Source: Williamsoniiplasma lucivorax ATCC 49196 (GTDB lineage Bacteria > Bacillota_I > Bacilli_A > Mycoplasmatales > Mycoplasmataceae). From it: a DNA stretch of 48,529 nucleotides. Each line of letters begins with the position of its first letter. Position 1 is the first letter of the stretch. Position numbers and translations under genes: made by a program. The notes under the pieces were generated by a model. It ran no database searches, was not told where the DNA came from, and saw only the letters and a program-made list of their open reading frames with translations. The stretch is from positions 1-48,529 of the forward strand of contig NZ_KI912415.1 in NCBI RefSeq assembly GCF_000518285.1, given 5' to 3'. Of this stretch, positions 1 to 48,529 are shown one piece after another.

Positions 1-1
1 A

Positions 2-442
2 GCATTTAGGATAAGTGCTGATGTAAATGATGGTAAAATTAAATACACAAAGCAAGAAGTTAAACAATTAAGAGCTTTGATTGAACAAGGGAGTAAAGAA
101 GTGCAAGTTATCAAAAATATGTTGCTAGTTCCAAACAAAGGGGCATTACCAATTGGACCAATTGGACCAAAGAAAATCTCAAAAAAAGACCAACTAATCA
201 AAGACTTACAAAATGAAGTTGCTGAATTAAAACTTATGGTTGGACACTTAATCGAGGAAAATAAACAATTAAGAGCGGAAAATGCTGAATTAAGAGCGGA
301 AAATGCTCAATTACGAGCAGAAATCGCTGAATTAAGAGCAGAAAATGCTGAATTAAGAGCAGAAAATGCTGAATTAAGAGTTTATATTGGTAAATTAGAG
401 TCTAAGTTAGATCAACACGTTCCTAATTGAAGAATGGAATAA
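2..442 (+). CDS. coiled-coil protein with 21-bp heptad repeats (5' end outside window)
   Basis: The frame is open from the first bases of the window, so the true start lies upstream. The last TGA (428-430) is read as Trp and the stop is TAA at 440-442. The visible 146 residues have a lysine-rich N-terminal part, a Pro/Gly-rich bridge around GPIGPIGPKK-like residues, then a long heptad coiled coil. Five in-frame 21-bp units (269-373), each encoding a variant of LRAENAE, form its core. The tail resembles the coiled-coil genes at 40373 and 40879, which have the same LRAENAQ/LKAENAQ heptads. Function is unknown; a structural or surface-associated coiled coil is possible. No signal peptide can be judged because the start is missing. 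Confidence 0.75.
269..373 (+). repeat. five tandem 21-bp units coding LRAENA(E/Q) heptads
   Basis: Units start at 269, 290, 311, 332 and 353; a sixth begins at 374 and diverges after 7 bases. Each unit keeps the reading frame, so gain or loss of a unit would lengthen or shorten the coiled coil by one heptad. Confidence 0.85.
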
Positions 443-607
443 AAAACGGAATATTCATAAAGGATAGACAAGATAGAATTTGTACTTTATTTGATTTAAA
501 CCAAAGAGAAGAGAATATTAATTATTTAAAAATTAGTAAGTAAGTTAATTCAATTTGTTTAAATGTAAATATCAAATAAATATAAACAATCTAAAAACAA
601 AATTTAA

Positions 608-766
608 AAGCAAGAGATTTTTTGAAATACAGACCCAGTGAAAAGTATGCGACAAATGTTTAGCGACGCAACCACATTTAATGGTGATATTTCTGGATGA
701 GTCACTTCAAAAGTAACTGATATGCAATTAATGTTTCAAATGGCCAAAAAATCAATGCAAACCTAA
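608..766 (+). pseudogene. DUF285 repeat remnant
   Basis: An open stretch after TAA at 605 and before TAA at 764 translates to about two 25-residue DUF285 units (motifs WNT..VKSMRQMF, FNGDISGW, VTDMQLMF), with TGA as Trp. It has no start codon, ribosome binding site or signal peptide, and the second unit breaks off into unrelated residues before the stop. It matches the repeat pattern of the intact proteins at 12841, 14661 and 44396. It is best read as the decayed 3' end of a lost family member. Bases 443-607 upstream hold one further open stretch (to TAA near 541) that I do not recognise. Confidence 0.75.
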
Positions 767-817
767 AGCGATGATTAAAATGACCACTATTAATAGTCCT
801 TAAAATTCAAAGTTTAT

Positions 818-857
818 AAATTCCAGAAGTAAGTTGGTGTTTACTTCTGGAATTTTT
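818..857. terminator. bidirectional hairpin terminator
   Basis: AAATTCCAGAAGTAA (818-832) pairs perfectly with TTACTTCTGGAATTT, followed by Ts on the plus strand. It sits between the DUF285 remnant and the end of the minus-strand permease and could serve both. Confidence 0.8.
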
Positions 858-869
858 ATGTGAAGAAGA

Positions 870-2279
870 TTATTCAATCTCAAGTTTCTTATTTTGTTTT
901 GTACTTGCTCACTTCTTTTGTAAATAAACCTTAACTATCCCAATTGGTCAACCAAGGAAAAGAAGACCAACAACACCAATGTTTCATCAGAAACCAGTAA
1001 TGCTGGTTTTGAAGTTTCACATTAAGATGATTGTGCCAACAAACATTAAAATCGCAATTGTTGTGGAAACTAAAGCTAAGAGTCAAAAGATAAAATTATT
1101 GTAATGTTTAACATAATGAGGATCTTTTAACCGTAAGTAAATAATCACAATTTGGGTAATGAATTTTAAAACTGCTAAAGCTAAAGTTAAGTAAGAAACA
1201 ACTTCCATTAATGATGGAAAAATCACATAAAAAGTGGAAACAATAACTAGGAATAACATTGCTAATCAAGGCATATTAGTTTTTTGGTAAGTTAATTGAA
1301 AGATTTCAAAGAAATCTTTTTCTTCGCTCATTTTAAAAACTAAACGGGAATGGTACACCAAATAAGCATTTAAAGAACCAATAAAAATAAAGGTGGTTAA
1401 GACATTAAAAGTATTGGCCACTCATTTTGGTAAGCCACCATTAATAATTGCATTCGTTCAAACATTCCCCGGACCTTGTCAATCTTTAGGGTTAGCTAAA
1501 GTTAATAAACCAATCGCTAAAAAAACATAGATTAAAATAATCGCAATTGTTGACCAAATTAAAGCACGGGGAATGTTTTTCTGCGGATTAATTACTTCCC
1601 CACTCACATAAGTAATTGCTTCCATTCCTGAATAAGCAAACGAAGTTAAAGCAATCGCTGGGAGCAACATAAAACTTGACATATAAATATTTCCTAAATT
1701 TTGGTTAATAACTTCGGCATTAAAAGAATTCGTCACATTACCTTTAATCATTGCTAAAATTAACACAAAACCAATGGGAAGCATTTTAATCATTGTAAAG
1801 ACAATTTGTCCGCGCCCACTCCCTTTCGGGATAAAGATTTGTAAGACAACTAGTAAAAGTAAAACCCCCACACCAATTCCACGACCATATCAGGCTAAGG
1901 CTTCCTCACTGCCTTGAATATTGAAGATTGTGACAGCCACAGCCCCAAGTGAAACAACAGCAGTGGCAATCGCTGTTGCTGAGACAAAAAAGACCATTAC
2001 TCAACCAAACCAAAATGAAACAGCATTTCAATTGGCTTTGCGCAACCAATAATAACTAGTCCCATTTTCAGGATAAGATGTTGAAGTTTCAGCTAATAAC
2101 AGCATTTCTGGCAAGACGAGTAAACCACCAATAATTCAAACAATAATCATTAAAATCGGGTTCTGTTGAACTTGGTGTCCAACAGAACCAAAAGTAATTA
2201 AAATCGAAGAACCAATGGTGGCTGAAATCGCCATCATGAAAATGCTTCAAAAGCCATATTTACGTTTTAATTTATTCAT
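870..2279 (-). CDS. APC-superfamily amino-acid permease
   Basis: This 469-residue integral membrane protein has about twelve hydrophobic segments and no large soluble domain. The N-terminal MNKLKRKYGFWS is followed by the first helix with an ISATIGSSI stretch, the unwound-helix glycine region typical of amino acid/polyamine/organocation transporters. Later segments include TSFAYSGMEAITYVSGEV, characteristic of helix 6 in the family. TGA codons fall at conserved Trp positions. The start is an ATG with an AGAAGG ribosome binding site about six bases upstream; the stop is TAA at 870-872, close to the terminator at 818-857. It is a single gene facing away from nox. Substrate cannot be told; an amino acid is likely since mollicutes import nearly all of them. 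Confidence 0.85.
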
Positions 2280-2353
2280 TAGCCAACCTTCTTACTTTTT
2301 TAACTTTTAGTAGTTTTCATTGTTGATTGTACAATACAAAATAATAATTAACC

Positions 2354-2382
2354 TTGAAAAATTCGCTTCTTAGGAATAAAAT
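2354..2382 (+). promoter_or_regulatory. candidate sigma-70-type promoter for nox
   Basis: TTGAAA (2354-2359), a 17-base spacer and TAAAAT (2377-2382) lie about 80 bases before the nox start, just outside the divergent permease gene. Position and spacing are good, but in DNA this AT-rich chance matches are common. Confidence 0.45.
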
Positions 2383-2462
2383 AAAATAAAGAATAATTTC
2401 CAAAAAAAAATTTAATTTTGGTATTATTTTTTAGAGAAAATCATTAAATTAAAGAGGTTAAA

Positions 2463-3845
2463 ATGAAAATTATTGTTATTGGAACAAACCACGCCGGAAC
2501 CACGGCGGTTAGAACCATTAAAAGATTAGACCCGAAAGCAGAAGTTGTTACTTATGATAGAAATGACAACATTTCCTTCTTAGGATGTGGAATTGCTTTG
2601 TGGGTTAAGGGTGAGTTTAAAGATCCTAAAGGATTATTTTATGCTAACCCAAAAATGCTTGAAGAAGAAGGCATTAAAGTAAAAATGGAACATGAATGAG
2701 TTTCAATTGACGCTAAGAAAAAAACTGTGAGAATCAAAGATTTAAAAACAGGCAAAGAATTTGACGATAACTATGACAAATTAATTATCGCCACAGGTTC
2801 ATGACCAATCGTTCCACCAATTCCAGGTATTGATTTACCAGGTGTGCAAATTTGTAAAAACTATGACCATGCTAAAATTATCCAAAAAGCAAACCTAAAC
2901 CCAGACATTAAAAATGTGGCTGTTGTCGGAGCTGGATATATCGGTGTGGAATTGGTTGATGCTTTTGTTGCGGCTGGTAAAAAAGTTACTCTAATTGATG
3001 TAGCTGATCGCATTATGCCAAACTACTATGACAGTGAATTTACATCAATTGTTGAAGCAGGCATGAAAAAAGCTGGAGTTAAAATGGCTCTTGGTGAAAA
3101 AGTTGTGGAATTTAAAGCTGGTAAAGACGGCAAAATCAGCAGCGTTGTCACTGACAAAGGTAAAATCAAAGCTGATTATGTTATCTTCTCAGTTGGAGTA
3201 AGACCACAAACCAAACAATTGGATGGGGTTGTTGATCTTTCGCCAATTGGAGCAATTAAAACTAACGATCATATGCAAACATCAAACAAAGATATTTTTG
3301 CAATTGGGGATTGTGCTGAAGTACATAATATTGCTTTAAATCAACAAATGCCAGTGCAATTAGCAACAACAGCTGTTAGAACTGGAATTATTGCAGCAGT
3401 TAACTGTTTACAAAACAACACTATGAAAACTCCGGGATTTGCTGGGGCAAACGGAATTGATGTTTTTGGATTCAAAATGGCTAGTGTTGGATTTACTGCG
3501 ACATCAGCCAAAAGAATGGGAGTTGAAGCTGAAGAAGTTTTCTTCACTGATAATGACCGTCCAGAATTTATGTCATCAAAATCACCTGTCTGATTAAAAG
3601 TAGTATGAGAGAAAAAATCACGTAAAATTATTGGAGCTCAGGTGGGTTCAGAAGTTAACCATACAGAAACTATGTACATGTTTGCTTTAGGAATCCAAAA
3701 AGGGTTAACAATTGATGAATTACCACTAATTGATATTTTCTTCTTACCACACTTCAACAAACCTTATAACTTTATTACCTTAGCTGGTTTAGAAGTTTTA
3801 GGATTGAATTATTTCAAAAAAAATGATTCTAAAAAGAAAAAATAA
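2463..3845 (+). CDS. nox: NADH oxidase (FAD-dependent, pyridine nucleotide-disulfide family)
   Basis: A 460-residue flavoprotein that reoxidises NADH with O2. Visible landmarks are the N-terminal FAD-binding strand (VIGTNHAGTTA, residues 5-15), the single redox cysteine Cys42 in SFLGCGIAL, the NAD-binding VVGAGYIGVE at about 154-163, and the second FAD motif GDCAE near 283. The C-terminal part is the dimerisation domain. Length and Cys42 fit the Nox/CoA-disulfide reductase branch. The start is preceded by AAAGAGG. It heads the pyruvate-oxidation cluster and its TAA overlaps the lplA ATG (TAATG). Its likely job is to restore NAD+ for glycolysis and PDH. Whether it forms water or H2O2 cannot be read from sequence alone; the single Cys favours the water-forming type. 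Confidence 0.92.
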
Positions 3846-4840
3846 TGAAAATCTTATTTACCAAAACAAATAGTCCTTATGCTAATTTAGCAACAGAAGA
3901 ATATTTGTTTAATTCGAATAAATACCGACCTCCAATCATCTTTTTGTGGCAAAATCAAAATACGATTGTTGTTGGTAAAAACCAGAATACATTCGCTGAA
4001 ATCAATTTAATTAACGCCCAACAAGATGACGTTAATATCGTGAGAAGAAACACTGGTGGTGGAACGGTTTATCAAGATTTAGGAAATTTATGTTTTTCCC
4101 TTTTAATTAGTAATAACAATGAAAGTTCAGTGGAAGTTTTTGAAAAATCATTACAACCAATTTTAGACTTATTACGTAATTTAGGTTTAAATGCTAATTT
4201 TAAAGGCAGAAATGATTTGGAAATTGACGGAGCTAAAATTTCTGGCAATGCCCAAATGAAAAATAGTCATAAAATTCTTTCTCATGGAACATTATTATTT
4301 GATGTTGATTTAGCGAAAATCAACAAATATCTTAATGTAAATCCGGTGAAAATGGAATCTAAAAAAATTAGTTCTGTGAAAGCACGAGTGACAAACATTA
4401 AACCACTATTAAAAGAAACGATTTCAATTGAAGATTTTATCAAAATGATTGCTAAACAATATATGCAAGCTGATGTTGAAGAGTTGGTTTTAGATCAAGA
4501 TGATTTAAAAGCCATTGAAAAATTAACAAATGAAAAATTTAAATCTTGAGATTGAAATTTTGGTCACAACGAAACATTCAATTCCATCAAAACTGAATAC
4601 TTACCAAGTATTGGTTTAATTGAAGTGGGGATGAATGTTGAAAAAGGAATTATTAAAACAATTGATATTTTTGGGGATTTTTTAGGAACGATTGGGACTT
4701 ATGAAATTACCCAAAAATTAAAGAATAAAAAATATGATAGAGAAACTATCAAAATAGAATTACAAAAAATTAAAAATCTTAATGAAATTTTTGGTGCAGA
4801 AATTGCAATCGATACATTATTGAATTTAATTTTAAAATAA
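3845..4840 (+). CDS. lplA: lipoate-protein ligase A
   Basis: A 331-residue enzyme that activates lipoate with ATP and transfers it to a lysine of lipoyl domains. The lipoyl-AMP motif RRNTGGGTVYQD lies at residues 67-78, and the lipoate-contacting lysine is Lys131 in GAKISGNAQ. The C-terminal third (after about 235) is the accessory domain of full-length LplA. Three TGA codons near 4547-4556 read as Trp, so the gene runs on to TAA at 4838. The first base of its ATG is the last base of the nox stop, implying translational coupling. It lies directly upstream of pdhA, so its substrates are very probably the lipoyl domains of PdhC and PdhD encoded a few kb downstream. Confidence 0.93.
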
Positions 4841-4849
4841 AGGAGAGTT

Positions 4850-5971
4850 ATGGCCTACAAATATATAGGAAAATTTGATCCATTAAAAAACGAACAAGTT
4901 CGTATAATGGATGAAAACGGAAAGATTATCAACAAAGATTTGATGCCTAAAATTAATGATGAAAAATTAGTTGAAGCATATAAATTAATGTGTTTATCAA
5001 GAACACAAGATTACTACCAAAATAAACAACAACGTTTAGGAAAAATCTTATCATTCTTGTCTTCAACTGGACAAGAAGCTGGAGAAATTGCTTATGCAAT
5101 GCATGTTAGACAAGGTAAAGATTGATTTTTACCAGCATACAGAAACAATGCTGCATGATTAGCCACTGGTATCCCAATGAAAAACATTATGATGTATTGA
5201 ATGGGAAATGAACGTGCAAACATCCCACCAGCTGGAGTAAAAAACTTACCAATTAACATCGTGATTGGTTCACAATATTCACACGCTGCTGGAATTGCTT
5301 TTGCAGAAAAATTTAACAACAAATCAGACAATGTGGTTTTAACAACTACTGGAGATGGTGGATCAAGTCAAGGGGAAGTTTATGAATCATTAAACTTCGC
5401 TCAATTAAAAAAATTACCAGTTATTTTTGTTATTGAAGATAACAAATGAGCGATCTCAAACCCTTCATCTAATGCCACAGCAGCATTGAACTTCGCTGTT
5501 AAAGGATTAGCATCAGGAACACCTGGACTTAAAGTTGATGGTAATGATTTCTTAGCCTCATGAGGAGTTTTTGAAGAAGCTTTTGATTATGTGAGAAAAG
5601 GCAATGGTCCAATTTTAATTGAACTAAACACTTACCGTTTAGGAGCTCACTCATCATCAGATAATCCAGATGTTTACCGTCCAAAAGGTGAATTTGAAGA
5701 ACAAGAAAAATTCTGTCCAATTATCAGAATGAAAAAATACCTTGTTGAGAAAAAACTTTGAGATGATAAAAAACAAGCAGAACTAGATGAAAAAAATCAA
5801 GCTTTTGTTGAAAAAGCTTTTGAAGAAGCAATGGCAAGCAAAGATTATCCTTTAGAAGATGTCTTTGAATACATGTATTCAGAAATGACACCAATTCTAA
5901 AAGAACAATATGCTGAAGCTAAAGAATTCTTCAACAAATACCCAGAATCAAAAGATGGAGGACACCACTAA
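4850..5971 (+). CDS. pdhA: pyruvate dehydrogenase E1 component, alpha subunit
   Basis: A 373-residue protein with the thiamine diphosphate-binding motif starting G168-D169-G170 (GDGGSSQGE) and ending at Asn198 (EDNKWAIS), preceded by the substrate-channel region SSTGQEAGE and WFLPAYRNNA. With PdhB it decarboxylates pyruvate and reductively acetylates the lipoyl group on E2. Several TGA codons at conserved Trp positions split the frame under the standard code. A good AAGGAG ribosome binding site precedes the ATG, nine bases after the lplA stop. The stop overlaps the pdhB start (TAATG), as expected for obligate alpha2beta2 subunits. Confidence 0.95.
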
Positions 5972-6960
5972 TGCCAGTTTTAAATAACGTACAAGCAGTA
6001 ACAAATGCTTTAGATGTAGCGATGGACAAATGAAAAGAAGTTGTCGCTTTCGGAGAAGATGTAGGACAAGATGGGGGAGTATTCCGTGCCACAATGGGTC
6101 TATATGATAAATATGGAGAAAACCGTTGTTTCAGTATGCCAATTTCAGAAGCGCTCTTTGCTGGAGCTGGTTATGGAATGGCTGTTGCTGGAATGAAACC
6201 AGTTATTGAATTTCAATTTGAAGGATTGGGATGAGCTTCATTACAAAATATTTTCACCCAAATTGCCAAAGTTAGAAATCGTAGCCGTGGTTCTTATTCA
6301 GTGCCACTTGTGATTCGTATGCCAATGGGTGGAGGAATCCGTGCGTTGGAACACCATTCAGAAGCAATGGAAGCAATGTATGCTCACTGTCCAGGAATTA
6401 AAGTTGTAATTCCTTCAACACCATATGACACAAAAGGGTTATTATTAGCAGCAATTGAATCACCAGATCCAGTCGTTGTCTTTGAACCAACTAAGTTATA
6501 CCGTGCTTTCAAACAAGAAGTACCAGATGGATTTTACACAGTACCAATTGGAGAAGCTTATAAAATCCAGGAAGGAAATGATTTAACAATTGTGACTTAT
6601 GGAGCACAAACTGTTGATTGTGAAAAAGCGATCGAGATGTTATTACAAGAACGTCCAAATGCAAGTATTGAATTAATTGATTTACGTACAATCCAACCTT
6701 GAGATCGTCAAATGGTTTTCGAATCAGTGAAAAAAACAGGAAGATTGTTAGTTGTTCATGAAGCTGTCAGATCATTCTCAGTTTCATCAGAAATTATTGC
6801 CTCAGTTAATGAAGCATGCTTTGAATATTTAAAAGCACCATTATCAAGATGTACAGGATACGATATCGCCATTCCATTTGACCGTGGAGAAGGATATCAC
6901 CAAGTTAATCCAATTAAAGTACTTGTTAAAATGAAAGAAGTATTGGATTACCAATTTTAA
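5971..6960 (+). CDS. pdhB: pyruvate dehydrogenase E1 component, beta subunit
   Basis: A 329-residue partner of PdhA. It begins MPVLNNVQAVTNALDVAM and contains the family signatures FGEDVGQDGGVFRAT, ISEALFAGAGYGMAVAG, EFQFEGLGW and RMPMGGGIRALEHHSE, followed by the C-terminal transketolase-like domain (VVHEAVRS). Translation is coupled to pdhA through the TAATG overlap. In-frame TGA codons at 6031, 6232 and 6700 read as Trp. Twelve bases separate it from pdhC, holding a GAAGGAG ribosome binding site. Together with pdhA, pdhC and pdhD it makes a full PDH complex gene set. Confidence 0.95.
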
Positions 6961-6972
6961 GAAGGAGAAAGA

Positions 6973-8280
6973 ATGTTTAAAGTAAAATTTGCAGATATAG
7001 GAGAAGGTTTAACGGAAGGAAAAGTTGCTGAAGTTTTAGTAAAGTTAGGTCAAACAGTGAAAGCTGGAGACCCACTTTTCTTTGTTGAAACTGATAAAGT
7101 AAACTCAGAAATTCCTGCCCCAGTGGATGGGAAAATCGCCAATATCTTAATCAAGCCAGATCAAGAGATTGTTGTTGGAGAAGTGGTTATGGAAATTGAT
7201 GATGGTTCATCAACAACCCCAACCCCAACTGCTAAAGTTGAAGCAGCTCCTGTTAAAGAAGAAGAAAATGCTAGTGTTGTTGGTGCAACACCAGTTTCAA
7301 ACAAATTAATCACTCGTGGAGGTGTTAATATGCCAACCCAAACAAAAAATGAAGAAATTAAAGCAACACCGTTAGTGCGTCGTATGGCTTTAGATTTAGG
7401 AATTGATTTAGCAACAGTAACTCCAACAGGACCTGGTGGAAAAATTCTTTCTGAAGATTTAAAAAGAGCTGCTGCTCAACCAAATCAAGCTAGTCAAGCA
7501 GCAATTGTGCAACCAGTTCAACAAGTGGGTAAATCAGTGGATCAACCAACACCACCCCCACTTCCAGCATTCGATGATGCTTTAACATTCGAAACAAAAC
7601 CAATGAATCCAATTCGTAAGGCAACTGTCAAAGCGATGAAAATTTCGCATACGCAAAATGCTGCTTTTACTGGATTCAAAGACATGGATATCACTAATTT
7701 AGTTGAAACTCGTAATCAATTAAAAGATGTAGCTGCCAAACAAGGTATTAAATTAACTTATTTAGCATTTATTGTTAAAGCAGCTGCGCGTGCTTTAAAA
7801 GATTTCCCGAACATTAATGTTCGCATTGATGAAGAAAACAATGCAATTCGTTATATGAATAATATCAATATTGGAATTGCTGTTGATACACCAGATGGAT
7901 TAATGGTGCCAGTCATTAAAAGTGCTGACAAATTATCATTATTCCAAATTGCCCAAGCAATTACTGATTTAGCTGATAAAGCACGTCATAAAAAATTAAC
8001 AATTAAAGAAATGACAGAAGCAACTTTCACAATTACCAACTTCGGTTCAGTCGGCTTAACTTATGCAACTGCAATTATTAACCCACCCGAAGCAGCGATT
8101 ATGGGGGTTGGAGCAATGAGCAAACAACCAGTTTACATTAATGGTGAATTCAAACCAAGAGATGTGATGCCGTTTATCGCAACAGTTGACCACCGTATTA
8201 TTGATGGTGCTGATGCTGGAAGATTCTTGATGAAAGTGGAAGAATACTTACAAAACCCAATACTTTTATTAGTTGGATAG
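6973..8280 (+). CDS. pdhC: pyruvate dehydrogenase E2, dihydrolipoamide acetyltransferase
   Basis: A 435-residue E2 core protein in normal domain order: one lipoyl domain (1-80, lipoyl lysine Lys42 in ETDKVNSE), a Thr/Pro/Ala linker, the peripheral subunit-binding domain (about 131-165, TPLVRRMALDLGIDL...GPGGKI), a second Pro-rich linker, and the catalytic acetyltransferase domain from about 205 to the end with the active-site HxxxDG motif at His407-Asp411. It transfers the acetyl group to CoA. The frame has no TGA codons. Its lipoyl domain is almost identical in DNA sequence to that at the start of pdhD, with an unbroken identical run of about 112 bases (7015-7126). Confidence 0.96.
   Translation: MFKVKFADIGEGLTEGKVAEVLVKLGQTVKAGDPLFFVETDKVNSEIPAPVDGKIANILIKPDQEIVVGEVVMEIDDGSSTTPTPTAKVEAAPVKEEENASVVGATPVSNKLITRGGVNMPTQTKNEEIKATPLVRRMALDLGIDLATVTPTGPGGKILSEDLKRAAAQPNQASQAAIVQPVQQVGKSVDQPTPPPLPAFDDALTFETKPMNPIRKATVKAMKISHTQNAAFTGFKDMDITNLVETRNQLKDVAAKQGIKLTYLAFIVKAAARALKDFPNINVRIDEENNAIRYMNNINIGIAVDTPDGLMVPVIKSADKLSLFQIAQAITDLADKARHKKLTIKEMTEATFTITNFGSVGLTYATAIINPPEAAIMGVGAMSKQPVYINGEFKPRDVMPFIATVDHRIIDGADAGRFLMKVEEYLQNPILLLVG
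7015..7126 (+). repeat. lipoyl-domain repeat, copy in pdhC (pairs with pdhD)
   Basis: Bases 7015-7126 match the corresponding stretch in pdhD (8340-8451) without a difference that I can see; the whole domains, 6973-7212 and 8298-8537, differ at only about 15 sites, most of them silent. A second shared block follows (7261-7320 and 8581-8640). This is much closer than the rest of the two genes. Confidence 0.85.
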
Positions 8281-8297
8281 AAAAAGGATAAGAGAAT

Positions 8298-10199
8298 ATG
8301 TTTAAAGTAAAATTTGCCGATATTGGGGAAGGTTTAACTGAAGGAAAAGTTGCTGAAGTTTTAGTAAAGTTAGGTCAAACAGTGAAAGCTGGAGACCCAC
8401 TTTTCTTTGTTGAAACTGATAAAGTAAACTCAGAAATTCCTGCCCCAGTGGCTGGAAAAATCGCCAATATCTTGATCAAACCCGATCAAGATATTGTTGT
8501 TGGAGAAGTGGTTATGGAAATTGATGATGGTTCATCAACAGTTGAAACTCCACCAGTTGTCAAAACTGAAGAACCAGCTGAAGAAAATGCAAGTGTTGTT
8601 GGTGCAACACCAGTTTCAAATAAATTAATTACCCGTGGTTTACCAAAACAAGCAGCACCTGTACAAACTAAAAGCGCTTCTGCTGATTGTGCACCCGCCT
8701 TAACAGATTGTGATACACAAATTCCTGCACGAGGTACTCATAGTACAAACAGGACTACTAGTCAACCATTTAAAGCACCAAACCCTGAAAAACACTTTGA
8801 TATTATTGTTGTCGGAGCAGGAGTTGGTGGTTATGTTGCAGCAATCAAAGCTGCTAATTTAGGTTTAAAAACTTTAATTATTGAAAAAGGTGCTTATGGA
8901 GGGGTATGTCTAAACATTGGATGTATTCCAACTAAAACTTTATTAAAATCTGGAAAAGTTTTTGAACAAACAACTCAAAAAGCAGCTGCTTTTGGAATTG
9001 AAATTTCCAAAGATGCTAAAATTACTGTTAACTGAACTAAAGTCATGGAACGTAAGGAAGACATCATCAAAAAACTAAGTAGTGGTGTGCTTTACTTAAT
9101 GAATAAAAATAAAATTAAGCATCTTGAAGGCGAAGCTCTTGCTCTTGATAACCACACCATTAAAGTTAATGGTGAAACATACACAGCTGATGATTTAATT
9201 ATTGCAACTGGTTCAACTCCACGTGGATTAAACTTACCTGGCTTTGAACAAGCGCAAAAAGCTGGTTTTTTACTAAACTCAACTGATGCTTTATCATTAC
9301 CAAAATTACCTAAAAAAGTTGTCATTATTGGTGGGGGAGTAATTGGGGTTGAATTTGCTTCAATGTTTGCTAGTTATGGTAGCCAAGTGACTTTATTACA
9401 AGGTTTACCAACTATTTTAGAAATGCTTGATGGTGATTTATCTAAAGAAATGACTAAAATTTTAAGTGCAAAAAATAACATTACTATTGTAACTAATGCG
9501 ATGATCAAAGGTATTGAAAAAAACAAAGTTGTTTATGAAGTTGATGGTAAAGAAGTGAAATTAGAAGCTGATTACTGTTTACAATCTGTCGGAAGACAAG
9601 CAGTCACAACTGGTTTTGATAACATTGGTCTGCAAAAAACTGCTAATGGTTATATCGAAATGGCCAATGACTATTGTCAAACAAACATTGATAACGTTTA
9701 TGCAATTGGAGATGTTAATGGAAAATTAATGTTAGCCCATGTGGCGAGTCACGAAGGTGTGATTGCTGTTAACCACATCGCTACTAAAAAAGGTGTGAAA
9801 CATGCCGGACATACTAAAATGGAATTTGAATGTGTGCCAAGTTGTATTTATGCTTCTCCAGAAATTGCCTCAATTGGTAAAACTGAAGAACAATGTCAAA
9901 AAGAAAACATTGACTACAAAGCATTTAAATTTCCATTCTCAGCCATTGGTAAAGCTTTAGCTGATGGAGATACTCATGGTTTTGTGAAATTAATTATCGA
10001 AAACAAATATCAAACAGTGATTGGAGCGCACATTATTGGAAACCGTGCAACAGAAATGATTTCTGAAATCGCTGTGGCAATGGAATCAGAAGCCACAATT
10101 GCTGAGATTGCTCATGCTATTCACCCTCACCCAACAATGAGTGAGGCGATTGGTGAAGCTGCTGAAGCATTGTTAACTGGAAAGACTTTGAACTTATAA
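8298..10199 (+). CDS. pdhD: dihydrolipoamide dehydrogenase (E3) with fused N-terminal lipoyl domain
   Basis: A 633-residue protein: lipoyl domain (1-80, Lys42), linker (81-163), then a complete E3. Seen are the FAD motif VVGAGVGGY (171-179), redox disulfide Cys204-Cys209 in [16 protein letters not shown] motif [16 protein letters not shown] motif YAIGDVNG, and the C-terminal catalytic His611-Glu616 in HPHPTMSE. It reoxidises dihydrolipoamide with NAD+. Lipoyl-E3 fusions are known in mollicutes and some Gram-positives. The linker repeats the [15 protein letters not shown] stretch of PdhC and then has an odd Ser/Thr/Cys-containing segment (about 125-155) with two cysteines, unlike the usual Ala/Pro linkers. 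TGA at 9033 is Trp. Confidence 0.95.
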
Positions 10200-10200
10200 T

Positions 10201-11172
10201 ATGTACTCATTAAAAGATTTAAAAGAAGTTTTAAAAACTTCTGCAACCCAAACAATCATTTTCCCAGAAGGGGATGAAGCGAAAATCCAACAAACAGCAA
10301 CAATGCTTGTTGAAGAACAACTAGTTGATGTGATTTTGTTATTCAACAAAAAAACAGATATTCCAACTGGTTTAAATACACAAATCAAAGTTATGTCAGT
10401 TGATCAAATAGATGTCGCTCCATATATTGCAAAATTTATGGAAATTCGTGGTGATAAAACGAATTTAGAACAAGCTACTAAATTAATGCAACTAAGAACA
10501 TACATTGGAACAATGATGATTTTAGAACAAAAAGCTGATGCAATGGTTTGTGGTTTAACTTTCACAACAGCTGATACTTTACGTCCAGCACTTCAAGTTG
10601 TGAAAGTTAAAAAAGGGATGGCAATTGCTTCATCAGCTTTCATTATGAAAAAAGGTGAACAAGCATTTATTTTTACTGATTGTGCTTTAAATGTTAACCC
10701 TGATGCCAAACAATTAGCCCAAATTGGGATCATGGCGACTGAGTTTGCTAAAACAATGAATGTCACTAATCCTGAAACAGTTTTTCTAAGTTATTCAACT
10801 AAAGGATCTGGGGCTGGTGAGGCTGTTGATAAAGTGGCTCAAGCGATCAAAGAACTTGATGCCATCAAACCAGATTTTGCTTATGACGGAGAATTTCAAT
10901 TTGATGCTGCTTTTGTGCAAGAAGTGAGAATGAAAAAAGCACCAAATAGTAAACTAACAAAAGCAACCCCTGATGTTTTTGTCTTTCCAGAATTACAATC
11001 AGGAAATATTGGCTATAAAATTGCCCAACGTTTAGGTGGTTTTGATGCTGTTGGACCATTTATTTTAGGTTTAAATAAACCAATTAATGATTTAAGTCGT
11101 GGAGCAACACTGGAAGACATTTATGAAACTGCAATTTATACAGCGTTTCAAGCATTAAACTCACAAAATTAA
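10201..11172 (+). CDS. pta: phosphate acetyltransferase
   Basis: A 323-residue enzyme of the short Pta type, converting acetyl-CoA and phosphate to acetyl phosphate. Family features visible include FPEGDEAKIQQTA near the N terminus, MVCGLTFTTADTLRPALQVV, the IFTDCALNVNPDAKQLAQI region, and the C-terminal VFPELQSGNIGYKIAQRLGG with GPFILGLNKPINDLSRG. The ATG follows the pdhD stop by one base and has no separate promoter, so it is cotranscribed. Length matches single-domain Pta proteins. It passes acetyl phosphate to AckA, encoded 34 bases downstream. Confidence 0.95.
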   Translation: MYSLKDLKEVLKTSATQTIIFPEGDEAKIQQTATMLVEEQLVDVILLFNKKTDIPTGLNTQIKVMSVDQIDVAPYIAKFMEIRGDKTNLEQATKLMQLRTYIGTMMILEQKADAMVCGLTFTTADTLRPALQVVKVKKGMAIASSAFIMKKGEQAFIFTDCALNVNPDAKQLAQIGIMATEFAKTMNVTNPETVFLSYSTKGSGAGEAVDKVAQAIKELDAIKPDFAYDGEFQFDAAFVQEVRMKKAPNSKLTKATPDVFVFPELQSGNIGYKIAQRLGGFDAVGPFILGLNKPINDLSRGATLEDIYETAIYTAFQALNSQN

Positions 11173-11206
11173 TGTATTATCACAATTAGAAAAACAGAGG
11201 TAAAAA

Positions 11207-12391
11207 ATGATTTTAGTCGTAAATCCCGGATCAAGTTCCATTAAGTTTCAATTATTCGAAACTAACCACGCTCAACCAATTTCTATTCTAGAAGGAATAG
11301 CTGAAAGAATTGGGGTCGATGGCAATTTAGTGATGAAATTTCAAGGGCAAAAACATCAATGAAAAGTGATGATGCCCGATCATCTAACAGCTGTTAGTGA
11401 AATCAATGCTCACATGTTGGAATTGCAAGTAATCAAAGATAAAAAAGAAATTCAAGGAATTGGTTTTCGAGTGGTGCATGGCGGAGACAAACTGGTCCAC
11501 CCAATTATCATTGATGAACAAGTTAAAAAAGGGATTGAAGATAATTTTAAATTAGCCCCTTTACATAACCCTCCAGCACTTGTTGCAATTAATGCTTTTG
11601 AAAAACAATTTCATTTGCCAATGGTTGCTGTTTTTGATACAGCTTTCCACCAAACTCTTGACCCAGTTAATTATCTTTATCCTGTCCCATACACATGATA
11701 CAAAGAAAATAAAGTACGTAAATATGGTTTTCATGGGATTAGTTATGAATATATCACAACCCACATGAGTCAAGTGTTAAACATTCCCCAAGACAAATTA
11801 AATTTAATTGTTTGTCATTTAGGGAGTGGGGCAAGTATTACTGCGATTAAAAATGGTCAATCATTAGATACATCAATGGGGTTCACCCCATTAGCTGGAT
11901 TAATGATGGGCACTAGAAGTGGTGATATTGATGCTTCAATTGTTCAATACATGGTCAAAGAAACTGGCTTAGATGCCTTTCAAATTACTGATATTTTAAA
12001 TAAGCAAGCCGGTTTATTAGGAATGGCTGGGATGAGTGATATGCGTGATGTGACTGATGCTGTCCGTCGTCAAGAAGAATTACCAACCTTAGCCTGACAT
12101 AAATATTGTCGTGTGGTAGCTCGTTATCTTGTAGATTATGCTAATCAACTTGCTGGCAAAATTGATGCGATCATTTTTACAGCTGGAGTTGGGGAGAATT
12201 CTAAATCAACAAGAAAAGAAATCATCAAGCATGTTAAATTGTTAAATTTAACAATTGATGAAACTGCTAACGAAGCCAAATATGATGATTATCAGTTAAT
12301 CTCAACTGCCCAATCAGCATATCCAATTTATTGTGTGCGCACTAATGAAGAGTTAATGATTTGTCATCATACCTTAAAACTAGTTCAATAA
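11207..12391 (+). CDS. ackA: acetate kinase
   Basis: A 394-residue ASKHA-fold kinase that makes ATP and acetate from acetyl phosphate and ADP. Landmarks are the N-terminal phosphate-binding VNPGSSSIKFQLF, AVFDTAFHQTL, the HGISYEYIT motif, CHLGSGASITAIKNG, and the C-terminal FTAGVGENS adenosine motif. Three TGA codons (11359, 11696, 12095) are Trp. An AGAGG ribosome binding site precedes the ATG. It ends the nox-to-ackA cluster and is followed by a strong terminator. In mollicutes without a TCA cycle this is the main ATP yield beyond glycolysis. Confidence 0.95.
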
Positions 12392-12840
12392 AATTAAACA
12401 AACTATTAAATCTTAAAAATAATGATTAAAAAAGCAAAACCCCCACTTTTGAATGGAGGTTTTGCTTTTTTTATGAATCAATGAAGATTTGCTTGGATAA
12501 ATTGTTAGTTTTTAATAATTTGAAATTTTTTTTCTGTTTTTAACAAAAACAATTGACAAAACAAGATAAAAAAGAGATTTTATTCTATGGGTGTAAAATT
12601 AAGTCAAAAATTTACATATTAAATTAAAAGGAAACATAATTAAAAATTAAATAAATAATATGACACAATCGTGCTTTTTTGGATTGAAAAAGGCTCGTTA
12701 ACTAATATTCAAAAGCGATAATACAATGAATATGAATAAGATCAATAACTAGATGCTCATCTAAAAAATTAGATTTACACTTAGTTGCAAAGACAAAAAT
12801 AAAAATAATCAACTAGAAAGAATAAAACAAAATAAAAATT
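12392..12840 (+). other. intergenic region before the DUF285 lipoprotein
   Basis: Apart from the ackA terminator (12429-12473) it holds a consensus TTGACA at 12553-12558 but no -10 hexamer at 17-18 bases; TATTCT (12581) and TAAAAT (12594) are too far. No convincing small ORF is seen. The downstream gene has only a weak AGAAAG about 20 bases before its ATG. Confidence 0.4.
12429..12473 (+). terminator. rho-independent terminator after ackA
   Basis: A stem pairs AAAAAGCAAAACCCCC with GGAGGTTTTGCTTTTT across a short loop and ends in a run of Ts. It closes the energy cluster. Confidence 0.9.
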
Positions 12841-14577
12841 ATGAAAAAAACATTAATCTTCATAGGAATCACTGCCACAATAGGGCTGAATGTTTCTGCT
12901 GTTGTTGCTTGTAACAAGACAAAAAAATCAACATCACAAACTTCACCAGCCAATTATGATGCTTTAAAGCTTTTGATCGCTAATGCCAAAAAAATTAAAT
13001 TAAAATCAAAAACTTTCGAGGCATTCAATGAACTTAAAGAAGCTATTAAAACTGCTGAAAGCTTATCACAATCTTTAAAAAGCGAAGATCAAAAAAAGAT
13101 TGATGATACTTTAAGTACTTTAGAAAATGCCATTCAAACATTTAATAATTCTGGCAGACGTTTAGCTAGCAATGCTGAGCTTTTAAGACTAGTTAAATTG
13201 GGACAAGAAATGACTAGTCGAGATGATGTGCAACACTCCCCAGAAGATAAAGAAGCTCTTAGAAGGGAAATACATAGAGCTGAGAGGGTTTCGTTTTTTA
13301 GAGATTTAAAAAAACAAACCAATATTGATCAAGCAACTGCTTTTTTACAACATGCATTAAATGCATTTCAAGGTGTTGCAACTCAAAAAAGAGATTTAAA
13401 AGCATTTCAACATTACCTTGAGCAAGTATTCTATGCAAAAGAAGAATATTGAAATATTAATGATTTAATTCAAGCAATTAACGAACAATGCATTGATGTT
13501 ATTGGTGGAATAACTATTTCAGAAATGGGAATAGATGCATCATTAAATCCAGAACAACTTAATGTAAAAAAATTTAAGTTTACTGCATTAAATAAGTCAA
13601 GCTTTAGTGGAGAAGTTGAACTGTATCAAGTTTTGAATAAAGCTAATCAAAATAAAACTATTTACATTGAAGAAGTGACCAATAAAATTAAGTCTGCGAC
13701 AATAAGCGCCCCAGATAGAACAACAAAAATATTAAATATTGGTTGAGATATCAAGTTTAAAGCAGACACCATGCCGATTGGAGTTCAAAATGTTCCTAAT
13801 TATATCAGCCCACTAATAACAAATTTGGACGGTCTTTTTGGAAGAAGTCATATTGATGAATTTACAACTTTTAATCAAAATCTATCCAATTGAAATACTT
13901 CAAACATAACTCATATGAATTATGTCTTTCATAATGCAGCAAAATTTAATGGTGACATTTCCACTTGAGATACTTCCAAAGTAACAGCAATGAGTTTTAT
14001 GTTTTCTAATGCCCTTGAATTTAATGGTGATATTACAAATTGAAACACTTCAAACGTAACAAATATGTCTAGTATGTTTTGAGAAGCAAGAGCATTTAAT
14101 CAAGACCTGTCAGCTTGAAACACTGCCAATGTAGAGAATATGAGCACAATGTTTGCCGGAACAAGAGCGTTTAATGGTGACATTTCAGATTGAGATACGT
14201 CAAAAGTGGGAAATATGTATTCAATGTTTTATGGCTCATATTTATTTAATGTTGACATTTCTAATTGAAAAACAACTAATGTAAAAAATATGTCTTATAT
14301 GTTTTATCGTGCACGAGCATTTAATCAAAAACTTTCAAGTTGAGATACATCTCAAACAACAGATATGAGAAGAATGTTTGCTGAATCTTGAGTATTTAAT
14401 CAAGATCTTTCCACTTGAGATACAGCAAAAGTCACAAATATGAATGAAATGTTCAGTGAATCAAGAGCATTTAATCAAGATATTTCTAAATGAAATGTTG
14501 AAGCAGTTCTAGATTTTCGTGACTTTGCATCAGAATCTAAATTAATCCCAACCCATCAACCACCCAAATTTAGATAA
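12841..14577 (+). CDS. DUF285-repeat lipoprotein (larger paralog)
   Basis: A 578-residue predicted lipoprotein. The signal peptide ends at lipobox SAVVAC with Cys24. Residues about 38-100 and 118-185 are two helical segments resembling FIVAR modules (LLIANAKKI...LKEAIKTAESL...IDDTLSTLENAI). A middle domain includes VLNKANQNKTIYIEEV and SAPDRTTKILNIGWD. From 13870 come nine 75-bp units, each a 25-residue DUF285 repeat (FNQDLS.W.TS.V.NM..MF), whose Trp is encoded by TGA. The stop is TAA at 14575. DUF285 proteins are surface lipoproteins of unknown function in mollicutes, related to BspA-type leucine-rich repeats; adhesion or host binding is an inference. The ribosome binding site is weak. The next gene is a paralog. 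Confidence 0.85.
13870..14544 (+). repeat. nine DUF285 units of 75 bp
   Basis: Units begin at 13870 and every 75 bases after, each starting with TTTAAT (Phe-Asn). The last is degenerate after WNVEAV. Repeats of this size with near-identical cores can recombine within and between the paralogs. Confidence 0.85.
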
Positions 14578-14660
14578 TTTTTATTTTTTATTTTTTTCAC
14601 TAACTGATAAAACAAAATTAAAATTAAATTCATTAAATCAATAAAACTAGAAGGAAAATT

Positions 14661-16250
14661 ATGAAAAAAATAATAATGTCATTAGGAACAATTTCGACAT
14701 TAGGGGCGAGTGTGTCATCTATTGTTGCTTGTCAGAAAAGCGTCAAATCACAAGTTGAACCAATAGTTAATTACAATACTTTTAAGCTTTTGGTCTCTAA
14801 AGCAAAAGGAGTGAAATTAGGAACTAGAACTAGGCCAGCATTTGTTCAACTTCAAGAAGCGATTGCAGAGGCCGAAAGCCTATCCAAAAACTCAATATTT
14901 CTCGAACAAGCAAAGATTGATAAAGCTTGGATTAATTTGGAAAATGCGATTCAAGCATTTTACAATCCAAACCAACATTTAACCAACAATGCCGAACTTT
15001 TAAAACTAATTGAATTAGGAAAAGCAACACTAAGAATGGATCGTGTCGGACACACAAAAACAGCTATAGATAATTTGGGCTTGGAAATTGCCAGAGCCCA
15101 AATAATAAATCTTTTAGAACGAGAACAACAAGCAAAAATTGATTATGCAGTTGCTTTTTTAAATCACGCAATCAATACATATAAAGGTGTTTTAACACCA
15201 AAAATTGATTTACAAATAGTTCAATATGAGCTAGAAAAAAATTTTTATGAGATCGAAGAACATTGAAATGTTAATGCTTTATGTGATGCTCTCAATCAAG
15301 AAGGGATTGATGTTATGGATGGAATTACGGTTTCAGAAGTAACAATAGACCCACTACTCAACGAAGAAAGACTTGATATCAAAAAATTTGTCATGAGTGC
15401 ATCCAGTACATCGAGATTTACTGGAAACATTGCGTTATATCAAGTTTTAAATAAAGCTTGTCAAAATAAAACAATCTATATCGAAAAATTAACAGGTAAA
15501 ATTAGATCTACAGAGCAAAGTGCCCCAGATGAAACAACAGAAATATTAAATATTGGTTGAGATTCTCATTTTATAGCACACGCAATGCCAATTGAAATTC
15601 AAAAAATTCCTAATTATATTAGTCCTCTCATAACAAGTTTAGAAAATTTGTTCGATTCAAAAGAAAAAGTTGATCAACGAATAGTTTTTAATCAAAACCT
15701 TGCCAATTGAAATACGAGAAATATCACTAATATGCAAGGTGTGTTTCGAGGGGCAACAAGATTTAATGGTGATATTTCTACTTGAAATACTGCCAATGTA
15801 ATTACAATGGAAAACATGTTTTTTAGTGCATGAGCATTTAACCAAGATCTCTCAAAGTGAGACACATCAAAAGTACAAGACATGTCTGGCATGTTTTGTG
15901 ATACACGAGCATTTAACCAAGATCTTTCCAAATGAAATACTGCTAATGTGGAAAGTATGAGTCAAATGTTTACATCAACAAAAGCATTTAATCAAGATCT
16001 TTCAGATTGAAATATTGCCAAAGTCAAGAATATGTCTGGCATGTTTCAAAGAGCAGAATTATTTAATACCGATCTTTCCAAATGAAATACTGCTAATGTC
16101 AAACATATGGCAATGATGTTTTATCAAGCACAAACATTTAATCAAGATATTTCTCGATGAAATGTTGAAGGGATTGTAAGCTTTAACTTTTTTGCATTTG
16201 CATCTAAACTCATTCCAAGCCATCAACCGCCTAAATTTAGACAATTATAA
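14661..16250 (+). CDS. DUF285-repeat lipoprotein (smaller paralog)
   Basis: A 529-residue paralog of the preceding gene with the same architecture: signal peptide with lipobox SSIVAC (Cys24), two helical FIVAR-like segments, the middle domain with VLNKACQNKTIYIEKL and SAPDETTEILNIGWD, then seven 75-bp DUF285 units (15687-16211). Both proteins end in nearly the same sequence (HQPPKFR), showing tandem duplication. The ATG has a good AGAAGGAAA ribosome binding site, unlike its neighbour. All repeat Trp residues use TGA. A clear terminator follows. Surface exposure is predicted; the ligand is unknown. Confidence 0.85.
15687..16211 (+). repeat. seven DUF285 units of 75 bp
   Basis: Units begin at 15687 in 75-base steps with the core FNQDLSKWNTANV..M..MF. 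Several (15837, 15912, 15987) share long identical DNA stretches, a sign of recent unit duplication. Confidence 0.8.
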
Positions 16251-16282
16251 TCAATGACAAAGCCAACTTTATGAATTTAAAT

Positions 16283-16315
16283 GACAAAATATGACCACAT
16301 ATTTTGTCTTTTTTT
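16283..16315 (+). terminator. rho-independent terminator after the DUF285 pair
   Basis: GACAAAATATG (16283-16293), loop ACCA, CATATTTTGTC (16298-16308), then seven Ts. Confidence 0.92.
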
Positions 16316-16454
16316 ATGATCTCTTTTGTAGAGAAATAATGGCGGTAAAACTAGTTTTATCAAAAGCTGATATTTGAAAAAAACATTTTAATATTATATG
16401 TATTTAATTTTTATTGTACAATAACATAAGTTATAAAAAAGGAGGATAAACGCT

Positions 16455-16586
16455 ATGAAAAATTTAGTAAAAACACAAACACTTTCAAACTCAGAACAGT
16501 ATTTAATTTTAGAATGATTAGCTGTTGCGTTTTTCCAAACGCAAGCACAAGAAATTGTTCTTGAAACTGAATCTCTCTCCCTGTAG
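16455..16586 (+). CDS. 43-residue leader ORF upstream of the polyamine transporter operon
   Basis: An ATG at 16455 has a near-perfect AAGGAGG ribosome binding site nine bases upstream. The frame runs 43 codons with one TGA (Trp21) to TAG at 16584. The peptide is hydrophobic in the middle (YLILEWLAVAFF) and acidic at the end (ETESLSL). I recognise no domain. Two bases after the stop a strong hairpin begins, and only 36 bases then remain before potA, too few for a separate promoter. A leader peptide controlling potABCD is a reasonable inference; an independent small protein with its own terminator is the alternative. Confidence 0.6.
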
Positions 16587-16588
16587 TT

Positions 16589-16624
16589 AAAAACTTAAGC
16601 CAATATGCTATTGGTTAAGTTTTT
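16589..16624 (+). promoter_or_regulatory. attenuator-like hairpin before potA
   Basis: AAAAACTTAAGCCAATA pairs with TATTGGTTAAGTTTTT around loop TGC, with one bulged G. The descending arm ends in five Ts, so it can act as an intrinsic terminator between the leader ORF and potA. Confidence 0.75.
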
Positions 16625-16660
16625 AAATCTTATTTGTTTAAAAATAATAAAGGAGACATC

Positions 16661-17728
16661 ATGATGAGTAAAGAAACAAATAACATTATTGAGATGAGAA
16701 ACGTGACCAAAGAATATGATGGACAAGTAATTCTGAAAGGAATTAGTTTTAATATTCATGAAAGTGAATTTATCACTTTATTAGGTCCATCTGGATGTGG
16801 TAAAACCACAACTTTAAGAATCATTGCTGGTTTTGAAAAACAAAACTCTGGTGAAGTGTTTTTCGAAGGTAAAGATTTAACACCAATTCAAATCAATAAA
16901 AGACCAATCAATACTATTTTTCAATCATATGCATTATTTCCACATTTAAATGTGTTTGATAATATTGCCTTTGGTTTAAAAAACAAAAGAACCAAACCTG
17001 AAATCATTGAACGTGAAGTGATGAAACAAATTCGTTTAGTAGGATTAGAAGGTCATGAAACTAAAAAAATTAACGAATTAAGTGGAGGGCAAAAACAACG
17101 TGTGGCGATTGCTAGAGCTTTAGTTATGAAACCGCGTGTCCTTTTACTTGATGAACCAATGGCAGCTCTAGATGTCAAATTAAGACGTCAAATGCAAGAA
17201 GAACTAAAACGCTTGCAACAAGAAATTGGGATTACTTTTATTATGGTTACTCACGACCAAGAAGAAGCTTTAACAATGAGCGATCGTGTGGTTGTCATGA
17301 ACGAAGGCGCAATCCAACAAATCGGGACACCACAAGAAATTTATAATGTTCCGGAAAATGCTTGGGTGGCACATTTTGTTGGGACATCAAATCTAATTGA
17401 TGATGGTAAATTTATCAAAGATCACGAAGTGCAAATTGATGGTAAAAAATTCGAATGTTTAGATACTAACTTTGGGATTAATGAAGAAAATATTGATATT
17501 ATTATTCGCCCTGAAGATTTAGAATTTCGTAAACCAAATACTGGTTATTTTAATGGCGAAATTATTCAAGCAACTTTTAAAGGTGTGTATTTTGAATATT
17601 TAGTTGAGACTAAAAAAAGAACTTGATTAGTCCAATCAACATTGGAAAAAGAAATTGGTGAAAAAGTAGCGATTAAGTGAAACTCACCATCATTTATTCA
17701 TGTAATGTGAAAACAAATTGAGAATTAG
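16661..17728 (+). CDS. potA: spermidine/putrescine ABC transporter ATPase
   Basis: A 355-residue ATPase: Walker A GPSGCGKT, Q-loop FQSYALFPHLNV, signature LSGGQKQR, Walker B LLLDEPMAALD, H-loop VTHDQEE, then a C-terminal TOBE-like regulatory domain. The closing part reads through TGA codons at 17624 and later to TAG at 17726. I take the ATG at 16661 because AAAGGAG lies five bases before it; an in-frame TTG at 16634 is upstream of that site and inferior. It energises uptake of polyamines through PotB and PotC. Next to potB with five bases between them. Confidence 0.93.
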
Positions 17729-17733
17729 AGGTT

Positions 17734-18738
17734 ATGATGAAAAAAAATAAAGACCTTGAAGTAGTTAATCAATTTGATGCTAAAGAATTAGATCAAGCAA
17801 TTGATCAACAACTTGAACAAACTGAAAGTTCAAAAAAACGTTTACGCATTTCTGAATTAAAGAAAAGTTTCAGTGAAACCAAATTGTTCAACTTTACCAA
17901 AGGTAAAGTTTGGCCAATTCTCTTACCATTTTTTGTGGTGATGATTGTTTTGATCATTCTTCCACTAATTTCGATTGTTGTTTATGCTATTGTTCAGCCA
18001 ACAGGGAATTCAATTATGTTTAAAATTAGTTTAGAAAATTTTATTAAATTTTTTACAACTTCAAACATTTTTGTCGCGATGATGCTCTCAATTGCTTATG
18101 CAGTTGTCTCATCAATTATTTGTGTGGTTGTTGGTTATCCGATTGCTTTAATGATGGCTAACACACGCTCAAAAATTTTGACTAGAAATATGTGAGTTTT
18201 AGTCACAATGCCAATTTGAATTTCGATGCTTTTAAAAGTCTTGGGATTACAATCATTCTTTTATTTGGTATCACCCACCACTATTGGGACACCAATTGCA
18301 ATTATTGTGGGAATGGTTTATATGTTTCTTCCATTTGCGATCACCCCAATTTACAATGCTTTAGAATCTAGAACTTTAGATTTAGAAGAAGCAGCTAAAG
18401 ATTTAGGAATGAGCTCTCACAAAACATTCTGATCAATCACCTTTAGAGGTTCAATTCCTGGTGTGATTACTGGATTTACTTTAGTAATCGTGCAAGCAGC
18501 AACATCACTAATTGTTGTCCACTATTTAGGGGACGGAAAAATTAACTTGATTGCAAGTGTGATTGAATCATATTTCTTTAAAGGAAATAATTTTGGATTT
18601 GGTGCTGCCATTAGTGCAGTCTTAACTGTTCTTATTTTCTTAGTTATTGTGATCGGAAGAGTAATTTCCAATCGCTTTGAATTTAAAGGAGGGAAGAAAA
18701 AATGAAGAAATTCTTCAAGAGTAGCTATTTCGCAATAG
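17734..18738 (+). CDS. potB: spermidine/putrescine ABC transporter permease PotB
   Basis: A 334-residue permease. About 70 N-terminal residues are charged and cytoplasmic (Glu/Gln/Lys-rich), longer than in model PotB proteins. Six membrane segments follow, with the EAA loop near LEEAAKDLGMSSHKTF for contact with PotA. Under table 4 the gene runs through TGA at 18703 for eleven more codons to TAG at 18736, so it overlaps potCD by 37 bases. The sequence AATGAAG at this point is a classical ATGA stop-start overlap in the standard code, suggesting that the old stop became a Trp codon. TGA codons at 18193, 18217 and 18430 are Trp. Confidence 0.9.
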
Positions 18739-21665
18739 TCATGGCTTTCATTTATGTTCCCGTGATTATTATGATTATTTTTTCATTCAATGACGGGGAC
18801 ACTACAATGGTGTGAAACGGTTTTAGTGCAAAATGATATAGTGATTTTTTTCAAGATTCAACATTTTTAAAATCGATTATCACATCATTATTTGTGGCAG
18901 TCATCTCAACTGTGCTTTCCTTATTAATTGGGGTTAGTGCAGCAATTGGATTGGGGAGAACTAAAAAAATCACCCAACGTAAATGATTCGGAGTTGCCAA
19001 CATCCCTTTGATTAATGCTGATGTTGTGACAGCTGTTTCATTAATGGTTGTTTTCCTGATTTCAGGAATTCAATTTGGGATTTTTACTTTGATTATGGCG
19101 CACGTGTCATTTAACGTGCCTTATGTCTTAATCACTGTCATGCCACGTTTAAGAAAAATCGACCCCGCTTTATTAGAAGCCGGAAGAGATTTGGGGGCAA
19201 AACCAAGTCAAGTTTTATTTAAAATTATTTTACCAATTTTAAAACCAGCAATTATTACAGCTGCCGCAATTGCTTTTGCAATGAGTTTTGATGATTTCAT
19301 CATTTCTTATTTCACTGGTGGAGATCAAACTAATGTTTCAACTTTTATTTATACACTTAAAAAAATGAAACCAGTGGTTTTTGCCTTTGGAACAATTTTA
19401 GTTGGTGTGATTGTCATAACAATTGTTGGATGAAATGCTTTTTCAATTACTAAAGAACAAAAATTACAAAAAATTGAGCAATTAAAAAAAGGTATTTACA
19501 AAACTAAACAATTATCAAAATTACAAAAAGAACAAGCGCATTTACAAATGTTAATTAATAACAATTTAGTTTTAACAAAAACAAAAAAACTTAATTTATG
19601 AATTAAATATTTCATTTTAAAAATGCATATTAGCATTGTTTCGAGTTGAAACTATGATAAAAAAATTACGCGTTTAGAATGAAAGCGTAACAAACTTAAA
19701 TCTGAAATTAGTCGTGAACAACGTTACTATTCACGTTTAAAAAGTGCCACTAAAAAAGCACAAAAATTGAATAAACAATTAGCACAAACAACCGATGTTA
19801 AACGTGCTGCCAAATTAACTATTCAAATTGATAAACTAAATGAAAAAATCGAAATTTTAAAAGAAGAGATTGAATGAATTGAATCTCGTGATCAAGCGCA
19901 ATTGGAAAAAGCACAAGAAATTGCTTTAAAAATTCAAAAACTAAAAGATGATCTAAAAAATGAAGACAAACCTTCGAAAAAAATTATCGCTTGATATCAT
20001 AAGAAAATTAAATATCTTGAAGAGTGAAAAATTGAAATTGAAGAAGGTAAAAATAAATATAAACTTCGTATGATTTTAGAACATTTAAAAGAAATTAGTG
20101 AGCGTAAGTATGAAAGTATTCGTCTCTTAACTGAACGCATGCACGTGTTGAAAAAACTAGTCTTTCTTGAAAGTGCGGTTGCTGCTAAAATTGACGAACA
20201 AATTTTAGCAGAAACTAATGCAGAACAGCTAGAACATTTAAAAGCTAAAAAAACTCAGCTTTTAAATGATTACAATCTTTTCTTAACTAAAAAATTAAGT
20301 AAAGTTGATTTGAAAATAGTTGGGGTCATGTCTAAGATTCAAAAAGAAAAAACCAAGTTGGCCCCAGATTATGATGAAGATGTCAAACATACTAAAGGTT
20401 TTTTTGCTAGAACATGAAAAATTGGTTTAGTTTCAATTCTTGGTATTGCCAGTTTTACTGGCTTAACTGTTGCTTATGTAATGAACAATATTTACGACTT
20501 AGTTGTTGCTAATTGAGGTGATTATATTGATCGTAGTTTAATAACAGATTTTGAAAAACGCTATGATGTTAAAGTGAATTATCAAGAATTTGATTCAAAC
20601 GAAACTTTATACAATAAACTTTATACTTTTGATTATGATGTGATGGTGCCTTCAGATTACATGGTCCAAAAATTAGTCAGTGAAAATAGACTTCTAAAAT
20701 TGTCTGACAAAGAATGGGCAGAGCAAATCAATCTGGAAAATTACTTTAGTCCTCAAGACCACATAACAAAAGAAACAATTAGCCAGACTTTAATTGATGT
20801 TATGAAAAAATCTCCAATTGAAGTGCAAGGCCAAAAACAAAATATTACTGATTATGCTGTGCCTTATTTTTGAGGTGAAGTGATTATGTTGGTTAATCCA
20901 ACTGAAAGTAATAAAAAATTCTTAGCTGATCGTGGTATCGAATATAATCCAGCAACTGGACAAATTACTAACCCCGAGCAATTATCTTGACACATTTTTT
21001 GAGAAGCAGTTGAAGCTGACAAACGTCTAGTTTTAAACTTTGATGCCAAAAACTTATTTATGATGGCTGAAGAAGTACGTAATCAAAAAGCTAATGTAGA
21101 AAGTGTCGAAGATGTTGATGCTAACTATAAATTATTAGAAAAATTATTATATAAATCAAATGTCAGTTTAAATAGCGATGAAATCATTAACAAAGTTGGT
21201 ACAGGAAACTTTGACTTTTCAATGATTTATAATGGTGATGCACTAGCTGGAAATAAAATTTATAATGGTGAAGATTCTGAAGCTGAAACTGAGCAAGTTT
21301 CAGAAGATGGAAAAACACACTTCATTTTTGGTAGTCCTGCTAAGCAACATGGCCCAGGTAAAGTTGAAGGGTCTAATATTTGATCAGATAATATGGTTGT
21401 TTCAAAAACATCTAAAAATAAATTTTTAGCGATTCAATTTATGAATTTCATTATTGAAAAATATCAAGATATTAGTGCTAGTCAAGGACCAACAGCACCC
21501 GGGACAAGTGCTATTGATGCCTTAATTGGACCAGAAGGCGCATATGAAAAATATAAAGACTTATATATTCCAAGCAAAAATGGAGAAGCCTTTAAATACA
21601 ATCGCACTCTTGATGATTATTTAATGGATAAATTTAATGAATTAATTACCGGAAAAATTAACTAG
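18702..21665 (+). CDS. potCD: PotC permease fused to PotD polyamine-binding domain through a long coiled coil
   Basis: One 987-residue frame. Residues 1-250 are PotC with six membrane segments and the EAA loop ALLEAGRDLGAKPSQV. Residues about 250-570 form a Lys/Glu/Gln-rich coiled coil without transmembrane segments. A hydrophobic helix at 575-597 (IGLVSILGIASFTGLTVAYV) leads to the extracellular PotD-type binding domain (about 600-987; SDYMVQKL, GSPAKQHGPGKVEGSNIW, APGTSAIDALIG). No lipoprotein signal is needed because the helix anchors PotD. PotC-PotD fusion is known in mollicutes; the coiled coil is unusually large. About a dozen TGA codons are Trp. The stop TAG lies inside the terminator stem. 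Confidence 0.92.
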
Positions 21666-21683
21666 CCAATTGGTTAGTTTTTT
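21659..21683 (+). terminator. rho-independent terminator after potCD
   Basis: AACTAGCCAA pairs with TTGGTTAGTT (one G-T) followed by seven Ts; the stem includes the potCD stop codon. Confidence 0.8.
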
Positions 21684-21796
21684 TATATTTAAATGCTAAA
21701 TAGTGATGCAAATACAAGTTTTTTTAAGCCATTTTAAAGATAACAGCAAAACATTTTTTAATTTTTAAAATATAATTGTTAATAAGGAGAATTGAG

Positions 21797-22480
21797 ATGC
21801 AAAATTGTTGAATATGTAAAAAACAAATTAAACCATGGCGCATAATTAAAAGTTTTATGTCAGGGGGTGCTATTGTGGCTTCTCCTGGTAATTCTCCAAT
21901 TGGTTTTGGTGGTTTTCGTGGCTCTAATCATACTGCTCATTTAGGATGCCACAAAAAGTATAATGCTAAAATGATTCCTGGTTGAATTATTCTTGTTTTA
22001 TTATTAATTTTAGGTGCGGGGTTGATTATAGGGGGTGCGCTATCTAATACTAATATTAGCACTTTCCCAACAACGGTAGCGTTCGGACTCGTTATCTGTG
22101 CATTAGCTTCCCTTTTTGTCTTTGGTTACCATTTTTATGCTAAAAATGTTGCACAAAGCGGTAATCATCAAAATGAATATCTTGATTTAGAAGTGAAGAA
22201 AAGAATCGAACGACAAGATCAAATTTTGCAACACCAAGTTGATCAATTAAATGGTGGGCAATCTAAAACCCAATTAACTAGTGAATCAACTAATGACGAT
22301 TTTTTATGAGCATTAAAAGAAATGGGTGTGACTGAAAAAGTGAGCAAAGCAGCGTTAAATAACAAATACAAAAAACTGCAAGAATTGTACCTCCCAAATG
22401 AAGAAAATGATTTTGATACAACCAAAATAGATGACATTAATCAAGCTTTTAAAATCATCAAAAAACACTTAAAATTTTAA
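21797..22480 (+). CDS. membrane protein with CxxC/HxxC motif and J-domain-like C terminus
   Basis: A 227-residue protein starting MQNCWICKK, with Cys4-Cys7 and a later HLGCHKKY, a likely four-ligand zinc-binding knuckle. Two hydrophobic helices follow (about 56-80 and 92-115), then a Gln-rich coiled stretch, and a final 60-residue segment (LWALKEMGV...YKKLQELYLPNEEN...INQAFKIIKKHLKF). That segment has the helix pattern of a DnaJ J domain, with LPN where the HPD triad belongs. TGA at several places is Trp. AAGGAG lies before the ATG. The next gene is a shorter paralog of its N-terminal half. Function unknown; Hsp70 activation is unlikely without HPD. Confidence 0.75.
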
Positions 22481-22598
22481 ATGTCAAGTTAAAAATTAGT
22501 TTATTTTGACTTTTATTTTGACTTTTATTTTTTTTGATAACTTTAACAATATGTTAATATTTTTATATAAATGTATTATATGTTTGAAAGGAGTTAAT

Positions 22599-23024
22599 AT
22601 GAGAACCTGTTCTTTGTGTAAAAAAAGCATTCAACAATGACATTTATTTATTGGTGGAAATCGTTATCAAAAACATTTAGGATGTAAAAATAAATTCAGA
22701 GCATTGATGAAACCCGCAATGATTGTTTTTATGGTTTTTATTGCTTTTGCTTTTATTCTAACTATGATTGCAGTTATCCCTTCTTTATTTGGTGTTTGAT
22801 TACTGGTAGGATTTCTATCTATCCTAACCATCATTGTGATTGGGGTTTGTTTATTAATTGCAATTCTTTCGATTTTTATCGGTTATCTTGTGATAAAAAT
22901 CAAAGTTAAAAATCAAGATTATGGTGATGATTGTTTTGATGATATAATTAAAAAAACGATTAAAAATCAAAATGAATTGTTGGCAAATCAACTTCAACAA
23001 AGTAAAATAATTATTGTTAAATAA
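22599..23024 (+). CDS. small membrane protein with CxxC/HxxC motif, paralog of the preceding gene
   Basis: A 141-residue protein beginning MRTCSLCKKSI, with Cys4-Cys7 and HLGCKNKF as in its neighbour, and two strongly hydrophobic helices (about 44-66 and 73-100). It lacks the J-like tail and ends in a short polar Asn/Gln-rich segment. GAAAGGAG precedes the ATG. TGA at 22640 and 22798 is Trp. The pair probably arose by duplication. Function is not recognised; metal binding at the membrane face is an inference from the cysteines. Confidence 0.7.
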
Positions 23025-23037
23025 TTATTTTTTATTT

Positions 23038-23112
23038 GGTACCATGGCCAAGTGGCTAAGGCATGGGTCTGCAACACCCTGATCGTCGGTTCAAATCCGA
23101 CTGGTACCTCCA
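23038..23112 (+). tRNA. tRNA-Cys (anticodon GCA)
   Basis: The full cloverleaf is seen: acceptor GGTACCA/TGGTACC, anticodon stem GGGT/ACCC around CTGCAAC, T arm GTCGG-TTCAAAT-CCGAC, and an encoded CCA end. Confidence 0.95.
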
Positions 23113-23123
23113 ATTAGAAACAT

Positions 23124-23155
23124 AATAACCATGTGAGAACATGGTTATTTTTTTT
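23124..23155 (+). terminator. rho-independent terminator after tRNA-Cys
   Basis: AATAACCATGT, loop GAGA, ACATGGTTATT, then eight Ts in total. Confidence 0.92.
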
Positions 23156-23196
23156 AAATTAAGAGTAAAATAGATATAGTGATTAAAGAGGTAGTT

Positions 23197-24345
23197 ATGA
23201 GTCGATTTAAAAATAGTGAAAAGTGTTTAGATGGATTTTTTAATGACCAATTATTTACTGGGGCAGTTTTAACTATTACAGAAAATAAAAAAGTGATTCA
23301 TCACCAAGCTTATGGTTTGAATGATCTGGAAAAACAAACCCCAATGCAAGCAAACATGATTTTTATGGGTTACTCACTAACTAAAATAGCAACCGCAATC
23401 GGGGCAATGATTGGTCTTGAGCAAGGATTATTTCAACTAGATGACCCTGTTGCACAATATCTGCCTGAATTTAAAACTTTGCAAGTTTTAAATTCAAATC
23501 ATCCCCAAGCACAAAACGTTTTAACAATTCGTCATCTACTCACTATGACTGGGGGGATGAGTTTAATTTGGGGTCGCAGTGAGGTTGAAGAACAAACTCG
23601 TAAATGTGTTGCTCAAATGGTTGAAAACAATTGAACATTGCGTGAATTTGTTAAAAATCTAGCTCAAGTTCCTGTGAAGTTTGAACCAGGTAGTGATTGG
23701 CTTTATGGCATGGATTTAGATGTTTTTGGAGCCATCATTGAAGTTACTGCCAAAAAAACTTTTGCTCAATTTTTAAAAGATGAAATTTTCGATAAATTAG
23801 AGATGCCAGACACACGTTTTTATATTACTGATAAAACAAGAGAAGCTAATGTTTTTAAAGTTCGTACTGCTAACGAATTAGTTAAAGTTCCACATTTTGG
23901 ATTATTAATGCCTAAACAAAGATATGTTGAACCTAATTGCGCGTTAGGGGGTAATGGGTTATACACTACAAGTGGTGATTATATTAAGTTAGCTAACGTT
24001 TTGATTGATGGAGTTGGGGGCAATGGGGTACGCATTTTATCTCCCAAGAGTGTCGAGATGTTACAAACTGACCAAATTCAGCATTTGACTGGTGTTAAGT
24101 TAATGTCTTTTAATAGTAATTACACTTATTCTTTTGGGATGAGAGTACGGATTAAAAATGATTTATACCCAATCACCAACATTGGGGAAATGGGTTGAGA
24201 TGGCTTTTTAGGGTCGACATTACTTGTTGATCCTGAAAAAAAAGTGGCTATGGTCTTGATGTTATCAACAGCTTATGCTAAAAATGAAGTGGTACAAACT
24301 AAGTTTTTTGATGCTTTTTACGAAGATTTAAAACACTTTGCCTAG
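23197..24345 (+). CDS. serine hydrolase of the beta-lactamase/PBP-like (class C) family
   Basis: A 382-residue protein. The nucleophile motif SxxK is Ser60-Leu-Thr-Lys63 in GYSLTKIATAIGAM. RHLLTMTGGM, FEPGSDWLYGMD (the position of the family's YxN motif, here with Gly-Met), GGNGLYTTSGDY and the closing GWDGFLGS region are family landmarks. There is no signal peptide or lipobox, so it is probably cytoplasmic. I start at ATG 23197 after AAAGAGG. TGA codons at 23632 and 24197 are Trp. Because mollicutes have no peptidoglycan, an esterase or peptidase role is more likely than wall synthesis or beta-lactam resistance. It stands alone between two terminated tRNA units. Confidence 0.85.
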
Positions 24346-24372
24346 TACTACTTGAGAAAATTATAAAAATAC

Positions 24373-24401
24373 TTAATTTTTTAAAATAGTTTTGTTATAA
24401 T
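24373..24401 (+). promoter_or_regulatory. promoter of the tRNA cluster
   Basis: TATAAT at 24396-24401, 30 bases before the first tRNA, with TTAATT 17 bases upstream as a weak -35. Confidence 0.7.
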
Positions 24402-24431
24402 TTAAAAGTCTTTCTAAGTGAAAGCATTTAT

Positions 24432-24508
24432 GCGCCCGTAGATCAATTGGATAGATCGTTTGACTACGGATCAAAAGGTTGGGGGTTCGAGTCCCTCCGG
24501 GCGCACCA
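24432..24508 (+). tRNA. tRNA-Arg (anticodon ACG)
   Basis: Acceptor GCGCCCG/CGGGCGC, anticodon stem TTTGA/TCAAA around CTACGGA, encoded CCA. First of nine tRNAs whose order (Arg-Pro-Ala-Met-Ile-Ser-Met-Asp-Phe) matches part of a large tRNA cluster in Bacillus subtilis. Confidence 0.96.
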
Positions 24509-24548
24509 AGAAAAAAAACAAAAGATATCTATCCGATATCTTGTTACC

Positions 24549-24625
24549 CGGGAAATGGCTCAGTTTGGTAGAGCATTCGGTTTGGGACCGAAGGGTCGCA
24601 GGTTCGAATCCTGTTTTCCCGACCA
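24549..24625 (+). tRNA. tRNA-Pro (anticodon TGG)
   Basis: Acceptor CGGGAAA/TTTCCCG, anticodon stem TTCGG/CCGAA around TTTGGGA, encoded CCA. Confidence 0.96.
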
Positions 24626-24634
24626 TTATTATAT

Positions 24635-24710
24635 GGGCCCTTAGCTCAGCTGGGAGAGCACCTGCCTTGCACGCAGGGGGTCGTCGGTTCGATCCCGATA
24701 GGGTCCACCA
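24635..24710 (+). tRNA. tRNA-Ala (anticodon TGC)
   Basis: Acceptor GGGCCCT/AGGGTCC with one G-T pair, anticodon loop CTTGCAC in stem CCTGC/GCAGG, encoded CCA. Confidence 0.96.
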
Positions 24711-24720
24711 TTTTTTTCTT

Positions 24721-24797
24721 GGCGGGGTAGCTCAGTTGGTTAGAGCGTTCGGTTCATACCCGAAAGGTCGAGAGTTCAAGTCTCTCTCCCGCTACCA
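24721..24797 (+). tRNA. elongator tRNA-Met (anticodon CAT)
   Basis: Anticodon loop TTCATAC in stem TTCGG/CCGAA and the GGCGGGGTAGCTCAG 5' end resemble the elongator Met tRNA of bacilli. It lacks the three-GC initiator stem. Confidence 0.85.
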
Positions 24798-24801
24798 TTA
24801 A

Positions 24802-24878
24802 GGATCTTTAGCTCAGCTGGTTAGAGCATCCGGCTCATAACCGGACGGTCATTGGTTCAAGTCCAATAAGATCCACCA
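24802..24878 (+). tRNA. tRNA-Ile2 (CAT anticodon, probably lysidine-modified)
   Basis: CTCATAA loop in stem TCCGG/CCGGA. The acceptor GGATCTT/AAGATCC and D arm follow the pattern of bacillar tRNA-Ile2(CAU), whose C34 is turned to lysidine by TilS to read AUA. Confidence 0.85.
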
Positions 24879-24915
24879 TTATGATTTCAACATTTGGTAG
24901 ATCATGAGGAAATAC

Positions 24916-25008
24916 GGAAGATTACCCAAGTCCGGCTGAAGGGATCGGTCTTGAAAACCGAGAGTCGGGGAAACCCGAGCGGGGGTTCGAATCCCTCATC
25001 TTCCGCCA
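24916..25008 (+). tRNA. tRNA-Ser (anticodon TGA)
   Basis: 93 bases with a long variable arm (GTCGGG/CCCGAG), anticodon loop CTTGAAA, acceptor GGAAGAT/ATCTTCC and an encoded CCA. It reads UCN codons, not UGA. Confidence 0.95.
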
Positions 25009-25025
25009 TTTATTTAAAACCCAAA

Positions 25026-25101
25026 CGCGGGGTGGAGCAGTTGGCAGCTCGTCGGGCTCATAACCCGAAGGTCGCAGGTTCGAGTCCTGCCCCCGCAACC
25101 A
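25026..25101 (+). tRNA. initiator tRNA-fMet (anticodon CAT)
   Basis: Initiator marks are present: C1-A72 mismatch (CGCGGGG start, CCCCGCA before A-CCA) and the three G-C pairs GGG/CCC next to the CTCATAA anticodon loop. Confidence 0.95.
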
Positions 25102-25102
25102 T

Positions 25103-25179
25103 GGCTCCATAGCGAAGTTGGTTATCGCGCCTCCCTGTCACGGAGGAGATCACGGGTTCGAGTCCCGTTGGAGTCGCCA
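25103..25179 (+). tRNA. tRNA-Asp (anticodon GTC)
   Basis: Acceptor GGCTCCA/TGGAGTC, stem CCTCC/GGAGG around CTGTCAC, encoded CCA. It starts two bases after tRNA-fMet. Confidence 0.96.
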
Positions 25180-25187
25180 TTATTATT

Positions 25188-25263
25188 GGTCGTGTAGCTC
25201 AGTCGGTAGAGCAGCAGATTGAAGCTCTGCGTGTCGGCGGTTCAATTCCGTCTACGACCACCA
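25188..25263 (+). tRNA. tRNA-Phe (anticodon GAA)
   Basis: Acceptor GGTCGTG/TACGACC, stem GCAGA/TCTGC around TTGAAGC, encoded CCA. Last gene of the cluster. Confidence 0.96.
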
Positions 25264-25277
25264 TCAAGACGAAAATA

Positions 25278-25305
25278 AATAACACCAAGCTTGGTGTTAT
25301 TTTTT
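25278..25305 (+). terminator. rho-independent terminator after the tRNA cluster
   Basis: The perfect palindrome AATAACACCAAG/CTTGGTGTTATT is followed by Ts. It also lies just beyond the end of the convergent aminotransferase gene. Confidence 0.9.
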
Positions 25306-25346
25306 ATTTGAAAAAATCATGATTTTTTTGATCAAGACTTAGACAA

Positions 25347-26525
25347 TTATAATTCAAAAATTGCTTTGATTTTTTTCATCGCTTTAATCAATTCAGGTCT
25401 TGGTAAACCAAAATTTAATCTAAATCATCCTGGTTCAGCATCAGCAAATTCTTTTGAAAAAACGACAATCACACCATTTTTTAAAAATGTTTTTTCTAAT
25501 TCTGTTCAGTCATAATGAGTGTTAATTTTAATTCAAACTAAATGTGAGGCATCAAGATTCATAATCTCTAAGCAATCCAGTTCACCCAATTCTTTTTTCA
25601 CAAGGATAAAATTGTCGTAAAGATATGTTTTTAATTCGAGATACCAAGCATAAACTTCTGGATTGGTAAAGCCCGTAATCAAAGCTGGTTGAAAAAATGT
25701 TGTTGCTAAAACAGAACGATTTTGTTTGTATCTTGTCATTATTTTTGCTAACACTTCTTGATTAGCAAAAATAATGTATGAACCATTTAACCCAGCAATG
25801 TTAAAACTTTTATCAGCCGAACTAACAATCGCAAAATCTTGAAATTGCTTGCTAAATCTTAAAATGGAGTTATGGGGGATGTTAAAGGCTAAATCCCCAT
25901 GAATTTCATCAGCAAGAATGAAAACATGATGTTTTTTACAAATTTTTAGCATCTTGTTGATTTCAGCATCTTTTCAAATTTTACCACCTGGGTTATGGGG
26001 ATTACATCAAATAAAAAGTTTGACATTATTAGCGATAATTTGTTGTTCAAAATCCTTAAAATCAACATGGTATTCGCCATCTTGGTAAATTAATTTGTTG
26101 GTGATAATTTTTCTCTTGGTATCTTCAACCATTTCTTGAAAAGGTTTATAAACAGGAGTTTGGATTAGGACACTTTCTCCGTGTTTAGTATAAGTTTTAA
26201 TAATTTGGATCATTGAATCCAACACCCCATCAACAATTTGCACCAGTTTTGGATTTAAAGCCAGATGATGGACTTTTTGATATCAAAAAACAATCGCTTC
26301 AATCGCTTCGTCTTGGATGTAACTATAGCTATATGTTTTTTGACTAGCACGTTTTTTAAGTGCATCAACAATCGGTTTTGGTGTTTCAAAATCCAAATCT
26401 CCAATTCCTAAATTAAAAATTTCTTGGGAAGTATCTAATTTAAATTCTTTGGCGAGATAATCAGGAGACCATTTCATTTCTTTATTCTCTTGACGATTAA
26501 TTTTTTTATCAAATATATTTTTCAT
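25347..26525 (-). CDS. PLP-dependent aminotransferase, PatB/MalY (C-S lyase) type
   Basis: A 392-residue class I/II aminotransferase-fold enzyme. Seen are the N-terminal IFNLGIGDLDFETPKPI, YSYSYIQDEAIEAI, the cofactor region WCNPHNPGGKIW, LADEIHGDLAF with the PLP-contacting Asp and Ile-His pair, and the Schiff-base Lys in SSADKSFNIAGLNGS. This DEIH plus SxDKxFN pattern is that of MalY/PatB cystathionine beta-lyases rather than true aminotransferases. TGA codons are Trp. I start at the ATG at 26525 with GAAAGG six bases upstream; an in-frame ATG at 26576 is less likely. Divergent from nagB across a repeat-rich region. Confidence 0.88.
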
Positions 26526-26863
26526 AGTGAACCTTTCTTTGAATTGTTGAGTTAATTTAAAGTAATTATTTGACAATGGTGCTTTTTAAAAACACAAAAA
26601 TGTGTGGTTGATCATTGGATGCCGATTTTTTAAAAATGCTTATTCTTGATCATTGGATACTCAAAAATAATCATTGCTTTTTAGCGAACTGTTTGATTAA
26701 TTAATCAAACAATTAATTGTCAAATAGTCTTTATTCAACACTTTTATTTTACTAATAAAAATGCCTTCCTTTGTTTGAAAAGCAGAAAATCTTTCATTTT
26801 AAGTAAGATTAAGAAATATTTTTAAAAAGGATTTTTATATAATTATTCTAATAGGAGTTAATT
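26526..26863. promoter_or_regulatory. divergent intergenic region with palindromes and direct repeats
   Basis: Between patB-like and nagB. It holds two copies of TTGATCATTGGAT (26608-26620, 26646-26658, 38 bases apart), the perfect palindrome GTTTGATTAATTAATCAAAC (26691-26710, extending one base on each side), an adjoining palindrome ACAATTAATTGT (26709-26720), and TATAAT at 26838-26843 as the probable nagB -10. No gene is seen in it. Confidence 0.6.
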
Positions 26864-27583
26864 ATGAAAATTATTAAAGTTAAAAACAATGAAGAAGCAG
26901 GAGTGGTGGCTGCCCAAATTATTGAACAAAAAATTCAAACAAATCCCCAATGTGTGTTGGGATTAGCAACAGGTTCAACCCCAATTAGTACTTATCAACA
27001 CTTAATTAAAGATTATCAAAATCAAAAAGTTAGTTTTAAGGATGTGATCACCTACAATTTGGATGAATACCAAGGTTTATTAGGCACTCATCCGGAATCA
27101 TATCGTTATTTTATGAATGGCAAACTATTCAATCATATTGATATTAAAATCGAAAATACCCATGTTCCAAGTGGAACTGATACTAAAAATCCTGCTGTCT
27201 ATGATGAGTTAATCCAACAAGCTGGTGGGATTGATTTACAACTTTTAGGCATTGGGGTCAATGGCCATATTGGATTTAATGAACCAGGTACTAGTTTTGA
27301 TTCTTTAACGAGTGTTGTTGATTTAACTCCATCAACTATTCAAATGAATGCGCGTTTCTTTGCTTCTGTTGATTTAGTCCCAACTAAAGCAGTATCTATG
27401 GGATTAAAAACAATTATGCAATCCAAGCAAATTCTCTTATTAGCGACTGGTGCTAATAAAGCTGAAGCAGTTGCCCATTTAGTCAATGGTGAAGTGAGTC
27501 CAGCTTGACCTTGTACAATTCTCCAAACCCATCCCGATGTGATTGTGATTATTGACCAAGAAGCTGGGTCAATGTTGAAATAA
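26864..27583 (+). CDS. nagB: glucosamine-6-phosphate deaminase
   Basis: A 239-residue enzyme turning glucosamine-6-phosphate into fructose-6-phosphate and ammonia. Motifs: GLATGSTPISTYQHL near residue 37, the YNLDEYQGL catalytic region, LLGIGVNGHIGFNEPGT, and the closing MGLKTIMQSKQILLLATGANKAEA. TGA at 27506 is Trp, so the protein continues through PWTILQTHPDVIVIIDQEA to TAA at 27581. TAGGAG precedes the ATG. No nagA lies in this window. A terminator follows. Confidence 0.94.
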
Positions 27584-27595
27584 AAATAATGCACC

Positions 27596-27645
27596 AAAAA
27601 CTTAGTCTCGTTTCAATGATTATTTGAAGCGAGACTAAGTTTTTT
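27596..27645 (+). terminator. rho-independent terminator after nagB
   Basis: AAAAACTTAGTCTCGTTTCAA pairs with TTGAAGCGAGACTAAGTTTT (one G-T), ending in a T run. Confidence 0.92.
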
Positions 27646-27753
27646 AATTATTAAACATATCTTGAAAGATTTCACAATAATGCCAAACTTGCATCATTTT
27701 AATACGTATTTAAATATCTTGTGAGATCGCGCTTAAAATGTCTTTAATTATTT

Positions 27754-27781
27754 AAAAATTCAAATAATTCAATGTTAGTCT
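27754..27781 (+). repeat. 28-base direct repeat left of the IS (copy at 29274-29301)
   Basis: The two copies are identical and flank the IS. They are best explained as a long target-site duplication. Confidence 0.75.
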
Positions 27782-27788
27782 GTCAATA

Positions 27789-29239
27789 GGTAAATAGAAA
27801 TGTCCCAAAAATTAAATGCTAAATTTATGTTTTGGAGATGTTTCATTTTGCTTTTTTTTGAAATAAATTCAATTAGAATTTTTTCACCTATTATTATTTG
27901 TTTTTGTTTGTTCTAAATTTTTTGCTTTTGACATTATGTTTTCTTGTGAAAAAGCTTTTTTATCAACTTCAACTAAGACATAAAAATTTTCGTAAAAATT
28001 TGCATATAAATTCCCATCAAAAGTTCTAATAACCATAATTTCTTGTTTGCGAGCCAAGTTAATTCTGTTACCAGCACGATCATAAGTAGCGTAGTGTTTA
28101 TTTTCAAATTTTATAGTTGCTCCATTTGCAGATAGTCTTGTGTAGTGCATTGATAGAGCAAAATCTATGTTTAAATTATGACTACTTCACTCAATGAATT
28201 TATTCTTTGCTTCATCTAATTTAATTGCATGAATTCGATTGTATTTTTCAATGAAATTTTTAATGTATTCATTTGCTTGTTCAATTGTTTGGATATTATT
28301 GATTCTGAATTCTTGTGGGAGTCTACGTTGAAAGCTTTGTCATAATCTTTCAATTTTGCCCTTTGTTTGTGCAACCGAAGTTGTGGTCAAAGCAATTCCT
28401 AATTGATTACACATAAAACCATATTGGGTTTTACTTTGACTAGGATCACCGATTTTTGCAGTAGAATAAAAAACTGTTCTTTTATCAGTTAGGATTTCAA
28501 CAGGGGTTCCATAGGTTAAAAACATTTGTTTTGAGGCCATATAATAGGCATAAAGTGTTTCTTGTTTATCAAAATAAGCACTCAGCACCATGCCCGTTGC
28601 TTCATCAATAAATGCATGCAGTGCTCATTTTTCATCAGAAATTCAATTGTGAATCGAAGCATCTGTTTGCACACATTCACCAAAAAATTCTTTTCTTGGT
28701 TGTGAAGGATGAGCGGTTTTATTATCTAAAATTTCTTCAATTAATAATTTTTCTAATTCACATGGATTTTGTTTTTTTCTTTCTTCAAGTTTTAGTTTTA
28801 GTTTTTTCTTGGTCGCTTTTTTGATGTAAGGTGAAACTAAAAAATGTTCTTCTAATAGGCGAACTAAAGTCTTGTAAGTAATTTTAATTTGCTCCTCTTT
28901 TTCAAGTTTTTCTCAAAAATGTTGGTAACTAAAATCATAATATTTTTCTTTTCTTAATTTTATAATTTTTTGTTTCAGCATTTCTGAAAGTGATTGATTT
29001 GATGGTCTATTGCAATTTTTGTGAATAAAACCATTAACACCTTCGTTTTTAAATCTTTGAATTTTACGATTAATCGTTCTTATTGAACATTCTAGAGTTA
29101 CACTCGCTTTTTGCTTTGTAATATTTTCGTTAACAACTCCTTGAATAATTTCTGCAGCATTTCTTTCCATATAATTTACCTCTTGTCTCATAAACTCACC
29201 TCATTAATAATTATGAGGCTTGGGACATTTCTATTTACC
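27789..29239 (-). mobile_element. IS1202-like (ISNCY family) insertion sequence
   Basis: The 19-base inverted repeats GGTAAATAGAAATGTCCCA (27789-27807) and its exact complement (29221-29239) bound a 1451-bp segment with one transposase gene on the minus strand. TGTC at 27781 and GACA at 29250-29253 may mark the true outer ends. A 28-base direct repeat (AAAAATTCAAATAATTCAAT then GTTAGTCT) lies at 27754-27781 and 29274-29301, in keeping with the long target duplications reported for IS1202. A stretch of 20-34 bases between the right end and its repeat is unexplained. Confidence 0.85.
27812..29191 (-). CDS. transposase, IS1202 group (DDE integrase core)
   Basis: A 459-residue transposase. Residues 1-60 are a helix-turn-helix (TLECSIRTINRKIQRFKNEG). 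The RNase H-like core has Asp177 (QTDASIHNW), Asp236 (ILTDKRTVF) and Glu281 (KGKIERLWQSFQ), with the ISNCY pattern FIDEATG, ETLYAY, YGTPVEILTD and LGIALTTTSVAQTKGK. The frame is unbroken under table 4, with TGA Trp codons, and continues past TGA at 27884-27886 to TAA at 27812. Two ATGs are possible: 29191 (GAGGTGA upstream) and 29170 (AAGAGG upstream). The element looks functional. Confidence 0.88.
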
Positions 29240-29304
29240 GAACTACTGAGACAATATCATTGCCGAATCTACAAAAAATTCAAATAATTCAATGTTAGTC
29301 TTGC

Positions 29305-29319
29305 TTTTTTTTTTTTTTT
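29305..29319 (+). repeat. 15-T homopolymer upstream of the PTS operon
   Basis: Fifteen consecutive Ts lie about 70 bases before the PTS start and directly before a TTGTAA that could serve as a -35. Tracts of this length slip readily in mollicutes. Downstream AT-rich hexamers (TATTTA 29341, TATATA 29368) are weak -10 candidates. Confidence 0.7.
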
Positions 29320-29386
29320 GTAAGAACATCATAATGAAAATATTTAATATGAGCATAAATTTTTATTTATATAAGGGTTATGTTAA

Positions 29387-31531
29387 ATGGAAAAACTTTT
29401 CAAAGAAAAATACATTTTCTTAAATGTTGATGTGAAAGATATTGATGATTTATTTGATAAATTTTCTGAAATAGCATTTAACAATAATATTGCTAATAGC
29501 AAAAATGTTTTAGTTGACGCTTTCAAATCAAGAGAATCTCTTTCTTCTACTGGTTTGGAGGATGGCATTGCCATTCCGCATGCTAGAGTTGCTGCTATTA
29601 ATCAACCAACCATTTTCTTTATTCGATTAAAAGAAAACATTATTTGAGAAACTTTTGATAATTCTAATGTTAATACAGTAATTATGCTATTTATTCCAGA
29701 AACTCAAGGTAATTATCTTGATATTCTTGCAAATATTGCACAAAAACTTATGAAACCAGAATTCAGAAATCAATTGAAAAGTTCCAACTCTAAGAAAGAG
29801 ATTGTTAACTTATTAACATCTGAAAATAAAGTAATTGATCAAGTTGATATAAAAATAAATGAAACATCAAATTCAATTTCCATAAAAAAAATCGTTGGTA
29901 TAACAGCTTGTGCAACGGGTGTTGTTCATACATATATGGCTCGCGAAGCTTTGTTAAAAGCTGGAAAAGAAATGAATTGAGATGTTCGTGTTGAAACTCA
30001 AGGGCAAAAAGGTCCGGAATTTCCATTGACAGAATTAGAAATCCAAAATGCTGATGTGGTTATTTTGGCAGTTGATATTACGATTGATTTAGAACGTTTT
30101 ATTGGAAAAAAATATTATAAAATAGGTACCAAAGCAGTTGTCCATGATCCTAAAAAGATAATAGAAATTGCTTTAGATAAAGGTCAAATTTTATCTTCTC
30201 AAGAAACCGAAAATAGTGATGGATTTAAAGTTAAAAATCGTAAAATTTGAACACAACATCTAATGAGTGGCTTTTCATTCATGATTCCATTTCTTGTCTT
30301 TGCAGGAATTGTCTTCGCAATAACAAATGGAATTGCAAAAGGCAGTTATGGTGTTTGATTAGATTTTAATGGTAATTGAGAACAAACCACAATGACATTC
30401 ACTAAAATCGGAATAAGTTTACCACAAGGTGTAGAACCTAATCATTGGTTAACTCCAGATGGTCAGGGAACTTATACTGCTGTGATTAATGGATGGGGAA
30501 TTGCAATTATATATTATTTAAATAATTTTGCAGGCATTGGTTTTATGGTTATATCTCCAATTCTGGGTGCTTATATTGCCAACTCTATTGCCGGAAGAAG
30601 TGCAATTACTCCAGCCTTTGTTTTAACCTGAGCTGGAACAAATCCTACTATGTGATTAAAGTGAGGACCTTTTGCTAATGATGATATAATTGATCAATTT
30701 CCAAAAAGTGGTTCAGGAATTTTTATGGCAATAATTTTAGGGTTTGTAATTGGTTATACAGTCAGATGAATAAATACAAAATGGAAAATCCATAAACACA
30801 TTAAACCAATCATGCCGATTATTATAATCCCGGTTTTTGTCTCATTATTTTTTGGTTTCTTTCTAATACTAATTGCTGGTAATGCATTTGGATATGTAAT
30901 GAGTAAATTTACTCAAGGCTTAAAACTTTTAGAAGAAAATAAAATCGGAATGGCTGGATTAGGTTTACTTTTAGGAATGCTTGCTGGAGTTGATATGGGT
31001 GGCCCCATCAATAAAATTGCATCATTTGGAGCAACAGCACTATTATTTACAGATGGTGGAAAGGCAATGGGGGTTGTGGCTGCATCATTTGCAATTGCAC
31101 CTCTTGGATCCGGGATTGCAACCATGATTTTTAAAAAAAAATTTAAAGATGATAAAGATTTAGGTAAAAATGCAATAATTTTAGGATTTATGGGTGCTTC
31201 AGAAGGGGCTATTCCATTTGCATTGAAATATACCTGAGCAGCAATTGCTGCCAATATTATTGGGTCAGGAATTGCCGGGATGTTTGCTGGAATCTTCCAA
31301 GTTTCTGGATGAGTAGGTGCTTGAGGTGGACCAATTATTGCTTTATTTGGTGGGGTAACAACTTGAGGCATGAGTTATATTGGAATTCTTTGATATCTCT
31401 TAGCTATTGCAATTGGAGTTGGTGTTCAAATCATCATATTTAGAACTTTGGTAAAAATTAAAGATAATGATAAATCTACAAATAAACTAGTGTTTATAAA
31501 AAACAAAAAGATAAAAAATTATTTAAATTAA
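29387..31531 (+). CDS. PTS fructose-type transporter, EIIABC
   Basis: A 714-residue three-domain permease that imports and phosphorylates a sugar. EIIA is at 1-145 with the phosphohistidine His65 in GIAIPHARV. EIIB is at about 168-270 with the phosphocysteine Cys175 in ITACATGVVHTYMA. EIIC spans about 285-700 with some nine membrane segments (GFSFMIPFLVFAGIVFAI, GMLAGVDMGGPINKIA, GFMGASEGAIPFA). These are fructose-family signatures; mannose- or allulose-type substrates cannot be excluded. Numerous TGA codons are Trp. AAGGG precedes the ATG. It is 36 bases upstream of the ABC ATPase gene and probably cotranscribed with it; an IS lies just upstream. Confidence 0.92.
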
Positions 31532-31567
31532 ATTCCAACAAAGCAAGAAAATGAAAGGATCAAATCT

Positions 31568-33076
31568 ATGGAAAAAATATTTAATCAAAAAATATTAGAG
31601 AAACCACTACTAGTTCTAAACGATATTAAAAAAAGTTTTGATAGCACCCTTGCGTTAAAAGGTGTTTATTTAAGAGCTTTTTCAGGAAAAGCGATGGGAA
31701 TTTTAGGAGAAAATGGGGCAGGTAAATCTACATTAATGAATATTTTAAGTGGAGTTTTTCCAGCAACTTCTGGTCATTTAATTTGAAATGGCATACAACA
31801 TGATCATTTTAGAAATATTAAAGAAGCTGAACATTTAGGAATATCTATTATTCATCAAGAAATTACTTGTTTTAATGATATGACGGTAATTGATAACATC
31901 TTTGCCGGACATGAAATTAACAACTTTGGGCTTATTAATTATAAAAAACAAAAAAGTGCGGCAACTAAAATATTTAATTTATTGAAATTAGATATTAGCT
32001 TTAATGAACAAATGTCAAAACTAACAATTGCTGAACAACAAATGGTTGAGATTGCAAAAGCGATGTTAAGACAAAGTAAGTTAATTATCTTTGATGAACC
32101 AACATCGTCATTAAGTCGAGTTGATGCAGAAAACCTTTTTAAAATTATTTTAAAACTAAAAAATGAAAAAATGGCAATTTGCTATATTTCTCATAAACTA
32201 GAAGAAATTCCAATTGTTTGTGATTTTATCACTATCATTCGTGATGGTAATTACATTGGTGAATACTTAGTTAATGAATTAACCGAAGATCAAATTATTG
32301 CAAAAATGGTTGGGAGAGAAATTTTAGAAAAATATCCCAAAAAAGATCAATTAATAAAAAAAGATATTCTTTTTAAAGTCGAAGATTTATCTAATGATTT
32401 TGTTAAAAATATTAATTTTGTTTTGTATAAAAATGAAATTCTTGGATTTTCTGGATTAGTTGGAGCTCGGCGAACCGAATTATTCAAATCGCTAATTGGG
32501 TATTACCCAAAAGATACGGGTAGATTTTTTCTAGAAGATGAAAACATTGCATTACATGGTGTTAGTTCTGCCATTAAAAAAGGTATCTATTATGTGACAG
32601 AAGATAGAAAAAATGATGGCTTATTATTAGATGAAACTATAAAACGAAACATATCGCTGTCTTCCTTGAAAAAAATTTCTTTTTTGAATTTTATTAATTT
32701 AAAAAAGGAAAAAAATATCACTAATCAATACAAAGAAAAAATGTCCATTAAAACTAGTAATTTAGAAAATCTAGTTAGAAGTTTGAGTGGGGGTAATCAA
32801 CAAAAAGTATTATTAGCCAAAGCATTTGCAGCCAAACCTAAAATAATGATTTTTGATGAACCTACTAGAGGTGTGGATGTCGGGAGTAGAAGAGAGATCT
32901 ATGACTTAATTTATGAAGCGAAAAGAAATGGCATTGGAGTAATTGTTATTTCAAGTGATTTACCAGAAGTGGTTGGATTGTGCAATAGAGTCATTGTTAT
33001 GAAACATGGAGAAATTTCAAAAGAAATTGAAGGTGTTAATCTAACCCCTGAAGAAGTAATTAAATATGCAATATAG
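31568..33076 (+). CDS. sugar ABC transporter ATPase, RbsA-like (two ATPase domains)
   Basis: A 502-residue tandem ATPase of the carbohydrate uptake 2 family (RbsA/XylG/FrcA). The first domain has Walker A GENGAGKST (47-55), a signature-like LTIAEQQMVEIAKAM and Walker B LIIFDEPTSSL. The second has the degenerate Walker A region GLVGARRTELF typical of RbsA, a true signature LSGGNQQKV and IMIFDEPTRGVD. One TGA (31784) is Trp. GAAAGGATC precedes the ATG. It powers the permease and binding protein encoded next. Ribose or fructose is possible; there is no rbsD or ribokinase-specific partner to decide. Confidence 0.9.
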
Positions 33077-33091
33077 AAAGAGGGAATAGAT

Positions 33092-34852
33092 ATGAAACAA
33101 ATATTAAAGAAAAACAATAAAAAAATTATCTTGGGCCAGATTGAATCTCGGGTGAATTCTGAAAAATTTGTAATCAAAAAATTCTATCAAAATAAAATTG
33201 AAAAGAAACAAGATTATATCTTTCTCTTGGCAACTTATAGAGATAATTGTTTAGCTGATTTAAGAAATAAAATCGTTGATTTAGAAAAAGAAAAAGAAAA
33301 AGCTTTAACTGATTTAGAATATAAATTCAAAAATTTAGAAATTTTTGAAAATGAATTTAAGATTAAAAAGGCATTAATTGAAAATGGTGAATTTGCAAAT
33401 TTTAATGAGAAAATTTCTAAAATAAATAAAAAAATTGAAGCCAAAGAAATCAAATGGAATAAATTAATTTCTAAAAAAACGTTGCAAAACAAAACTAAGA
33501 TATCAAAGTTCAATACAAAACAAGAACTTGAATTACATAAAATCGATAAAAAAAGTCAAAAAATCAATTTAGATCTAGAAAATAGCATTCAAAAACTACA
33601 AGAAATGGATGAAGAAGATTTAAAATATAGAGAAAATAGAATACAAAATTCAAAAATTGTCATTAAGAAAAAAGAATTAGATCAACTTGCGCAAAATAAA
33701 GCAATTGGTCCGCTTCGATTTGAAGAATTAAGAGAAGAGTACAATAATAAAATTGATGACTTGATAGATAAATCTAATTCAATAAATGAAACCAAATATT
33801 CAAAAAGATATTCATCTATCATTCAAAAAGATTTTCTATTTGCTTTTAGTAACAAATCAAAAATCGTAAAAAAAGGTTTAGATACAGTTAATGCGATTAA
33901 GTTAATTTTTATAATTATGATTTTTGCTATAGCTGTCGGAATTGTAGAACCAGGCTTCTTTTCAACTAATAATTGAAAAAACATCTTTTATTTAAATGCA
34001 GATATTGGTTGTATGGCCATTGGTGTCACAATTATTATTTTAACTGGAGGAATTGATTTATCTATCGGTTCTACAATGGCGTTTGCCACAGCCATGACGG
34101 CTAAGTTGATCTTAGGCGGTCTTGATATTGGCATTGTCTTACTTGCCGTAGTTGCATTTTGTGCAGCTTCTGGATTAATCTCCGGAATCTTTGTAAGTAT
34201 CTTGAGATTTCCGCCGTTTATTATCACATTAATTTTAATGATGATTTGACGTGGTTCAACACAATTTTTATTAGGTAACGTTTCGCAAGCATTTGACAGT
34301 AGTTTTTTAACTCAATTAATCCAAACAGAATTCTTGGGATTAAGTGCTGTAGTTTGGATCATGTTTGCATTAGCAATCGTAACGTTCATAATCTTGAAAT
34401 TTACAGTTTATGGACGCCATGTTTATGCTATTGGAGGAAATTATCGTAGTGCTCAACTTTCAGGAATAAAAACCAAAACTGTTTTAGCTTCCGTGTATGT
34501 TTTGGCTGGTTTTTGTGTGGGGATTGGCTCAATTATTTATAATGCAAGAATTCAAACAGCCGCACCTTCAGCCGGTAATGCTTGGGAATTGGATGCTATT
34601 GCTTGTGTTGTTCTCGGCGGAACTTTATTAACCGGAGGAAAGGGTGGAATAGTTCTAACAATGCTCGGTTGATTCACAATGAGTGTACTTAAAAATGCTT
34701 TAAATTTAGTGGGTCTTTCAAGTGACATTCAATTAATCTTAAAAGGGTTAATTATTATGGTTGCTGTTCTAACAAATACAGAATATAAAATAGTCAAAAA
34801 AATCAAATTATGATTTATTAAACAATATAACCAACTTAAATTATTTTTATAA
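33092..34852 (+). CDS. sugar ABC transporter permease, RbsC-like, with long N-terminal coiled coil
   Basis: A 586-residue protein. The C-terminal 310 residues are an RbsC-type permease (ILTGGIDLSIGSTMAFATAM, the hallmark of this family; FPPFIITL; YAIGGNYRSAQLSGI; GNAWELDAIACVVLGGT). The first 265 residues are a Lys/Glu/Asn-rich coiled coil with no membrane segment, absent from the roughly 320-residue family members elsewhere. Translation starts at an ATG with AAGAGGG, and the frame is continuous. TGA at 33974 and later are Trp. A similar charged coiled coil sits inside PotCD. Its role is unknown; scaffolding or cytoskeletal tethering is conjecture. Confidence 0.88.
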
Positions 34853-34877
34853 ATTAAAGTTGGTGGAAAGATTTAAA

Positions 34878-35951
34878 ATGAAAAAAATATTAAGTTTACT
34901 AGCTAGTGCTAGTCTAATTGCAACATCAGCTTCTGCCGTAGTTGCATGTAACAAAGGTGGGGGAGATTCAATTGGATTGTTAATCTCAAATTATAATAAT
35001 GCTTATTTCCAAAATATGATGAAAGCCGGAAAAGAATATGCAAAAGAAAAAGGTTACACATTAAATACTTATGATTCAAAAGGAACTGTTGATGGTTCAC
35101 TTGATGTTGAAAATGTGCAAGCTTCAATGACTAAAGGGGATAAAGCAATTATTATCAACCCAGCCAATGTTAAACAAAACAAGGCCATTACTCCAGCACT
35201 AAAGGCGAACATTCCGGTTATTAATATTGATACTGAATATGATTCAGCAGTTGGAGAAAGAGGAGCGGCAGCATTTGTTTCAGAACAAACAGAAGCAAGT
35301 AATCAAATGTTTGATGCTATTTATAAAAAAATATATGGTGAAGCTCCAAGTGAAACCAACAAAAGCAAGAAAGTTAAAGTTTATGCAATGTGATCTAACC
35401 AAGATAATGATGCAGAACAAAAAAGATTTAAAGGATTTGTCTTGGACAACGCAGATTGAATTCAACTTGTAAATCGACCAGGTACTGGTTACCACCAAGG
35501 AAGTGTTGCTAAAGAAAACCAAAATACAGGAGATGGAGCAGGAGATACTTTAACTAATGAATGAAACGGAGACAACTCTGCTAAAAATGCACATGTTATT
35601 TGAGCAGGAAATGATCCAATGGCTTTAGGGATGAAAAAAGCAATTGATTTATCACCTTCAATGAAAACATGATTTAGTGCACAAGAGGATGGAACAAATC
35701 TACGAAAAGGATTTATTTCTGGATTCGATGGTTCAGAAGATGTTGCTTCAGATCTTGGTAAATGAAAAGAAACAGAAAGAAACCATATTTATATCACTGT
35801 AAAACAGGAATATAAAAATATTGTTGCAGCAGCAATTGATAAAGCAATTGAATTGATTAAATCAAAAGACCCAGCACCTAAAAACTTTACTGAATCAACA
35901 AAAGTTCCTGCAAGTTTAATGTTTGCACCTGGTGAAGGGACAAAAAAATAA
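34878..35951 (+). CDS. sugar-binding lipoprotein, RbsB-like
   Basis: A 357-residue periplasmic-binding-protein-type lipoprotein. Its signal peptide ends in SAVVAC with Cys24. The mature part begins as in ribose/galactose binders (IGLLISNYNNAYFQNMMKAGKEYAKEKGYTL) and continues AIIINPANVKQNKAITPALKANIPVINID, then the second lobe with VIWAGNDPMALGMKKAI and ISGFDGSEDV. I start at ATG 34878 after GGTGGAAAG; the in-frame TTG at 34860 is upstream of that site. Many TGA codons are Trp. It is the extracellular receptor of the importer, anchored by lipid because there is no periplasm. Confidence 0.92.
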
Positions 35952-35974
35952 AAAATAACTTAAATTTATAATTT

Positions 35975-36012
35975 AAATTTCATCTAAATTTCCAAATTGA
36001 GATGAAATTTTA
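35975..36012 (+). terminator. hairpin between the sugar-binding lipoprotein and the kinase
   Basis: AAATTTCATCT pairs with AGATGAAATTT (36000-36010) over a 14-base loop and is followed by TTATT. The T run is short, so partial termination may only lower kinase expression. Confidence 0.55.
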
Positions 36013-36037
36013 TTGCATTAAAAAAGGATGGAAATTT

Positions 36038-36955
36038 ATGAAAAATAAAAAAACTATTTGTAGCATTGGTGAAATTTTGATTGATGCTTACAACATAAAC
36101 GGTGAAGAAAAATTTGAAATAGGTGGAGCTTCATTTAATGTAGCTGTTTCGTTAAAAACATTAGGAAATGAGATTTTATTTTTCGGTGCAATTGGAAACG
36201 ATGAATATGCTCAAAAAATGTTAGAAACATTTGCTTCATATGAATTAAACACCAAATATTTAAAAAATGTAAACAATCACTCAACAATTGCAAAGGTCAT
36301 TTTAGATAAAAATAATGATCGCAATTTTATTTTTACTAAAGGTGCTGATCAAAATTTTGATTTGGACTTAAATTTAATTGATAAAAAAATTGATTTTATT
36401 CATTTTGGTAGTGCAACAGCTTTTTTGAATGGAAAATTGGAAATTTCATATTTTAAATTGTTAGATTATGCCTTAAAAAATAACATACCCTATTCTTTTG
36501 ATCCAAATTATCGAGATAACTTAATTAATAATTCTAAAATACTTGAAGAATATAAAAAGAAATGCCTAATTTTTATAAAAAATGCTACTTTTATAAAGTT
36601 TTCAACAGAAGAAGCTTACCTTCTTTCTGGTTTAAACAATATTGAAAATAGTTTGTTATTTTTTGGAAATCTTAATCCATCTGCTTTAATTTGCATTACT
36701 CAAGGCAAGGAAGACACCTTATTTTATTGAAAGGCAAAAACTTACTATGTTCCAATTAAAAAAATAGCAAATGTTATTGATACAACAGGAGCTGGAGATG
36801 CTTTTGTTAGTGGAGTTATACATTACTTATTAAAGTACAATTTTTCATCAAAAAGTAGCGCCAAAGAAATTTTAAAAATTATTAAATTAGGCAATGAATT
36901 TGCAAGCAAAAATGTTGAGTACTTGGGAGCACTAACATTCTTGAATTATATTTAG
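36038..36955 (+). CDS. PfkB-family sugar kinase, probably fructokinase
   Basis: A 305-residue ribokinase-fold kinase. The N-terminal signature GGASFNVAVSLKTLG and the catalytic ATP-binding motif DTTGAGDAF with Asp254 as base are clear; SFDPNYRDNL fits fructokinases, where ribokinases usually differ. I start at ATG 36038 after AAAGGATGG; an in-frame ATG at 36002 lies in the preceding hairpin. TGA at 36728 is Trp. Next to a sugar ABC importer and a fructose-type PTS, it most likely phosphorylates the sugar that the ABC system brings in unmodified. Confidence 0.88.
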
Positions 36956-36975
36956 TATTATTTGTGTGTTTGTTG

Positions 36976-37046
36976 TTTTGGAACCAAACCAAATACCTTA
37001 TTTTGACTCACGAAAATAATTTTATTTTATTTTAGTTTGGTTCAAA
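36976..37046. promoter_or_regulatory. 20-base near-perfect inverted repeat before tpiA
   Basis: TTTTGGAACCAAACCAAATA (36976-36995) and TATTTTAGTTTGGTTCAAA (37028-37046) pair with one extra base and one mismatch over a 32-base spacer. It may be a weak terminator for the kinase or an operator; its right arm covers the likely -35 of the tpiA promoter. Confidence 0.5.
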
Positions 37047-37064
37047 AACAAAAGGGTTTATAAT
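37037..37064 (+). promoter_or_regulatory. candidate tpiA promoter
   Basis: TATAAT at 37059-37064 with TTGGTT 16 bases upstream; the tpiA ATG follows at 37091. Confidence 0.55.
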
Positions 37065-37090
37065 TTAAAAGTATGAAAAGGAATGATAAT

Positions 37091-37837
37091 ATGAGAAAAA
37101 AAATAATTTTCGGAAATTGAAAAATGAACGGAACAAACACAGAGGTGAAAGCCTTTTTAAAATTAGTTGATAAAAAGGTAAAAAACACTGATGTTGTAGC
37201 TGGATTAGGATTACCATTCACAGCTTTACAAACCGGAGTTAAGAAAGCAAAAAACGTGAAAATTGCTGCTGAAAATGTCCATTTTCATCAAAATGGTGCA
37301 TATACAGGTGAAGTTTCAATCGCCATGTTACAAGAAATTGGTGTGGGATATGTGATTATTGGACATTCTGAAAGAAGAGAGATGTTCAATGAAACTGATC
37401 AAAGTGTTAATGCTAAAGCAATTGCTTTATTAGCAAACAACATGACCCCAATTATTTGTTGTGGAGAAACATTAGCAACAAAAGAAGCTGGCAATACAGT
37501 TAAATTTGTTAATGCTCAAATTAAAGCAGCTTACAAAACAATTAGTAAAGAAGATGCTGTGAAAACAATTATTGCTTATGAACCAATTTGAGCTATTGGA
37601 ACTGGTAAAACAGCCACTGCTCAAGATGCTCAAGATGTATGTAAAGCAATTCGTCAGAATTTAGCTAAAATTTATGACAAACCAACAGCTGAACAAATGA
37701 TTATTCAATATGGTGGTTCAGTCAAACCAGCCAACATTAAAGAATTAATGGAACAACAAGATATTGATGGAGCATTAGTTGGTGGAGCGAGTTTAGTCGC
37801 TGAAGATTACATCGCTTTAATTAACTATAATAACTAA
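37091..37837 (+). CDS. tpiA: triosephosphate isomerase
   Basis: A 248-residue TIM barrel interconverting dihydroxyacetone phosphate and glyceraldehyde-3-phosphate. Catalytic residues are visible: Lys11 in FGNWKMNG, His92 in IIGHSERRE, Glu164 in AYEPIWAIGTGK, and the phosphate-binding GGSVKPAN and GGASL near the end. TGA codons for Trp fall in FGNWKMN and EPIWAIG. The start ATG lies eight bases after AAAAGGA. The stop is one base before the ATG of the HAD gene, and gpmI follows, making a short glycolytic operon. Confidence 0.96.
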
Positions 37838-37838
37838 G

Positions 37839-38678
37839 ATGCAAAAAATTAAATTATTAGCACTTGATATGGATGGAACTGCATATCATCGCATGGGGTA
37901 TGTCATTGAAGAAAACATTAAACCAATTCAAACCGCTTTAAAGCAAGGCGTGGAAGTGGTTTTTGTGACTGGACGACCGGTCCATTCCCGTCCCAACCAA
38001 ATCATTGAAAATGGTTTTGCTAAAGACGATCAAGCAATCATTATTGGTTATAATGGAGGAGCAATTTATAATATTGCTCAAAAAAAGATTATTAAAAAAG
38101 ATCCAATTAAAGCTGATTTGGTGCGCAAGGCTTTCGCTTTAGCTGAACAACCTGAATTTGCTGGTTCAATTTTATGAGCTTATGTTGATGATTTACAAAC
38201 TGTGGTGACGAATGTCGCTCAACCAAGTCATGTGGCTAATAAACCAAATGAATATCTTGATGAAATGAAATTTTTTGATGGTAACTTTGCGGAATGAAAA
38301 GAGATCACACCAACTTTTAACAATGATTGTTTTAAAATGATTGCTTTTGCTGCCCGCCCAGGATTTATTCAAGCTTTAGCAGATCTAGGTTTTGAAGTGG
38401 CTTTAGATGGGCGCACAACATCAGAGGTGAATGCTCCTGGAATTAACAAAGCACATGCTTTGAAATGATTGCTTGATCAATTAAAAATTGATCAAGCACA
38501 CACAATGGCAGTTGGTGATGGCAATAATGATATCGCCATGATTAAATTTGTTGGGTGTGGTGTGTCAATTGCCAACTCAGTTGAAGCAGTGAAAAGTGTT
38601 GCCAAATTACATATTCCTTTAACAAATGTTGAAGGTGCGGTGGCACATATTATTGAACAATATGTTTTAAAAAAATAA
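37839..38678 (+). CDS. Cof-type HAD-superfamily phosphatase
   Basis: A 279-residue HAD hydrolase. Motif I is LALDMDGTAY (nucleophile Asp), motif II VFVTGRP, and the final motif VGDGNNDIAMIKFVGCGVSIANS, with GINKAHALKWLLDQL between. The C2-type cap in the middle is that of the Cof/YidA subfamily, whose members dephosphorylate sugar phosphates and pyridoxal or flavin phosphates. TGA codons at 38175, 38295 and 38466 are Trp. The gene starts one base after the tpiA stop, so translation is probably coupled. The substrate cannot be read from sequence. Confidence 0.9.
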
Positions 38679-38687
38679 GGAGAAAAT

Positions 38688-40280
38688 ATGAAAGTTAAAC
38701 AACCAGTTTTATTAGCGATTCTTGATGGATGAGGAATTAGTGATGAACACAATCCAGGCAATGCTGTAGCCCAAGCTAACATGACTTTTGTCAAACAATT
38801 AGAAAGTAGATATCCATGAGTTAAAGCGCACGCTTCCGGGGAATGAGTTGGCTTGCCTGATGGTCAAATGGGTAATTCTGAAGTTGGCCATATCCATTTA
38901 GGTGCGGGAAGAATTAATTTTGAATCTTTAGCAAAATTAAATAAAGAAGTGAGAACCAAACAAATTGCAACTAATCAAGAAATTGTTGCAGCCTTCAATT
39001 TTGTCAAAGAACATGATTCAGTATTACACTTAATGGGAATGTTTTCTGATGGTGGGGTGCATTCACATATGGATCATATGCTAGCAATTTATCAAGCTGC
39101 TGTTGATTTTGGGTTAACTAAAATTGTCTTTGATTTATTTACTGATGGACGTGATACCCAACCAAAAGTGGTGATTAATTATCTGAACACTTTATTAACT
39201 TTAATTAAACAAAATAACAATATTGGTGTGCTTGGCTCAATTAGTGGACGTTATTTTGCCATGGATCGTGATAAACGTTTTGAACGTAGTGCGCAAGCTT
39301 ACCAAGCAATGGTCTCAAGAACAAGTGTTGCTTCATTTACTGATCCAACTGCTTACATTGAAGAACAATATGCACTTGGTAAAGATGATGAAATGATTAT
39401 GCCAGCTTTTAATGTAAATAATTCTTTTGGTGGGATAACTCATGATGATGCAGTTATTTTTACTAACTTTAGACCTGATCGTGCGATTCAAATTGCTTCA
39501 ATTATGACTAATCATCAATATCCTGCTTGAAATGATGCTGCATTTCAAGATTTGAATTTTATCGGGGATAAAATTCACTTTGTATCAATGATGAAATATG
39601 CTGATTCAGTGACTTCCCCATTCATCGCTTACCCGCCAACCCCTTTAACAAATACCCTAGGACAATTTTTATCAGCTCAAGGGTATAAACAATTACGTAT
39701 TGCTGAAACTGAAAAAATTGCGCATGTGACTTTCTTTTTTGACGGAGGTAATGATTACTTTAAAAATGGTTTAGCTAAACCAAATGAAATTACTTTACCG
39801 GGAGCTAGTTTAGATTTAATTGCTTCACCAAAAGTAGCAACTTATGATTTAAAACCAGAAATGTCAGCCAGAGAAATTACTGACCAATTATTAATTGAAA
39901 TTGCTAAAAATGAATTTGATTTTATTGTTTTAAATTTTGCCAATGCTGATATGGTTGGACATACAGGCATCGAAGAAGCTGCCATTGCGGCTGTTCAAGT
40001 TTTAGATGCACAATTAAAAAGAATTTATGATAGTTTTGTTGTCAAACACAATGGAGTGATGGTCATCACAGCAGATCATGGGAATGCTGAAATTATGATT
40101 GATGAAACTGGTCAAGCAAATAAAAAACACACAACTAGCTTAGTTCCGATCATTATTACTAAAGATGTGCAATTAGCAAGCAATGATATTGGAATTGCCA
40201 ATGTTGCACCAACTATTCTTGATTTAATGGAACTTGGTATTCCTCCAGAAATGACTGAAAAATCATTAATTATTAAATAA
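38688..40280 (+). CDS. gpmI: 2,3-bisphosphoglycerate-independent phosphoglycerate mutase
   Basis: A 530-residue two-domain Mn-dependent mutase of the alkaline phosphatase superfamily. Seen are the metal-binding start LLAILDGWGISD, the phosphoserine Ser64 in MGNSEVGHIHLGAGR, LFTDGRDTQP, GRYFAMDRDKR, TNFRPDRA, and the C-terminal NFANADMVGHTG and ITADHGNAE metal sites. AAGGAG precedes the ATG. Several TGA codons are Trp. It follows tpiA and the HAD gene in one operon, so two of the window's glycolytic steps are coexpressed. No clear terminator follows. Confidence 0.96.
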
Positions 40281-40372
40281 GCAATTGACCTTTTTGATTT
40301 GTTCAAAACAAGTTTTTCAAATAAACACTAAAAATTGCAAAAAAATCCCTAATCTAATAAGGGGTAGCAAAC

Positions 40373-40834
40373 ATGAAATCTAAAAATAGTTTTGATTCAA
40401 AACTTGAATCTGAGCATTATATTGATTTACAAATTTTTATTCATCGTAACGAATTAGTTGTTAAATCAAACTTAAAAGAAATTGAAGAACAACTTTTTGC
40501 GATTGGTGATGATATAATCAACTATACAAATGAAGATAAAGCATTCTATGCTGAAGCAATGATAAACATTATCACAAAGGCGGTCAAAATGATTCAAAGC
40601 GGATTAACACCAATTCAACCAAAACCGGTTTTACCAAAAATTAAGAAACCAAAAAAAGATCGATTTGCAGAAATACAAGCTCGATTAGATCGCTTGGAAC
40701 TTGAAAACATGCAATTAAAAGCAGAAATTGTTGAATTAAGAGCAGAAAATGCTCAATTAAAAGCAGAAAATGCCCAATTGAAAGCAGAAATTGTTCAATT
40801 AAAAGTTAGATTATCAAAATACGAACAAGTCTAA
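40373..40834 (+). CDS. heptad-repeat coiled-coil protein
   Basis: A 153-residue protein without signal peptide or membrane segment. Residues 1-100 are mixed (LFAIGDDIINYTNEDKAFYAE, then MIQSGLTPIQPKPVLPK), followed by a Lys-rich hinge and a heptad coiled coil (LRAENAQ, LKAENAQ, LKAEIVQ) to the end. The gene has AAGGGG nine bases before its ATG and a perfect terminator after its stop. The coiled-coil tail resembles the partial gene at the left end of the window. A shortened second copy follows directly. Function unknown. Confidence 0.8.
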   Translation: MKSKNSFDSKLESEHYIDLQIFIHRNELVVKSNLKEIEEQLFAIGDDIINYTNEDKAFYAEAMINIITKAVKMIQSGLTPIQPKPVLPKIKKPKKDRFAEIQARLDRLELENMQLKAEIVELRAENAQLKAENAQLKAEIVQLKVRLSKYEQV

Positions 40835-40843
40835 GTCGCATTT

Positions 40844-40872
40844 AAAAATTGCCATCAATGATGGCAATTTTT
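40844..40872 (+). terminator. terminator of the coiled-coil gene (copy 1)
   Basis: AAAAATTGCCATC, loop AAT, GATGGCAATTTTT. An almost identical hairpin ends copy 2. Confidence 0.9.
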
Positions 40873-40878
40873 AATAGT

Positions 40879-41190
40879 ATTGAAGAACAACTTTTTGCGA
40901 TTGGTGATGATATAATCAACTATACAAATGAAGATAAAGCATTCTATGCTGAAGCAATGATAAACATTATCACAAAGGCGGTCAAAATGATTCAAAGCGG
41001 ATTAACACCAATTCAACCAAAGCCGGTTTTACCAAAAACTAAGAAACCAAAAAAAGATCGATTTGCAGAAATACAAGCTCGATTAGATCGCTTGGAACTT
41101 GAAAACATGCAATTAAGAGCAGAAAATGCCCAATTGAAAGCAGAAATTGTTCAATTAAAAGTTAGATTATCAAAATACGAACAAGTCTAA
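40879..41190 (+). pseudogene. 5'-truncated tandem copy of the coiled-coil gene
   Basis: From 40879 the sequence repeats that from 40481 almost base for base but starts at codon 37 of the parent gene, so the N-terminal part is missing. It reads openly to TAA at 41188. In-frame ATGs at 40858 and 40861 exist, but they lie in the terminator stem of copy 1 with no ribosome binding site. Against copy 1 it lacks two heptads (42 bases). It is most likely untranslated, a by-product of tandem duplication; low expression from the in-hairpin ATG cannot be excluded. Confidence 0.75.
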
Positions 41191-41199
41191 GTCATATTT

Positions 41200-41228
41200 A
41201 AAAATTGCCATCATTGATGGCAATTTTT
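41200..41228 (+). terminator. terminator copy 2
   Basis: AAAAATTGCCATC, loop ATT, GATGGCAATTTTT, the duplicate of the hairpin at 40844. Confidence 0.9.
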
Positions 41229-41302
41229 ATTTAGTCACATAAAAAATCATTTAGATTTATTCTTAAAAAAATTTTATTTCGTCAAAAAATAGATTAATTG
41301 GT

Positions 41303-41308
41303 TATAAT
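41303..41308 (+). promoter_or_regulatory. -10 box of the mgtA leader
   Basis: TATAAT, 30 bases before the leader ATG, preceded by TTGG; no good -35 is seen. It lies between the upstream terminator and the leader. Confidence 0.6.
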
Positions 41309-41337
41309 GTAAAAGTAAGAAAGAGTGGTGAGTATTT

Positions 41338-41433
41338 ATGACATTAGTTAATGTGGTATCAGGTGAAGGCCCTGAGTCCGAAAGTTTTAAATGATTAAAT
41401 AATGTTATAAGTCAACCACTTTTTTGTGACTAA
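41338..41433 (+). CDS. 31-residue leader ORF upstream of mgtA
   Basis: An ATG follows GGTGAG by six bases and opens a 31-codon frame (one TGA, Trp19) to TAA at 41431, 40 bases before mgtA. The peptide carries an acidic, proline-containing stretch SGEGPESESF in its first half. In enterobacteria the MgtL leader uses acidic and proline codons to destabilise ribosomes at low magnesium and so turn on mgtA; this is the closest parallel, by position and composition only, not by homology. Nothing else in the peptide is recognised. A spurious ORF is possible. Confidence 0.55.
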
Positions 41434-41450
41434 TTTGTAAAATTATTTAA

Positions 41451-41467
41451 TCCTATCGTATAGGAGG
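41451..41467 (+). promoter_or_regulatory. hairpin covering the mgtA Shine-Dalgarno
   Basis: TCCTAT (41451-41456), loop CGT, ATAGGA (41460-41465) form a perfect 6-bp stem whose right arm contains most of the SD sequence AGGAGG (41462-41467). The mgtA ATG is at 41474. Folding would hide the SD. Confidence 0.65.
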
Positions 41468-41473
41468 AAAGAA

Positions 41474-44275
41474 ATGATTAATTTAAAAACAATTTCTCTC
41501 GTTTCTAAAATCAAAGACAAACAAAAGCCAACATTTGAAAATGAAAAATTAATCAAAAAAATAGCAAGTGCTGATCAAGAAGAAGTGAAGAACATTCTAG
41601 ATTTGAAGCATTTTGGTTTGACTAATGATGAATATCGAGACAGAGAAGAAGAATACGGAACTAATGAGCTAAAAAAACATCGCTTTAATTTATTTTTAGA
41701 GATTATTAAAGCTTATTTGAATCCTTTCAATTTAATATTGCTGACAATTGCCACATATTATTTTTTATCATATGCCACTTTTCAGTTTTGAACTGAAGAA
41801 TCACGTAGTATTTTTGATGTGACTGGGGCAATTGTCATTATGTTTATGATTTTTGCCAGTGGAACAATGACTTTTGTGCAAGCTTTAAGAAGTTATTTTA
41901 TTAGTAAAAAAATTGGTAATATCGTCAAAAGTACAACTGATATTATTCGCCATAAAAATAATGAAAATTTAGTAGATTTTATGCACATTGATGCATCAAA
42001 TCAATTAGATTTAATTAAATTAGGTGAAGAGTTGGATGTTAAAGAACTTGTGCCTGGAGATTTGGTTTTTTTATCAAGTGGAGATATGATCCCGGCCGAT
42101 GTCAGAATCTTATATTCTAAAGATTTATTTATTAACCAATCATCTTTAACTGGGGAATCACTACCTGTTGAAAAACATGCTGCCAATGCCAAAGATACAA
42201 ATAATATTTTAGAGTTTGAAAACATTTGTTACACTGGGACCAGTGTGGTTTCTGGTAGCGGAATTGCGATTGTGATTACTACTGGAAATGATACTTATTT
42301 TGCAACCATTAGTAAAACTATTATGGAAAAAAGACCACAAGGGAGTTTTTCAACTGGTGTCAAAAAAGTGACGAGAGTTTTATTAATTTTAATGTTAGTG
42401 ATGGTGCCAATGGTTTATCTAATTAATGCTGGAGTTGGTTATTCTGGTTGAGATGGAGCTGGTGGCTTTGCTGAAAATCCATGATTTAAAGCAATCTTTT
42501 TTGCAGTGGCCATTGCTGTTGGACTAACCCCAGAAATGCTCCCAATGATTGTGACAACGAATCTGGCAAATGGAGCCGGACGAATGGCGAAAGGCAAAGT
42601 TGTTGTGAAAAAATTAGATGCGATTCAATCATTGGGGGCAATTGATATTTTAGCGACTGATAAAACCGGAACTTTAACAAACGATAAAATTGTTTTAACC
42701 GATTTCTTAACTGTTGATAAACAAAAAGATCCCCGCTTATTAAAATATCTTTATTTAAATAGTTATTACCAAACTGGAATTAAAAACCCGATGGACAAAG
42801 CAATTATTGATTATGTTTCAACTCATCGTTTAAATTTTGATTTACATCAACAACAAAAGATTGATGAAATTCCTTTTGATTTTGATCGCCGTAAATTAAC
42901 TGTCATTTTTGATAGTGAAGCTGAGGGAAGAATTTTAGTCACTAAAGGAAGTATGGAAGAAATTCTAAGTGTTTCAACGCAAGTTTATTACCAAGGTAAA
43001 GTCCAAAAATTAACCCCAAGTATTAAAGCCCAAATCGAAGCTTACTTTTCAAAAATTAATAATCAAGGGAAACGTGTCATCGGGGTTGCTTACAAACCAG
43101 TGGCACAAAACCAAGACCGTTTTTCTCCTCATGATGAAAGCGATTTAATCTTTTTTGGTTTTGCAACCTTTTTAGATACACCAAAACCATCAACTAAAAA
43201 AATGATTAAACTTTTACAAAAATATGGTGTGGAATTAAAAATTTTAACTGGTGATAATGAACAAGTCACCCGTGCGATTTGTAAAATGGTGAATCTTGAG
43301 ATTAAAGGTTTAGTCACCGGTGAGCAAATGGATGCTGCTAGTGAACAAGAAATGAAGTTAATGGTTGAACACGCCAATATTTTTGTCAAGTTAAATCCTT
43401 TACAAAAAGTTAAAGTAATTCAAGTTTTAAAACAAAATGATCATGTTGTTGGTTTTATGGGTGATGGGATTAATGATGCTCCTGTGCTTCGTCAAAGTGA
43501 TGTGGCGATTTCAGTCAATAACGCTTCAGATATTGCCAAAGATGCTTCTGACATTATTTTGTTAGAAAAATCATTATTAGTTTTAGAAAAAGGAATCATT
43601 CAAGGACGTACTATTTTTTGCAACATTTTAAAATATATTAAAGTTACTACTTCATCAAATTTTGGAAATGTTTTATCAATGATTGTGGCAAGTATTATTC
43701 TGCCGTTCCTACCAATGTTGCCTGTGCAAATTTTATTTCAAAATTTAATTTATGATATGTCACAATTTGCTATGGCCTTAGATAATGTTGATGAACACTT
43801 TGTGGCGAAACCGCAACGTTGGCATGCCAATAACTTATATCCATTTGTGCTGATGAATGGACCTGTTAGTTCGATTTTTGACATTTTAACGTTTGTGATT
43901 GTTGGGTTTGGTTATGGTTTAGTGCCAGCTTTCCTCCAACCAGCTACTCCTGCTGAACAAAGTGCCATTGTTGCTCAATTCAATGCTAGTTGGTTCTTAG
44001 TCGGAGTGATTACTCAATCTGTGGTGATGCAAGTGCTACGTACTGAGAAAATTCCGTTCATCCAATCACGTTCACCATGAATTGTTTATTTATCAATGTG
44101 CTTAGTGATTGGGGTAACATTCACAGTTGTCTTCTCTCCAGTTAACTCATTATTACAAATGAAATCTCCCGAATTACCATTTATTGCGATTATGGTTGGG
44201 TTAGTCACCGCTTATCTCTTCTTAGCCCAACTTGTCAAAATGCTTTATATTAAAATCTTTAAGCGTTGGCTATAG
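41474..44275 (+). CDS. mgtA: P-type Mg2+-transporting ATPase, MgtA type
   Basis: A 933-residue P3B ATPase. The N-terminal cytosolic segment is followed by paired membrane helices, the actuator motif LTGESLPVE, helix-4 region VGLTPEMLPMIVTTNLA (the MgtA/MgtB signature), phosphorylation site Asp396 in ATDKTGTLTN, the FDRRKLTV and TKGSMEEIL nucleotide-binding parts, LTGDNEQVTRAI, and the hinge GFMGDGINDAPVLRQSDVAISV. C-terminal helices continue through TGA at 44078 to TAG at 44273. Ion specificity is inferred from the family. The leader ORF and SD hairpin upstream suggest regulation by magnesium. A terminator follows. Confidence 0.93.
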
Positions 44276-44296
44276 TTAGCACAAGATTTAATTTAC

Positions 44297-44336
44297 AAAT
44301 TCCATTTTTTTAAGCTAAAAAATGGAATTTTTTTAT
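44297..44336 (+). terminator. rho-independent terminator after mgtA
   Basis: AAATTCCATTTTTT, loop AAGCT, AAAAAATGGAATTT, then a T run. Confidence 0.92.
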
Positions 44337-44395
44337 TACTAATTTTTTCATTCTCAAAAAGAAGTACGATTTTTATGTAGGAAAGGAATTAAAAA

Positions 44396-45160
44396 ATGGA
44401 AGGAATTTTAAATCTTATTTTAAGTGAAAAAAAATGTTTAACAATTACTGATGTGAATCAAGTTGTGCAAAGTTTCAATAACATTTTTGCTAATCAAAAA
44501 GTTGAAGCAGTGAAAATTCAAACTGATCATCACAACGGTGTGCAAATTATCACTTTTAAAACGGATTTAGCTGTTTTTGATTTATATCATATTTTAAATC
44601 CAGAACAGCAAAACAAAACAATTTATCTTGAACACCAAACCAGGGAAGTGGTCGCTGTCGCTGGTTCAGCTCCCCCGTCAACCCAAGTTTTAATCAATAT
44701 TGGTTGAGATATTGATGGTAAAGCATACCAAGCCCCACGTGATGTTGTCAAAGTACCAAACTATATTAGTCCAAAAATTAAAGATTTAAGTGAAATGTTT
44801 GCTGGTTGTACTGATTTTAATGATGATCTATCTTATTGAGACACCACCAATATTTGAAACATGAGTGAGATGTTTTGTGGTGCTAGTCAATTTGATAGTG
44901 ATTTGGCTAGTTGAGATGTAGCAAATGTTAATTATATGGATCGAATGTTTGCTCAAGCGATGTTTTTTAATCAAGACATCGCGATGTGAGATACCAGCCA
45001 AGTTGTTGATATGTCAGGGATGTTTCATGATGCTTATAACTTTGCGCAAGATCTTTCGAGTTGGCATGTTGATAGTGTCGAGTTTTATGATCATTTTGCT
45101 GATTGTGCTGATTTGCAAAATGAACCAACATATCTCCCTCACTTCAAAACCATCACTTAG
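44396..45160 (+). CDS. DUF285-repeat protein without signal peptide
   Basis: A 254-residue member of the DUF285 family. It has the middle domain of the lipoproteins at 12841 and 14661 (HILNPEQQNKTIYLEHQ, SAPPSTQVLINIGWD, VPNYISPKIKDLSEMF) and four 25-residue DUF285 units, the last degenerate. It begins MEGILNLILSEKKCLTITDV with no signal peptide, lipobox or FIVAR-like region. GAAAGGAA precedes the ATG, so the short form looks genuine. Repeat Trp residues are mostly TGA, one is TGG. It is probably cytoplasmic or released, unlike its surface relatives. A strong terminator stands on either side, so it is monocistronic. Confidence 0.8.
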
Positions 45161-45173
45161 TTAGTTAAAACTT

Positions 45174-45209
45174 AAAACTTTCAAAAATCGAAAATTTTGA
45201 AAGTTTTTT
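45174..45209 (+). terminator. rho-independent terminator after the DUF285 protein
   Basis: AAAACTTTCAAAA pairs with TTTTGAAAGTTTT and ends in a T run. Confidence 0.9.
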
Positions 45210-45273
45210 AATGCTTTGTGAACTTTTCTGGTTGAAGATAACTTACACAATTTGGTTTATCTTTAAAAAATGG

Positions 45274-45303
45274 TTGCTCTTAGTCTAATTAAATTTGTAT
45301 AAT
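45274..45303 (+). promoter_or_regulatory. promoter of the Pr6Pr-like/tsaE/tsaB operon
   Basis: TTGCTC (45274-45279), an 18-base spacer and TATAAT (45298-45303), 47 bases before the ATG at 45350. Confidence 0.65.
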
Positions 45304-45349
45304 TAAGAGATAAAACAATTAACTTAACAAACAGAAAGGTTTTGAAATC

Positions 45350-46201
45350 ATGAAAATAAAAATAATTGAACATCTTAAGGACTGAAGATTTATGTTTAAA
45401 TTGTTTAGTTTTACAGCTTGTGCTTTAATTCTTGGGATTGGTTTAATTTATGCCTTTTTTATCGATTATTGATATGTTGATCCAGTTAAAGATGGTTGAA
45501 AAATAGCTTATCCTCGACTTTATAACATTAATGTGATTATGAGTTTTTGGTCTGTCCAAACTAATGTTTTAGTTTTATTATGATTTGGGTTTGCCTTGTT
45601 TAAACATAACCAAGAACAAAAAAGTAAATTCACAAACATTGTGAGTCAAACTAACATCACTGTTTATATTACTGTGACGATGTTTTTATTTTGAGGAGCG
45701 ATTGTTGGGAACATGTTAGGTCAATCAATGTATGATTTTAAAAACAACACCACATCTGACGTGGTGGTGACAGTTTTAACCCATCTCTTTACACCACTAC
45801 TGATGATTGTGTATTATGTTTTAAATATTGGGCATCATCGGGTTTATTGAAGATGAAGTTGAACAATTTTTATTTATCCAATTTTATATTGTATTTTTTC
45901 TTATGTGCGTGCTGAAATTTTAAAAGCTGATGGTATTCGCCCAGGCTATTTCATCTATGCTTATCCATTTTTAAATTTTGATCAACCTTTATTTGGGACA
46001 TCTTTAGCTTTAAGTAATTTTGTTACAATTTTTGGTTTAGCGAGTTTAATGGGTGTCCTTTGTGCAGCATTTAGTTTATTGAATAACCTCTTTTACAAAC
46101 ATAATCTAAAAAAGGGTAAATTGGTTTTGACAACTAATCAATGCCAATGTTTAAATTGTGCTTGTCAACATTGTGCTTGTTTAAGCCAAAAACGGGTGTA
46201 A
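45350..46201 (+). CDS. Pr6Pr-like multispanning membrane protein with cysteine-patterned tail
   Basis: A 283-residue protein with six hydrophobic segments between charged loops. The arrangement (FWSVQTNVLVLLWFGF in helix 2, HLFTPLLMIVYY, WTIFIYPILYCIFSYVR, GYFIYAYPFL) fits the Pr6Pr family of unknown function. The C-terminal cytosolic tail carries six cysteines, at 265, 267, 270, 272, 275 and 277, as CxC-xx-CxC-xx-CxC, suggesting metal binding. Many TGA Trp codons break the standard frame. GAAAGG precedes the ATG. The stop is two bases before tsaE, so the gene shares its operon. Confidence 0.75.
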
Positions 46202-46203
46202 TT

Positions 46204-46623
46204 ATGTCAGAAATCATCATCTGAAAGTCTTTACAAGACACCAAGGCTTATGCCAAGCACATTGCACAATTAATCCAAACAGAAAAACAACCGTTTTTCC
46301 TTTTGCTCAAGGGAGATTTAGGGGCTGGTAAAACCACTTTTACTAAACAATTATTATTAAGTTTAGGAGTCCAACAAAGAGTCACTTCCCCAACTTTTGT
46401 GATTATGAATCAATATCAAGTTGGTGAATTAACAATTAATCATATGGATGCTTACCGTTTAAATCACACAACTGATTTAGAAATGTACTTTGAACAATTT
46501 GATCAAGCGATTAATATTGTCGAATGGTCAAATAATTTAAATGTTGATTGATCTCAATTTAAGACTTTAACTTTATCAATTAAAATTATTGATGAAAACA
46601 CGAGAGAAGTTGAGGTTAATTAA
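46204..46623 (+). CDS. tsaE: tRNA N6-threonylcarbamoyladenosine biosynthesis ATPase TsaE
   Basis: A 139-residue P-loop protein required with TsaB and TsaD for t6A37 modification of ANN-decoding tRNAs. Walker A GDLGAGKTTFTKQLL, followed by VTSPTFVIMNQY, HMDAYRL and the IVEWSNN segment, are family hallmarks. TGA near the start and at 46549 is Trp. The stop TAA is one base before the tsaB ATG, so the two are translationally coupled. The standing order tsaE-tsaB is common in Firmicutes. Confidence 0.93.
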
Positions 46624-46624
46624 G

Positions 46625-47203
46625 ATGAAATTATTTATTGATACAACAAATTGAAAGCTTATTTTTGTTTTGGTCAAGGATGGGAAAATTGTGGACCAAT
46701 TTTTCCAAGATAACACTAAAAAAGTTAGTGATATCTTTTTTGATTGTTTGAACTTATTTTTAGAGCGTAATCACTTACAATTAAATGCTTTGCAAGATTT
46801 TTATTTAACAACTGGACCTGGGAGTTATACCGGGGTGCGCATTGGGATTAGTTTTGTTAAAACTTTAAAAGTTTTAAATCCCCAAATTAATGTGTTGACA
46901 ATTGATACTTTAAAGTTTCAAGCAGGAGACGGGACAAAGATTTCCTTATTGAATGCGCGTTCTGGCAAATATTATGCTGCTGTTTTTAATCATTTTAAAA
47001 TGGAACAAGCTATCCAATTAATTAGCCAAGATGAAGTAGGAGTAGTTTTTAAAGAGTACTTAGCCCAAGGTTATCAAACGGTTATTGATTATACTAATCT
47101 AGCTTTTGCTCAGCATGTTCTTGATTTAATGGACCATCAACAATTTTGTTTGATTAAACAAGTCGTAGACATTAAACCAAAATACATTAAATCTTTTCTT
47201 TAA
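46625..47203 (+). CDS. tsaB: tRNA threonylcarbamoyladenosine biosynthesis protein TsaB
   Basis: A 192-residue ASKHA-fold protein that acts as scaffold and partner of TsaD (Gcp) in t6A synthesis. It begins MKLFIDTTNWKLIFVLVKDG, followed by the family signature FYLTTGPGSYTGVRIGISFVKTL (near residues 58-80) and ALL-type core LLNARSGKYYAAVF. It is somewhat shorter than the roughly 230-residue proteins of other Firmicutes, as in other mollicutes. One TGA (Trp10) is in the frame. It ends KPKYIKSFL with TAA. It lies directly after tsaE. Confidence 0.92.
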
Positions 47204-47270
47204 AGAGTTTAATTTTTTCAAAGTTTTATAATTATTACAAAGATTAATCTTTGGAGGAAAAAATCTAATC

Positions 47271-47672
47271 ATGAAAAAACTATTGACACTACTCGGTAGT
47301 GTCGGGATGATGACGGCAATCACAACAACTGCAATCACGGTTGTTTCTTGTACAAAAGATCATCATAAAGAAAAAACACAACTTAATAAAATAATTAAAA
47401 TCACAGCTTTAAAATCGAAAGCAAACTTAGATGGAACAGTCCCAAGTAAAGGTGGTTTAGGCCAAGAAGTTGAACCAGGTGTGCTTATTCAGGCAATTAT
47501 TGATACTAATGCTGACTTTACTAATCGAGATGGGCATCTTGATGCTCAAGATATCCATATGACACCAGGAGCAGAGCACACTGGGTGGTCTGGAACAGCA
47601 ATTGTCCATGGTGTTGGTGATTATGAAGGTACAGTCACTGTTTCATTTACATTACATTATCAACCAGAATAA
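47271..47672 (+). CDS. small lipoprotein
   Basis: A 133-residue predicted lipoprotein: MKKLLTLLGSVGMM signal and lipobox TVVSC with Cys27. The mature part is short, with repeated His and Asp residues and a final beta-rich VGDYEGTVTVSFTLHY that resembles the immunoglobulin-like or lipoprotein repeat domains of Mesoplasma/Spiroplasma surface proteins. TGGAGGA lies upstream of the ATG. The signal peptide is close to that of the next gene. No function is recognised. Confidence 0.8.
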   Translation: MKKLLTLLGSVGMMTAITTTAITVVSCTKDHHKEKTQLNKIIKITALKSKANLDGTVPSKGGLGQEVEPGVLIQAIIDTNADFTNRDGHLDAQDIHMTPGAEHTGWSGTAIVHGVGDYEGTVTVSFTLHYQPE

Positions 47673-48016
47673 AATTTAAATAATAAATAAAACTAATTTA
47701 ATGATTTTGATGGTCATCAACTAACTATGTAATGATCAAAACTTAATGAATTTAAACCACAAACCTTATTCCATGGTTTGTGGTTTTATTGCTATAAGCA
47801 ATTTCTTCATAAAATCAAAAATGAGAAAAAATTTTGTTTTTTTTTAAAAAAACAGAGATTTTCTTAGTTTATGTACTACTTTTCAGCAAGAAAAAAAGAA
47901 TATTTTTCAACAATAAAAACAGAAATTTGTCTTTTTGGAGAAAAAAAATGAAAGATTTCTTTTTAATAACCTATATAATAGAGTTAGAGAGAAAACTATC
48001 GGAGGAAATTTTAAAA
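47673..48016 (+). other. intergenic region between the two lipoprotein genes
   Basis: It holds the terminator at 47754-47788, AT-rich tracts (nine Ts then seven As near 47838-47853; eight As at 47941-47948) and TATAAT at 47974-47979, the likely -10 of the last gene. An in-frame ATG at 47948 after GGAG would extend that gene by 23 codons but lies upstream of this -10. I see no further gene. Confidence 0.5.
47754..47788 (+). terminator. rho-independent terminator after the small lipoprotein
   Basis: AAACCACAAACC, a 9-base loop, GGTTTGTGGTTT, then Ts. Confidence 0.9.
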
Positions 48017-48529
48017 ATGAAAAAATTATTAACATTACTTGGTAGTGTTGGAATGGTTGCCGCGACTGCTGCAACAGTTGTTGCATGTAACAAAAATGAA
48101 ACAAAAGCAGACATTGAAGGAAAAGTGGGAGAAAAAAAATCATTTGATCTTCCAAAAGATCTTCTTAAAGATTATAAAGAACCTAAAGCTACTGAAGTAG
48201 TTGCTAAAGAAAAAACACCAATGTTGGGTGACATTAAAATAATTCTAGCAACAGCAACAACTCCTGCAAAACTTGAATTTACACCAACAGCAGCTGGTGA
48301 AACTGAAATTAAAATCGAAGGTAAAAAAGGTGACGCTACTGAATTTACAGAAATTAAAAAGTTTTCAGTTAAAGTTGCAGCTAATGTCAAAGATCTTAAA
48401 GACCTTGGAGCTGTTGTAATTAAAGTCGGAATGGACAAAGCAGCTATTGAAACAGCCGTTCAAACTGAAGTAGTTAAATTAGCAAAAGATGCTAAGCTTA
48501 CTACCGATTACACAATTGAAGGAATTAAA
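48017..48529 (+). CDS. lipoprotein (3' end outside window)
   Basis: 171 codons are visible and open to the end. The signal MKKLLTLLGSVGMV with lipobox VVAC (Cys24) closely resembles that of the gene at 47271. The mature part begins with a Lys/Glu-rich segment, then beta-rich repeats typical of tandem-domain surface lipoproteins (KIIL...TTPAKLEFTPTAAGETEIKIEG; ATEFTEIKKFSVKV; then NVKDL and VIKVGMDKAAIETAVQTEV). The start has GGAGGAA 11 bases upstream and a -10 box at 47974. Function is unknown; surface exposure is predicted. Confidence 0.85.
   Translation, partial: MKKLLTLLGSVGMVAATAATVVACNKNETKADIEGKVGEKKSFDLPKDLLKDYKEPKATEVVAKEKTPMLGDIKIILATATTPAKLEFTPTAAGETEIKIEGKKGDATEFTEIKKFSVKVAANVKDLKDLGAVVIKVGMDKAAIETAVQTEVVKLAKDAKLTTDYTIEGIK

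Follow-up and report, generated by a model that had tools for sequence, protein, structure and literature searches.

The window analysed here, a 48,529-nucleotide stretch of DNA, belongs to the genome of Williamsoniiplasma lucivorax ATCC 49196 (G000), a Mollicute genome of 1.1 Mb in 31 contigs, in which TGA is read as Trp. It carries mgtA, the gene of a Mg2+-translocating P-type ATPase, which is preceded by a short leader open reading frame (ORF) and by four RNA regions, numbered 1 to 4, that can pair with one another in alternative ways. The features of the locus are the following.

41200-41228, + strand: intrinsic terminator (AAAAATTGCCATCATTGATGGCAATTTTT) of the upstream gene, setting mgtA apart from that gene.
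41303-41308, + strand: putative -10 box (TATAAT) of the leader-mgtA transcript.
41320-41347, + strand: region 1, containing the leader Shine-Dalgarno (SD) sequence, AUG and first codons; its partner is region 2.
41324-41332, + strand: leader SD, AGTGGTGAG (family form AAAGAGGTGGT).
41338-41433, + strand: leader ORF of 31 codons with a TAA stop.
41362-41382, + strand: acidic/Pro codons 9-15 (GEGPESE), including the rare Ser codon TCC at 41377-41379.
41393-41425, + strand: region 2, at the end of the leader ORF, pairing with region 1 (through 41399-41425) or with region 3 (through 41393-41413).
41432-41458, + strand: region 3, pairing with region 2 (through 41432-41453) or with region 4 (through 41440-41458).
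41459-41481, + strand: region 4, containing the mgtA SD (ATAGGAGG) and AUG, hidden by region 3.
41474-44275, + strand: mgtA, 933 residues, matching TIGR01524 with 938.5 bits (cut-off 610.75).

The original prediction of a 31-codon ORF with its own SD, located 40 nt 5' of mgtA, is confirmed in its coordinates: the ORF starts with the ATG at 41338, ends with the TAA at 41431-41433 and encodes the 31-residue peptide MTLVNVVSGEGPESESFKWLNNVISQPLFCD (TGA being read as Trp), and the mgtA ATG is at 41474. The TATAAT box, combined with the mapped 6-7-base spacing between the -10 element and the transcription start of Mesoplasma florum promoters (PMC7745072), would place the start of the leader-mgtA transcript at about 41314-41315, a few bases 5' of the leader SD. 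No Rfam family, including the M-box riboswitch (RF00380), reaches its gathering score at this locus, as anticipated for the M-box from the sequence, and a scan of the leader at E values up to 10 returned chance matches only. Further upstream, two tandem and almost identical coiled-coil ORFs (EIVQLKAENAQLKAE repeats) occupy 40373-40834 and 40849-41190; the latter lacks the N-terminal part of the former, which suggests a partial duplication.

The mgtA orthologues and their upstream regions were taken from 60 genomes, in 12 genera, of the family to which the window belongs (f1). A script found a leader of 23-44 codons before mgtA at 50 loci in nine genera; one further leader (L022), spotted by eye, stands outside these 50. 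The majority of the relatives covered have such a leader. All have the same place and architecture, with an SD mostly of the AAAGAGGTGGT form, and very different sequences, as seen from the peptides MTLVNVVSGEGPESES, MATSPLPLEDSPESGY, MSPLSSFNDEVP, MSIPSV... and MVVSGYSERK. A -10-like box lies upstream of every one of the 50, its end being 23-44 nt, mostly 26-28 nt, from the leader ATG; because such a match alone is expected by chance in about 34 of 50 leaders, the tight spacing is the informative part. Among 26 mutually dissimilar representatives, the frame of the leader is open in every one, as against 4 and 2 for the two remaining frames. Leaders of the g7/g9 type have a start motif that is present a single time in each of 25 genomes, in every case before mgtA. 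A covariance model (R1) based on leaders of the g7/g9/g11/g3 types has a single hit in each of 27 genomes, recovering the leaders of its own type and a weak one in g10. The R1 search did not recover the leader of the window; these elements are too diverged in sequence for a single model. Several f1 loci have no such leader, namely the first mgtA copy of genus g8 and some more distant paralogues. The approximately 200 bases 5' of this first g8 copy (L027-L033, L035, L036, L040) hold a conserved set of alternative hairpins, ATTTAGGA/TCCTAAAT versus CCTAAATTTATAATTTAGG, and no leader ORF; this set may represent a relic or a switch of another kind, and in several g8 genomes another mgtA copy retains the leader.

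Since the sequences are not reliably alignable, we used an alignment-free permutation test in which each arm is paired either with its own partner or with those of the remaining representatives (own versus swapped). This test was used instead of folding with region 1 masked, because masking gave mixed results for the accessibility of mgtA across species: the mgtA AUG becomes more accessible in many of them, but not all, and in g9 leaders of the L060 type the predicted stem over this AUG remains shut. In f1, three pairings are specific, each with p < 5e-5: 1:2, between the leader SD/AUG and the leader end (own -20.4 versus swapped -14.3 kcal/mol), 2:3 (-15.05 versus -7.20 kcal/mol) and 3:4, which covers the mgtA SD/AUG (-11.18 versus -8.70 kcal/mol). 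The control pairings 2:4, 1:4 and 1:3 show no specificity in this family (p = 0.87, 0.34 and 0.93, respectively). For the 18 leaders that can be aligned, the covariation score of 1:2 is 0.328, as compared with 0.055-0.143 for slid versions of the same pairing. The comparison thus defines three coevolving predicted helices, of which neighbours are mutually exclusive, with the mgtA ribosome-binding site in region 4. Their mean strength decreases in the order 1:2 > 2:3 > 3:4, which fits the need of a default-OFF switch opened by ribosomes on region 1. The leader stop lies a median of 6 nt past region 2, and the two positions vary together (r = 0.89, one outlier excluded; none of 20000 permutations is as tight), so that a ribosome reaching the end of the leader would cover region 2.

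In the window, the helix between 41320-41347 and 41399-41425 has a duplex energy of -23.3 kcal/mol (z = -5.6, none of 200 shuffles being as good), and the U-tract at 41420-41425 belongs to its region 2 arm. The long-range pairing first proposed, AAAGAGTGGT (41320-41329) with ACCACTTTTT (41415-41424), is correct but forms merely the outer part, or base, of this longer helix. The whole leader (41315-41500) folds with an energy of -42.6 kcal/mol (z = -3.7; 0 of 200 shuffles). The 6-bp hairpin TCCTAT/ATAGGA (41451-41456/41460-41465), proposed to cover the mgtA SD, is present, one of its arms lying in region 4, but is not a conserved unit: among the relatives it occurs as such only in the closest one (L002). 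Judging from the comparison, the conserved element over the mgtA start is the larger 3:4 pairing, of which this hairpin is part. The original prediction named the upstream regions of mgtA in relatives as the place to check it, and there the ORF, a structure hiding the start and the long-range pairing are all kept and covary.

Families f3, f5 and f7, which belong to the same order, also have leaders before mgtA, with other sequences, e.g., MELQSGERSS, MDIPSYERSY, MDICSHSSQPDEYYS and MTDSDSIYNN. In the own-versus-swapped test, in which these leader starts were picked by eye, making this part less firm, 1:2 and 3:4 coevolve (p < 5e-5 for both) and 2:3 shows no coevolution (p = 0.71); the alternative partner of region 3 is here formed by the start of the leader and its coding region (1:3, p = 0.0002). 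The alternative pairing being 1:3 in f3/f7 and 2:3 in f1, the switch would not be of one fixed design. In five f7 loci (L135, L141, L148, L179, L180), the anti-SD before mgtA reads GCTACTCC, GCTCTCC or GCTGCC and has two possible partners, namely the SD of mgtA and early codons of the leader (AGTAGC, GGTGAGC, GCAGC); this amounts to a second topology for the switch. In much of f7 (g24), mgtA is not preceded by a leader. An M-box Mg2+ riboswitch lies directly upstream of mgtA in 5 of the 248 genomes of the order, all of them spiroplasmas of f5 (L126-L130), and ends within about 130 bases of the matched mgtA start. A search of Spiroplasma contigs returned, besides one distant ATPase, mgtA loci that have M-boxes, and the literature searched held no paper naming both the M-box riboswitch and Mollicutes.

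We propose that the f1 leaders are ribosome-controlled attenuators of mgtA with the 1:2/3:4-versus-2:3 logic of Salmonella mgtQ, which we regard as the likely reading of the locus. The promoter box, the leader ORF kept open in frame, the three predicted helices, the placement of the stop and the identity of the gene are supported by the comparison; the order of states that we infer is as follows. In a leader free of ribosomes, region 1 would pair with region 2, leaving region 3 free to pair with region 4 and to hide the mgtA start (OFF). Ribosomes that pause or fall off early would keep region 1 open and would not reach region 2, which could then pair with region 3 and free the mgtA start (ON). 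Ribosomes that finish the leader would be placed by its stop over region 2, preventing 2:3 and restoring 3:4 (OFF). A U-tract at the end of 1:2, seen in about half of the lineages, could make this helix a transcription terminator as well. If the early difficulty arises at low Mg2+, the importer would be produced under Mg2+ shortage. A role of Mg2+ as the signal is suggested by the gene, a TIGR01524 Mg2+ ATPase, and gains strength from the M-box found at this place in f5, which is the best indirect evidence for it.

Part of these data could also be accommodated by a transcription attenuator, in which 1:2 and the following U-tract would act as an intrinsic terminator whose formation is prevented when a ribosome stays at the start or in the early codons of the leader. 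At least five T among the 8 bases past the helix occur in 14 of the 26 representatives, versus a background of 22%, which makes termination at 1:2 possible; the window has ACCAC-TTTTTT, no Rho domain was found in the genome, and Mollicutes depend on intrinsic terminators (PMC7745072). However, 12 representatives have no U-tract, the T-run is itself translated, and the coevolution of 2:3 and 3:4 would not be needed by a pure terminator, and we hold this alternative to be rather unlikely. An RNA that responds to Mg2+ by riboswitch-like folding, independently of leader translation, would agree with the strong alternative helices and with the Mg2+-binding M-box that occupies this position in f5. 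It is very unlikely given the frame open in 26 of 26 representatives, the stop tied to region 2 and the in-frame codon bias; moreover, no conserved aptamer-like core was noticed and no Rfam match was obtained in the leader. The slight excess of synonymous changes between close pairs (31% versus 21% expected) would be compatible with a small protein acting in trans, but the peptides are unalignable between most genera whereas the RNA pairings persist, and this role appears extremely improbable.

Within the ribosome-controlled attenuator, the nature of the sensor deserves separate consideration. The acidic/Pro stretch, which the original prediction likened to the destabilising codons of mgtL, is found in all nine leaders of the window's clade (g1, g2, g12) and is not family-wide. 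The acidic/Pro combination within residues 2-20 is present in 9 of 9 of these leaders as opposed to 3.4% of random protein stretches from the window, a contrast whose p-value flatters the motif because the pattern was chosen with these leaders already in view and because they are related to one another. The motif is absent from the g7/g9 leaders (MSIPS...), and an acidic enrichment across the whole of f1 is not supported, acidic pairs being found in 6 of 26 representatives for a background of 28%. Ribosome destabilisation can therefore not be taken as the established sensor of the whole family. For the window's clade, the early difficulty under low Mg2+ would most likely arise at the acidic/Pro stretch (GEGPESE and its relatives), a plausible sensor there, and in g7/g9 the sensor may be something else.

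Alternatively, the leader may sense, in place of acidic destabilisation, how fast rare codons are decoded (TCC and other C-ending codons of four-codon boxes, for which only U34 tRNAs serve) or the supply of seryl- or prolyl-tRNA. An in-frame TCC is present in 48 of the 50 f1 leaders and is rare elsewhere in these genomes: it makes up 27 of the 71 Ser codons that the representatives have at their first 16 positions, versus 15 of 952 in mgtA, and the other U34-read C-ending codons are also raised (p = 0.001). Codon usage of the genome was drawn from the window. The genome contains tRNA-Ser UGA and GCU, and a search of it for tRNA-Ser-GGA found none. Conservation of TCC for base-pairing is not supported, the surroundings of this codon showing no pairing specificity (p = 0.30), which points to decoding and not to RNA structure. 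Against this explanation, the f3/f5/f7 leaders have few such codons (4 of 66), and two leaders of the window's own genus (L002, L004) have no TCC; codon or tRNA sensing seems doubtful to us. The more specific idea that Mollicutes detect a lack of Mg2+ by the slow decoding of U34-C3 wobble codons, UCC above all, in the mgtA leader is quite unlikely; if true, a codon-anticodon-level Mg2+ sensor would take the place of the M-box as well as of the acidic-peptide sensor in most of f1.

The mgtQ-like attenuator looks like a widespread new version of a Mg2+-control device so far known only from gut bacteria. The literature searched describes no Mollicute mgtA leader, which is weak evidence of novelty, subscription journals and preprints being outside its scope. 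If correct, ribosome-based control of a Mg2+ importer would be no enterobacterial peculiarity and would operate in some of the most reduced bacteria, without Rho and apparently without common ancestry. As a single order would use either a Mg2+ riboswitch or a leader-peptide switch before the same gene, how direct-metal and ribosome-based sensors come to succeed each other can be asked directly, and minimal-cell research would gain a testable candidate for a Mg2+-responsive control element.

In attenuators of the trp/erm type, the position of the ribosome on a leader picks between alternative RNA helices. The proposed switch shares this principle and differs in target gene, signal and sequences. 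The M-box shares the place before mgtA, in some f5 genomes of the order, but none is found in f1, where the ORF-based switch stands instead. As to enterobacteria, the predicted likeness to mgtL holds for the logic of a Mg2+ leader, with Salmonella mgtQ being the better parallel. In E. coli mgtL, the ribosome is destabilised at EPDP under low Mg2+ and the response acts via Rho; early acidic residues near Pro are known to destabilise ribosomes (PMC11282234). Both mgtL, of E. coli and Salmonella, and the window present a short leader ORF before the P-type Mg2+ ATPase gene mgtA, with a (here predicted) shared promoter, and in the window's clade the leader peptide has acidic/Pro residues close to its N-terminus. 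These residues are nevertheless at codons 9-15 versus 2-5 in mgtL, no homology is apparent, and mgtL uses a Rho-dependent terminator, whereas the Rho RNA-binding domain was looked for in the 98.7% complete genome G000 and not found, in keeping with the absence of Rho from Mollicutes (PMC7745072); it is this need for Rho that makes mgtQ the closer model. In Salmonella, mgtQ precedes mgtB; its 1:2/3:4-versus-2:3 switch was shown by mutation, and its early acidic residues hinder translation of the leader and increase MgtB, an effect counteracted by L31 (PMC8092293), a protein also present in G000. mgtQ lies inside the mgtC-mgtB operon, whereas the leader of the window is the first element after its putative promoter, has a region 1 that includes the leader SD/AUG and bears no apparent sequence relation to mgtQ. 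Common to both are a leader ORF before a P-type Mg2+ ATPase, acidic early codons, and mutually exclusive 1:2/3:4 and 2:3 pairings, with region 1 in the leader and region 4 as the ribosome-binding site.
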